Shown: piece by piece, positions 1 through 40,800 of the stretch
Numbering within the stretch: position 1 is the first letter of the stretch
How the letters are laid out: each line of letters starts with the position of its first letter
From: Actinomycetota bacterium
GTDB lineage: Bacteria; Actinomycetota; Acidimicrobiia; Acidimicrobiales; CADCSY01
Length of the DNA stretch: 40,800 nt
Direction: 5' to 3'
Assembly (NCBI GenBank): GCA_004366205.1
Contig: SIRW01000075.1
Location: 1 to 40,800, forward strand
The notes under the pieces: generated by a model
Told to the model about the DNA's origin: nothing
The model's input: the letters and a program-made list of their open reading frames with translations, nothing else
The model's database searches: none
Made by a program: the position numbers and the translations under genes

Positions 1-654
1 GGCGACGAGCGTGTCGAACACCCACACCTCGCGGTCGCTGTCACCCGGGTTCCAGTCGTCCGGCCGCCGAGCCAGGAGGGCGCCCAGGTTCCGGTGTGCA
101 CGCCGGCCGCGACCGGTCGCGAGGCGGGCGTGGGTGGCCCGCAGCTGATCCATCCGCACGAGCTTCCGGCGCACGGCGTCGCTGGTCACCGCCTCGAGCC
201 GGGCCGGTGACAGCGCGCCGCTCACGTCGAGGATGGTCCGCGCGACCGACGTGACCGGGATGCCCCGGACCCGGGTCGTGTCGGCGCGGGCGAGCGTGTC
301 CGTGCGGTGCTGGACCATGCCGCGCTGCCGAAGGCGCCGGCCGCCGGACGTGAGCAGGTCGATGCCGCTGGGCTCGGGCGTGCGGAGCCCGTGCACCCGC
401 CCCGCCGTGAGCTGCGCGGCGTACACCGGTGCCCCCGCCGCGAGGCACGCGGCCATGACCGCCTGGTCGTAGGTGACGGGCACGCCCGCCAGGCGGAACA
501 CGCCGTGCCGATGCGGCACCGGCAGCCACAGCCGATCGCGCACAAGGCCCCGAATCTCGTGCCCGGTCAGGCCGGCGGCCAGGGCTTGGCGGCGAGTCAC
601 GAGGCCCTGCTGCTTCTCGAAGGCACGGCGCACGCGGTCGTAGGGCTGCTGCAT
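1..654 (-). CDS. AbiEi-like / DUF559-type protein (partial, C-terminus off window)
   Basis: Reading leftward from an ATG at 654, 218 codons stay open to the window edge, so the C-terminus is missing. The N-terminus (residues about 5-50, including LVTRRQALAAGLTGHEIRGL and HGVFRLAGVPVT) resembles the winged-helix domain of AbiEi-type antitoxin proteins. The middle (around RGIPVTSVARTILDVSG) is typical of the large actinobacterial family in which this domain precedes a DUF559, PD-(D/E)XK-like nuclease fold. That nuclease part would lie beyond the edge and cannot be seen. No AbiEii-like toxin is visible, so a toxin-antitoxin role is only a family label. A CAGACT hexamer lies 8 nt before the ATG and could be the -10 of a leaderless promoter. 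Confidence 0.75.
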   Translation of the reverse strand, partial: MQQPYDRVRRAFEKQQGLVTRRQALAAGLTGHEIRGLVRDRLWLPVPHRHGVFRLAGVPVTYDQAVMAACLAAGAPVYAAQLTAGRVHGLRTPEPSGIDLLTSGGRRLRQRGMVQHRTDTLARADTTRVRGIPVTSVARTILDVSGALSPARLEAVTSDAVRRKLVRMDQLRATHARLATGRGRRAHRNLGALLARRPDDWNPGDSDREVWVFDTLVA

Positions 655-716
655 GGCCCGGCAGTCTGCCCGTCGGGTGTAACGGTCATCGGCCCCGCGG
701 GACCGCCTGGGGCGAG

Positions 717-836
717 GAATAGTGGGCGGAAGTGGCGCGCTGCGCGCCACTTCGGTCCGGTATTCGTGGCGGGGCGGCCGGGCCGCTGAATAGTGGGCAG
801 ATGTGGCGCGTTGCGCGCCACCTCCGTCCGGTATTC
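717..836. repeat. Tandem pair of 49-bp intergenic palindromes
   Basis: Two 49-bp units (717-765 and 788-836; period 71) each run from GAATA to TATTC around a strong central hairpin. In unit 1 the core is GAAGTGGCGCG-CTG-CGCGCCACTTC, a perfect 11-bp stem with a 3-nt loop. In unit 2 the core stem is 8 bp (GTGGCGCG-TTG-CGCGCCAC). The flanks (GTGGGC on one side, TCCGG on the other) and a GTGGCG(G/A)GGCGG tail are shared by both units. The pair sits between the start of the gene ending at 654 and the 3' end of icd, both on the minus strand, so it could terminate icd transcription. It has the same size and architecture as the palindromes near 9.8, 23.6, 26.6, 30.4 and 38.1 kb but a different sequence. 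Confidence 0.85.
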
Positions 837-863
837 GTGGCGAGGCGGCGACGAGGCGTCGAG

Positions 864-2327
864 CTACTGGCCCTGGCCGAGGGAGTAGGCGGGCTCGCCG
901 TCGAAGGTGTAGAGCTGCTCGGTCTTCACGAAGTCGATGCCGGCGTCGGCGAGGCGGGTGAGCAGGTCGATGACCTGGGCGTGGTCGACCTCCCGGTCGC
1001 TCTGGGGGTGCTGGAACCGGCAGCGCCAGTGGTCGACGCACATGGTCTCGGGCAGGCCCTCGGGCCACACCTTCACGCCTCGGTTGCTGATCATCAGCAG
1101 CTGGAGGTCGTCGCCCTGGGCCTTCTGCAGCCGCTCGGCGAGGTCGTCGGCGCTCGCGTCCCGGTCGTGCACGAACACGTCGACGCCGACCATGCGCTTG
1201 TCGGCCGGCGGATGCGCCGTCACGGTGATCGGCGCCGCGGCGTCCTCGGCGGCGTCGGCCACGTCGGGGATGTAGCGCACGGCCCGCAGCCGCTCGGGGC
1301 GCTGGCCGAGCCGGGCCACCACGGCCCGCCCGAACTCGGCGGTGCCGACGCACTGGGCGCTGGTGTCGGCCATGTAGATGTCGGCGGTGTGCACGCCGTC
1401 CTCCAGCGTGCGCAGCCAGGCGTTGTGCACCAGCTCGGCGACCTCACGCTGGCCGATGTGCACGAGCATCATCACCGACGCCAGCAGCAGGCCCGACGGG
1501 TTGGCGATGTCCTGGCCGGCGATGCCCGGGGCGGAGCCGTGGATCGCCTCGAACATGGCGCAGTGGTCGCCGATGTTCGCCGACCCGCCCAGCCCGACCG
1601 ACCCCGTGAGCTGCGCGGCGACGTCGGAGAGGATGTCGCCGTAGAGGTTCGGCAGCACGATGACGTCGAACATCTCGGGGCTGTCGGCCAGCAGGGCCGT
1701 GCCGATGTCGATGATGTAGTGCTCGTGCTGCAGGTCGTACTCGGCAGCGACCTCCTCGAACACGCGGTGGAACAGCCCGTCGGTCAGCTTCATGATGTTG
1801 TCCTTGGTGAAGCAGCTGACCTTGCGGCGGTTGTTGCGCCGGGCGTACTCGAAGGCGTAGCGGACGATGCGCTCGCAGCCCTGCCGGCTGTACAGCTTCA
1901 GGCACTGCACGACGTCGTCGGTCTGGCGGTGCTCGATGCCGGCGTAGAGGTCCTCCTCGTTCTCCCGCACGATCACCACGTCCATCGACGGGTGGCGGGT
2001 GGCGACGAACGGTGGGTACGCGACACACGGCCGGACGTTGGCGTACATGCCGAGCGACTTGCGGATCGTGACGTTCAGGCTCTTGTAGCCGCCACCTTGG
2101 GGGGTGGTGATCGGGCCCTTGAGGAACACGCCGGTGCGCCGCAGCGACTCCCACGTGTCGGGGGCGATGCCCGAGGAGTGGCCGTCGCGGTAGACGTCGA
2201 GGCCGACCTCGACCCGCTCCAGGTCGAGTCGGGCGCCGGCGGCATCCAGCACGTGCAGGGTCGCCCGCATGATCTCGGGACCGATGCCGTCGCCGTAGGC
2301 GACGGTGACCGGGGTGCCTGTCGTCAT
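864..2327 (-). CDS. icd: Isocitrate dehydrogenase, long form with C-terminal extension
   Basis: Catalyses oxidative decarboxylation of isocitrate to 2-oxoglutarate in the TCA cycle. The 487-residue length matches the long Thermus/alphaproteobacterial-type enzymes, with a catalytic core to about residue 355 and a C-terminal extension. Visible motifs are YGDGIGPEIM (11-20), the substrate loop KSLNVTIRKSLGMYANVRP (82-100), the metal/substrate segment LPNLYGDILSD (225-235) and the cofactor loop HGSAPGIAGQDIANP (263-277). The ATG at 2327 is preferred over an upstream in-frame ATG at 2363 because AGGGAGG lies 10 nt before it. Gly268-Ile269 stand where NADP enzymes have Lys-Tyr, so NAD use is possible. 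It is divergent from the ABC exporter genes. The palindrome pair at 717-836 lies just past its stop. Confidence 0.93.
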   Translation of the reverse strand: MTTGTPVTVAYGDGIGPEIMRATLHVLDAAGARLDLERVEVGLDVYRDGHSSGIAPDTWESLRRTGVFLKGPITTPQGGGYKSLNVTIRKSLGMYANVRPCVAYPPFVATRHPSMDVVIVRENEEDLYAGIEHRQTDDVVQCLKLYSRQGCERIVRYAFEYARRNNRRKVSCFTKDNIMKLTDGLFHRVFEEVAAEYDLQHEHYIIDIGTALLADSPEMFDVIVLPNLYGDILSDVAAQLTGSVGLGGSANIGDHCAMFEAIHGSAPGIAGQDIANPSGLLLASVMMLVHIGQREVAELVHNAWLRTLEDGVHTADIYMADTSAQCVGTAEFGRAVVARLGQRPERLRAVRYIPDVADAAEDAAAPITVTAHPPADKRMVGVDVFVHDRDASADDLAERLQKAQGDDLQLLMISNRGVKVWPEGLPETMCVDHWRCRFQHPQSDREVDHAQVIDLLTRLADAGIDFVKTEQLYTFDGEPAYSLGQGQ

Positions 2328-2490
2328 CGTGCGCGAACCTCCCTGATCGCTGCGCCCGGGCACGCCCTACCCCGCCCTGTCGGGAGAGGAGCGCCCGGTG
2401 CGTGGAGCGTACGCGGACGCGCCGGGCGCCGCGCGGCGCACGCAATCCTCGTCGGGGCCGCGCCCGAGCCGCCGTAGGCTGCCCACCGAG

Positions 2491-4401
2491 ATGTCGACGA
2501 CCGACCCCGACGCGGCACCTGATCCAAGCAGACAGGAGGCCAAGGCCGCCGGCCCGGACGCGGCCAGCGGACCGCTCGCGTTCGGGGGCGCGGGGTCGAC
2601 CGGCGACGCCCACGCCGCCGCCGACGTGCCGCCGCCCACCGCACCGCCGGCGAGCGACCACGGGGTGATCCAACGGGGGCTGCTGCTGCTGTGGCGATCG
2701 GTGCGCACGCACCCCAAGCCCTTCGCCGTGGCCGTGGCCGGGGCGGCGGTGTTCGGGATGGTCACCGTGCTCATGACGGTCGTGCTCGGGCGGGTGACCG
2801 ACGACCTCGTCATCCCCGCGTTCCAGGAGGGCCGGCCGGCGTCCGGCATGTTCCTGGGCGCGGTCGGCGCCATTCTCGGCGTGTCGCTCCTCCGGGCGGT
2901 GGGGGTCGTCACGCGCCGCTACTTCGGGGCGATGACCGCCTACCGGATGCAGCGCACGTGGCGGGAGCGGGTCGCCGACCGCTACGTCGACGTGCCGCTG
3001 TCGTTCCACCACGAGCGGCCTAGCGGCCAGCTGCTCGCCCACGCCGACACCGACGTCGAGGTCTCGACCGAGGTGATGATGCCGCTGCCGCTCACGACCG
3101 GCACCGTCGTGCTCGCCGTCACCGCCCTGGTGAGCCTCGCCGTGGTCGACGTGTGGCTGATGCTCGTGGCGATCGTGCTCTTTCCGCTGCTGATCGGGGT
3201 GAACCGCATCTATACGGCCAAGGTCGAGGAGCCCGCCGCCCTCGTCCAGGCCCGGGCCGGGGCCGTCTCGTCGGTGGCCCACGAGAGCTTCGAGGGGGCG
3301 CTGATCGTCAAGACGCTCGGGCTGGAGGAGTCCGAGGTCGAGCGCATGGACCGGGCCACCGAGCGCCTGCGTCAGGCCCGGGTGCGGGTCGGCACGCTGC
3401 GGGCCACGTTCGAGCCGGTGATCGACGGCCTGCCCAACCTGGGCATGGTCGCCCTGCTCGCCGTCGGGGCGTGGCGCATCTCGGTCGACGCCGTCACAAC
3501 CGGCCAGGTCGTGCAGGCCCTCGCCCTGTTCGGCGTGCTCGTGTTCCCGATGCGCGTCGCCGGCTACCTGCTGGAGGAGCTGCCCCGTTCGGCGGTGGCC
3601 GCCGACCGGCTGCACCACGTGCTGACCGGCCACGTCGAGCTCGACCTGCTGCGCGGCCGGGACCGCCTCCCCGACGGTCCTCTCGGCGTCGAGGCCGAGC
3701 ACCTCACCTTCGGCTACGAGGACGAGGCCGTGCTCGCCGACGTCGACCTCGAGATCGCACCAGGCGAGACCATCGCCCTGGTCGGGCCCACGGGTTCGGG
3801 CAAGAGCACCCTGTGCACGCTGCTGGCCGGCTTGCTCGAACCGTGGTCGGGGACGGTCCGCCTGAGCGGGGTCGACCTGCGTGAGGCCGCCGAGGACGAG
3901 GTCCGGGCGGCGGTCGGGCTCGTCTTCCAGGAGACGTACCTGTTCGCCGACACCGTGCGCGAGAACCTCACCCTCGGCCGCGCCGTCGACGAGGCCGAGC
4001 TCGACGAGGCGCTGCGCGTCGCCCGGGCCGAGTTCGCCCGCAGCCTGCCGAACGGCCTCGACACGGTCGTCGGGGAGCGGGGCATCACCCTGTCGGGCGG
4101 CCAGCGTCAGCGGCTCGCGCTCGCCCGGGCGCTGCTGCGGCGCCCGCGGCTGCTGCTCCTCGATGACGCCACCTCGGCCATCGACCCGGTCGTGGAGGCC
4201 GACATCCTCCGCAACCTGCGGGGCGACCGGGGCGCCACGCTGCTGCTGGTCGCCCATCGGCTGGCGACGATCCGCCTCGCCGACCGCGTGCTGTTCCTCC
4301 ACGGCGGTCGCATCGCCGCGGAGGGACGCCACGACGAGCTGCTGGCCGTTCCCGAGTACCGCGCCCTCGCCCGCGCCTACGAGCAGGCGGACCCGGCGTG
4401 A
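2491..4401 (+). CDS. ABC exporter half-transporter (heterodimer subunit 1, degenerate ATP site)
   Basis: A 636-residue type I (MDR/lipid-like) ABC exporter half: six-helix membrane domain (about 80-390) followed by an ATPase domain. Walker A GPTGSGKST is near 432-440, the signature LSGGQRQRL is canonical, and Walker B plus D-loop reads LLLLDDATSAID near 554-565. The residue after Walker B is Asp rather than the catalytic Glu, the hallmark of the degenerate half-site in heterodimeric exporters such as TM287/288, BmrCD and LmrCD. The start at 2491 is chosen because a TAGGCT hexamer lies 10 nt upstream and the earlier frame is an Arg/Ala-rich shadow. It overlaps the next gene by 4 bp (GTGA). The substrate cannot be told from sequence; drug or lipid export is the usual role. 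Confidence 0.9.
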   Translation: MSTTDPDAAPDPSRQEAKAAGPDAASGPLAFGGAGSTGDAHAAADVPPPTAPPASDHGVIQRGLLLLWRSVRTHPKPFAVAVAGAAVFGMVTVLMTVVLGRVTDDLVIPAFQEGRPASGMFLGAVGAILGVSLLRAVGVVTRRYFGAMTAYRMQRTWRERVADRYVDVPLSFHHERPSGQLLAHADTDVEVSTEVMMPLPLTTGTVVLAVTALVSLAVVDVWLMLVAIVLFPLLIGVNRIYTAKVEEPAALVQARAGAVSSVAHESFEGALIVKTLGLEESEVERMDRATERLRQARVRVGTLRATFEPVIDGLPNLGMVALLAVGAWRISVDAVTTGQVVQALALFGVLVFPMRVAGYLLEELPRSAVAADRLHHVLTGHVELDLLRGRDRLPDGPLGVEAEHLTFGYEDEAVLADVDLEIAPGETIALVGPTGSGKSTLCTLLAGLLEPWSGTVRLSGVDLREAAEDEVRAAVGLVFQETYLFADTVRENLTLGRAVDEAELDEALRVARAEFARSLPNGLDTVVGERGITLSGGQRQRLALARALLRRPRLLLLDDATSAIDPVVEADILRNLRGDRGATLLLVAHRLATIRLADRVLFLHGGRIAAEGRHDELLAVPEYRALARAYEQADPA

Positions 4402-6542
4402 CCGCCGACGACCGCCACGGCCCGCCAGCGGAAGACGCCGCTGGCCGGGAACCGACGGACCCGACCGGCGACCGCCGCCGCTGGGACGACGACCAGCACG
4501 GGCCGCCGACCGGCGAGGTGCCGCTGAGCGAGATCGTGCACGACGAGCACCGGGGTGCCCTCGACACGCCGGCGCCGCTCGGACCGCCACCGTCGCCCGA
4601 CGAGCAGCCGCTCGACGCCGCCAGGCTTACACCGGCCGCCGCCGAGCCGTACCGGTCGCCGCTCGAGGGCGCCGGCGCCGTCGCCGTCCTGCGGCGCGGC
4701 CTGCGGGTGATGCCCGAGCTGAAGGCCGGCATCGTGTTCACCCTCGCCATGGCCACGGCGACCGCCATCGGCAAGCTCGCCGTACCCGTCCTGGTGCAGC
4801 AGGTGATCGACCGGGGCCTGACCGGACCCGACGGCTTCCGGCCTGGGTTCGTGCTGGGGGCCAGCGCCGGCACCTTCGTGCTCGTCGGTGGTGTCATCGC
4901 CCTCGGTCGCGCCACCTACGTGCGCCTCGTGCGGGCCGCCGAGGGGGCGCTCTACAAGCTGCGGGTGCGGGTGTTCGCCCACGTGCACGAGCTCAGCACC
5001 GCCACCCACGACGAGAACCGCCGGGGTGCGCTCGTCGCCCGGGTCACGAGCGACATCGACACGCTCGCCCGCTTCGCCCAGTGGGGCGGCGTGGCCTGGA
5101 TCGTGAACAGCGTGCTCATCGTCGGCACCCTCACGGTGATGGCCGTCTACTCGTGGCAGCTCACGCTGCTGACCGTCTGCGTGTTCCTGCCGCTGCTGCC
5201 GCTCATGCGGGCCCTGCAGCGCCGCCAGCTCGCCCGCTACGACGAGCTGCGCACCCGGGTCGGCGAGACGCTGTCGGAGGTGTCCGAGGCGGTCACCGGC
5301 GCGGCGGTCGTGCGGGCCTACGCCCTGGAGGATCGGGCCCGGCGCCGCATGCACACCGCCGTCGGCCGCCAGTACGCAGCCCAGATGGGCGCGGCCCGCT
5401 ACTTCGCCGTCATGTTCCCCCTCGCCGACCTGTTCACCGCTATCGCCCTCGCCAGCGTCGTCGCCGTGGGCGCGTGGTTCGGGCCGGGGTGGGGACTCGG
5501 CGTCGGCCACGTGATCGCCTTCGTGTTCCTGGTGAGCCTGCTGCAGAACCCGATCAGCGAGCTCAGCGAGGTGCTCGAGCAGACCCAGACCGCCATCGCC
5601 GGCTTCCGCAAGGTGCTCCTCGTGCTCGACATGCCGATCGACGTGGTGGAGGTGGCGCCGGGCGCCGCGGTCGTGCTGCCGCCGGGACCGCCCGATGTGC
5701 GGGCCGAGGGCGTGTCGTTCGCCTACCGGGGCGGCCCGCTCGTGCTCCGCGACGTCGACGTCGAGATCCCCGCCGGCGCGCAGGTCGCGGTCGTGGGCGA
5801 GACGGGCTCGGGCAAGACCACGTTCGTGAAGCTGCTGTGCCGGCTGGCCGACCCCGTCGCCGGGCGGATCCTCGTCGGTGGCGCCGACCTGCGCGAGATC
5901 GACCGGGCCAGCCGCATCGCCACCATCCGCATGGTGCCCCAGGACGGGTTCCTGTTCGACACCTCGATCCTCGAGAACGTGCGCCTCGGTCGACCGAGCG
6001 CCACCGACGAGGAGGTCGAGGCCGCCTTCCGCTCGCTCGGGCTGGGCTGGTGGCTCGACAGCCTGCCCGAGGGCCTGCACACCCGCCTGGGCGAGCGGGG
6101 CGACCGGCTGTCGGTGGGCGAGCGCCAGCTCGTCGCCCTGGCCCGGGCCGAGCTCGCCGATGCCGGCCTGCTCCTGCTCGACGAGGCGACCTCGGCCGTC
6201 GACCCCGAGACCGAGCGGGCCCTGGCCGAGGCGTTGCTGCGACTGGGCGAGGGACGCACCACCGTCACCGTCGCCCACCGCCTCTCGACCGCCGAGCGCG
6301 CCGACCTCGTGTTCGTGTTCGACCAGGGCCGGGTGATCGAGCGTGGCCGCCACGACGAGCTCGTCGCCGCCGGCGGCGTGTACGCGCGCCTGCACGCCAC
6401 GTGGCTGGGCGCCACCCGCGAGGGTCCCGGCGATCAGCGTGACGGGCGCGGTGCGGGGTCGGCCGGTCGCCCGAGCATCGCCGGGTCGGCGGCCGCCGAG
6501 CCGGCCGAGGCTACCGACGTGACCGCTCCGCGGCCCACCTGA
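4398..6542 (+). CDS. ABC exporter half-transporter (heterodimer subunit 2)
   Basis: A 714-residue ABC exporter half with a Pro/Asp/Glu-rich N-terminal extension of about 90 residues, six membrane helices (about 110-410) and an ATPase domain. Walker A GETGSGKTT is near 468-477. The signature is altered to LSVGERQ (near 571) instead of LSGGQ, while Walker B keeps the catalytic Glu (LLLLDEATSAVD, near 591). Subunit 1 lacks the Glu and subunit 2 lacks the canonical signature. In the head-to-tail dimer these two defects fall in the same ATP site, leaving one hydrolytic site. Translation is coupled to subunit 1 by a GTGA overlap. The C-terminal 45 residues after the ATPase are low-complexity. The gene converges with the permease ending at 6590. 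Confidence 0.9.
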   Translation: MTADDRHGPPAEDAAGREPTDPTGDRRRWDDDQHGPPTGEVPLSEIVHDEHRGALDTPAPLGPPPSPDEQPLDAARLTPAAAEPYRSPLEGAGAVAVLRRGLRVMPELKAGIVFTLAMATATAIGKLAVPVLVQQVIDRGLTGPDGFRPGFVLGASAGTFVLVGGVIALGRATYVRLVRAAEGALYKLRVRVFAHVHELSTATHDENRRGALVARVTSDIDTLARFAQWGGVAWIVNSVLIVGTLTVMAVYSWQLTLLTVCVFLPLLPLMRALQRRQLARYDELRTRVGETLSEVSEAVTGAAVVRAYALEDRARRRMHTAVGRQYAAQMGAARYFAVMFPLADLFTAIALASVVAVGAWFGPGWGLGVGHVIAFVFLVSLLQNPISELSEVLEQTQTAIAGFRKVLLVLDMPIDVVEVAPGAAVVLPPGPPDVRAEGVSFAYRGGPLVLRDVDVEIPAGAQVAVVGETGSGKTTFVKLLCRLADPVAGRILVGGADLREIDRASRIATIRMVPQDGFLFDTSILENVRLGRPSATDEEVEAAFRSLGLGWWLDSLPEGLHTRLGERGDRLSVGERQLVALARAELADAGLLLLDEATSAVDPETERALAEALLRLGEGRTTVTVAHRLSTAERADLVFVFDQGRVIERGRHDELVAAGGVYARLHATWLGATREGPGDQRDGRGAGSAGRPSIAGSAAAEPAEATDVTAPRPT

Positions 6543-6589
6543 GCAGCGGGACCGTCGGGGTCGGGTCCGGCGTCCACGGCGGCCCGGAC

Positions 6590-7534
6590 TCAGGCGGCGC
6601 GCGGGCGGTCGAGCAGCCGGGCGGCCACCGCCAGTACCGGGAGCTCGACCAGCGGGCCGACCACGAGGGCGAGGGCGATGAGCGGCCGGTCGGGGAAGGC
6701 GGCGGTGGCGACGGCCAGGGCGACGGGGGAGTTGCGGGCGATCGTCGTCATCGTGAGCGTCACCCGCTCCCGTCGGTGGAAGCCCGCCAGGCGGCTGGTG
6801 GCGGTCGCCAGGGCGAACGTGGCCGCGAAGAACAGGGCGAGGGGCAGCAGGAGGCGCAGCAGCGTCGCCCGCTCGTCGAGCGCCACCTGGGCGTGGGCGG
6901 CGAAGATGGCGGTCACGGCGACGGCGAGGAAGGCCAGCCCGAGCGGCTCGAGCCGGCCGAGCAGAGCATCGAGGCGGTCGGCGGCGCCCGCCCGATGGGC
7001 CGCGGCGCGCACGGCGGCAGCGACCGCCAGCGGGATGCCCAGCACGGCCACGACGCTCAGGACCAGGTCGCCGACGGGGATCTCGGCGGCTGCCCCGGTG
7101 AGGGCCACCACGAACAGCGGCAGCAGCGCGAGCTGCAGCACGAGGTTCACCGGCAGGATGGCCGCGCCCAACGCCACGTTGCCCCGAGCCGACGCCGTGA
7201 ACACCAGGTACCAGTCGGTGCACGGGGTGACGAGCAGCATGACGAGCCCGATGCGCAGGTCGAGCTCGCCAGGGAGCAGCAGCCAGCCGAGCAGGCCGGC
7301 AGCGACCGGGGCCCAGAGGAAGTTGAGGGCGAGGCTGGCGCCGACCACGTCCCGGTGCGGCCGCACCTCGCCGCCGAAGGCTCGGGGGTGGATGCCCGCG
7401 AACGTCAGGGTCAGCAACGCGATCAGAGCGGGTACCACCAGCCGCTCGGGCCAGGTACCCACACCGGTCCCGACGCCGATGGCCGTCCCCGCGACGACCG
7501 CCCCGAGCACGATGGGCACCTGCCAGCGCGTCAC
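6590..7534 (-). CDS. ACR3/bile-acid-sodium-symporter family permease
   Basis: A hydrophobic 314-residue protein with about ten predicted membrane helices, of the BASS superfamily. The segment LVTPCTDWYLVFTASARGN contains a membrane Cys (Cys105) in a PCT context, as in ACR3 arsenite permeases. A second conserved-looking half-helix, TIARNSPVALAVA, is in the C-terminal half. Arsenite export is possible, but no arsR, arsC or arsenic-linked gene is in the window, so the substrate is open. Starts at 7600 and 7543 are in frame. I prefer the GTG at 7534 because a TACGGT hexamer sits exactly 7 nt before it and the sequence upstream is Ala/Pro/Gly-rich without a membrane segment. Confidence 0.75.
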   Translation of the reverse strand: MTRWQVPIVLGAVVAGTAIGVGTGVGTWPERLVVPALIALLTLTFAGIHPRAFGGEVRPHRDVVGASLALNFLWAPVAAGLLGWLLLPGELDLRIGLVMLLVTPCTDWYLVFTASARGNVALGAAILPVNLVLQLALLPLFVVALTGAAAEIPVGDLVLSVVAVLGIPLAVAAAVRAAAHRAGAADRLDALLGRLEPLGLAFLAVAVTAIFAAHAQVALDERATLLRLLLPLALFFAATFALATATSRLAGFHRRERVTLTMTTIARNSPVALAVATAAFPDRPLIALALVVGPLVELPVLAVAARLLDRPRAA

Positions 7535-7620
7535 AGCGTGCACCGTAGGGCCCGCGGGCGCTGCCGGCGGACCCGCCGCCCACCGCGCCGCCCGGGCCAT
7601 GCTGGCCAGCGTCGAGCACC

Positions 7621-7692
7621 CCGGACATCTGGCGGGTCGTCGACGGTCGGATCGCCCAAGGGTGGACCAGTGCGACGCCGGACACTGCTCCT
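7621..7692 (+). pseudogene. Ghost of a SnoaL-like ester cyclase 3' end
   Basis: About 70 bp closely match the 3' part of the intact ester-cyclase gene at 26120-26542. GACATCTGGCGGGTCGTCGA is identical in both and the match continues to the GGTGGACC/GGCTGGACC region, encoding DIWRVVDGRIAQGWT against DIWRVVDGRLAEGWT. After that a 1-nt loss shifts the frame. No start or upstream part of the gene remains. It lies between the ACR3-like permease start and the transposase remnant, in a 565-bp stretch (7535-8099) without an intact gene. Confidence 0.6.
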
Positions 7693-7847
7693 CGACGTGA
7701 CCGCCCCACCCGACGGCCAGTCGGTGCTCGCCTCGCTGTTCGGCACCGCCGACTGAGCGACCTGCTCAGGACCTCCGTACGAAAGGCGGTGCCTCCAGTG
7801 CGCTGTGGTGCTCGATGAGCACGGTCGGCGTCGTGGCCCATGAAACC

Positions 7848-7993
7848 GAGCTGACCGACACCCAGTGGCGCCTGGCCGTGACCTGTTCGACCCGCCCGGT
7901 CGCCGAGGGGCGCCGGCCCGCATCGCCCGCCGGCGCATGGTGAACGCCGTGCTCTACCGGGCACGGAGCGGATGCCATCGTTCGCGACTCGCA
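7848..7993 (+). pseudogene. Remnant of IS5-type transposase N-terminus (DUF4096-like)
   Basis: The first frame reads ELTDTQWRLA, and after a frameshift near 7880 the next reads DLFDPPGRRGAPARIARRRM followed by VNAVLYRARSGCHRSRL. Together these match the order LTDxQW...PPxxRGRP...R..VNAILY..RTGCxWR..LP that opens IS5-family (DUF4096) transposases. The catalytic part is absent, and no terminal inverted repeats were recognised. It is a decayed fragment, with the rest up to 8099 showing nothing recognisable. Confidence 0.6.
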
Positions 7994-8099
7994 GCACCAT
8001 CAGGACCCTCGACGTCGCATGTCGCCGTTCAGCGTCCACAGAGTGTGGGCTGCTCCCGAGCGCCCCGAGCGACCGGCGCTCGCACTCGTACACAGGGCC

Positions 8100-8594
8100 T
8101 CAGTCGAGTGTGACGATCTCGGCGTCGCGCACCTCGCCGGCGTCGAGCAGGAGGACACCCATGGTCGGGTGGGGCTGCGCGCGGCGCTGCGTCGGTGAGC
8201 CCGGGTTGAACAGTAGCTGCCCGTCGAGCCCGGCAGCGTTCCAGGGCACGTGGCTGTGACCGAACACGACCACGCCGGCGTCGGGGAACGTGCGGCGCAG
8301 CCTCGCCTCCCGGCCCTGGCGCGGACCGCTGTCGTGGATCATGCCGATCCGCACGCCCGCCAGCTCGACGACCAGCGTCTCGGGGAGCACCCCGGCGAGC
8401 GACCCGTCGTTGTTGCCGAGCACGGCGTGCACGGGCTTCGCTGCCCGCAGCTCGTCGAGGAACTCGGCGCCCATCACGTCGCCGGCGTGCAGGACGACGT
8501 CGCTCGCCCGCACCTCGTCCCAGGCGCGGTCGGGCATGCGGGTCGACCCACCGTCACGGACGTGGGTGTCCGCCAGAACCGCCACGCGCAGCAC
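8100..8594 (-). CDS. Metallophosphoesterase, YfcE/MJ0936-type
   Basis: A 164-residue calcineurin-like phosphoesterase of the small YfcE/MJ0936/Vps29-like group, which hydrolyse phosphodiesters with a two-metal centre. The metal-ligand motifs occur in order: ADTH (Asp9, His11), HAGD (Asp39), LGNND (Asn61), MIHDSG, and FGHSH near residue 115. NPGS follows in the usual place. The length is normal for the group. The GTG start at 8594 comes 2 nt after the stop of a short upstream open frame (8597-8674), suggesting possible coupled translation. The natural substrate is unknown. Confidence 0.88.
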   Translation of the reverse strand: MLRVAVLADTHVRDGGSTRMPDRAWDEVRASDVVLHAGDVMGAEFLDELRAAKPVHAVLGNNDGSLAGVLPETLVVELAGVRIGMIHDSGPRQGREARLRRTFPDAGVVVFGHSHVPWNAAGLDGQLLFNPGSPTQRRAQPHPTMGVLLLDAGEVRDAEIVTLD

Positions 8595-8596
8595 GG

Positions 8597-8674
8597 TCAG
8601 TCGCGGTCGCCGTCGCCGGACCCGTCGCCGGCGAGCATCGGGATGTCCTCGATGGTGGTGCTACCCAGGTGCAC
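8597..8674 (-). CDS. Possible 25-residue leader ORF upstream of the phosphoesterase
   Basis: A GTG at 8674 opens 25 codons (VHLGSTTIEDIPMLAGDGSG then DGDRD) ending 2 nt before the phosphoesterase start. The composition is protein-like and acidic, unlike the Arg/Pro-rich shadow frames around it, and the frame is also open further upstream. There is no clear ribosome site. It could be a leader peptide, the tail of a lost gene, or chance. Confidence 0.25.
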   Translation of the reverse strand: MHLGSTTIEDIPMLAGDGSGDGDRD

Positions 8675-8785
8675 GACGAGGAGTCTCCCGCGCCGGGCGA
8701 ACCAGTGCGCCGCGGGGCCCCGGGCCTGCCCGCGCCGCCCCGGCCCGTCCCGTCGCCCGCGGGACTCCACTGGCAGACTCGGCGC

Positions 8786-8849
8786 GTGCGCCGTGTGTCG
8801 GTGGTGGGGCCGTCGGGTTCGGGGAAGTCGACGTTCGCTCGCGCCCCGG
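8786..8849 (+). pseudogene. 5' fragment of a P-loop NTPase gene
   Basis: From a GTG at 8786 (CAGACT hexamer 6 nt upstream, as for a leaderless gene) the frame reads VRRVSVVGPSGSGKSTFARA. This is the classic N-terminus of adenylate-kinase-like or topology-modulation P-loop proteins with an intact Walker A. After about 8849 the homology stops, and the sequence continues in another frame as an oxidoreductase lacking its own N-terminus. This looks like a deletion that joined two genes. Confidence 0.6.
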
Positions 8850-9593
8850 CGAGCCGTCCGGGCGCTCGAGGCCGGCAAGCACGTGCTGTGCGAGAAGCCG
8901 CTCACCGCCAACGCCGAGGAGGCCCGAGCCGTGGAGGCCGCCGCCGAGGCGAGCGGGCGGCTGCTGGTCGAGGCGTTCCACTGGGGGTACCACCCCATGG
9001 CCGAGCGCATGGTCGAGATCGTGCGTAGCGGCGAGCTCGGCGAGGTCCGCCGGGTCGAGGCGAGCATGTGCATCCCGCTGCCGTTGCTCAACGACATCCG
9101 CTACCAGTTCGACCTGGCGGGCGGCGCCGTGAGGGACGTGGGCTGTTACGCCATCAGCATGGTCCGTCACCTCTCGGGCGAGGAGCCGACGGTCACCTCG
9201 GCCCGGGCCACGGTGCTGCGCCGCGACGTCGACCGGGCCATGAGCGCCGAGCTCGCGTTCCCATCGGGGGCGGTGGGGCGGATCCGCTGCTCGCTCCTGT
9301 CCCGCCGCCTCCTGTCCGTGCGGGCCCTGGTGGTCGGCACCGACGGCGAGCTGCGCGCCTTCAATCCCGTCGGCCCGCAGTACGGCCCGCACGGGATCCG
9401 GGTCCGCACCCGGGAGGGCAGCCGCCGGGAGCGCTTCACCCGTACTCCCACCTACGTGTTCCAGCTGCGGGCGTTCTGCGCCGCGGCGCGGGAGGGCGCG
9501 ACCGTCCCCACCGGGCCCGCGGACGCCGTCGCCAACATGACGGTGGTCGACGACGTATACCGCGCCGCTGGCCTCCCGCTGCGCGGCACCTGA
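8850..9593 (+). pseudogene. Gfo/Idh/MocA oxidoreductase lacking its NAD-binding N-terminus
   Basis: The frame from 8850 begins RAVRALEAGKHVLCEKPLTA, the conserved segment that normally follows the Rossmann GxGxxG motif and first beta-alpha units at about residue 80-100 of Gfo/Idh/MocA dehydrogenases. The remaining 247 residues contain the EKP motif, the AFHWGYHP segment and the C-terminal sheet domain with GGAVRDVGCYAISMVR. The first roughly 80 residues, including the dinucleotide motif, are missing. The upstream sequence belongs to a P-loop gene in a different frame. Without the N-terminus it cannot bind NAD(P) normally, so it is probably a pseudogene, unless an assembly error joined two regions here. 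Confidence 0.75.
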
Positions 9594-9806
9594 CGGCGAG
9601 GGCGCCTGTCACGGCGGGGCCGTACCGAAGGGTGGAGGTGCTCGCCCACGCCGTGCCGCTGGCGGAGATCACCGACCTGGCACCCGAGGCCTTCCAGCCT
9701 CGCGGGGGCATTCGACCGCAGGCTCGCCGAGGAGGACCGCGTTCGCCGCGGCAGTTGACCCGGCCTGGTCCCGCCGCTCCGCCGCCGGTCTCCGGTCGCC
9801 GGTCGA

Positions 9807-9853
9807 TTCTGTGAGGATCTTCGCACCGCACAGGTGCATTTCTCCTCACAGAA
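9807..9853. repeat. 47-bp intergenic palindrome with nested hairpin
   Basis: Arms TTCTGTGAGGA (9807-9817) and TCCTCACAGAA (9843-9853) form a perfect 11-bp stem. The 25-nt interior holds a second hairpin, GCACC-gcaca-GGTGC. It ends 20 bp before the predicted -10 hexamer of phaC. The rest of the 291-bp interval 9594-9884 shows no convincing gene. It has the same size class and nested design as the other palindromes in the window. Confidence 0.8.
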
Positions 9854-9872
9854 CGCGACGACGCCGGGCGGG

Positions 9873-9878
9873 TAGGGT
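9873..9878 (+). promoter_or_regulatory. Putative -10 element of phaC (leaderless)
   Basis: TAGGGT lies 6 nt before the phaC ATG, with no Shine-Dalgarno sequence. The same arrangement precedes genes at 16938 and 18459 and, on the minus strand, at 7534 and 27686. Transcription would begin at or next to the start codon. Confidence 0.5.
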
Positions 9879-9884
9879 CGGGTC

Positions 9885-11612
9885 ATGGCCCGGGGGGAAC
9901 GGGATCCGGCAGCGAGCGGCCCGGCGGGTGTGGTCGCCGACCGGCTCGGCGTGGCCGAGGACCCACTGCTGGAGGCCGACCCGGCGTCGTTCGCCCGGGT
10001 GCTGGTGCGTGCCGGGATGGCGGCCGCCCTGCACCCGTTCGCCGTGCTCGGGGCGTCGACCCGTCTCGCCCGCGGGCAGCTGACGGCGATGCTGGCCGCC
10101 ATGCGGCGCGCCGTGGGTGGCCCTGCGGCTGGACCTGTCGCGCCCGACCCCAAGGACTGGCGCTTCGCCGACACCGCCTTCGAGGAGAACCCGCTGTTCT
10201 TCCTGGCGGCCCAGCAGTACCTGCTGGCGCGGGAGTGGGCCCTGGACGTGGTGGAGGCCGCCGACTTGCCCGAGGCCGAGGCCACCAAGGCGCGCTTCGC
10301 CGCCCGCTTCGTGCTCGACGCCCTGGCCCCGACGAACAGCCTCGCCGGGAACCCGCAGGCCATCCGCAAGGCGTTCGACACCGGCGGGAAGAGCGTCGCC
10401 CGGGGCCTGCGCAACTGGCTGGCCGACGTGCGCCACAACGACGGGTGGCCCTCGCAGGTCGACCGCACGCCCTTCGAGCTCGGCGTCAACACCGCCGCCA
10501 CGCCCGGCAAGGTCGTGTACCGCAACGGGCTGATGGAGCTCATCCAGTACGAGCCGCAGACCCCCACGGTGCACGAGGTGCCGCTCGTGTTCTGCCCGCC
10601 GTGGATCAACAAGTACTACATCCTCGACCTGGCGCCGGGGAAGAGCCTCATCGAGTGGGCGGTCCAGCACGGCCACACCTGCTTCGCCATCAGCTACCGG
10701 AACCCCGACGCGTCGATGCGCGACACGGGCTTCGACGACTACATGCACCAGGGGCCCCTCGAGGCAACCCGGGTGGTGCGGGCCATCACCGGCCGGCCCG
10801 CGGTGAACCTGCTGTCGCTGTGCCTCGGCGGCACGCTCAGCGCCGTCGCCCTCGCCTACCAGGCGGGCGTGGGCGACCGTGACGTCAACACGGCCACGTT
10901 CCTCAACACCCACACCGACTTCAGCCACCCGGGCGTGCTCGGTGTGTACACCGACGAGGGCACGGTGGCGGCGCTCGAGGCCCGCATGCAGAAGCAGGGC
11001 TACCTCGACGGCAAGCAGATGGCCCGCACGTTCGACACGCTGCGGCCCAACGATCTGGTCTTCCGCTACGTGGTGCGCAACTGGCTGATGGGCGAGGACC
11101 CGCCCGCGTTCGACCTGCTGGCCTGGAACGCCGACACCACCCGCATGCCCGCGAAGATGCACGCCACCTACCTGCGGGCGTGCTACCTCGAGAACCGCTT
11201 CGCCCGGGGTGAGCTCGAGGTCGACGGCCACGTCCTCGACCCCGGCAAGGTCGAGGTCGACGCCTACGTCCTGTCAGCCATCGAGGACCACATCGTGCCG
11301 TGGCAGTCGGCGTACAAGACGGCGCACCTGCTCGGCGGCGACAACCGCTTCGTCCTGAGCACGTCCGGCCACATCGCCGGCATCGTCAACCCGCCGAGCC
11401 CCAAGGCCCGGCACTGGACCAACGAGCACCTGCACGAGGACCCCGAGGCCTGGCTCGCCGGCGCCACCCTCGTAGAGGACACGTGGTGGAACGACTGGGC
11501 GGCGTGGATCGGCGAGCGGGCCGGCAAACGGGTCCGGGCCCGCAAGACGCTGGGCAGCGACGAGCACCCACCGATCGAGGACGCGCCCGGCACCTACGTG
11601 CGGGAGACGTGA
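9885..11612 (+). CDS. phaC: Class I polyhydroxyalkanoate synthase
   Basis: Polymerises (R)-3-hydroxyacyl-CoA into polyhydroxyalkanoate on the granule surface. The 575-residue length is that of class I synthases. The lipase-like box is SLCLGGT with catalytic Cys313. The Asp of AIEDHIVPW is Asp468 and the His of TSGHIAGIVNPP is His496. The Asp-His spacing (28) matches that of the Cupriavidus enzyme. The N-terminal domain carries the typical RFADTAFEENPLFFLAAQQY segment, and PPWINKYYILDL is also characteristic. The neighbours support the role: a phasin-like gene and an XRE regulator follow on the same strand. The ATG at 9885 is preceded by TAGGGT at 6 nt, suggesting leaderless mRNA. Confidence 0.95.
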   Translation: MARGERDPAASGPAGVVADRLGVAEDPLLEADPASFARVLVRAGMAAALHPFAVLGASTRLARGQLTAMLAAMRRAVGGPAAGPVAPDPKDWRFADTAFEENPLFFLAAQQYLLAREWALDVVEAADLPEAEATKARFAARFVLDALAPTNSLAGNPQAIRKAFDTGGKSVARGLRNWLADVRHNDGWPSQVDRTPFELGVNTAATPGKVVYRNGLMELIQYEPQTPTVHEVPLVFCPPWINKYYILDLAPGKSLIEWAVQHGHTCFAISYRNPDASMRDTGFDDYMHQGPLEATRVVRAITGRPAVNLLSLCLGGTLSAVALAYQAGVGDRDVNTATFLNTHTDFSHPGVLGVYTDEGTVAALEARMQKQGYLDGKQMARTFDTLRPNDLVFRYVVRNWLMGEDPPAFDLLAWNADTTRMPAKMHATYLRACYLENRFARGELEVDGHVLDPGKVEVDAYVLSAIEDHIVPWQSAYKTAHLLGGDNRFVLSTSGHIAGIVNPPSPKARHWTNEHLHEDPEAWLAGATLVEDTWWNDWAAWIGERAGKRVRARKTLGSDEHPPIEDAPGTYVRET

Positions 11613-11631
11613 GGGAATCCGGGGAAAGGGG

Positions 11632-11665
11632 TTGCCATCTAGCGAGTGCTAAGTATACTTAGCAC
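11632..11665 (+). promoter_or_regulatory. Phasin promoter with overlapping 20-bp operator palindrome
   Basis: TTGCCA (11632-11637), a 16-nt spacer and TATACT (11654-11659) form a strong housekeeping-type promoter. The -10 box lies in the centre of a perfect 20-bp palindrome, GTGCTAAGTATACTTAGCAC (11646-11665), which is strikingly AT-rich for this genome. A protein bound there would block RNA polymerase, so the site is probably an operator. The XRE regulator two genes downstream is the obvious candidate ligand-responsive repressor, by analogy with PhaR/phasin control in PHA producers. Confidence 0.75.
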
Positions 11666-11696
11666 GAGTCAACCCCCCGACCCGCAGGAGCACACC

Positions 11697-12008
11697 ATGG
11701 CAACCGCCGACCTCACCGAGATCACCAAGTCCGCCCAGCAGCAGGTCCTCGACGGCATCGAGGCCGCCCAGAGCCTGGCCCTCGAGAGCTTCCGCTCGAT
11801 CGTCGAGGCCACCGACAACCTCGTCCCCGCCAAGCTGCGCGAGATCGACGTCCCCGGCAGCGACCTGCTGCCCGAGCCCGGCACCGCCGTGAAGCTCACC
11901 TTCGACTTCGCCGAGGAGCTGCTCGCCCGCCAGCGGGCTTTCGTCGAGCAGCTGGCCGAGACCGCCGGCGTCAAGGCCGCCACCAAGGCGAGCACCAAGA
12001 CCAAGTAA
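11697..12008 (+). CDS. Phasin-like PHA granule-associated protein
   Basis: A 103-residue, mostly helical, amphipathic protein with no Cys or membrane segment. It starts MATADLTEITKSAQQQVLDG and ends in a Lys/Ala/Thr-rich tail (KAATKASTKTK) like those of actinobacterial phasin-like and HBHA-type proteins. Phasins coat PHA granules and are usually made in large amounts. The near-consensus promoter, the AGGAG ribosome site 7 nt before the ATG and the position right after phaC all fit this. The family assignment rests on composition and context more than on a diagnostic motif. The start at 11697 is favoured over an upstream in-frame ATG at 11646, which lies inside the operator. Confidence 0.72.
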   Translation: MATADLTEITKSAQQQVLDGIEAAQSLALESFRSIVEATDNLVPAKLREIDVPGSDLLPEPGTAVKLTFDFAEELLARQRAFVEQLAETAGVKAATKASTKTK

Positions 12009-12018
12009 CACTGATCGG

Positions 12019-12423
12019 GTGAGCGACCGCCCGACCGACGACGCATCCGAAGGCGGCGAGGACCCCCTCGCCGCCTTCGGCGCGTACCTGCGCACCCAGC
12101 GCCAGCTCGCCAAGCTCAGCCTGCGCCAGCTAGCCGAGCTCACCCGCCTGTCGAACCCCTACCTGAGCCAGCTCGAGCGCGGCCTGCACCAGCCGTCGAT
12201 CAAGGCGGTCAAGGCCATCGCCGACGCCCTCGACCTCCAGGCCGAGACGCTGATCGCGCAGCTCACCGGTGACGCGCCGGGCGCCCCCGCGAGCGGCGGG
12301 TCCGGCGACACCGAAGCAGCCATCCGCAACGACCCACGACTCACCGCCCAGCAGAAGGCGGCGCTGCTGTCGGTGTACGAGTCGATGGTCGGCGAGTCAG
12401 GCCGGTCTTCGCCAACTGGGTAA
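12019..12423 (+). CDS. XRE-family transcriptional regulator of the PHA locus
   Basis: A 134-residue protein. Residues about 18-75 form a Cro/C1-type helix-turn-helix (LRTQRQLAKLSLRQLAELTR, then LSNPYLSQLERGLHQPSIKA). A short C-terminal part ends in a helix (LTAQQKAALLSVYESMV). It begins 10 nt after the phasin-like gene, so it is likely co-transcribed and under the palindromic operator at 11646-11665. It probably represses the phasin gene and itself according to PHA state, but that is inference. The GTG start has no good ribosome site. The stop codon follows directly on the left arm of a terminator-like inverted repeat. Confidence 0.85.
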   Translation: MSDRPTDDASEGGEDPLAAFGAYLRTQRQLAKLSLRQLAELTRLSNPYLSQLERGLHQPSIKAVKAIADALDLQAETLIAQLTGDAPGAPASGGSGDTEAAIRNDPRLTAQQKAALLSVYESMVGESGRSSPTG

Positions 12424-12461
12424 GAGCGTCCCGGAATACCGGGAGTATCGTTCCCAGTTGG
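12412..12461 (+). terminator. Nested inverted repeat at the end of the PHA locus
   Basis: CCAACTGGG (12412-12420) pairs with CCCAGTTGG (12453-12461). Inside is a second hairpin, CCCGG-AATA-CCGGG (12430-12443). The left outer arm is the last coding sequence of the XRE gene, and its stop codon follows at once. There is no U-tract, as is usual for high-GC actinobacteria. At 50 bp and with a nested design it matches the palindromes elsewhere in the window. Confidence 0.6.
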
Positions 12462-12477
12462 TCGGTACGGGGACGAG

Positions 12478-12612
12478 ATGACCAGGCCGCTGCGGGCGGC
12501 GAACCGGCCCGAGGTGTGGGAGCGGCTCTTCCGCACGGCCGGGCGGGCACCCCGGCGGGTGACCGATGTCATGTGGCGCGGCGTTCCTGGCTGTGTTACG
12601 TATCGTCGGTAA
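12478..12612 (+). CDS. Possible 44-residue Arg-rich small protein
   Basis: An ATG at 12478 (GGGGACGAG just upstream) opens 44 codons, MTRPLRAANRPEVWERLFRT, an Arg-rich middle, and VMWRGVPGCVTYRR. It ends inside the operator-like repeat before the MmpL-type gene. No family was recognised. It could be chance in a GC-rich spacer; the Trp and the amphipathic pattern are the only points in favour. Confidence 0.22.
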   Translation: MTRPLRAANRPEVWERLFRTAGRAPRRVTDVMWRGVPGCVTYRR

Positions 12613-12618
12613 CGTAAC
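12595..12618 (+). promoter_or_regulatory. Operator-like inverted repeat upstream of the MmpL/TetR genes
   Basis: Arms GTTACGT (12595-12601) and ACGTAAC (12612-12618) are separated by 10 nt. They end 26 bp before the transporter GTG. An AT-rich GTTAAC follows. The size and symmetry suit a TetR-type dimer site, and a TetR gene follows the transporter. Binding by that regulator is inferred. Confidence 0.5.
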
Positions 12619-12644
12619 GCTGTTAACCGCCGCTGGGGGCAACC

Positions 12645-15089
12645 GTGTTCAGCCGACTCGCCGAAGCCATCCTTCGTCGACGCCGCGCCGTGCTCGTCGG
12701 CGCCGTCGTCGCCTTCGCCCTCAGCGGGGCGTTCGGCGGTGACGTGGCGTCACGCCTGTCGTCAGGCGGCTTCGAGGACCCCTCGTCGGAGTCCTACCAG
12801 GCCGACCAGATCCTCCTCGATCGCTTCGGGACGGCGACGCCCAACGTGATCCTCCTGGTGACGTCCGAGTCGGGCGACGTCGACGACGAGGCGACCGCCA
12901 CCGCCGGGCGGGCCGTGATCGACCAGCTCGCCGCCGAGCCCGACGTGGTCGAGGTCATCGGCTACTGGTCGCTGCCGCCGGGCAACCCGCTGCGCAACGA
13001 CGCCGGCGACCGCGGGCTCGTGCTCGGCCGCATCGCCGGCGACGACAACCACGTGGACGAGCGCATCGGGGAGATCGCCCCCGCCATGCGCCAGCGCAAC
13101 GGCGCCGTGACGGTGGAGGTCGGCGGCTTCGCCCAGGTCTTCGACGAGGTCGGCCACACCATCGAGAGCGACCTCATCCGGGCGGAGATGATCGCCCTGC
13201 CGATCACCCTCCTGCTGCTCCTGCTGGTGTTCCGGGGCGTCGTCGCCGCCGGGCTGCCGCTGCTGATCGGCGGGCTGTCGATCGTGTCGACCTTCGTGGT
13301 GCTGCGGCTGATCGCCGGGGTCACCGAGGTGTCGATCTTCGCCCTCAACCTCACCACGGCCATGGGGCTCGGCCTCGCCATCGACTACAGCCTGTTCGTG
13401 GTCTCGCGCTTCCGCGAGGAGCTCGCCCGCGGGCACGAACCGCACGACGCCGTGCGCCGAACCGTGCAGACCGCGGGGCGGACCGTGCTGTTCAGCGCCC
13501 TCACCGTCGCCGCCTCGCTGAGCGCCCTCTTGATCTTCCCGATCGCCTTCCTGCGGAGCTTCGCCTACTCGGGGGTGGCCGTGGCGACCCTCGCCGGCGT
13601 GTGGTCGGTCGTGGTGCTGCCGGCGCTGCTCGCCGTGCTCGGCCACCGGGTGGACATGTGGTCCGTGCGGCGCCGCCGGCCGGACTCCGGCGGCCGGGCC
13701 GAGGAGGACGGCAGGTGGCACCGCATCGCCGTGGGGGTCATGCGCCGGCCGCTCCCCATCGCCACCGGGGTCGTCGTCCTGCTGGTGATCGTCGGCCTCC
13801 CGTTCCTCCGGATCGAGTTCGGCCTGCCCGACGACCGGGTCCTGCCACCGTCGAGCCCCGTGCGCCAGGTGATGGACACGATCCGCACCGAGTTCTCGGG
13901 CGAGGAGGCCGGAGCGCTGGCGGTCGTCGCGGCCGCCGACGTCGACCCCGAGGCGCGCTCGGCCGACATCGACGCGTACGCCCTCGCGCTGTCCCGGGTG
14001 GACGGGGTCGAGCGGGTGGACGCCTACACGGGGATCTACGCCGCCGGCGCGCAGGTGGTCCCGAGCAACGCCTTCACCACCGAGCGCTTCGGACGGCCCG
14101 ACAGCACCTACCTCTCCGTGGTGCCCGGCGTCGAGCCGCTGTCCACCGCCGGCGAACGGCTGACGAAGGACGTCCGCGGCGTCGAGGCACCGTTCCCCGT
14201 GAAGGTCACCGGCACCTCCGCCATGCTCGTCGACAGCAAGTCGACGATCCTCGGGAAGCTGCCGATCGCCGCGCTGATGATCGGCGTGATCACGTTCGCG
14301 CTGCTGTTCCTCATGTTCGGCAGCGTGGTGATCCCGGCCAAGGCCATCGCCCTCAACATCCTCTCGCTGTCGGCCACGTTCGGCGCCATGGTCTGGATCT
14401 TCCAGAGCGGCAACCTCTCCGGGTTCCTCGACTTCACCGCGACCGGCACCATCGCCGTCACCATGCCGATCCTCATGTTCTGCGTGGCGTTCGGCCTGTC
14501 GATGGACTACGAGGTGTTCCTCCTCTCGCGCATCAAGGAGGAGCACGACCGCACGGGGGACAACCTGCGGTCGGTCGCGCTCGGCCTCGAGCGGACCGGA
14601 CGGATCGTCACCGCCGCCGCCCTGATCATCTCGGTGGTGTTCCTGGCCTTCGCCACGAGCGGGGTGAGCTTCATCAAGATGTTCGGCATCGGCTTGGCAC
14701 TGGCCGTGCTGATGGATGCCTTCATCATCCGCGGCACCCTCGTCCCCGCGTTCATGCGGTTGGCGGGGGAGGTGAACTGGTGGGCCCCGGCGCCGCTGAG
14801 ACGCCTGCACGAGCGCATCGGCTTCAGTGAGCACGTCGACCTCGACGAGCCGTCGGTGCCGCGCGCCGACGCAGCCGGTGAGGACCTGGCTTTGGTGGCG
14901 GTCGCCGGCGCCCGCTTGGTGCTCGCGGGTGACGCTGCGTCGGCGAGCCCGTCACAGAACGGCGCCACGCCCGCCCGGAGACGAGCCTCGGAAGAGGGGG
15001 TGCGTCCGAACGGCGCGCCGCGTCGACCGAACCGGCCCCTCGTCGCCGCGAGCCGCCGGCGGCCCGGGACGGGCGGCGCGCCGAGGTGA
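12645..15089 (+). CDS. MmpL/RND-superfamily transporter
   Basis: An 814-residue transporter with two repeats of one helix, a large extracytoplasmic loop and a five-helix block (about 12 helices). The paired Asp-Tyr motifs of MmpL/YdfJ proteins are visible: GLAIDYSLFVVSRFREEL (Asp near 247) and GLSMDYEVFLLSRIKEEH (Asp near 620), thought to carry protons. Family members export lipids, siderophores or drugs; the substrate is not readable. After the last helix come about 80 low-complexity Arg/Pro/Ala-rich residues that look disordered. A GTG start is used; the operator-like repeat at 12595-12618 lies upstream, and the tail overlaps or abuts the TetR gene. Confidence 0.9.
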   Translation: MFSRLAEAILRRRRAVLVGAVVAFALSGAFGGDVASRLSSGGFEDPSSESYQADQILLDRFGTATPNVILLVTSESGDVDDEATATAGRAVIDQLAAEPDVVEVIGYWSLPPGNPLRNDAGDRGLVLGRIAGDDNHVDERIGEIAPAMRQRNGAVTVEVGGFAQVFDEVGHTIESDLIRAEMIALPITLLLLLLVFRGVVAAGLPLLIGGLSIVSTFVVLRLIAGVTEVSIFALNLTTAMGLGLAIDYSLFVVSRFREELARGHEPHDAVRRTVQTAGRTVLFSALTVAASLSALLIFPIAFLRSFAYSGVAVATLAGVWSVVVLPALLAVLGHRVDMWSVRRRRPDSGGRAEEDGRWHRIAVGVMRRPLPIATGVVVLLVIVGLPFLRIEFGLPDDRVLPPSSPVRQVMDTIRTEFSGEEAGALAVVAAADVDPEARSADIDAYALALSRVDGVERVDAYTGIYAAGAQVVPSNAFTTERFGRPDSTYLSVVPGVEPLSTAGERLTKDVRGVEAPFPVKVTGTSAMLVDSKSTILGKLPIAALMIGVITFALLFLMFGSVVIPAKAIALNILSLSATFGAMVWIFQSGNLSGFLDFTATGTIAVTMPILMFCVAFGLSMDYEVFLLSRIKEEHDRTGDNLRSVALGLERTGRIVTAAALIISVVFLAFATSGVSFIKMFGIGLALAVLMDAFIIRGTLVPAFMRLAGEVNWWAPAPLRRLHERIGFSEHVDLDEPSVPRADAAGEDLALVAVAGARLVLAGDAASASPSQNGATPARRRASEEGVRPNGAPRRPNRPLVAASRRRPGTGGAPR

Positions 15090-15115
15090 TCCTCCCCGCG
15101 GGGGATGATGTCGGG

Positions 15116-15823
15116 GTGCCGGAGCGATCTGCCCCGAGGACCCGCGCCCGCAAGGGCGAGGGCGCCCAGCTGCGCGACGAGATCCTCGCCGCCGCCGAGC
15201 GGCTGCTGATCGAGACGGGCTCGGAGGAGGCGGTGTCGATCCGCGCCGTCGCCGACGCGGTCGGCGTCACGCCGCCGTCGATCTACCGGCACTTCGAGGA
15301 CAAGCAGCTGCTGCTGTTCGAGGTGTGCGCCGTGCACTTCGCCCGCCTCGAAGTGGTCGCAGCGGCGGCCGTGGAGGGCGTGGACGACCCGCTCGAGGCG
15401 CTGGTGGCCATGGGCCGGGCCTATGTGCGGTTCGGGCTCGAGCACCCCGAGCACTACCGCATCATGTTCATGGGCCGTTCGGACCTCACGCCGGAGCAGT
15501 ACCGGGACGAGGTGCTGGCCGGCACCGGGCCGTTCGCCTTGCTCGTGGCCGCCGTCCGGGCCTGCCTCGACGCCGGCCACACCGCGATGGACGGTGACGA
15601 CGACCCGGTGGCCGGCGCGATGGCGCTGTGGGCGGTGGTCCACGGGCTCACCTCGCTGCTCATCGCCAAGCCCGGCATGCCCTGGGGCGACACCGACGCC
15701 ATGATCGACCGCCTCACGCGGATGACGATGCGGGGCTACTTCGGGATCGACCTGGACCAGCCCGATGCCGTCACCCCCGGGCGGAGGCGAACGCGTCCAC
15801 GACGTCGGCGCGCCAGCGCTTGA
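15116..15823 (+). CDS. TetR-family transcriptional regulator
   Basis: The N-terminal DNA-binding domain is clear: LRDEILAAAERLLIETGSEE, then VSIRAVADAVGVTPPSIYRH with FEDKQLLL. The C-terminal domain resembles TetR_C_33-type ligand domains (RFGLEHPEHYRIMFMG). As the likely partner of the upstream MmpL-type transporter it probably represses it until a ligand binds. The GTG at 15116 is chosen; an earlier GTG at 15086 overlapping the transporter stop (GTGA) would give 10 more residues and remains possible. The last 16 residues (TPGRRRTRPRRRRASA) are antisense to the 3' end of the next, convergent gene, which suggests the original stop was lost. Confidence 0.88.
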   Translation: MPERSAPRTRARKGEGAQLRDEILAAAERLLIETGSEEAVSIRAVADAVGVTPPSIYRHFEDKQLLLFEVCAVHFARLEVVAAAAVEGVDDPLEALVAMGRAYVRFGLEHPEHYRIMFMGRSDLTPEQYRDEVLAGTGPFALLVAAVRACLDAGHTAMDGDDDPVAGAMALWAVVHGLTSLLIAKPGMPWGDTDAMIDRLTRMTMRGYFGIDLDQPDAVTPGRRRTRPRRRRASA

Positions 15824-16835
15824 GCTGCGGGTAGCGCTCGGCGGGCGTCTTGCCGAGGCGGGCCACCACGAGGTCGGCCCCCGGGCTCACGAGCACCGAC
15901 TGGCCTTCGTAGCCGTTCGCCCAGAACGAGCCGTGCTCGTCGCCGACGACCCACCAGTGGGCACCGTAGTGGTTGCCGGTGGTGGCGTCGGTTGACCGGA
16001 TGCGGCGGGCGTGGTCGACCCACCCTTCGGGCAGGAGGCGCTTGCCGGCCCACACCCCGTCGCGCAGGTAGAGGTAGCCGAAGCGGGCGAAGTCGCGGGC
16101 GGTGGCGTACACGTACGACGACGCGATCCAGGTGCCGGCGTCGTCGAGGCGGGGACGGGCCGAGCGCATGCCGGTCGGATCGAACAGCCGCTCCCGCAGG
16201 AACGCCTCGTAGGGCCCGCCCGGGCCGAGCAGCCGGGCGACGACGCCCGAGACGATGTTGGTCGTCCCGCTGGAGTAGTTGAACCGCTCGCCGGGCTCGG
16301 CGACGAGCGACCGGCCGGCGGCGAAGGCGGCGGTGTCGGCTTGGCCCGAGCCGAAGAGCATCTCGATCACGTCGGAGCGACCGGCGTCGACGTAGTCCTC
16401 GACGAAGTCGAGCCCGTCACGCATCGCCAGCAGGTGCTCGAGGGTGATCGCGCCTCTCGGGTCACCCGGCTCCTGCCACTGGGGGACCCCGGGCGGCTCG
16501 TCGAGGTGGAGCCGGCCCTCGGCGACGAGCATGCCGACCACGGCGTGGAGGATCGACTTGGCCATCGACCACGACAGCAGGGGCGTGGCGCGCTCGACGG
16601 GCTCGTCGGGCCGGTCGAAGTGGGGGAGGGCGCCGCCGTAGCGCTCGGCCACGAGGCGACCGCGGTGCACGACCACCACGGCGTAGGTGCGGGACAGCGG
16701 GCCGTCGTCGGCCATGACCTCGTCCAGCAGGGGCTCGAGGTCGACGCCGGTGGGTGGGTTGCCGACCGGCCACTCATCCGTGGGCCACGGCACGTCGTCG
16801 GGATGCGGCGGGAGCGGCGGCAACGGTTCGGGCAC
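15771..16835 (-). CDS. Beta-lactamase-fold serine hydrolase (class C-like)
   Basis: A 354-residue member of the beta-lactamase/esterase/DD-peptidase-like family PF00144. The catalytic SxxK is SMAK in LLSWSMAKSILHAVVG (Ser near 89). The second motif is Tyr in RFNYSSGTTN, in the place of YxN. The C-terminal HYGAHWWVVGDE and FWANGYEGQSV segments match EstB/6-aminohexanoate-dimer-hydrolase-like enzymes. There is no signal peptide, so it is probably cytosolic and more likely an esterase or amidase than an antibiotic-resistance enzyme. The start is a GTG at 16835; upstream codons are a different-composition shadow. Its 3' end overlaps the TetR gene by 53 bp tail to tail. Confidence 0.85.
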   Translation of the reverse strand: MPEPLPPLPPHPDDVPWPTDEWPVGNPPTGVDLEPLLDEVMADDGPLSRTYAVVVVHRGRLVAERYGGALPHFDRPDEPVERATPLLSWSMAKSILHAVVGMLVAEGRLHLDEPPGVPQWQEPGDPRGAITLEHLLAMRDGLDFVEDYVDAGRSDVIEMLFGSGQADTAAFAAGRSLVAEPGERFNYSSGTTNIVSGVVARLLGPGGPYEAFLRERLFDPTGMRSARPRLDDAGTWIASSYVYATARDFARFGYLYLRDGVWAGKRLLPEGWVDHARRIRSTDATTGNHYGAHWWVVGDEHGSFWANGYEGQSVLVSPGADLVVARLGKTPAERYPQLKRWRADVVDAFASARG

Positions 16836-16925
16836 GTCAGCAGTCTCGCCGAGGCGCGCGGCGCACCGCAGCCGGGTGGGCCGTCCTGCGCTCGAGTTCC
16901 CCGACGGGCGGCTGGCGGTTGGTCG

Positions 16926-16931
16926 TAGCAT
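16926..16931 (+). promoter_or_regulatory. Putative -10 element of the alpha-toroid gene (leaderless)
   Basis: TAGCAT lies 6 nt before the GTG at 16938, without a Shine-Dalgarno sequence, in the 102-bp divergent spacer shared with the serine hydrolase. Confidence 0.5.
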
Positions 16932-16937
16932 CCGGCC

Positions 16938-17906
16938 GTGGGCACAGCCGTCGTCGACAACGACGAGCGCACCCGGGCGGCGATCGACTGGCTGCTCGAC
17001 TCGCCTGAGCCGGCCGTCAGGGCGCTGGCGCGCACCGACCTGCTGGACGAGCCGCCCGGCGAGGACCGCGCCACCATCGTCGCCGGGCCGATGGTCGACG
17101 CCCTGCTCGGCGGCGACGACCCCGAGACGGTCCTCGCCGTGCACCCGTACTCGAAGTGGACCGGCGCGCACTGGCGCCTGGTCTCGCTGGTCGAGCTGGG
17201 TGTTCCCGCCGACGAGCCTCGGCTGGTGCCCATGATCGAGGCCGAGCTCGACTGGCTCACGGGTCGGGACCGGCTCAGCCGGATTCCCGAGGTCGCCGGC
17301 CGCACCCGCCGCTGCGCCTCGCAGGAGGGCAACGCCCTCGCCGTGTGCAGCCGGCTGGGCCTCGCGGACGACCCGCGTGTGCAGGCCCTCGCTGAGGCGC
17401 TCGTCCGGTGGCAGTGGCCCGATGGTGGCTGGAACTGCGACAAGCGGCCCGAGGCCGACGACTCGTCGTTCCACGAGACCCACCCGCCCATCTGGGGCCT
17501 GCACGAGTACGCCCTCGCCACCGGCGACGGTCGTGCGGCTGAGGCCGCGGAGCGGGCCGCGGAGCTGCTGCTCCGGCGCCGGCTGTTCCGGCGCCAGCGG
17601 GACGGCGAGATCGTCCACCGGTCGTGGGTGGCGCTCCACTACCCCGTGTACTGGCACTACGACGTGCTCCAGGGTCTGCTGCTGCTCGCCCGCCTCGGTC
17701 TCGTCGGCGACGAGCGGGCGGGCGACGCCCTCGACCTCTTGGAGGCGCGGCGACTGAAGGACGGCCGCTGGCGGCCGGGTGGCTACTGGTGGCACCGGCC
17801 CGGGAGCGACCGGGCCCAGGAGGTGGTCGACTGGGGCCGGTCGGGTCCGAACGCCATGATCACGCTCAACGCCCTGCGGGTGCGGCGGGCCGCCGGGCGC
17901 CTCTGA
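16938..17906 (+). CDS. Alpha-toroid protein related to prenyltransferase/squalene cyclase repeats
   Basis: A 322-residue soluble, helix-rich protein. Two QW-like repeat signatures are visible, QWPDGGWNC (about 159-167) and LKDGRWRPGGYWW (about 273-285), the hallmark of the alpha/alpha-toroid of squalene cyclases and protein prenyltransferases. It is half the size of a triterpene cyclase and the catalytic DxDD is not seen, so it is unlikely to be a cyclase. Close relatives are usually left as hypothetical proteins. Trp/His/Tyr-rich segments (HPPIWGLHEYALATG, ALHYPVYWHYDVLQG) may line a pocket. A GTG start is used with a TAGCAT hexamer 6 nt upstream. The function is unknown. Confidence 0.75.
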   Translation: MGTAVVDNDERTRAAIDWLLDSPEPAVRALARTDLLDEPPGEDRATIVAGPMVDALLGGDDPETVLAVHPYSKWTGAHWRLVSLVELGVPADEPRLVPMIEAELDWLTGRDRLSRIPEVAGRTRRCASQEGNALAVCSRLGLADDPRVQALAEALVRWQWPDGGWNCDKRPEADDSSFHETHPPIWGLHEYALATGDGRAAEAAERAAELLLRRRLFRRQRDGEIVHRSWVALHYPVYWHYDVLQGLLLLARLGLVGDERAGDALDLLEARRLKDGRWRPGGYWWHRPGSDRAQEVVDWGRSGPNAMITLNALRVRRAAGRL

Positions 17907-18001
17907 GTGAACCGAACGCGGGACGATCCCCGACAGGGGGATGACACTGGGATACAAGTGATCAGCGGATGCCGGCCGACCGGCCGGCGGGAGGGGGAGT
18001 C

Positions 18002-18433
18002 ATGGCGGACACCACGACGGAGCGGAGTGGCACGGGGCGGCGGCTGCCGGCGGGCTGGGGATTCGCCCGCATCGTGGCGGTGGCGGGCGGCGTGTTCTTC
18101 GCCGTCGGCGGGGTCTGGGCGATGGTCGACACCCGCGGATTCTTCGACGCCGCCGCCACGTTCGAGCCCTACAACACGCACCTGATCCGCGATGTCGGCG
18201 CCTTCCAGATCGGCCTCGGTGCCGTGCTGCTCCTGGCCGCCGCCCGCCCGGTGCTCGACGGTCTGACGGTCGGCCTCCTCGGCGTGGGTATCGGTTCGGT
18301 CGCCCACCTGGTCTCGCACGTCGTCGACCGCGACCGCGGCGGCCAGCCCGAGGTCGACATCCCCTTCTTCGCGCTGCTGACGATCCTGCTGCTGGTCGCC
18401 GGCGGGCTCCGCTGGCGGGACACGGCAGCGTGA
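18002..18433 (+). CDS. Small four-helix membrane protein of unknown function
   Basis: A 143-residue protein with four predicted membrane helices (about 20-40, 62-82, 85-108, 118-138). The conserved-looking NTHLIRDVGAFQIGLGAVLL joins helices 1 and 2. This pattern occurs in a broad family of small DUF4345/DUF4267-like membrane proteins without known function. The ATG at 18002 is preceded by a strong GGGAGGGGGAG ribosome site. The 95-bp spacer before it holds CCCC-GACA-GGGG and a TACAAG hexamer that may be promoter parts. Confidence 0.75.
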   Translation: MADTTTERSGTGRRLPAGWGFARIVAVAGGVFFAVGGVWAMVDTRGFFDAAATFEPYNTHLIRDVGAFQIGLGAVLLLAAARPVLDGLTVGLLGVGIGSVAHLVSHVVDRDRGGQPEVDIPFFALLTILLLVAGGLRWRDTAA

Positions 18434-18458
18434 TCGCAGGCCGACCTACGCTCGGAGC

Positions 18459-19337
18459 ATGATCGAACGGGCGCCGTTCGGACGCACCGGTCACGACAGC
18501 AGCCGGGTCATCTTCGGCGGTGCCGCCCTGAGCCGCATGCGTCAGGAACGGGCCGACGAACTGCTGCCCGTGCTGGACGAGTTCGGGGTGAACCACATCG
18601 ACGTGGCGGCCTCCTACGGCGATGCCGAGCTGCGGGTCGCTCCCTGGCTGGCCCGGCGACGCCGGGACTTCTTCGTCGCCACCAAGACGGGTGCCCGCGA
18701 CAGCGACGGCGCCCGTCGCAGCCTCGAGCAGTCCCTCGAGCGCATGGGCGTGGACTCGGTCGACCTGGTCCAGCTCCACAACCTCGTCGAGCCCGGCGAG
18801 TGGGAGGTCGCCCATGGCCCGGGCGGCGCCGTCGAGGCACTCGCCCGGGCGCGCGACGAGGGCCTCGTGCGGTTCATCGGCGTGACGGGCCACGGCCTGC
18901 GGATCGCCGGGATGCACCTGCGCAGCCTCGAACGGTTCGACTTCGACTCGGTGCTGCTGCCCTACAACCACGCGCTGCTGCAGGACGCCGGATACCGTGC
19001 CGACGTCGAGGCGCTCCTCGCACGCTGTGAGGAGCGCCATGTCGCCGTGCAGACGATCAAGTCCATCGCGCGCCGCCGCTGGGCGGACGAGGAGGGCCCC
19101 CGGTTCAGCTGGTACGAGCCGCTCCGCGACGCCGATGCCATCGACCGGGCCGTGCGGTACGTGCTGGGTGACCCCCAGCTGTTCCTGAACACGTCGAGCG
19201 ACGCCACCCTGCTCCGTCGGGTCCTGGAGGCGGCGGACAGCGGGGGACCGGCTCCGAACGTGGCCGAGATGGATGCGGACGTCGAGGGGTTCGGCGTCCG
19301 CCCCCTCTTCGACGGCGCTGACCTCGAACGCATCTGA
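18459..19337 (+). CDS. Aldo/keto reductase
   Basis: A 292-residue NADPH-dependent aldo/keto reductase. The catalytic tetrad is present: Asp48 and Tyr53 (HIDVAASYGDAE), Lys76 (ATKTG) and His107 (VQLHN). The barrel order follows the family (FIGVTGHG, LLPYNHALLQ, VAVQTIKSI). The C-terminal part of the cofactor site is less canonical than in typical members. The substrate is unknown. ATG at 18459 has TACGCT 6 nt upstream, so a leaderless transcript separate from the preceding membrane-protein gene is likely, although the gap is only 25 bp. Confidence 0.88.
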   Translation: MIERAPFGRTGHDSSRVIFGGAALSRMRQERADELLPVLDEFGVNHIDVAASYGDAELRVAPWLARRRRDFFVATKTGARDSDGARRSLEQSLERMGVDSVDLVQLHNLVEPGEWEVAHGPGGAVEALARARDEGLVRFIGVTGHGLRIAGMHLRSLERFDFDSVLLPYNHALLQDAGYRADVEALLARCEERHVAVQTIKSIARRRWADEEGPRFSWYEPLRDADAIDRAVRYVLGDPQLFLNTSSDATLLRRVLEAADSGGPAPNVAEMDADVEGFGVRPLFDGADLERI

Positions 19338-19385
19338 TCGCCCAGGCCCTGGGTACTGCCGGGCTCCTCGCCGGCGCGCCGAGAG

Positions 19386-19446
19386 TTAGCGATAAATCTC
19401 TTGCAGGTCGGACGCGGTCGGCATACGCTCAGTATTAGCACTAAAT
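19386..19446 (+). promoter_or_regulatory. Promoter with two TTAGC-type half-sites before the secreted-protein gene
   Basis: TTGCAG (19401-19406), a 17-nt spacer and TACGCT (19424-19429) form a good promoter. TTAGCGATAAAT (19386-19397) lies just upstream of the -35, and TTAGCACTAAAT (19435-19446) lies at the predicted transcription start. The second shares TTAGCAC with the right arm of the phasin operator palindrome at 11646-11665, and both are preceded by AGTAT. AT-rich direct half-sites on either side of a promoter suggest repression. A common regulator is inference. Confidence 0.55.
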
Positions 19447-19474
19447 GAGTCCGTCGTACGGAGGGAGGACCCCC

Positions 19475-19729
19475 ATGAAGAAGCTGTTCGTCGCCGCAGC
19501 CATCGTGCTCGGCAGCATCGTCGCTGTCCCGTCGCTCGCAGGCGCCAGTCCCGCTCCCGCCGATGGCCGGTGTGTCGCCCAGGGCGCCGGGTTCACGTTC
19601 GACGGCCCCACCAAGTCCGTCGCCGCACGCGGGGGCCTCGGGCTGCCGATGCAGACCATCATCCTCGACCATGTCTTCAACAGCGCGCGCACGGTCGAGG
19701 GGGCGCTGAACACCACGATCTGCAGCTGA
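19475..19729 (+). CDS. Small secreted protein of unknown function
   Basis: An 84-residue precursor with a clear Sec signal peptide (MKKLFVAAAIVLGSIVAVPS then LAGA, cleavage near residue 24). The mature part is about 60 residues with just two Cys, one near its start (GRCVAQGAGF) and one next to its end (TTICS), which could form a disulfide closing the chain. GGAGGGAGG precedes the ATG. Strong ribosome site, regulated-looking promoter and a following terminator make this a self-contained, controlled gene. No family was recognised. Confidence 0.8.
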   Translation: MKKLFVAAAIVLGSIVAVPSLAGASPAPADGRCVAQGAGFTFDGPTKSVAARGGLGLPMQTIILDHVFNSARTVEGALNTTICS

Positions 19730-19739
19730 TCTCGTTCGC

Positions 19740-19777
19740 AGCCCGGTGGTCCGGACCGCCGACCGGACCGCCGGGCT
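19740..19777 (+). terminator. Strong hairpin terminator after the secreted-protein gene
   Basis: AGCCCGGTGGTCCGG (19740-19754) pairs with CCGGACCGCCGGGCT (19763-19777) over 15 positions with one G-U pair and an 8-nt loop, 10 bp after the stop codon. There is no T-tract. Confidence 0.75.
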
Positions 19778-19835
19778 GTCACGACAGGCGCGCCGAAGAG
19801 CGGACGGTGTGCCGACACAGATCCCCCCGAGGGGG

Positions 19836-19862
19836 CGGGCCGGGCCGGCGGGGCCCGGCCCG
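19836..19862 (+). terminator. GC-rich hairpin upstream of the thioesterase gene
   Basis: CGGGCCGGGC (19836-19845), a 7-nt loop and GCCCGGCCCG (19853-19862) form a perfect 10-bp stem followed by TCTT. It is a second terminator-like hairpin in the spacer 19730-19883 and ends 21 bp before the thioesterase GTG. Confidence 0.6.
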
Positions 19863-19883
19863 TCTTCGCGCGAGGCTGGCAGG

Positions 19884-20288
19884 GTGACAGCCGAGACCGC
19901 GCCCGAGCCGGAGTATGGCGAGTTCGCCCTGAAGTCGTTCCTCGGCATGGCGCTCGACGGCGAGGCCGAGGGTCACGCCCGGGCCCGCGTCGAGATCGGC
20001 GACGAGCACCGGAACCCCAATGGCGTGGTGCACGGGGCGGTGCTCTTCGCCATGGTCGACACCGCCATGGGGAAGGCCACCATGTCGCTGCTGCCCGACG
20101 GCCAGTTCTGCGCGTCGGTCGAGGTGCAGCTGCGGTTCATCCGGGCGGCCAGCGAGGGTGAGCTGGTCGCGGACGTGTCCGTCGTGCGACGCGGCCGGAA
20201 CGTCGTGCATCTCGAGGGGCGGGTACACGACGGCGACGACCGACTCATCGCCACGGCGGGCGGGACCTTCGCAATCATCGTCCCGTAG
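19884..20288 (+). CDS. PaaI-type hotdog thioesterase
   Basis: A 134-residue single hotdog-domain acyl-CoA thioesterase of the PaaI/YbdB/FcoT-like group. The characteristic segment is RNPNGVVHGAVLFAMVDTAMG, with Asn46, His50 and Asp59 in the positions of the family's catalytic and oxyanion residues. SVEVQLRFIRAASEGELVAD is the usual second strand. It hydrolyses aromatic or medium-chain acyl-CoA; the exact substrate is not readable. The GTG at 19884 is chosen because the in-frame codons upstream run through a terminator-like hairpin and are Arg/Pro-rich; GAGGCT lies 6 nt before it. Confidence 0.87.
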   Translation: MTAETAPEPEYGEFALKSFLGMALDGEAEGHARARVEIGDEHRNPNGVVHGAVLFAMVDTAMGKATMSLLPDGQFCASVEVQLRFIRAASEGELVADVSVVRRGRNVVHLEGRVHDGDDRLIATAGGTFAIIVP

Positions 20289-20401
20289 CCCCTTCGTCGC
20301 TCCGTGCCTTGTGGCGCCGGCCGAACGACCGATGAACCGAATACGGCCCTCGGTGCGACAGGTGGGTGTACGGGGGACGTCGCCCGGGCGAGGAGGACGA
20401 G

Positions 20402-21265
20402 ATGGCCGTGACGGTGCGGATCGACGGGGTGCGCAAGGCGTTCGGGCGCACGGTCGCCCTCGACGGCGTCGACGTCACGTTGGAGCCCGGCATCACCGGG
20501 CTGCTCGGCCCGAACGGGGCCGGCAAGACGACCCTGCTGCGCATGGTGGCGACGGTCGCCGCGCCGGACGAGGGACGCCTGGTGCTGCTGGGCCACGACC
20601 CGGCCGACGCGGCCGGCCGCATCGCCGTCCGCCGCCGGCTCGGCTACCTGCCGCAGGAGCCGGGCTTCCACCAGCGGTTCACCGCCTTCGAGTTCGTCGA
20701 CTACGTCGCCATCCTGAAGGAGCTCACCGACCGGCGGACCCGTCACGACGAGGTGCGGCGCGTGCTCGACCTGGTCGGCCTCACCAAGGTGTCGGGCAAG
20801 CGCATCAAGGCGCTGTCCGGCGGGATGCGCCGGCGGGTCGGGCTGGCCCAGGCGCTCATCGGGGACCCCGACCTGCTGGTCCTCGACGAGCCCACCGCCG
20901 GCCTCGACCCCGAGCAACGGCTCCGCTTCCGTCAGGTCGTCTCGGCGCTGGTCGAGCACCAGACCGTGCTGCTCTCGACGCACCAGACCGAGGACGTCGC
21001 CGCGCTCTGCAACCGCGTCGTCGTGCTCGACCATGGCCGTGTGCTCTTCTCCGGCGCGCCGGCGGAGCTCGTGCAGCAGGCCGCAGGCCGGGTGTGGCTC
21101 ACCGATGCCCCCGACCCCGGGGCGCGGGTCAGCTGGCGCACCGGCGACGGCCGGCACCGCCATGTCGGGAACGCACCGCCGCCCGGCGCCGAGATGACCG
21201 CGCCCACCCTCGAGGATGCCTACCTGCTCCTCGTGGGAGCCGAGCTCGCCGAGGCAGCGGCATGA
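20402..21265 (+). CDS. ABC-2-type exporter ATP-binding protein
   Basis: A 287-residue ATPase of the CcmA/DrrA-like class. Visible motifs are Walker [10 protein letters not shown] (about 41-49), signature ALSGGMRRRVGLAQAL, Walker [16 protein letters not shown] and the switch His in LLSTHQTEDV. The C-terminal 60 residues are a small accessory domain. AGGAGG precedes the ATG at 20402. The stop overlaps the permease start (ATGA), so the complex is made from one message with the two membrane genes that follow. Confidence 0.92.
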   Translation: MAVTVRIDGVRKAFGRTVALDGVDVTLEPGITGLLGPNGAGKTTLLRMVATVAAPDEGRLVLLGHDPADAAGRIAVRRRLGYLPQEPGFHQRFTAFEFVDYVAILKELTDRRTRHDEVRRVLDLVGLTKVSGKRIKALSGGMRRRVGLAQALIGDPDLLVLDEPTAGLDPEQRLRFRQVVSALVEHQTVLLSTHQTEDVAALCNRVVVLDHGRVLFSGAPAELVQQAAGRVWLTDAPDPGARVSWRTGDGRHRHVGNAPPPGAEMTAPTLEDAYLLLVGAELAEAAA

Positions 21266-22948
21266 GCACCGTGCTGCCCGCTCCGGCACAGGGCGAGGCG
21301 CCATCGGCCCCCCGGCCGGCGTCCGCTGGTGAAGGCGATGGGCGCCGCTCCGCCAGCGTGTCCTGGGTGCTCGCCCGTGCCGAGGCGCGCCGGTTGCTGC
21401 GGTCGCCCATCCTCTTGGTCGGCTTCCTGCTCGGCGGCGCCCTCGTCCTCCAGGACCTCCGCTGGCCCGCGGTCGCAGACCGGCACAACTACGGCGGCGG
21501 TGTCTTCCACGCCCTCCTGCCGGCCGCCGTCACGCTGATCGCGGCCAACCGGGCGGCCCTGCGCGTCCACCGCGACGGCACCGGGGAGCTGTTCGACGCC
21601 GCGCCCGCCTCGCGGCGAGCGCGCACACTCGGGCATCTCCTCGGGTTGATCACGCCTCTGGCCCTCGGTCTGCTGCTCGCGGCCGGCTGGGTCGTCTCGG
21701 TGTTCGTCACGGACGGCTTCGGCCGCCCCGTCGTCGCCGACCTCCTGCGCGGGCCGGTGCTGATCACCGGCGCGGGAGCGCTCGGGGTCATGCTCGCCCG
21801 ATGGGTCCGGTCGTCACTCGCAGCGCCGGTCGCCTGCGTCGCGATCGCGACGTCGATCATCGTCTTGTTCGGCCCTGTCTTCACGGTCCGCTCGCAGCAG
21901 TGGCTCTCGCTGTTCCCCTCGGGGGGCGACCTGCCGATCCCCGAGCTGTCGATGAGCCGGCCCTACTGGTGGCACCTCGTCTACCTGATCGGGCTCGTCC
22001 TCCTGGCGGGCTTGGGCGCACTCGTGCGCCGACGGGCTCGACCGAGCCGTCGTCGTGCCGTCGCTCGTCGTGCTGGCGCTCGTCGTCGTCTCGGCGGTGG
22101 CCATGACCCGGCCCGACAGCTCGGAGGACTGGGCGCGGCGCGACGCCCTGCTCGCCGATCCCGTCGCCCATCAGCACTGCGTCGAGCGGGCCGGGGCGAC
22201 GTACTGCCACTACCCGCGCTATGGGCCGCTCGTCGACTGGTGGGCGGCTCCGGTCGAGGGGGTGCTGGCGAGGGTTCCGGCGCCGACCCCTGTCGTCGTG
22301 CATCAGCGGATGCGTCCGTGGGCCGATCTTCCCTGGCTGGAGGAGGACGCCCGCCAACGGATCGTTGAGGTGCTCCCGTCGCTGCCTCGATCCCAGCCCC
22401 GGCCACCCGACGATCACTCCGTCACGGTCGCCTTCACCTGGGAGGCCGGCGGTACCGACGACGTCGAGCTGGCCTGGCAGGTCGCCAGCCTCACGGTCGG
22501 CCTGCCGGTGGTCGGCGTCGCCCGGCACGCACCGTGCGACGCCGCCGGCCAGGCCCGCGGGGCGGTGGCCCTGTGGCTCGCGGGGCAGTCCACACCGGAC
22601 GCCGGCCGGGCCCTCGCCGACGCACTGGATCGGGGGGCGTGGGCGAACCCGAACGCGGGCGGACGCCTCGTTCCGAGCCGGCACCACCTCGGTGACGAGG
22701 TGTCGGACCAGGGCAACGCGGTCGCGATCGGTCCGGACGACGCCGCCGTGGCCGTGGCGCTGCTGAGGTTGCCCGCCGCGGAGGTCGCGCAAGCGCTGGC
22801 GCCGCACTGGGAGCGGCTCGCGCAGCCGAGCTTCGGGACCGACAGGCTCGCCGACCTGCTGGGAGTCGAGCCGGCACCGACACCGCCGCGCCGGCCGGTG
22901 CCGGGCGTCCAGGCGCCCGGGCTGGTGCTGACCGGCCCTTGCCCGTGA
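21262..22948 (+). pseudogene. ABC exporter permease with a frameshift near 22030
   Basis: The frame from the ATG at 21262 encodes about six membrane helices (WVLARAEARRLLRSPILLVG onward) up to GALVR near 22029. It then turns into Arg/Gly-rich nonsense to 22368. The next frame carries the natural continuation: DGLDRAVVVPSLVVLALVVV, a membrane helix, and then a 270-residue soluble domain ending at 22948 (HQHCVERAGATYCHYPRYG, GRLVPSRHHLGDE). One extra base within 22024-22031 explains it. The joined protein would be about 560 residues. The soluble domain with its Cys pair is found in actinobacterial exporter permeases. Either the gene is broken or the read has an error; the ATPase upstream and the second permease downstream are intact, which favours a recent event or an error. 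Confidence 0.75.
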
Positions 22949-23514
22949 CCACGGCGCGGGCGGTCGGGCCCGTGGTGCGGGCGTTCGGGCCGCTGGTGCG
23001 GGGGTTGCGATGGACGCCGATCGCCGGGGCAGCGGGCATCGGGGTCGTCCTCGTGGTGCTGGCGGTCCGTACCGGCGACCCCGGGCCCGGCATCGGCGCG
23101 CTACGGGCCACGGCCGCGCTGCTGGCCGGGGCGGCGGGTGCGGCCCTCGACGATCCGGCGGCCCCGACCGTGAGCGCCACGCCGTTGGGTGCGGTCGTCC
23201 GCCGGGTCCTGCAGCTGGTGGTGCTCGTGGTGACGGTGTCCGCCGCCTGGCTCCTCCTGCTGGCTGCGGTCCTGGTCGGGATCGAGCCCGGCCTGCCCGC
23301 GGGGGTCGCCGCCCGGCTCGGCCTGGAGGCGGCCGCCCTCCTGGCGGCGGGACTCGGAGTCGCCGGGATCGCGATCACGGTTGAACGGCGGGGCGTGGGC
23401 GGGAGCATCGCCGCGCCGGTGCTCGTCGCGGGCGTGCTCGCCGCCCTCGTGGTGCAGGCCACATGGCCGGCGTGGACGCTCCTCCCGCTGGGTGCCGGTG
23501 ACCCGCGGTGTTAG
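22945..23514 (+). CDS. Second membrane subunit of the ABC exporter
   Basis: A 189-residue hydrophobic protein with about five or six predicted helices (WTPIAGAAGIGVVLVVLAVR, LRATAALLAGAAGAAL, VLQLVVLVVTVSAAWLLLLA and others). It starts with a GTG overlapping the preceding stop (GTGA). It is the likely second permease of the exporter encoded from 20402. It has no motif of its own that names a substrate. Confidence 0.7.
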   Translation: MTTARAVGPVVRAFGPLVRGLRWTPIAGAAGIGVVLVVLAVRTGDPGPGIGALRATAALLAGAAGAALDDPAAPTVSATPLGAVVRRVLQLVVLVVTVSAAWLLLLAAVLVGIEPGLPAGVAARLGLEAAALLAAGLGVAGIAITVERRGVGGSIAAPVLVAGVLAALVVQATWPAWTLLPLGAGDPRC

Positions 23515-23599
23515 CCCGAAGCTCCAGGGTCGCCACGCGAGAGGGTGGAACCGTGCAGGTAGCCAGGTCCCCCCGCAGTCACCATTGACGCGAGAGCAC

Positions 23600-23650
23600 G
23601 GTTTCTGGCGCTCCAGATCAGGCTGGACCTGGTGTGGCGCGCCAGAAACC
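23600..23650. repeat. 51-bp intergenic palindrome with nested hairpin
   Basis: GGTTTCTGGCGC (23600-23611) and GCGCCAGAAACC (23639-23650) form a perfect 12-bp stem. The interior contains TCCAG-atcagg-CTGGA. It sits between the exporter operon and the YbaK-type gene. The rest of the 222-bp spacer shows only a predicted -10 hexamer for the next gene. Confidence 0.82.
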
Positions 23651-23723
23651 GCCCCCGCTGCGCTGTGGGACGCCGGCTGGAGCCGGGGTCGCGTGCGCCG
23701 CTCCCGAGCACGTCTTCGTCCCG

Positions 23724-23729
23724 TAGCCT
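23724..23729 (+). promoter_or_regulatory. Putative -10 element of the YbaK-type gene (leaderless)
   Basis: TAGCCT lies 7 nt before the ATG at 23737, with no ribosome site. Confidence 0.5.
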
Positions 23730-23736
23730 CGCCGTC

Positions 23737-24219
23737 ATGGGGATCGAGGAGGACGTCCGGCGCGCCGTCGAGGCCACCGGGCTCGAGTACGAGGCAATGC
23801 CGTGCGACCCCGAGCTCGCGGACACGGCCGACTTCTGCGCCCACTACGGCGTGGCGCCCGAGGACTCGGCCAACGCCATCGTCGTGGTCGGCAAGTCGGA
23901 CCCGCCGGTGCACGTGTGCTGTGTGGTGCTGGCCACGACCCGCCTCGACGTCAACAAGGCGGTCCGCAAGCGCCTGGGCGTGCGGAAGGCGTCGTTCGCG
24001 CCGCCGGAGGAGACCAGCCGGCTGACCGGCATGACGATCGGTGGCGTCACCCCCCTCGCCCTGCCCGACGACCTGCCCGTGTGGGTCGACACTGCGGTGA
24101 TGGCACGGGAGCAGGTCGTCATCGGTGGAGGCAGCCGGTCGCTCAAGCTCCGGGTGTCGCCCGAGGTGTTCCGCCGTCTGCCCAACACCGAGGTCGTCGA
24201 GGGCCTGGCGACGGCCTGA
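23737..24219 (+). CDS. YbaK/ProX-type aminoacyl-tRNA deacylase
   Basis: A 160-residue YbaK/EbsC-domain protein, a family that hydrolyses mischarged tRNAs such as Cys- or Ala-tRNA(Pro) in trans. Visible are [20 protein letters not shown] in the core sheet, the [20 protein letters not shown] helix-loop with the conserved Lys, and [14 protein letters not shown], the glycine-rich substrate loop. The length is normal. The exact tRNA substrate cannot be assigned. ATG 23737 is chosen over upstream frames because TAGCCT precedes it at leaderless spacing. Confidence 0.87.
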
Positions 24220-24249
24220 CCGGTCCCGGCCGCGGTCCGGGCCGGTCGC

Positions 24250-24255
24250 TACCAT
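24250..24255 (+). promoter_or_regulatory. Putative -10 element of the TPR/LuxR regulator (leaderless)
   Basis: TACCAT lies 8 nt before the GTG at 24264; no ribosome site is seen. Confidence 0.45.
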
Positions 24256-24263
24256 CGTGTGCA

Positions 24264-26012
24264 GTGAGGAACGCCGGAGGGGCGGCGGTGGCGTCGGGGC
24301 TCGCCGAGCTCGCGGCCGGGCGGTGGGACGGTGCCCGGACGCACCTGGAGCAGGCAGTGCTGGCCGACGACCTGCAGCCGAGCGAGCGGGCGACGGCGTG
24401 GGAGGCACTCAGCGAGGCGCGCTGGTGGCTGGGCGACGTCGCCGAGGCGCTGGCAGCACGCGAGCGGGCCTACACGGCGTGGCGCGAGGCGGGTGACGAC
24501 GGCGCCGCCGCCCGGGCCGGACTGTGGCTCGCCCGCGAGTACCACGGCGCCGTCGGCAACCCGGCGGCGGCGCGGGGCTGGCTCACCCGATCCGAGCAGC
24601 TGGCGGGGGACGACGCCTCATCTGCGCTCCAGGGGTGGCTGGCCCTGACCCGGGCGTGGCTGGTCGAGGACCCCAGGGAGGTCCTCCGTCTCGCCGAGGA
24701 CGCGCTCGGCCGGGCACGGGGCACCGGTGACGGTGACCTCGAGGTGCTGGCCATGGGTCGCATGGCGCTGGCGCTGATCTCGATCGGCCAACCGGAGGAG
24801 GGGCTGCGCCACGCGGACGCCGCCATGGCCGCCGCCAGCGCGCTCGAAGGGTCGCTCGGCTCGCTCGCCCTCGTCTGCTGCGACATCGTGCTGGCGACCG
24901 AGCGCACCGGCGACGCCGACCGGTTCGCGCAGTGGAACGACGTGGTCCTGCGCGTCGCCGGCCAGCACGGTCACCCCGGCCTGCTCTCGTTCTGCGCCAC
25001 CTGCTGCGCCGAGGTGTTCGCCGCGGTCGGCGACTGGGCTGGGGCCGAGGCCCAGCTGCGCGAGGTCCAGCGGGCGCTCGCCACGACCGGGCACCGGGCC
25101 CGGTGCGTGGCGGTCGAGGCCAAGCTCGCCGAGCTGCTCCTGCTGCAGGGGCGCATCGAGGAGGCCGAGATGCTCCTCGCGGGCGATGACAGTGACGCCA
25201 CCCTCCTCGCCCGGGCCCGCCTGGCCCTCGCGACGGGACGGCCGGGACTGGCCATGACCCTCGCTGACCGGCACTGCCGCCGCAGCGGCCCGGACTCGCT
25301 GGTCACCGTCCCCGCACTGGCCGTCGTCGTGGACGCCGGCATCGCCGCCGGCGACCGGCGCACGGCCGAGACCGCGGCCGCGCGCCTCGAGGCCGTGGCG
25401 GCCGAGACCGGCAACGCCCGCGCCCGCGGCCGGGCCGCCCTCGCTCGTGCTCGGCTCCACGTGGCGGCCGGGCAGCGCGCCGCCGACGACCTGCCGGCGC
25501 GTTCAGGCGCGGCCCCGCCGGGCGACGGAGGGCCCACACCTGGCGCGGTGATCGCGGCCCGGGCGGCGCTGGAGGAGGCGCTCGACCACCTCGCCGCGGC
25601 GCCGGGCTCGCTCGAGCTGGCCGAGGCGCACCTGGCGCTCGCCGGTCTGGTGGCCCCCGAGGATCCCGCGCTGGCCGCCTCGGAGGCCCGCGCCGCCCTC
25701 AGCGGGTTCGAGTCGGCGGGGGCGCGCCGGCGCGCCGACGAAGCCGCCGCCCTGCTCCGGACCCTGGGCGACCGCAGCCGGGTCGGCGCCAAGGGGCAGG
25801 GGCTGCTCACCGACCGGGAGCGCGAGGTGCTGCGCCTGGTGGCCCAGGGGCTGACCAACGCCGAGATCGCCGAGCGCCTCTTCATCAGCGTGAAGACGGC
25901 CGGCAACCACGTCAGCAACATCCTCACGAAGCTCCAGCTGCGGAGCCGGGCCGAGGCGGCGGCGTGGGCGGTCGTCCACCTCGACCCTCCGGAGCCCGCC
26001 TCGTTGCCGTAG
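24264..26012 (+). CDS. TPR-repeat LuxR-family transcriptional regulator
   Basis: A 582-residue protein. The first 500 residues are helical-hairpin repeats of TPR character, e.g. [58 protein letters not shown]. The last 65 form a LuxR/NarL helix-turn-helix ([40 protein letters not shown]). Unlike large LAL regulators it has no P-loop domain, so it resembles the MalT C-terminal half alone. It probably senses a protein or small ligand through the TPR array. The ester-cyclase gene follows after 107 bp, containing a GGGGAGG/CCTCCCC hairpin (26021-26047), and may be a target. Confidence 0.87.
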
Positions 26013-26119
26013 GGCGGAGAGGGGAGGGGAAACAGGGAGTCCTCCCCATGCTCCCGAGCGCCGGGAGGCGGATCCTCAGGGCACCGGCCACACCCGGCCG
26101 GGCGAGAGGAGGATTCCCC

Positions 26120-26542
26120 ATGGCCAACGACACGACGAAGGTGGCGCGGCGCTTCTACGAGCTGCTCGAAGCTGGTGACAGCGACGCCCTGTACGAGATC
26201 GTGGCCGGCGACTTCGTCGGGCACGGCGCCGGGGCCGGGGGCGGCGCCGACGCCCTGGTGCAGGACCTGCGCACCTGGCTGAAAGCGTTCCCCGACTGCC
26301 GCTACGACATCGTCCGCACGGTGACCGAGGACGACACGGTCGCGGTCCACATGACGATCCGGGCCACGCACGGCGGGCCCTTCGCCGGCGTGCCGGCAAC
26401 CGGCCGGTCGATCGAGGTCGGCGGCACCGACATCTGGCGGGTCGTCGACGGACGCCTCGCCGAGGGCTGGACCCTCTGCGACGTCGGCACGTTGTTCATG
26501 CAGATCGGCGTGCTCGGCGGACCCGCCCCCGCCGACGTCTGA
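26120..26542 (+). CDS. SnoaL-like ester cyclase family protein
   Basis: A 140-residue alpha+beta barrel protein of the SnoaL/ester-cyclase family. Diagnostic are VARRFYELLEAGDSDALYEI, FVGHGAG and WLKAFPDCRYDIVRTVTEDD, followed by FAGVPATGRSIEVGGTDIWR. Many family members act in polyketide or aromatic metabolism, others have no known activity. AGAGGAGG sits 7 nt before the ATG. A decayed copy of its 3' end is present at 7621-7692, so the genome once had a close paralogue. Confidence 0.87.
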   Translation: MANDTTKVARRFYELLEAGDSDALYEIVAGDFVGHGAGAGGGADALVQDLRTWLKAFPDCRYDIVRTVTEDDTVAVHMTIRATHGGPFAGVPATGRSIEVGGTDIWRVVDGRLAEGWTLCDVGTLFMQIGVLGGPAPADV

Positions 26543-26570
26543 CCGCAGCCGATCCGCCGCTGGGGCCGTC

Positions 26571-26621
26571 GCTTTCCGGAGCCTCGATGTCATGTGTGTC
26601 GACGTGCAGGCTCCGGAAAGC
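26571..26621. repeat. 51-bp palindrome between convergent genes
   Basis: GCTTTCCGGAGCCT (26571-26584) and AGGCTCCGGAAAGC (26608-26621) form a perfect 14-bp stem with a 23-nt interior. A further partial copy of the right arm (GGCTCCGGAAGC) follows at about 26648-26659, suggesting a second degraded unit. The position between the 3' ends of the ester-cyclase gene and the ligD-like gene suits a bidirectional terminator. Confidence 0.85.
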
Positions 26622-26666
26622 GGCTCCGCCTCGTCCTTGCCTTGCGGGCTCCGGAAGCGCCGCCGG

Positions 26667-27686
26667 CTACCCCTTGTCCTTGCGGGCCCGGCTGGGGGCG
26701 ACGCGGGGCGGCTCGTTCGGCTGCTTCGGGTAGACCGGCGGCCAGGGAGCGTCCATGAGGCCGTTCGCCAGGTCGCGGTCGTACATGGCCAGCAGCTCGT
26801 CGATCGCCTGCGGGCGCTCGTACATGCCGGTCCACGGGTCGCCGTCGCGCTCGACGCGCTCGACCACGACCGGCATGGTGAGCCCGTCGGGGTGGAACGC
26901 CTCGTCGAGCTCGTCCCAGTGGAACGGCGTCGACACCTGGCCGCCGGGCCGGGCCCGCACGCACCACGCGCCGAACACCGTCTTGTGCGGGGCGTTCTGG
27001 TTGAAGTCGACGAACACCCGCCGGCCCCGCTCCTCCTTCCACCACGCCGCGGTGACGAGGTCGGGCCGGCGGCGCTCGAGCTCCCGGGCGGCGGCGACGG
27101 CAGCGGCCCGCACCTGGTAGCTGTCCCAGCGGGGCTCGAGGCGGAGGTACACGTGGATGCCGCGGTTGCCGGTCGTCTTGGGCCAGCCGACCAGGCCGAG
27201 CTCGGCCAGCAGGTCCCGCACGAGCAACGCCGCCTCCCGCACCATCGGGAAGTCGACGCCGGGCGTGGGGTCGAGGTCGAGGCGCAGCTCGTCGGCGTGC
27301 TCCTGGTCGTCGGCCAGGGACGGCCAGACGTGGAAGCCCAGGCAACCCATGTTCACCGCCCAGGCCACGTGCGCGAGGTCGGCGGCCACCAGCGCGTCCG
27401 ACGTGGTGCCGTTCGGCGTGCTGACGACAGCGGTCTCCAACCAGGCGGGTCGCGACTTCGGTACCCGCTTCTGGAAGAAGGAGCTGCCCCCCGCGCCGTC
27501 GGGGAAGCGCTGCAGCAGCACCGGCCGGCCGCCCATGGCCGCCAGCAGCGGATCCCGCACCGCCCGATAGAACTCGACGAGGTCGAGCTTGGTCTCGCCC
27601 CGCTCGGCGAAGAACACCTTGTCGGGGTTGGTGATCGTCACCTCGTGTCCGTCGAGGTCGAGGGTCACCGCAAGGTGGTCGGCCAC
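26667..27686 (-). CDS. Stand-alone LigD-type polymerase (PolDom, NHEJ)
   Basis: A 339-residue archaeo-eukaryotic-primase-fold polymerase like the polymerase domain of mycobacterial LigD, which fills gaps during non-homologous end joining. The catalytic aspartates are in place: Asp137 and Asp139 in LRLDLDP and Asp227 in [13 protein letters not shown], the same numbers as in the M. tuberculosis domain. [10 protein letters not shown] (171-180) and [10 protein letters not shown] are further family marks. The ligase and nuclease domains are absent and no ku or ligase gene is in the window. The C-terminal tail (PSRARKDKG) is basic. The GTG at 27686 has TAGGGT 7 nt upstream, on the minus strand. Confidence 0.92.
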
Positions 27687-27781
27687 GAGCTGAACCCTAC
27701 GGCGTGCGCTGTCCGGACCTCGCGATGGCGGTGCGTAGCATGCGGTGCTGCTGGCTCGGAGCGACCGGAAGGACTATCGGC

Positions 27782-28711
27782 ATGCCTGCGGCGATCGTGA
27801 CGGCGGACCTGGTGAAGTCCTACGGTCGGGTGCGGGCCCTCGACGGCCTCGATCTCGAGGTCGCCACGGGGGAGGTGCACGGCTTCCTCGGCCCCAACGG
27901 CGCTGGCAAGACCACCGCGATCCGGGTGCTGCTCGGGTTGTTGCGCGCCGACAGCGGCCGGGTCGAGCTGCTCGGCGGTGACCCGTGGTCCGACGCCGTC
28001 GCCCTGCACCGGCGCCTCGCCTACGTGCCCGGTGACGTCGAGCTGTGGCCCAACCTCACCGGCGGCGAGGCCATCGACCTGTTCGCCCGTCTCCGCGGCG
28101 GGCTCGACCGCGCCCGGGTCCGCGACCTGTGCGAGCGCTTCCATCTCGACCCCACCAAGAAGGGCCGCACCTACTCGAAGGGCAACCGCCAGAAGGTTGC
28201 GCTGATCAGCGCCCTGGCGAGCGACGTGGAGCTGCTCATCCTCGACGAGCCAACCGCCGGGCTCGACCCGCTCATGGAGGCGGTGTTCCAGGAGTGCATC
28301 CGCGAGGACCGGGCGGCGGGCCGCACCGTGCTGCTGTCCAGCCACATCCTCGCCCAGGTCGAGGTGCTGGCCGACCGCATCTCGATCATCCGTAAGGGGC
28401 GGATCGTCGAGTCGGGCACGCTCGAGGAGATGCGCCACCTGACGCGCACGACGATCATCGCCGAGACGGCGTCGTCGCCGGCGGGACTCGCCGACCTCGC
28501 GGGTGTGCACCACGTCGAGGCCCGGGACGGCCGGGTGCACCTCCAGGTCGACGCCCGGCACCTCGACGGCACGGTGCGGCACCTGGCCGGTCTCGGGGTG
28601 CGGTCGCTGGTGGCCCACCCGCCGACCCTCGAGGAGCTGCTGCTCCGCCACTACGGCGACGAGATCACCCCGGACGGCGACGCGCCGGCCGCCGGTCCCG
28701 GCGGCACATGA
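27782..28711 (+). CDS. ABC-2-type exporter ATP-binding protein
   Basis: A 309-residue ATPase. Walker A is GPNGAGKTT (about 39-47) and Walker B is [13 protein letters not shown]. The signature is the variant [15 protein letters not shown], in which LSGGQ becomes SKGNR, as in a well-known actinobacterial subgroup of drug/antibiotic exporters. The switch is [13 protein letters not shown]-terminal domain of about 90 residues follows. GGAAGGA lies 8 nt before the ATG at 27782, and TAGCAT at 27736-27741 may be the -10, giving a short leader. The stop overlaps the permease start (ATGA). The divergent neighbour is the ligD-like gene. Confidence 0.92.
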
Positions 28712-30360
28712 CCGCCGTGGCGAAGCGCCCGGCACCGGCGGCGGCCGCCAAGGAGCGCGCCGGTACCCTCACCGGCACCGGAACGATGATCCGCTTCGTC
28801 CTGCGCCGGGACCGGGTGCGGCTCCCGGTGTGGGTGCTTTCGATCAGCGGGTTCCTCGTCGGCATGACCTCGACGCTCCCGGACCTGTACCCGACTGCCG
28901 CAGACCGCCAGCTGCGGGCCGACCTCATGGCGAACCCCGCCGGGCGGGCGCTCACCGGTCCCGGGTACGGCCTCGAGGACTACACGTTCGGCGCCATGAT
29001 CGCCCACGAGATGCTCGGGTTCACGGCGGTGTTCGTGGCCCTGATGGGGATCTTCCTCGTGGCGCGTCACACCCGCGCCGAGGAGGAGCTGGGCCGGGCG
29101 GAGCTGCTGCGGGCCGGGCCGCTCGGCGTCCACGCGCTGTTGGTGGCCGCCCTCGTCGTCGTGGGCGGGGCGACCCTGCTCGTGGGCGCGCTGGTGGCCG
29201 TCGGGCTCGCCAGCCTCGGCATCGAGACCGTGGACTGGGGAGGCTCGCTGCTGTTCGGTGCGGCCCTGGCGTCGGTCGGGCTGGTGTTCGTGGCCGGCGC
29301 GGCGCTCACGGCCCAGGTCAGCGAGCACGCCCGGACCGCCTCGGGCTTGGCCGGTGCCGCCCTGGCGGCCGTGTTCACCCTGCGAGCCGCCGGCGACCTC
29401 GGCGACGGGACGCTCTCGTGGCTCTCACCGATCGGTTGGGCCCAGGCGACCCGCGCCTACGTCGATGGCCGTTGGTGGCCGCTCCTGCTCAGCCTGGGCC
29501 TCGCTGTGGGCTTGGCGGCCGGGGCCTTGGCCCTCAACGGTCGCCGGGACCTGGCCGCCGGCCTGGTGCGGCCCCGCCCCGGGCCCGCCGAGGGCGGCCG
29601 GCTGCTCGGGAGCGCCGCCGGCCTGGCCGTCCGCCTCCACCGCGCGAGCCTGGTCTGGTGGGCCGTGGGGCTGGCGCTGTTCGGCGCCACCTACGGGTTC
29701 TTCGTGGGCGAGGCCGAGCGGTTCATCGAGGAGTCGCCCGTCATCGAGGACATCTTCGTGGTCGAGGGCGCGGCCGTCATCGACGGCTTCCTCGGCATGA
29801 TCCTGTCGCTGCTCGCCATGACGTGCGCCATCCAAGCCGCCATCGCCGTGCAGCGCCTGCGTAGCGAGGAGGTGGCGGGCCGGGCCGAGCCGGTGCTGGC
29901 CACGCCGGTGTCTCGAGCCGTCTGGGCGGCGAGCCACCTCGGCGTGGGGGTGGCCGGCAGCGCCCTGCTCCTCGTCGTCGCGGCCCTCTCGTTCGGGGTG
30001 AGCGCTGCGGTGGCGCTCGAGGACGCCGGAGTCGTGGCTCGGGTGGTGAGCGCCGTCCTCGGCTACCTGCCGGCGGTGTGGGTCGTCGCCGCGCTGGCCC
30101 TCGCCGTGTTCGGCGTGGCGCCCCAGGCGACCGCGTGGGTGTGGGCCCTGCCCGCTCACGCCGCGCTGATCCAGAGCTTCGGGGGCCTCGTCGGCGCACC
30201 CCGCTGGGCGTACTGGCCGTCGCCCTTCCACCACCTGCCGCTCCTGCCGGCCGAACCGTTCGCCCTGCTCCCGGTCCTCCTGGTCACGGGCGCCGCCGCC
30301 GCCTTGGCCGCCGCCGGCTTCGCCGCCCTCGCCCGCCGCGACATCCAGTCCGGCGCCTGA
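28708..30360 (+). CDS. ABC-2-type exporter permease, duplicated 12-helix form
   Basis: A 550-residue membrane protein with two six-helix halves (about 35-270 and 305-545), resembling permeases annotated as exporters of polyketide antibiotics. Recognisable elements include [20 protein letters not shown] at the start, [20 protein letters not shown] after the first half's helix 2, and the equivalent [20 protein letters not shown] in the second half. The matching EE(L/V)xGRAE motifs show the internal duplication. It forms a transporter with the ATPase at 27782; the substrate is unknown. Its stop is 17 bp from the first palindrome of the pair at 30377. Confidence 0.9.
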
Positions 30361-30376
30361 CACCCCCCCCTTCGCC

Positions 30377-30487
30377 GTTCTGGGTGGCGCTGGTCTCCCG
30401 TGAGTGAGACGTGAGCCACCCAGAACGGGGCAGTGGCGTTCTGGGTGGCGCTGGTCTCGCGTAGGTGAGACGTGAGCCACCCAGAAC
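30377..30487. repeat. Tandem pair of 50-bp palindromes, left flank of the liv operon
   Basis: Two 50-bp units (30377-30426 and 30438-30487; period 61) run from GTTCTGGGTGGC to GCCACCCAGAAC, a perfect 12-bp stem. Each has an inner stem GTCTC/GAGAC. The interiors differ at only a few positions between units. The rest of the 286-bp spacer 30361-30646 holds an inverted repeat at 30596-30614. A closely related pair lies at 38049-38160, in the same orientation, just after the last gene of the operon. Confidence 0.9.
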
Positions 30488-30595
30488 CGGGGGTTGGGCG
30501 GGGGTAACCCGTCTGCCCGGCTGATCGCGGGGGACCGCAGGGTTTCGGGGAGGAGATCCGTTCCCGTCGGAGAAGAAGGTGTGGGTTGCGACCGG

Positions 30596-30614
30596 TGTTG
30601 GCGATATGCCAACA
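30596..30614 (+). promoter_or_regulatory. Operator-like repeat before the liv operon
   Basis: TGTTGGC-GATAT-GCCAACA forms 7-bp perfect arms around a 5-nt AT-rich centre, 33 bp before the first GTG of the operon. It suits a dimeric regulator. No regulator gene lies next to it. No clear -35/-10 pair was identified nearby. Confidence 0.45.
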
Positions 30615-30646
30615 ATGGTCGCGGGGTCTCCGCACAGGGGGGAACG

Positions 30647-32080
30647 GTGAGCCGCAGCAGCACAGTCGCAGCATTCCGCCGGACCGCCGCAGTCGGTGCC
30701 GTGGCGGCGCTGGCCCTGGCCTCCGTCGTGGCCGTGGCGCCCGCCGGACAGGCCCAGGAGACCGAGGCGGCGTTCAACAACGGCCACGGCAAGGCCGTCG
30801 CCGTCCTGAACCGCGTGGTGCCCGGCGTCGGGTCCCTCGAGCTGGGCATGGCGACCGGTGTCGCCGTCGCCGAGTTCACCAACCGGCTGGCGCAGTCGCA
30901 GGCCCAGGCCATGGACATGGGACTGGTCGGCACGTCGCTGACCGCCGAGGGGTGCAGCGGCGACTCGACCATCCGGCCCGAGGACCTGCCTCAGCCCCTG
31001 CGGGTCGACAACCGCCAGGGCGACACGACCGCCGAGCGCGACGAGCTCCCTGTTGCGGGCGAGGCCTTCGGCGGTGGGCGCCTGCGGGTCGAGGCCACGA
31101 CCGTGCCGTCCTCCCGGGCGGTGGCGACGGGCGGCAAGTCCCAGCTCGGCCTCGTGACGCTCGACGGCGGCCAGGCCGAGGCGGTCACCGAGATCATCCC
31201 CGGCACGGCCCGCATCGCCCGCGCCGTGGTCGAGAGCGCCATGGAGATCGCCGGCGTCGTGCGCTTCCACGGCATGCGCTGGGAGGCGCTGCACCGCACC
31301 GGTGAGGGTGCGACGGCCACCGGCTCGTTCGAGCTCGGCGGCGCCGACGTCGGTGGGGTCCCGCTGCCGGTCGACCAGCTCGGCGTGGTGGAGGACGCCG
31401 TCAACACCGCCCTGGCGGTCACCGGCATCCAGATCGAGATGCCGACGGTGCAGCGCGTCGAGGAGCCCGTCGACTTCGTGCGCGTCACGCCGCTGCGCAT
31501 CATCATGCAGGACAGCGAGGCCGGCTCGACCCTGCTCGGCCCCGTGCTCGGCGGGACCCGTGAGCAACGCGAGCAGCTCTTCCAGCAGCTGACCGAGTCG
31601 ATCTGCGAGGCGGGCGGCGCCCTCCTCGTCGCCGACATCGCGCTCTCGGTCGTGGCGGGAACCGGGTTCCTCGCCGTGGAGGTGGGCGGCGTGGAGGCCA
31701 CCTCGATCGACATGGTGGTCGGCAACCCGTTCGGCACCATCGAGACCCTGCCGGGAGTCGACGTGGACGTCGACGTCACCGAGGGCACGCCCGCGTCGCC
31801 CCCGGCCCCGGGTGCGCCCGGCGCCGGGCCCGGCGCCGGACCGGGCACGGTCGAGGGCACAGCCATGCCCGGCACCCATCAGGCGGCGGTGGCGACCGAG
31901 GAGGTCTGCGAGTCCATCCACCCCTTCCGCTGGCCGCCGTGCTCCACCGGCGCCGCCCTGCCGGTCGGCCTCGCGGGTCTGGCCGCCACCGCGCTCATGG
32001 CCGGCCTCGACTGGCGCCGCCAGCGCCGGGTGCTCGCCGGCGGTGACGGCGCGGACCCGACCCCGGTGGCGGTGGCGTGA
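30647..32080 (+). CDS. Secreted, C-terminally membrane-anchored protein of a liv-type operon
   Basis: A 477-residue protein with a Sec signal peptide (RRTAAVGAVAALALASVVAV, cleavage near GQA-QE at about residue 38), a 360-residue extracellular body, a Pro/Gly/Ala linker (about 383-405), the Cys-containing HPFRWPPC segment, and a final membrane helix (ALPVGLAGLAATALMAGL) followed by a basic tail. It would sit on the outer face of the membrane. I recognise no domain in the body (ELGMATGVAVAEFTNRLAQS, RVTPLRIIMQDSEAGSTLLG). It is the first gene of the transporter operon, overlaps the binding-protein gene (TGATG), and may help capture or present substrate. AGGGGGGAA precedes the GTG. Confidence 0.8.
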   Translation: MSRSSTVAAFRRTAAVGAVAALALASVVAVAPAGQAQETEAAFNNGHGKAVAVLNRVVPGVGSLELGMATGVAVAEFTNRLAQSQAQAMDMGLVGTSLTAEGCSGDSTIRPEDLPQPLRVDNRQGDTTAERDELPVAGEAFGGGRLRVEATTVPSSRAVATGGKSQLGLVTLDGGQAEAVTEIIPGTARIARAVVESAMEIAGVVRFHGMRWEALHRTGEGATATGSFELGGADVGGVPLPVDQLGVVEDAVNTALAVTGIQIEMPTVQRVEEPVDFVRVTPLRIIMQDSEAGSTLLGPVLGGTREQREQLFQQLTESICEAGGALLVADIALSVVAGTGFLAVEVGGVEATSIDMVVGNPFGTIETLPGVDVDVDVTEGTPASPPAPGAPGAGPGAGPGTVEGTAMPGTHQAAVATEEVCESIHPFRWPPCSTGAALPVGLAGLAATALMAGLDWRRQRRVLAGGDGADPTPVAVA

Positions 32081-33858
32081 TGGCTGGACCGCAGCGCGGC
32101 AGCGACGTGACGGCCGCCCAACCGCAGCAAGGCGGTGACGTGACGGAGACGGCGGGCCGCGACGGGTCAGGCGGTCGCGGCGACTGGGTGGCATGGGCCC
32201 GGCACCGGCTGGTGCGGTCCTACGGCGCCCTGGCGATCGCCTCCGCCGTGTTCCTGCTCATGGCGCTGCTCGTTGAGCCCGCGCCCCGCGCCCACGAGGC
32301 CTACGCCGGCTCGGTGCAGGTCCCGTTCGGGGCCGGTGGCATCGGCGGTGACGCCGCTTTCGGCGGCGACGGTGACGGCGCCGGCAGCGCGGATCCCGGT
32401 GCGCCCGGCGGTGCGGGTGGCGGAGGCGGCGCTGGCGGATCCGGAGCCGGGACCGGCGGTGCCGGTGGCGCGGGTGGCGCCGGCGGCGTCCAGCGCTGCC
32501 CCGACCGCCAGCAGCAGGTGCCGGGTGACCCCTACTCGCCGCCGTGCATCGCGTTCGCAGGCGACAACGGTGGCGCCACCCACCGCGGGGTCACCGCCGA
32601 CGAGATCGTCATCAGCATCCGCGAGCTCGAGGGACCCTCGGCGGCCGAGATCTTCGCCGACATCTCCGGCCAGAACGTGAACGACTCGCCCGAGGCCTAC
32701 CGCAACACTGTCATCGCCCTGGGTGAGTACTTCTCCGAGCGCTTCCAGTTCTACGGCCGGCGGATCCGCTTCGAGTTCTTCCGGGGTGAGGGCGTCGGGG
32801 CGAGCGAGCTGCTGGGCGGCGGCCGCGAGGCCGCGCTGGCCGACGCCGTGCGCGCCGCCCGCGAGATCCAGGCCTTCGCCGACCTGAGCGCCCTCACCAT
32901 CCCCTACGCCGACTCTCTCAGCCGCGAGGGCGTGGTCAACATCGGCGCGCCCTACCCGTCCCGCCAGTGGTTCGTGGAGCGGCGCCCCTACGCCTGGAGC
33001 TTCTTCCCCGACGGCACCAAGGTGGCCGAGACCTCCGCGTCCTGGATCACCTCGCGGCTCATCGACCAGCCCACCGCCGAGTACGCCGGCCCGTCCCTGC
33101 GGGGCCAGCCTCGGGTCTACGGCATCGTCGCCCCCGAGAACGCCGAGTACCAGGAGTCGGTCGAGCGCTACGTCCAGTCGCTGCGTGCCGCGGGCATCAA
33201 CCCCGCCCGCAACATGCGCTACAAGCTGGACATCAACACGATGCCCAACCAGGCGTCGAACATCATCGCCCAGCTCAAAGACGCCGGGGTCACCAGCGTG
33301 ATCTGCGCCTGCGACCCCGTCATGCTCGCCCTCGGCATGACGCCCAAGGCCAACGAGCAGAACTACGAGCCCGAGTGGATCACCTCGGGCCTCGCCTTCG
33401 TCGAGCAGGACATCGTGGGTCAACTCATCGACCGCCGCCAGTGGTCGCGGGCGTTCGGCATCGCCTACAACGCCGCGCCCGAGCCCATGGGCGGCTCCTA
33501 CCCGTACGCGGCGTTCAAGACGGTGCGGCCCGACGACGAGCCTGCCTTCGGCGTCGAGGAGATCTACTACGCCATGTACCTCCTGGCGATCGGGATCCAC
33601 ATGGCGGGCCCGAACCTCACACCCCAGACGTTCGAGGCCGGCATGTTCTCCTACCCCGGGGGAAGCGGTCCCCGGGGCACGTGGAGCTTCGACCCGACCG
33701 ACTACACGCCCGTCAACGACTTCCGCGAGATCTGGTGGGATCCGGAGCGCATCTCGACCCAGAACCGCCGGCCCGGCGCATGGGTCGAGCTCAACAACGG
33801 CGCCCGCTACCTGCCCGGCCAGGTGCCCCGCCAGCCGGCACCGTACTTCCAGGGATGA
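32080..33858 (+). CDS. Membrane-tethered liv-type substrate-binding protein
   Basis: A 592-residue periplasmic-binding-protein-like (Peripla_BP_6/LivJ) receptor. Residues 1-45 are cytosolic; one helix (YGALAIASAVFLLMALLVEP) spans the membrane and a Gly/Ala-rich linker (about 80-140) leads to a pre-domain with two Cys (RCPDRQQQVPGDPYSPPC). The two-lobed domain then starts at THRGVTADEIVISIRELEG and ends near EIWWDPERIS. There is no lipobox, unlike most Gram-positive receptors, so the protein is held by the helix. ATG 32080 overlaps the upstream stop (TGATG); a GTG one codon earlier is an equal choice. The ligand could be amino acids, amides or other small molecules. Confidence 0.88.
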   Translation: MAGPQRGSDVTAAQPQQGGDVTETAGRDGSGGRGDWVAWARHRLVRSYGALAIASAVFLLMALLVEPAPRAHEAYAGSVQVPFGAGGIGGDAAFGGDGDGAGSADPGAPGGAGGGGGAGGSGAGTGGAGGAGGAGGVQRCPDRQQQVPGDPYSPPCIAFAGDNGGATHRGVTADEIVISIRELEGPSAAEIFADISGQNVNDSPEAYRNTVIALGEYFSERFQFYGRRIRFEFFRGEGVGASELLGGGREAALADAVRAAREIQAFADLSALTIPYADSLSREGVVNIGAPYPSRQWFVERRPYAWSFFPDGTKVAETSASWITSRLIDQPTAEYAGPSLRGQPRVYGIVAPENAEYQESVERYVQSLRAAGINPARNMRYKLDINTMPNQASNIIAQLKDAGVTSVICACDPVMLALGMTPKANEQNYEPEWITSGLAFVEQDIVGQLIDRRQWSRAFGIAYNAAPEPMGGSYPYAAFKTVRPDDEPAFGVEEIYYAMYLLAIGIHMAGPNLTPQTFEAGMFSYPGGSGPRGTWSFDPTDYTPVNDFREIWWDPERISTQNRRPGAWVELNNGARYLPGQVPRQPAPYFQG

Positions 33859-33864
33859 CCGTCG

Positions 33865-34074
33865 GTGCCTGACGCCACCCCCGTGCTCGACGAGCTGCGC
33901 CGCGAGCCCCGGAACCCCCATGTGCTGGGCGGGTTCGGGCCGCTCGTCGTCGGCATCGTCCTCGTCGTGCTGATGGTCATCCTCGTGCCGAGCGTGGCTC
34001 CCGAGCGCATCGTCGAACGCCCCGTCGAGGGGCCCGGCGCCGTCACCACCACGACCGTCGAGGTCGAGCCGTGA
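33865..34074 (+). CDS. 69-residue single-helix membrane protein of the liv operon
   Basis: A small protein with a charged N-terminus (LDELRREPRNPHVLGG), one membrane helix (FGPLVVGIVLVVLMVILVPS, about 24-44) and an outside acidic/Thr tail (VTTTTVEVEP). It starts 6 nt after the receptor stop and overlaps the permease start (GTGA), so it is translated with them. No family was recognised. It could be an accessory subunit of the importer. Confidence 0.72.
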   Translation: MPDATPVLDELRREPRNPHVLGGFGPLVVGIVLVVLMVILVPSVAPERIVERPVEGPGAVTTTTVEVEP

Positions 34075-36215
34075 CCGCCGTCCAGCAGTTCACGCGCACC
34101 GCCCAGGAGCGGGTCACCGAGCACCGCCCGACGCAGATCCTGCTCGGCGCGATCGTCGCCTACTCGATCCTGTACTGGGTGCCGGCGTCGCCCCTGCCGC
34201 GGGTGCTGCCCTGGGGGGTCATCACCCAGGGCTTGATCTTCGGCACGTCCTACGCCCTGCTGGCGATGGGGCTGATCCTGATCTACCGGACCACCCGCAT
34301 CGTCAACTTCGCCTACGGCGCCATGGGGGCGATGCCCGGATCGCTGACCGTCGGGCTGTTCGTCGCCCACGGGTGGAACTACTGGCTCGCCATCCTCGTC
34401 GGCGTCGCCGTCGGTGTGGCGAGCGGCGCGCTCATCGAGATGCTCGTGATCCGCCGGTTCGCCCGCTCCTCGCGGCTCGTACTCACCGTGGCGTCGATCG
34501 GTCTCGCCCAGGTGCTCGGCGCCATCGGCCTCGTCATCGGGCTGATCCTCGGCACCGACGCCCTCATCGGCAACATCGACACGCCCATCAGCGGCCAGTG
34601 GTTCGTGCGGCCCTACCCCGTGCGGGGCGACCACCTGCTCATGCTGGGGGTGGCGCCGATCGTGCTGGTCGGGCTCGGGTGGTTCCTGTTGCGCACCGAC
34701 GCCGGCCGGGCGGTGCGGGCCGCCGCCGAGAACGAGGATCGGGCGCTGCTGCTCGGCGTGCCCGTCCGCCGGCTGCAGACCATCGTGTGGGCGGTCGCCG
34801 GCGGCATCTCGACGATCACCTTCATCACCAAGGCGCCCTTCACCGGCGTGGTTCCCGAGGCCATGGTCGGCGCCAGCGCCATCCTCCCCGGGCTCGCCGT
34901 GGCGGTGCTCGCCCGCTTCACCTCGCTGCCCGCCGCGCTGTGGGGCGGCCTCGCCCTCGGCGTCGTCGAGTGGACGATCCGCTGGAACGTCACCGCCGAG
35001 TCGATCTTCGACGTCACGTTCCTGGTCGTGATCCTCGGGGCCCTGCTGCTGCGCCGCCACCAGACCAGCCGGGCGGAGACGGGGGAGAGCAGCTGGGACT
35101 CGGCGGGCTCGCTCAAGCCCATCCCGGCGCGCCTGCGCAAGCTGCCCGAGGTGCGGGTGCCGGCCGTCGGCGCCGTCGTGCTCGGCGCCGTCCTGCTGCT
35201 CGTGATCCCCCTCGGCGCCGCGCCCAGCACCGTCGTGACGATGAGCTTCGCCGTCGTCTGGGGGATCGTCGGGATCTCGCTCGTCGTGCTCACCGGTTGG
35301 GGCGGCAACATCAGCCTCGGCCAGTTCGGCATCGTCGGCATCGGTGCCATGGCGGCCGGCAACGCCATGATGCGCTGGAACCTCGACCTTTTCGTGTCGA
35401 TCGGCCTGGCGATCCTGGCGGGGGCGGTGGTGTCGGTGCTCATCGGCCTACCGGCCCTGCGGATCCGCGGGCTGTACCTGGCGGTCACCACCCTCGCCTT
35501 CGCCGTGGCGCTCGACTCGTACTTCCTGAACCCGGTGAACTTCCCGGGCTGGGTGCCCGACCGCATCTTCCAGCCCGTGCTGTGGAAGCGCTTCGACCTC
35601 GACAGCCAGTGGGTCACCTTCTACCTGTGCCTGGCCGGGCTGCTGGCCACCATCTCCGTCGTGCGGCGGGTCCGGGCCTCGCGGGCCGGTCGGGTGATGA
35701 TCGGCACGCGCGACAACGAGCGGGCGGCGGCGGCCATGGCCGTGCCGACGATCCGGGTCAAGCTCCAGACGTTCGTGTTCGCCGGTTGCATCGCCGGCCT
35801 CGGTGGCGCCCTGTACGTGGTGGTGGCCGGCGGCACGGGGCAGGGGTCGTTCGGGCCCGCCATGTCGCTCGAGGTGTTCTCCTTCGCTGTCATCGGGGGA
35901 CTGGGATCGGTGGCGGGCGCGCTGGCGGGCATCTTCTTCTTCCGGCTCGTCGACTTCACCCTCGCCCAGGCGGTCAGCGGCGACATCGCCGCCATCCTGC
36001 GCCTCAGCCTCACGGGGGGCGGCCTGCTGCTGGTCCTGTACTTCCTGCCCGGCGGGCTGTGGCAGTTCGTGCACCGCCTGCGCGACCGCTACCTCCGGTG
36101 GGTCGCCGACCGTCGCGGCCTGGTCGTGCCCAGCCTCGTGGCCGACCGGCGCGAGGACCAGCACGAGGATCACCCCGAGGACGAGACCAACGTCATCAAG
36201 GGGGCACTGTCGTGA
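34071..36215 (+). CDS. Fused LivH-LivM branched-chain-type ABC permease
   Basis: A 714-residue protein joining the two permeases that are usually separate. The LivH-like half (about 40-335) has YALLAMGLILIYRTTRIVNF, ending before a linker of about 35 residues (TSRAETGESSWDSAGSLKPI). The LivM-like half (about 365-680) has GWGGNISLGQFGIVGIGAMA, LRIRGLYLAVTTLAFAVALD, RDNERAAAAMAV and FGPAMSLEVFSFAVIGGLGS, the signature before the coupling helix. A charged tail (REDQHEDHPEDE) closes it. Both stop-start junctions overlap (GTGA). It forms the channel for substrate from the tethered receptor. Fusions of this kind occur in some actinobacteria. Confidence 0.93.
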   Translation: MTAVQQFTRTAQERVTEHRPTQILLGAIVAYSILYWVPASPLPRVLPWGVITQGLIFGTSYALLAMGLILIYRTTRIVNFAYGAMGAMPGSLTVGLFVAHGWNYWLAILVGVAVGVASGALIEMLVIRRFARSSRLVLTVASIGLAQVLGAIGLVIGLILGTDALIGNIDTPISGQWFVRPYPVRGDHLLMLGVAPIVLVGLGWFLLRTDAGRAVRAAAENEDRALLLGVPVRRLQTIVWAVAGGISTITFITKAPFTGVVPEAMVGASAILPGLAVAVLARFTSLPAALWGGLALGVVEWTIRWNVTAESIFDVTFLVVILGALLLRRHQTSRAETGESSWDSAGSLKPIPARLRKLPEVRVPAVGAVVLGAVLLLVIPLGAAPSTVVTMSFAVVWGIVGISLVVLTGWGGNISLGQFGIVGIGAMAAGNAMMRWNLDLFVSIGLAILAGAVVSVLIGLPALRIRGLYLAVTTLAFAVALDSYFLNPVNFPGWVPDRIFQPVLWKRFDLDSQWVTFYLCLAGLLATISVVRRVRASRAGRVMIGTRDNERAAAAMAVPTIRVKLQTFVFAGCIAGLGGALYVVVAGGTGQGSFGPAMSLEVFSFAVIGGLGSVAGALAGIFFFRLVDFTLAQAVSGDIAAILRLSLTGGGLLLVLYFLPGGLWQFVHRLRDRYLRWVADRRGLVVPSLVADRREDQHEDHPEDETNVIKGALS

Positions 36216-38002
36216 CGGCCGTCCACACGGTGCGCGGCAACGGCGACGCGCCCGGATCGGCGCCGATCCTCGAGGTCGCGGGCGTCGACGCCTCCTACGG
36301 GCCGGTGCAGATCCTGTTCGGGCTCGACGTCACGATCCACGAGGGCGAGATCGTCGCCCTGCTCGGCACGAACGGGGCGGGCAAGTCGACGTTGTTCAAG
36401 TGCATCACAGGGCTGCTGCCCCCCACGGCCGGCACGGTGCGGTTCCGGGGCGACGACATCACGGGACTGCCCGCGGACGAGGTCGCCCGGCGCGGCATCG
36501 TGATGATGCCGGGCGGCAAGAGCGTGTTCCCCACGCTCACGGTGCGCGACAACCTGCGATTGGCGTCGTGGACCCAGCGGGGCGACAAGGCGGCCGTGGC
36601 CGCCGCCGAGGAGCGGGTGCTGGCGATGTTCCCGCGGCTGGGGGAGCGCATCGACCAGCTTGCCGGGGACCTGTCGGGCGGCGAGCAGCAGATGCTCGCC
36701 ATCAGCCAAGCGCTCATCCCCGACCCGCAGCTCCTCCTGATCGACGAGCTGTCGCTCGGGCTGGCACCGACCATCGTCGGCCAGCTCATCGAGGTGATCC
36801 GCCAGGTGCACGCCACCGGGCTCACGATCGTCGTGGTCGAGCAGTCCATCAACGTGGCGCTGCAACTGGCCGAGCGGGCGGTGTTCATGGAGAAGGGCGA
36901 GTTCCGGTTCTCGGGTGCGACGGCCGAGCTCCTCGAACGCCCCGACATCCTGCGCTCGGTGTTCATCGCCGGAGCCAGCACCGAGGGCGGGGGTGCGGCA
37001 GCGCCTTCGACGCGGGCCAGTGTGGCCCCGGCTGGGCGCGGTGGTCGGCGCCGGCGCTCGCGGCCGCTGCGGGCGGGCGAGCCCGTGCACCCGGCCGACG
37101 CCGCGTTCGCTACCGCGGCCGGTTCGGGTGCGGCCGGCGCCGGCGCCGCCGCGCCCGTGGGTGACCCGACCGCCGTCCGGATCCCGCCCCCGCCGGACGC
37201 CCCCGTGGTGCTCGAGTGCCGCGAGGTACGCAAGCGCTTCGGTGGCATCACCGCCGTCGACGGCGTCGACCTCGAGCTGCGCCAGGGACAGATCCTGGGC
37301 CTCATCGGCCAGAACGGGGCGGGCAAGACCACGCTGTTCGACTGCGTGTCGGGCTTCCTGCCCGTCGACGGCGGCCGCATCATCCTGAAGGGCGAGGACA
37401 TCACGTTGCTCCCACCCCACGAGCGGGCCCGGCGCGGCCTGGGCCGGTCGTTCCAGGAGGCCCGCCTCTACCCGGCGCTCACCACCACCGAGACCATCGC
37501 CCTGGCCCGGGAGCGCCACCTCCTCACTCGCAGCATGGTGGCGTCCGCCCTGGCCCAGCCCGTCGCGGCGGACAGCGAGGCCGACGTCGTGGCCAAGGTC
37601 GAGCTGCTCATCGAGCTCATGGGCCTGGGCGCCTTCGCCGAGAAGCTCACGGGCGAGCTGTCCACCGGGTCGCGCCGCATCGTCGAGCTCGCGTGCCTGC
37701 TGGCGTCGGACCCCGACGTGATCGTGCTCGACGAGCCCTCCGGTGGCGTGGCCCAGAAGGAGACCGAGGCGCTGGGGCCGCTGCTGCAGCGGGTGCAGGG
37801 GTTCACCGGGGCGTCGATCCTCGTCATCGAGCACGACATGCCGCTGCTGTCGAGCATCTGCGACGAGATGATCGCCCTCGAGCTGGGCGCCGTGATCGCT
37901 CGCGGCACGCCCGCCGAGGTGCTCGAGCACCCCCGGGTCATCGAGTCCTACCTGGGCACCGACTCCGCCGCCATCAACCGCTCCGGGACCCCCGCCGGCT
38001 GA
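36212..38002 (+). CDS. Fused LivF-LivG ATPase
   Basis: A 596-residue protein with two ABC ATPase domains. The first is LivF-like: Walker A GTNGAGKST (52-60), signature LSGGEQQML (about 154), Walker B LLLIDELSLGLAP and the switch VVVEQSINVAL. A low-complexity Arg/Gly/Ala linker (about 250-330) follows. The second is LivG-like: Walker A GQNGAGKTT (about 366-374), the signature variant LSTGSRRIVEL (about 483), Walker B VIVLDEPSGGVAQKE and VIEHDMPLL. The order LivF then LivG mirrors LivH then LivM in the permease. It is translationally coupled by GTGA. It ends 47 bp before the right-hand palindrome pair. Confidence 0.93.
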   Translation: MTAVHTVRGNGDAPGSAPILEVAGVDASYGPVQILFGLDVTIHEGEIVALLGTNGAGKSTLFKCITGLLPPTAGTVRFRGDDITGLPADEVARRGIVMMPGGKSVFPTLTVRDNLRLASWTQRGDKAAVAAAEERVLAMFPRLGERIDQLAGDLSGGEQQMLAISQALIPDPQLLLIDELSLGLAPTIVGQLIEVIRQVHATGLTIVVVEQSINVALQLAERAVFMEKGEFRFSGATAELLERPDILRSVFIAGASTEGGGAAAPSTRASVAPAGRGGRRRRSRPLRAGEPVHPADAAFATAAGSGAAGAGAAAPVGDPTAVRIPPPPDAPVVLECREVRKRFGGITAVDGVDLELRQGQILGLIGQNGAGKTTLFDCVSGFLPVDGGRIILKGEDITLLPPHERARRGLGRSFQEARLYPALTTTETIALARERHLLTRSMVASALAQPVAADSEADVVAKVELLIELMGLGAFAEKLTGELSTGSRRIVELACLLASDPDVIVLDEPSGGVAQKETEALGPLLQRVQGFTGASILVIEHDMPLLSSICDEMIALELGAVIARGTPAEVLEHPRVIESYLGTDSAAINRSGTPAG

Positions 38003-38048
38003 CAGGGCCGCCGGGTCCCTGCCCGCCACCGCCGCCCGCCGTGCCGCC

Positions 38049-38160
38049 GTTCTGGGTGGCGCTGGTTTCGCGTGGGTGGAACGCGGCCCACCCGGAACGA
38101 TTCGGCTGGCGTTCTGGGTGGCGCTGGTTTCGCGTGGGTGGAACGCGGCCCACCCGGAAC
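38049..38160. repeat. Tandem pair of 50-bp palindromes, right flank of the liv operon
   Basis: Two 50-bp units (38049-38098 and 38111-38160; period 62) are identical to one another. They run from GTTCTGGGTGGC to GCCCACCCGGAAC, a stem with one G-U pair and one bulge. The left 17 bases (GTTCTGGGTGGCGCTGG) equal those of the pair at 30377-30487, in the same orientation, and the interiors differ slightly. They lie between convergent 3' ends (38002 and 38201). Nothing else is seen in the spacer 38003-38200. Confidence 0.9.
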
Positions 38161-38200
38161 AGGCGGGGGAACCGGGGCGCGGGGTGGGTGAAGGCGCCGG

Positions 38201-39604
38201 CTAGGCGAGGGCGGCGTCGCCGGCGAGGGCGTCGAGCAGCTCGTCGCGGGTGGGACCCTCGCGGGGCGGGATGGGGTACGCGTCGGGGTTGGCCATCACC
38301 TCGGCGGCCCGCTCGAGGTACCGGGGGTCGGCGGCGAGCTCCTGGGGTGTGGCCATGAGGTTCCAGAGGCGGGCGAGACCCCGGCCGAGCACCGGGTCGG
38401 TCTGGGCGGCCACGAACACGTGGGCGATCGGGTTGTCCGCCATCGTCGTGCGGCCGCTGGGGTCGGCGCCCATTCGGTCCATCTCCACGGCGGCGTGGTA
38501 CCAGGGCTCGACGTCGCGGGCACAGGCCGCCTCGTAGGCGACGGCCCGGGCCACGTGGTCGCCGGGATGGGCGACGGTGGCGTCGCGGAGCAGCACCGCC
38601 TGCACCATGGCAAGCGACACGCCCCGCCCGTACAGCGGGTTCGTGCAGGTGTGGGCATCGCCGATCGCGTGGAAGCCGAGCACCCGGGGGTGCCCCGCGT
38701 CGTCGAGGAAGCGGCGGATGCGGTTCAGCAGGCCGCCCATGGGACGGACGCCACCGACCGGTTCGGGGTCCGGACCGGTGAAGAACTGGTTGGGCCCGGG
38801 CAGGATCCGGCACGCCCGCTCGAACCCGTCGGGGTCGGAGAGGGCGGCGCGCAGCGGGCCGTCGTCGGGACGGATGGCGAGCGTGATCGACAGCGTGCCG
38901 CCGTCGCCCGGGACACCCAGGTACTTCACGAAGCCGAGATCGCCCCCCAGCTTCGGGTCGAGGCCGAGCACGTCGAAGCCCGGGGGCAGGCGGTACCAGC
39001 GCGAGAGGTACATCAGGCCGCTCTCGTGGATCTCCTCGGGGATGTCGACGCCGGTGGCAGCGAGCCAGCCGGGCACGTCGCCCCGCCGGCCGGTGGCGGC
39101 GACGACGATGTCGCCCTCGACGATCGTGCCGTCGGCGAGGCGCACGCCCCAGACCTGGCCCTTCGAGCCGACGACACCCTGCACGGCGGCGTCGGTGCGG
39201 ATGTCCACCCCCGCTTCGGCCCGAGCCGCCCGCCGCAGCACCCACTCGAGGGTCGTGCGGCGGGCGATGATCACCTTCAGGTCCTCGTCGCCGGGCTCAG
39301 GCTCCCCGAGGTTGGCCGTCGTCGGCATGGTCGTGCCCCCTGCGGCCAGCAGGTCCTCGAACACGTCGGGGAACCGCTCACGCAGCAGCACCTGCATGCG
39401 GGCGAGGAATCCGTGGGTCTGGTGGACCTGGGGCGCGCCCCGGCGTGGCGCGGTGAACGCCGCTTCGGGGTCGGCGTCGACGGGGAGGGGGTCGCGCTCG
39501 AGGAGCACGACCTCGTGTCCGGTGCGCCCGAACGACAGCGCGGCGGTGAGCCCCCCGGCCCCACCGCCGACGATGACCACGCGCTCCTGTCCGACGCCTG
39601 CCAC
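38201..39604 (-). CDS. FAD-dependent oxidoreductase/monooxygenase-like protein
   Basis: A 467-residue flavoprotein of the PHBH/geranylgeranyl-reductase-like superfamily. The dinucleotide site is VVIVGGGAGGLTAALSFGRT with the ribose-binding acid in VVLLERD. The conserved DG-like segment is IVVAATGRRGDVPGWL, and the second FAD motif is FHAIGDAHTCTNPLYGRGVS. QVHQTHGFLARMQVLLRERF is typical of a subgroup near halogenases and squalene-epoxidase-like enzymes, but the tryptophan-halogenase Lys motif is not seen. The substrate is unknown. The GTG at 39604 is chosen because the next codons lead straight into the first strand; upstream frame codons come from a degraded insertion element. Confidence 0.85.
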   Translation of the reverse strand: MAGVGQERVVIVGGGAGGLTAALSFGRTGHEVVLLERDPLPVDADPEAAFTAPRRGAPQVHQTHGFLARMQVLLRERFPDVFEDLLAAGGTTMPTTANLGEPEPGDEDLKVIIARRTTLEWVLRRAARAEAGVDIRTDAAVQGVVGSKGQVWGVRLADGTIVEGDIVVAATGRRGDVPGWLAATGVDIPEEIHESGLMYLSRWYRLPPGFDVLGLDPKLGGDLGFVKYLGVPGDGGTLSITLAIRPDDGPLRAALSDPDGFERACRILPGPNQFFTGPDPEPVGGVRPMGGLLNRIRRFLDDAGHPRVLGFHAIGDAHTCTNPLYGRGVSLAMVQAVLLRDATVAHPGDHVARAVAYEAACARDVEPWYHAAVEMDRMGADPSGRTTMADNPIAHVFVAAQTDPVLGRGLARLWNLMATPQELAADPRYLERAAEVMANPDAYPIPPREGPTRDELLDALAGDAALA

Positions 39605-39706
39605 GATCCCACACCCCAGCCCGATTGGTAACGGACGTTGCCAGAGTAGCCGCAGCGGGTGCAGGCACCGCAAACTCGGTCGTCGGGACCAGGCGACGAT
39701 CACTTC

Positions 39707-39746
39707 GATGGGCGGTCGAGCTCCGCGATGGGCGGTCGAGCTCCGC
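39707..39746. repeat. 20-bp perfect tandem duplication at the edge of the IS3 remnant
   Basis: GATGGGCGGTCGAGCTCCGC occurs twice without a gap (39707-39726 and 39727-39746). On the minus strand it encodes the last residues of orfA (ELDRPS). Homology to the insertion sequence ends here. It may mark a replication-slippage or repair scar where the rest of the element was lost. Confidence 0.85.
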
Positions 39747-40115
39747 CGCGAAGAGAGCCGAGGCCCGTCGGAGGATCTCATTCGCCCGGCGCAGCTCGCG
39801 GACCTCCTGCTCGAACTCCTTGACCCCGGCCGCCTCAGCCGTGGTCACCCCTGGCGCAACGCCGGCATCGATGTCAGCCTGCTGCACCCACTTGCGAACC
39901 GACTCGACCCCGTAGCCGAGCTGCTCGGCGACGCGCTGCACCGTCCCGTGATCCAGCCCCGAGCTCCTTACGGAGCTGGCGCACCAGCCGCACCGCCTGG
40001 GCCTCTCTTCGGGCGTGGAGCGCCGGGTGTTGGGCTTTCCCGGCGACAGTTCCTTCGGCATGACTCCATCCTCGTTTCCAAGGTCTGGAGCCTCCAAGGA
40101 ACCCAGGGCGGTTCA
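39727..40115 (-). mobile_element. Truncated IS3-family insertion sequence, left end
   Basis: The minus strand begins at 40115 with a TGAACCGCCCTGGGTTCCTT-type terminal sequence, the usual end of many actinobacterial IS3 elements, followed by orfA. The element stops at the orfA 3' end; orfB with its DDE catalytic core and the other terminal repeat are absent. It separates the flavoprotein gene from the ClpP-like gene. Confidence 0.7.
39733..40061 (-). pseudogene. IS3-family transposase orfA remnant with compensating frameshifts
   Basis: From the ATG at 40061 the frame reads MPKELSPGKPNTRRSTPEE, then out-of-frame residues for about 17 codons, then LDHGTVQRVAEQLGYGVESV, RKWVQQADIDAG and the leucine-zipper ELRRANEILRRASALFAAEL, the standard orfA order. 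In another frame the middle reads EAQAVRLVRQLRKELG, which fits the family. A 2-nt and a 1-nt insertion relative to a working copy therefore shift and restore the frame. With orfB missing it cannot transpose. Confidence 0.75.
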
Positions 40116-40132
40116 CAGTCCGGAAAGCGCGG

Positions 40133-40800
40133 TTAGGGACGGCTCATGCTGGCCTGGAAACCAAACCCGAAGCCGGCAGGACGGTCCAGGGGCCGGGGCG
40201 GGGGTGCCGAGGGCCGGCCGACCTCGTCGGCGAGGCCGAGGCGGATCAGCTCGGCGGGGTTGAGGTAGTGGCCGGCGGCCATGGCGTCGGCGATCGTCCC
40301 GACCGGACGGCGGGCCGCCTGGGCCACCCGCTCGTGGAAGCGCCCGAGCTGGTGCTGATGGTGCTCGACGGCGCGGGCCAGGTCGTCGGCACGGCCGTCG
40401 AGCGCGACCTGCGGCTCGCACAGGCGCAGCACGGCGTGGGGGGCGACGATGCGCGTGTCGGCCACCGCGAGCACGCCGACGACGGGGCCCTCGGCCCGGC
40501 CGATGACGACGGCAGTGGTCGGCACACCGAGCAGGTCGACGACGTCCATGAGGGCGAGGGCGGCGCCGACGGTGCCGCCCCCGCAGTCGAGGTGCAGGTG
40601 CACGCGCTCGTCACCGGTGGCGTCGAGGGTCATGAGCTCGGCCGACGCCTGACCGGCGACGTCGTCGGTCAGATCACCCCGCACCAGCACGGTGCGCTGG
40701 GCGAACAGCCGCGACCGGAGCCAGTCGTCCCAGCCCCCGGCGCCGGACTCGCCTCCTGTGCTCGGCAGCGGCCCGCCCGGTCCCAGCGGCGGCTGGTGGT
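40133..40800 (-). CDS. ClpP-fold protein lacking the catalytic Ser and His (5' partial)
   Basis: The frame is open from the window edge to a stop at 40133; the start lies outside. After a Gly/Pro-rich N-terminal part it follows the ClpP fold: LFAQRTVLVRGDLTDDVAGQ, VHLHLDCGGGTVGAALALMD, GVPTTAVVIGRAEGPVVGVL and NPAELIRLGLADEV. In ClpP the third segment reads GQAASMGA with the nucleophilic Ser; here the aligned residue is Gly (GRAEGPVV). The His of MIHQP aligns with Cys in LRLCEP. The Asp position (IADAM) may be kept. It is therefore probably a non-peptidase subunit or a partner of an active ClpP encoded elsewhere. A GTG at 40690 would give a shorter protein but would cut off conserved sequence. 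Confidence 0.78.
   Translation of the reverse strand, partial: HQPPLGPGGPLPSTGGESGAGGWDDWLRSRLFAQRTVLVRGDLTDDVAGQASAELMTLDATGDERVHLHLDCGGGTVGAALALMDVVDLLGVPTTAVVIGRAEGPVVGVLAVADTRIVAPHAVLRLCEPQVALDGRADDLARAVEHHQHQLGRFHERVAQAARRPVGTIADAMAAGHYLNPAELIRLGLADEVGRPSAPPPRPLDRPAGFGFGFQASMSRP

Follow-up and report, generated by a model that had tools for sequence, protein, structure and literature searches.

The window, that is, the whole stretch of 40,800 nucleotides that was analysed (contig SIRW01000075.1 of an Actinomycetota bacterium), carries a PHA synthase gene followed by two small genes on the same strand. The synthase gene, phaC (9885..11612, + strand), was recognized by PF07167 (E = 1.9e-59), and its TIGR01838 score of 602 bits just missed the cut-off of 622.65. 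Downstream of it lies a gene for a phasin-like protein of 103 aa (11697..12008, + strand), with an ATG start and an RBS-like AGGAG a few bases 5' of it; this is the first gene of a presumed operon. The following gene (12019..12423, + strand) encodes an XRE-family regulator of 134 aa, consisting of an HTH and C-terminal helices (PF13560/PF01381). Its Pfam matches were to HTH families only, and its predicted structure contains seven helices.

The 103-aa protein matched no family in Pfam and NCBIfam, including the phasin models (PF05597, PF09361 and others), and PF09361 was reached by one of 30 relatives, with E = 0.07. The predicted structure consists of two long helices (pLDDT 81, pTM 0.46), and a fold search with this model gave no PDB match. 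Since no Pfam family matches, the name phasin is contextual, being taken from the gene context and the helical shape. A previous reading made from the sequence alone (hereafter the sequence-only reading) had placed a phasin promoter here; the context agrees with that term, but the family databases do not provide it. In the loci of the phasin-like family, phaC was present in 18 of 55, a lower bound because of short flanks.

Between phaC and the phasin-like gene, a perfect 20-bp palindrome, GTGCTAAGTATACTTAGCAC, occupies positions 11646-11665; it is identical to its reverse complement. Its centre contains the -10 box TATACT (11654..11659, + strand), and the -35 box TTGCCA is found at 11632..11637 (+ strand). 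In a promoter-pair scan, TTGCCA-16-TATACT was the sole promoter-like pair in 11550-11760 (shuffles: 0.0). Both the symmetry and the proper spacing described in the sequence-only reading were thus confirmed. The stop codon of phaC precedes the palindrome, and phaC is thus outside this promoter. With up to 3 mismatches allowed, no other copy of GTGCTAAGTATACTTAGCAC turned up in the window or elsewhere in the 3.44-Mb genome. The GC content was 73.3%, compared with the roughly 70% given before. The window holds two perfect 20-bp palindromes against 0.28 expected from base composition, so that a bare palindrome of this length is weak evidence. The palindrome is genuine, and the deciding evidence is its conservation, not palindrome statistics. 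The second one, CGGCGCCGGGCCCGGCGCCG (31819-31838), lies within overlapping ORFs and is probably a by-product of the 73% GC.

In order to follow the element in other genomes, homologues of the XRE protein were sought at the level of the relatives, the order and the phylum, and a profile built from the 103-aa protein retrieved family members beside many related XRE genes. Motif discovery was carried out on the 150 bp upstream of 36 phasin-like genes adjoining related XRE genes, with the window excluded. The de novo motif was a symmetric 18-mer, TGCTAAgTATAcTTAGCA, whose log-likelihood was 350 with imposed symmetry (23-32 in shuffles) and 392 without it (62-75 in shuffles). Under this motif the window site scored 28.5 bits, and the runner-up in the 40.8 kb scored 8.2. 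In a leave-one-out analysis of 32 loci, at least 14 bits were obtained in 31 of the 32 upstream regions, and the best site of the locus fell in the upstream region in all 32, although many of the sampled loci are related and the counts are not independent events. The background gave one match in 98,410 positions; it is located in L051, where it could mark an additional genuine site. Of the 20-mer, the inner 18 bp, TGCTAAGTATACTTAGCA, form the conserved unit. This 18-bp symmetric putative operator (11647..11664, no strand assigned), defined by the de novo motif and the leave-one-out analysis, contains the -10 box.

A search of 198 genomes from the order with a strict pattern then gave 13 places, and the reversed control gave none. 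Of these places, ten are directly upstream of genes of the phasin-like family, two precede a small ORF (no profile match) with an XRE gene after it, and the one in G383 looks like chance. The palindrome was kept upstream of phasin-like genes adjoining XRE genes in the order, the class and the phylum, and it moves with the gene pair when the gene order changes; this is the point on which, according to the sequence-only reading, the idea could fall. In 21 of 37 phasin-like loci, the TATA of the site is preceded at 16-18 nt by a -35 hexamer with at least 4/6 agreement to TTGACA, compared with 12% at random positions. A chance palindrome in GC-rich DNA, for which the two perfect 20-mers in the window might speak, is virtually impossible and is refuted by this conservation, that is, by the score of the window site under a motif learned without it and by the empty reversed control.

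The inverted repeat could also act in RNA, as a hairpin or terminator that ends the phaC transcript. The 91-nt region folds better as RNA than its shuffles (z = -2.6), and the palindrome is flanked by an outer inverted repeat formed by GGGGTTG (11629-11635) and CAACCCC (11671-11677). However, terminator prediction gave no call, and the palindrome, which contains the -10 box, lies upstream of the predicted transcript start. Moreover, relatives have the site between divergent genes and in loci where phaC was not found. A role in RNA is thus very improbable and was rejected.

The site was found between the phasin and XRE genes in three layouts, namely the operon, a divergent arrangement (L065, L066) and an inverted one with XRE preceding phasin (L068, L074, L076). 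In one genome (G048), the site lies with the phasin gene on contig C139, apart from the XRE gene on C149, which fits a regulator acting in trans. The proposal that the palindrome is a repressor site for the XRE gene that follows is supported, as a putative operator, by the conservation and by the fixed link to the phasin/XRE pair.

The closest comparison is offered by MLDSR (RHA1_ro02105) of Rhodococcus jostii, an XRE regulator whose gene shares an operon with that of the lipid-droplet protein MLDS, which it controls (PMC5504291). MLDSR is autoregulated; it binds a palindrome in the region of its own promoter and recognizes both a promoter and an operator motif. Its box is GNT(T/A)GCTNNTGCTANC, and the 16-bp box GNTWGCTNNTGCTANC was mapped with EMSA, SPR and mutation (PMC5504291). 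The protein has seven helices and is drawn onto lipid droplets (PMC5504291). The window XRE resembles it in its family, in the seven helices of the predicted model and in its presumed operon with a candidate storage-body coat protein, and it has the C-terminal I..D..L...QK.ALL.VY in common with MLDSR-type members. It differs in its neighbours, phaC and a short phasin-like gene instead of a lipid-droplet protein gene, and its identity to MLDSR-type proteins was 40-45%. In the XRE tree, two sister clades with 100/99 support were obtained, PHA-linked (51 rows) and MLDSR-type (37 rows), where rows of family f114 stood in for RHA1 MLDSR. Family f114 was taken, by gene order, to be Mycobacterium/Rhodococcus-like. 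The window XRE falls in the PHA-linked clade, whereas the second copy of this genome (G000:C117) belongs to the MLDSR-type clade. A site was found nearby for 44 of the 51 PHA-linked XREs and for 9 of the 37 MLDSR-type ones, counts of related rows that are not independent; the other 7 PHA-linked XREs had no site within the flanking stretch examined.

The operators were also compared. The centre of the site reads STATAST for the window regulator and CTNNTG for MLDSR. When the window site was set against GNTWGCTNNTGCTANC, the outer GCTA...TAGC agreed in register, and the window site lacks the inner GC..GC found in the box. The MLDSR-type XREs of the f114 genomes are preceded by TGCTTGCAAAAGTTAGCA, TGCTTGCAATAGTTAGCA or TGCTTGCTCTTGCTAGCA, and the published box lies inside TGCTTGCTCTTGCTAGCA in the same register as the window 18-mer. 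In L097, an actinobacterial relative, the 18-mer T[GCTTGCTCTTGCTAGC]A upstream of an MLDSR-type XRE holds GNTWGCTNNTGCTANC in that register. Based on this shared register, the window operator appears to belong to a class with measured binding. Rv0474 of Mycobacterium tuberculosis, with HbhA as its neighbour, is presumably another MLDSR-type XRE, judging from gene order and sequence. It is reported to repress its own transcription, and a copper response and rpoB as a target have been described (PMC10961391). Unlike the window XRE, it is not known to have a PHA context.

These similarities raise the question of whether the main ligand of the operator is a different regulator, such as the XRE paralogue of MLDSR type at G000:C117 or a regulator encoded away from the operon. 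The recognition helix SNPYLSQ is common to the XRE paralogues, whose recognition helices are near-identical, so the C117 protein could also bind, and a site in the same register precedes MLDSR-type XREs in Mycobacterium-, Rhodococcus- and Streptomyces-like genomes (genera tentatively assigned, in part by gene order). On the other hand, MLDSR-type loci in Acidimicrobiia are mostly without the site, none was found beside the C117 copy, and PHA-linked XRE genes have it alongside in every gene layout. Another main ligand is therefore improbable. We infer binding by the PHA-linked, MLDSR-like XRE (12019-12423), for which the 18-bp palindrome is very probably the autorepressor operator.

In the proposed mechanism, an XRE homodimer would sit across the -10 box and block RNA polymerase, so that the regulator would repress the phasin gene together with its own gene (negative autoregulation). 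Once PHA granules form, they would take up the regulator and the repression would be relieved, keeping the output of coat protein in step with the granule surface. Granule-controlled release is proposed because MLDSR is drawn to lipid droplets and PhaR to PHB granules; resting on this analogy, it has a little less than an even chance of being correct. The phaC gene is probably not a target, since its end precedes the promoter and no further site occurs in the window.

PhaR of Ralstonia and others represses a phasin gene and itself, and is released upon granule formation (PMC3570403, PMC3079617). It would work like the window XRE if the model holds, but its protein family is unrelated, and PF07879 (PHB_acc_N) had no match in this genome. 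The XRE-like repressor H16_B1672 acts on phaP1 in Ralstonia eutropha (PMC11332829), and in that respect is like the proposed window XRE, an XRE-family protein on a phasin promoter; the word 'palindrome' is absent from that paper. An XRE-based equivalent of PhaR, put forward in the sequence-only reading, is hence a supported idea, but one with precedents, since MLDSR controls MLDS (PMC5504291) and H16_B1672 represses phaP1 (PMC11332829).

That the control is repression rather than activation is likewise what we infer. A variant on the sign of control, which keeps the operator claim, is a dual-function or activator site at which the XRE aids polymerase at low dose and blocks it at high dose. In vitro, MLDSR gave stimulation at a low protein:DNA ratio and repression at a high one (PMC5504291), and simple repression may be too simple, as MLDSR both activates and represses. 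Several relatives also have two sites, the upper one over the -35 (L002, L003; for example TGCTTGACATACCAAGCA in L003). In contrast, the single site of the window has its centre on the -10 box, where binding normally blocks polymerase, and no good second operator was found near it (11627-11644, -25 bits). A dual-function or activator site is accordingly rather unlikely here, and autorepression is the preferred reading.

On the preferred reading of an autorepressor operator, a broader and more tentative idea, slightly less probable than granule release itself, can be outlined. Actinobacteria may own a PhaR-independent PHA-sensing switch, in which the XRE repressor would bind nascent granules and thereby come off the 18-bp operator at the phasin -10 box. 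This switch might have arisen alongside the MLDSR circuit of lipid droplets; a single regulator family would then serve both storage bodies in one cell, each with its own operator type. For the matching of phasin output to PHA content in Actinobacteria without PhaR, the shared operator is a testable candidate across the phylum. It also connects MLDSR, the regulator known from lipid droplets, with PHA granules, and makes the regulons predictable from sequence.

Further targets of the operator were searched genome-wide, and matches to the loose pattern occurred at the control rate; only one site, on contig C21 (13.1 bits), stands out. This MLDSR-type site, TGCTTGCAAGAGTTCGCA (G000:C21:121200-121217; L117, L130), is about 30 bp before the start of a gene whose Lys/Ala-rich product had a sub-threshold match to Phasin PF05597 (27 bits, cut-off 28.8). 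In the family of this gene, at least 9 bits were found at that position in 9 of 27 loci, G000 included, and the common form was the MLDSR-type TGCTAACTNTTGCAAGCA. The distribution of sites suggests that the C117 paralogue may serve the C21 gene, while the window XRE would serve the PHA-linked gene. Similar sites at the same position were seen in L131, L135, L138, L142, L150, L151, L155 and L156.

Some additional features of the related loci were observed. A CRP-like TGTGA-N6-TCACA motif, unseen at the window locus, occurs farther upstream of the operator in L007, L016, L039, L045, L046, L047 and L061. The phasin/XRE loci of L002, L003, L036, L044, L049, L050 and L051 also include a 3-hydroxyacyl-CoA dehydrogenase-like gene, and in L049-L051 a second, weaker site is found between phasin and XRE, perhaps before this gene. 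In family f34 (L029, L108, L109), strong sites lie before another small ORF, downstream of which is an XRE gene of the MLDSR-type clade; here the same operator goes with another partner protein.
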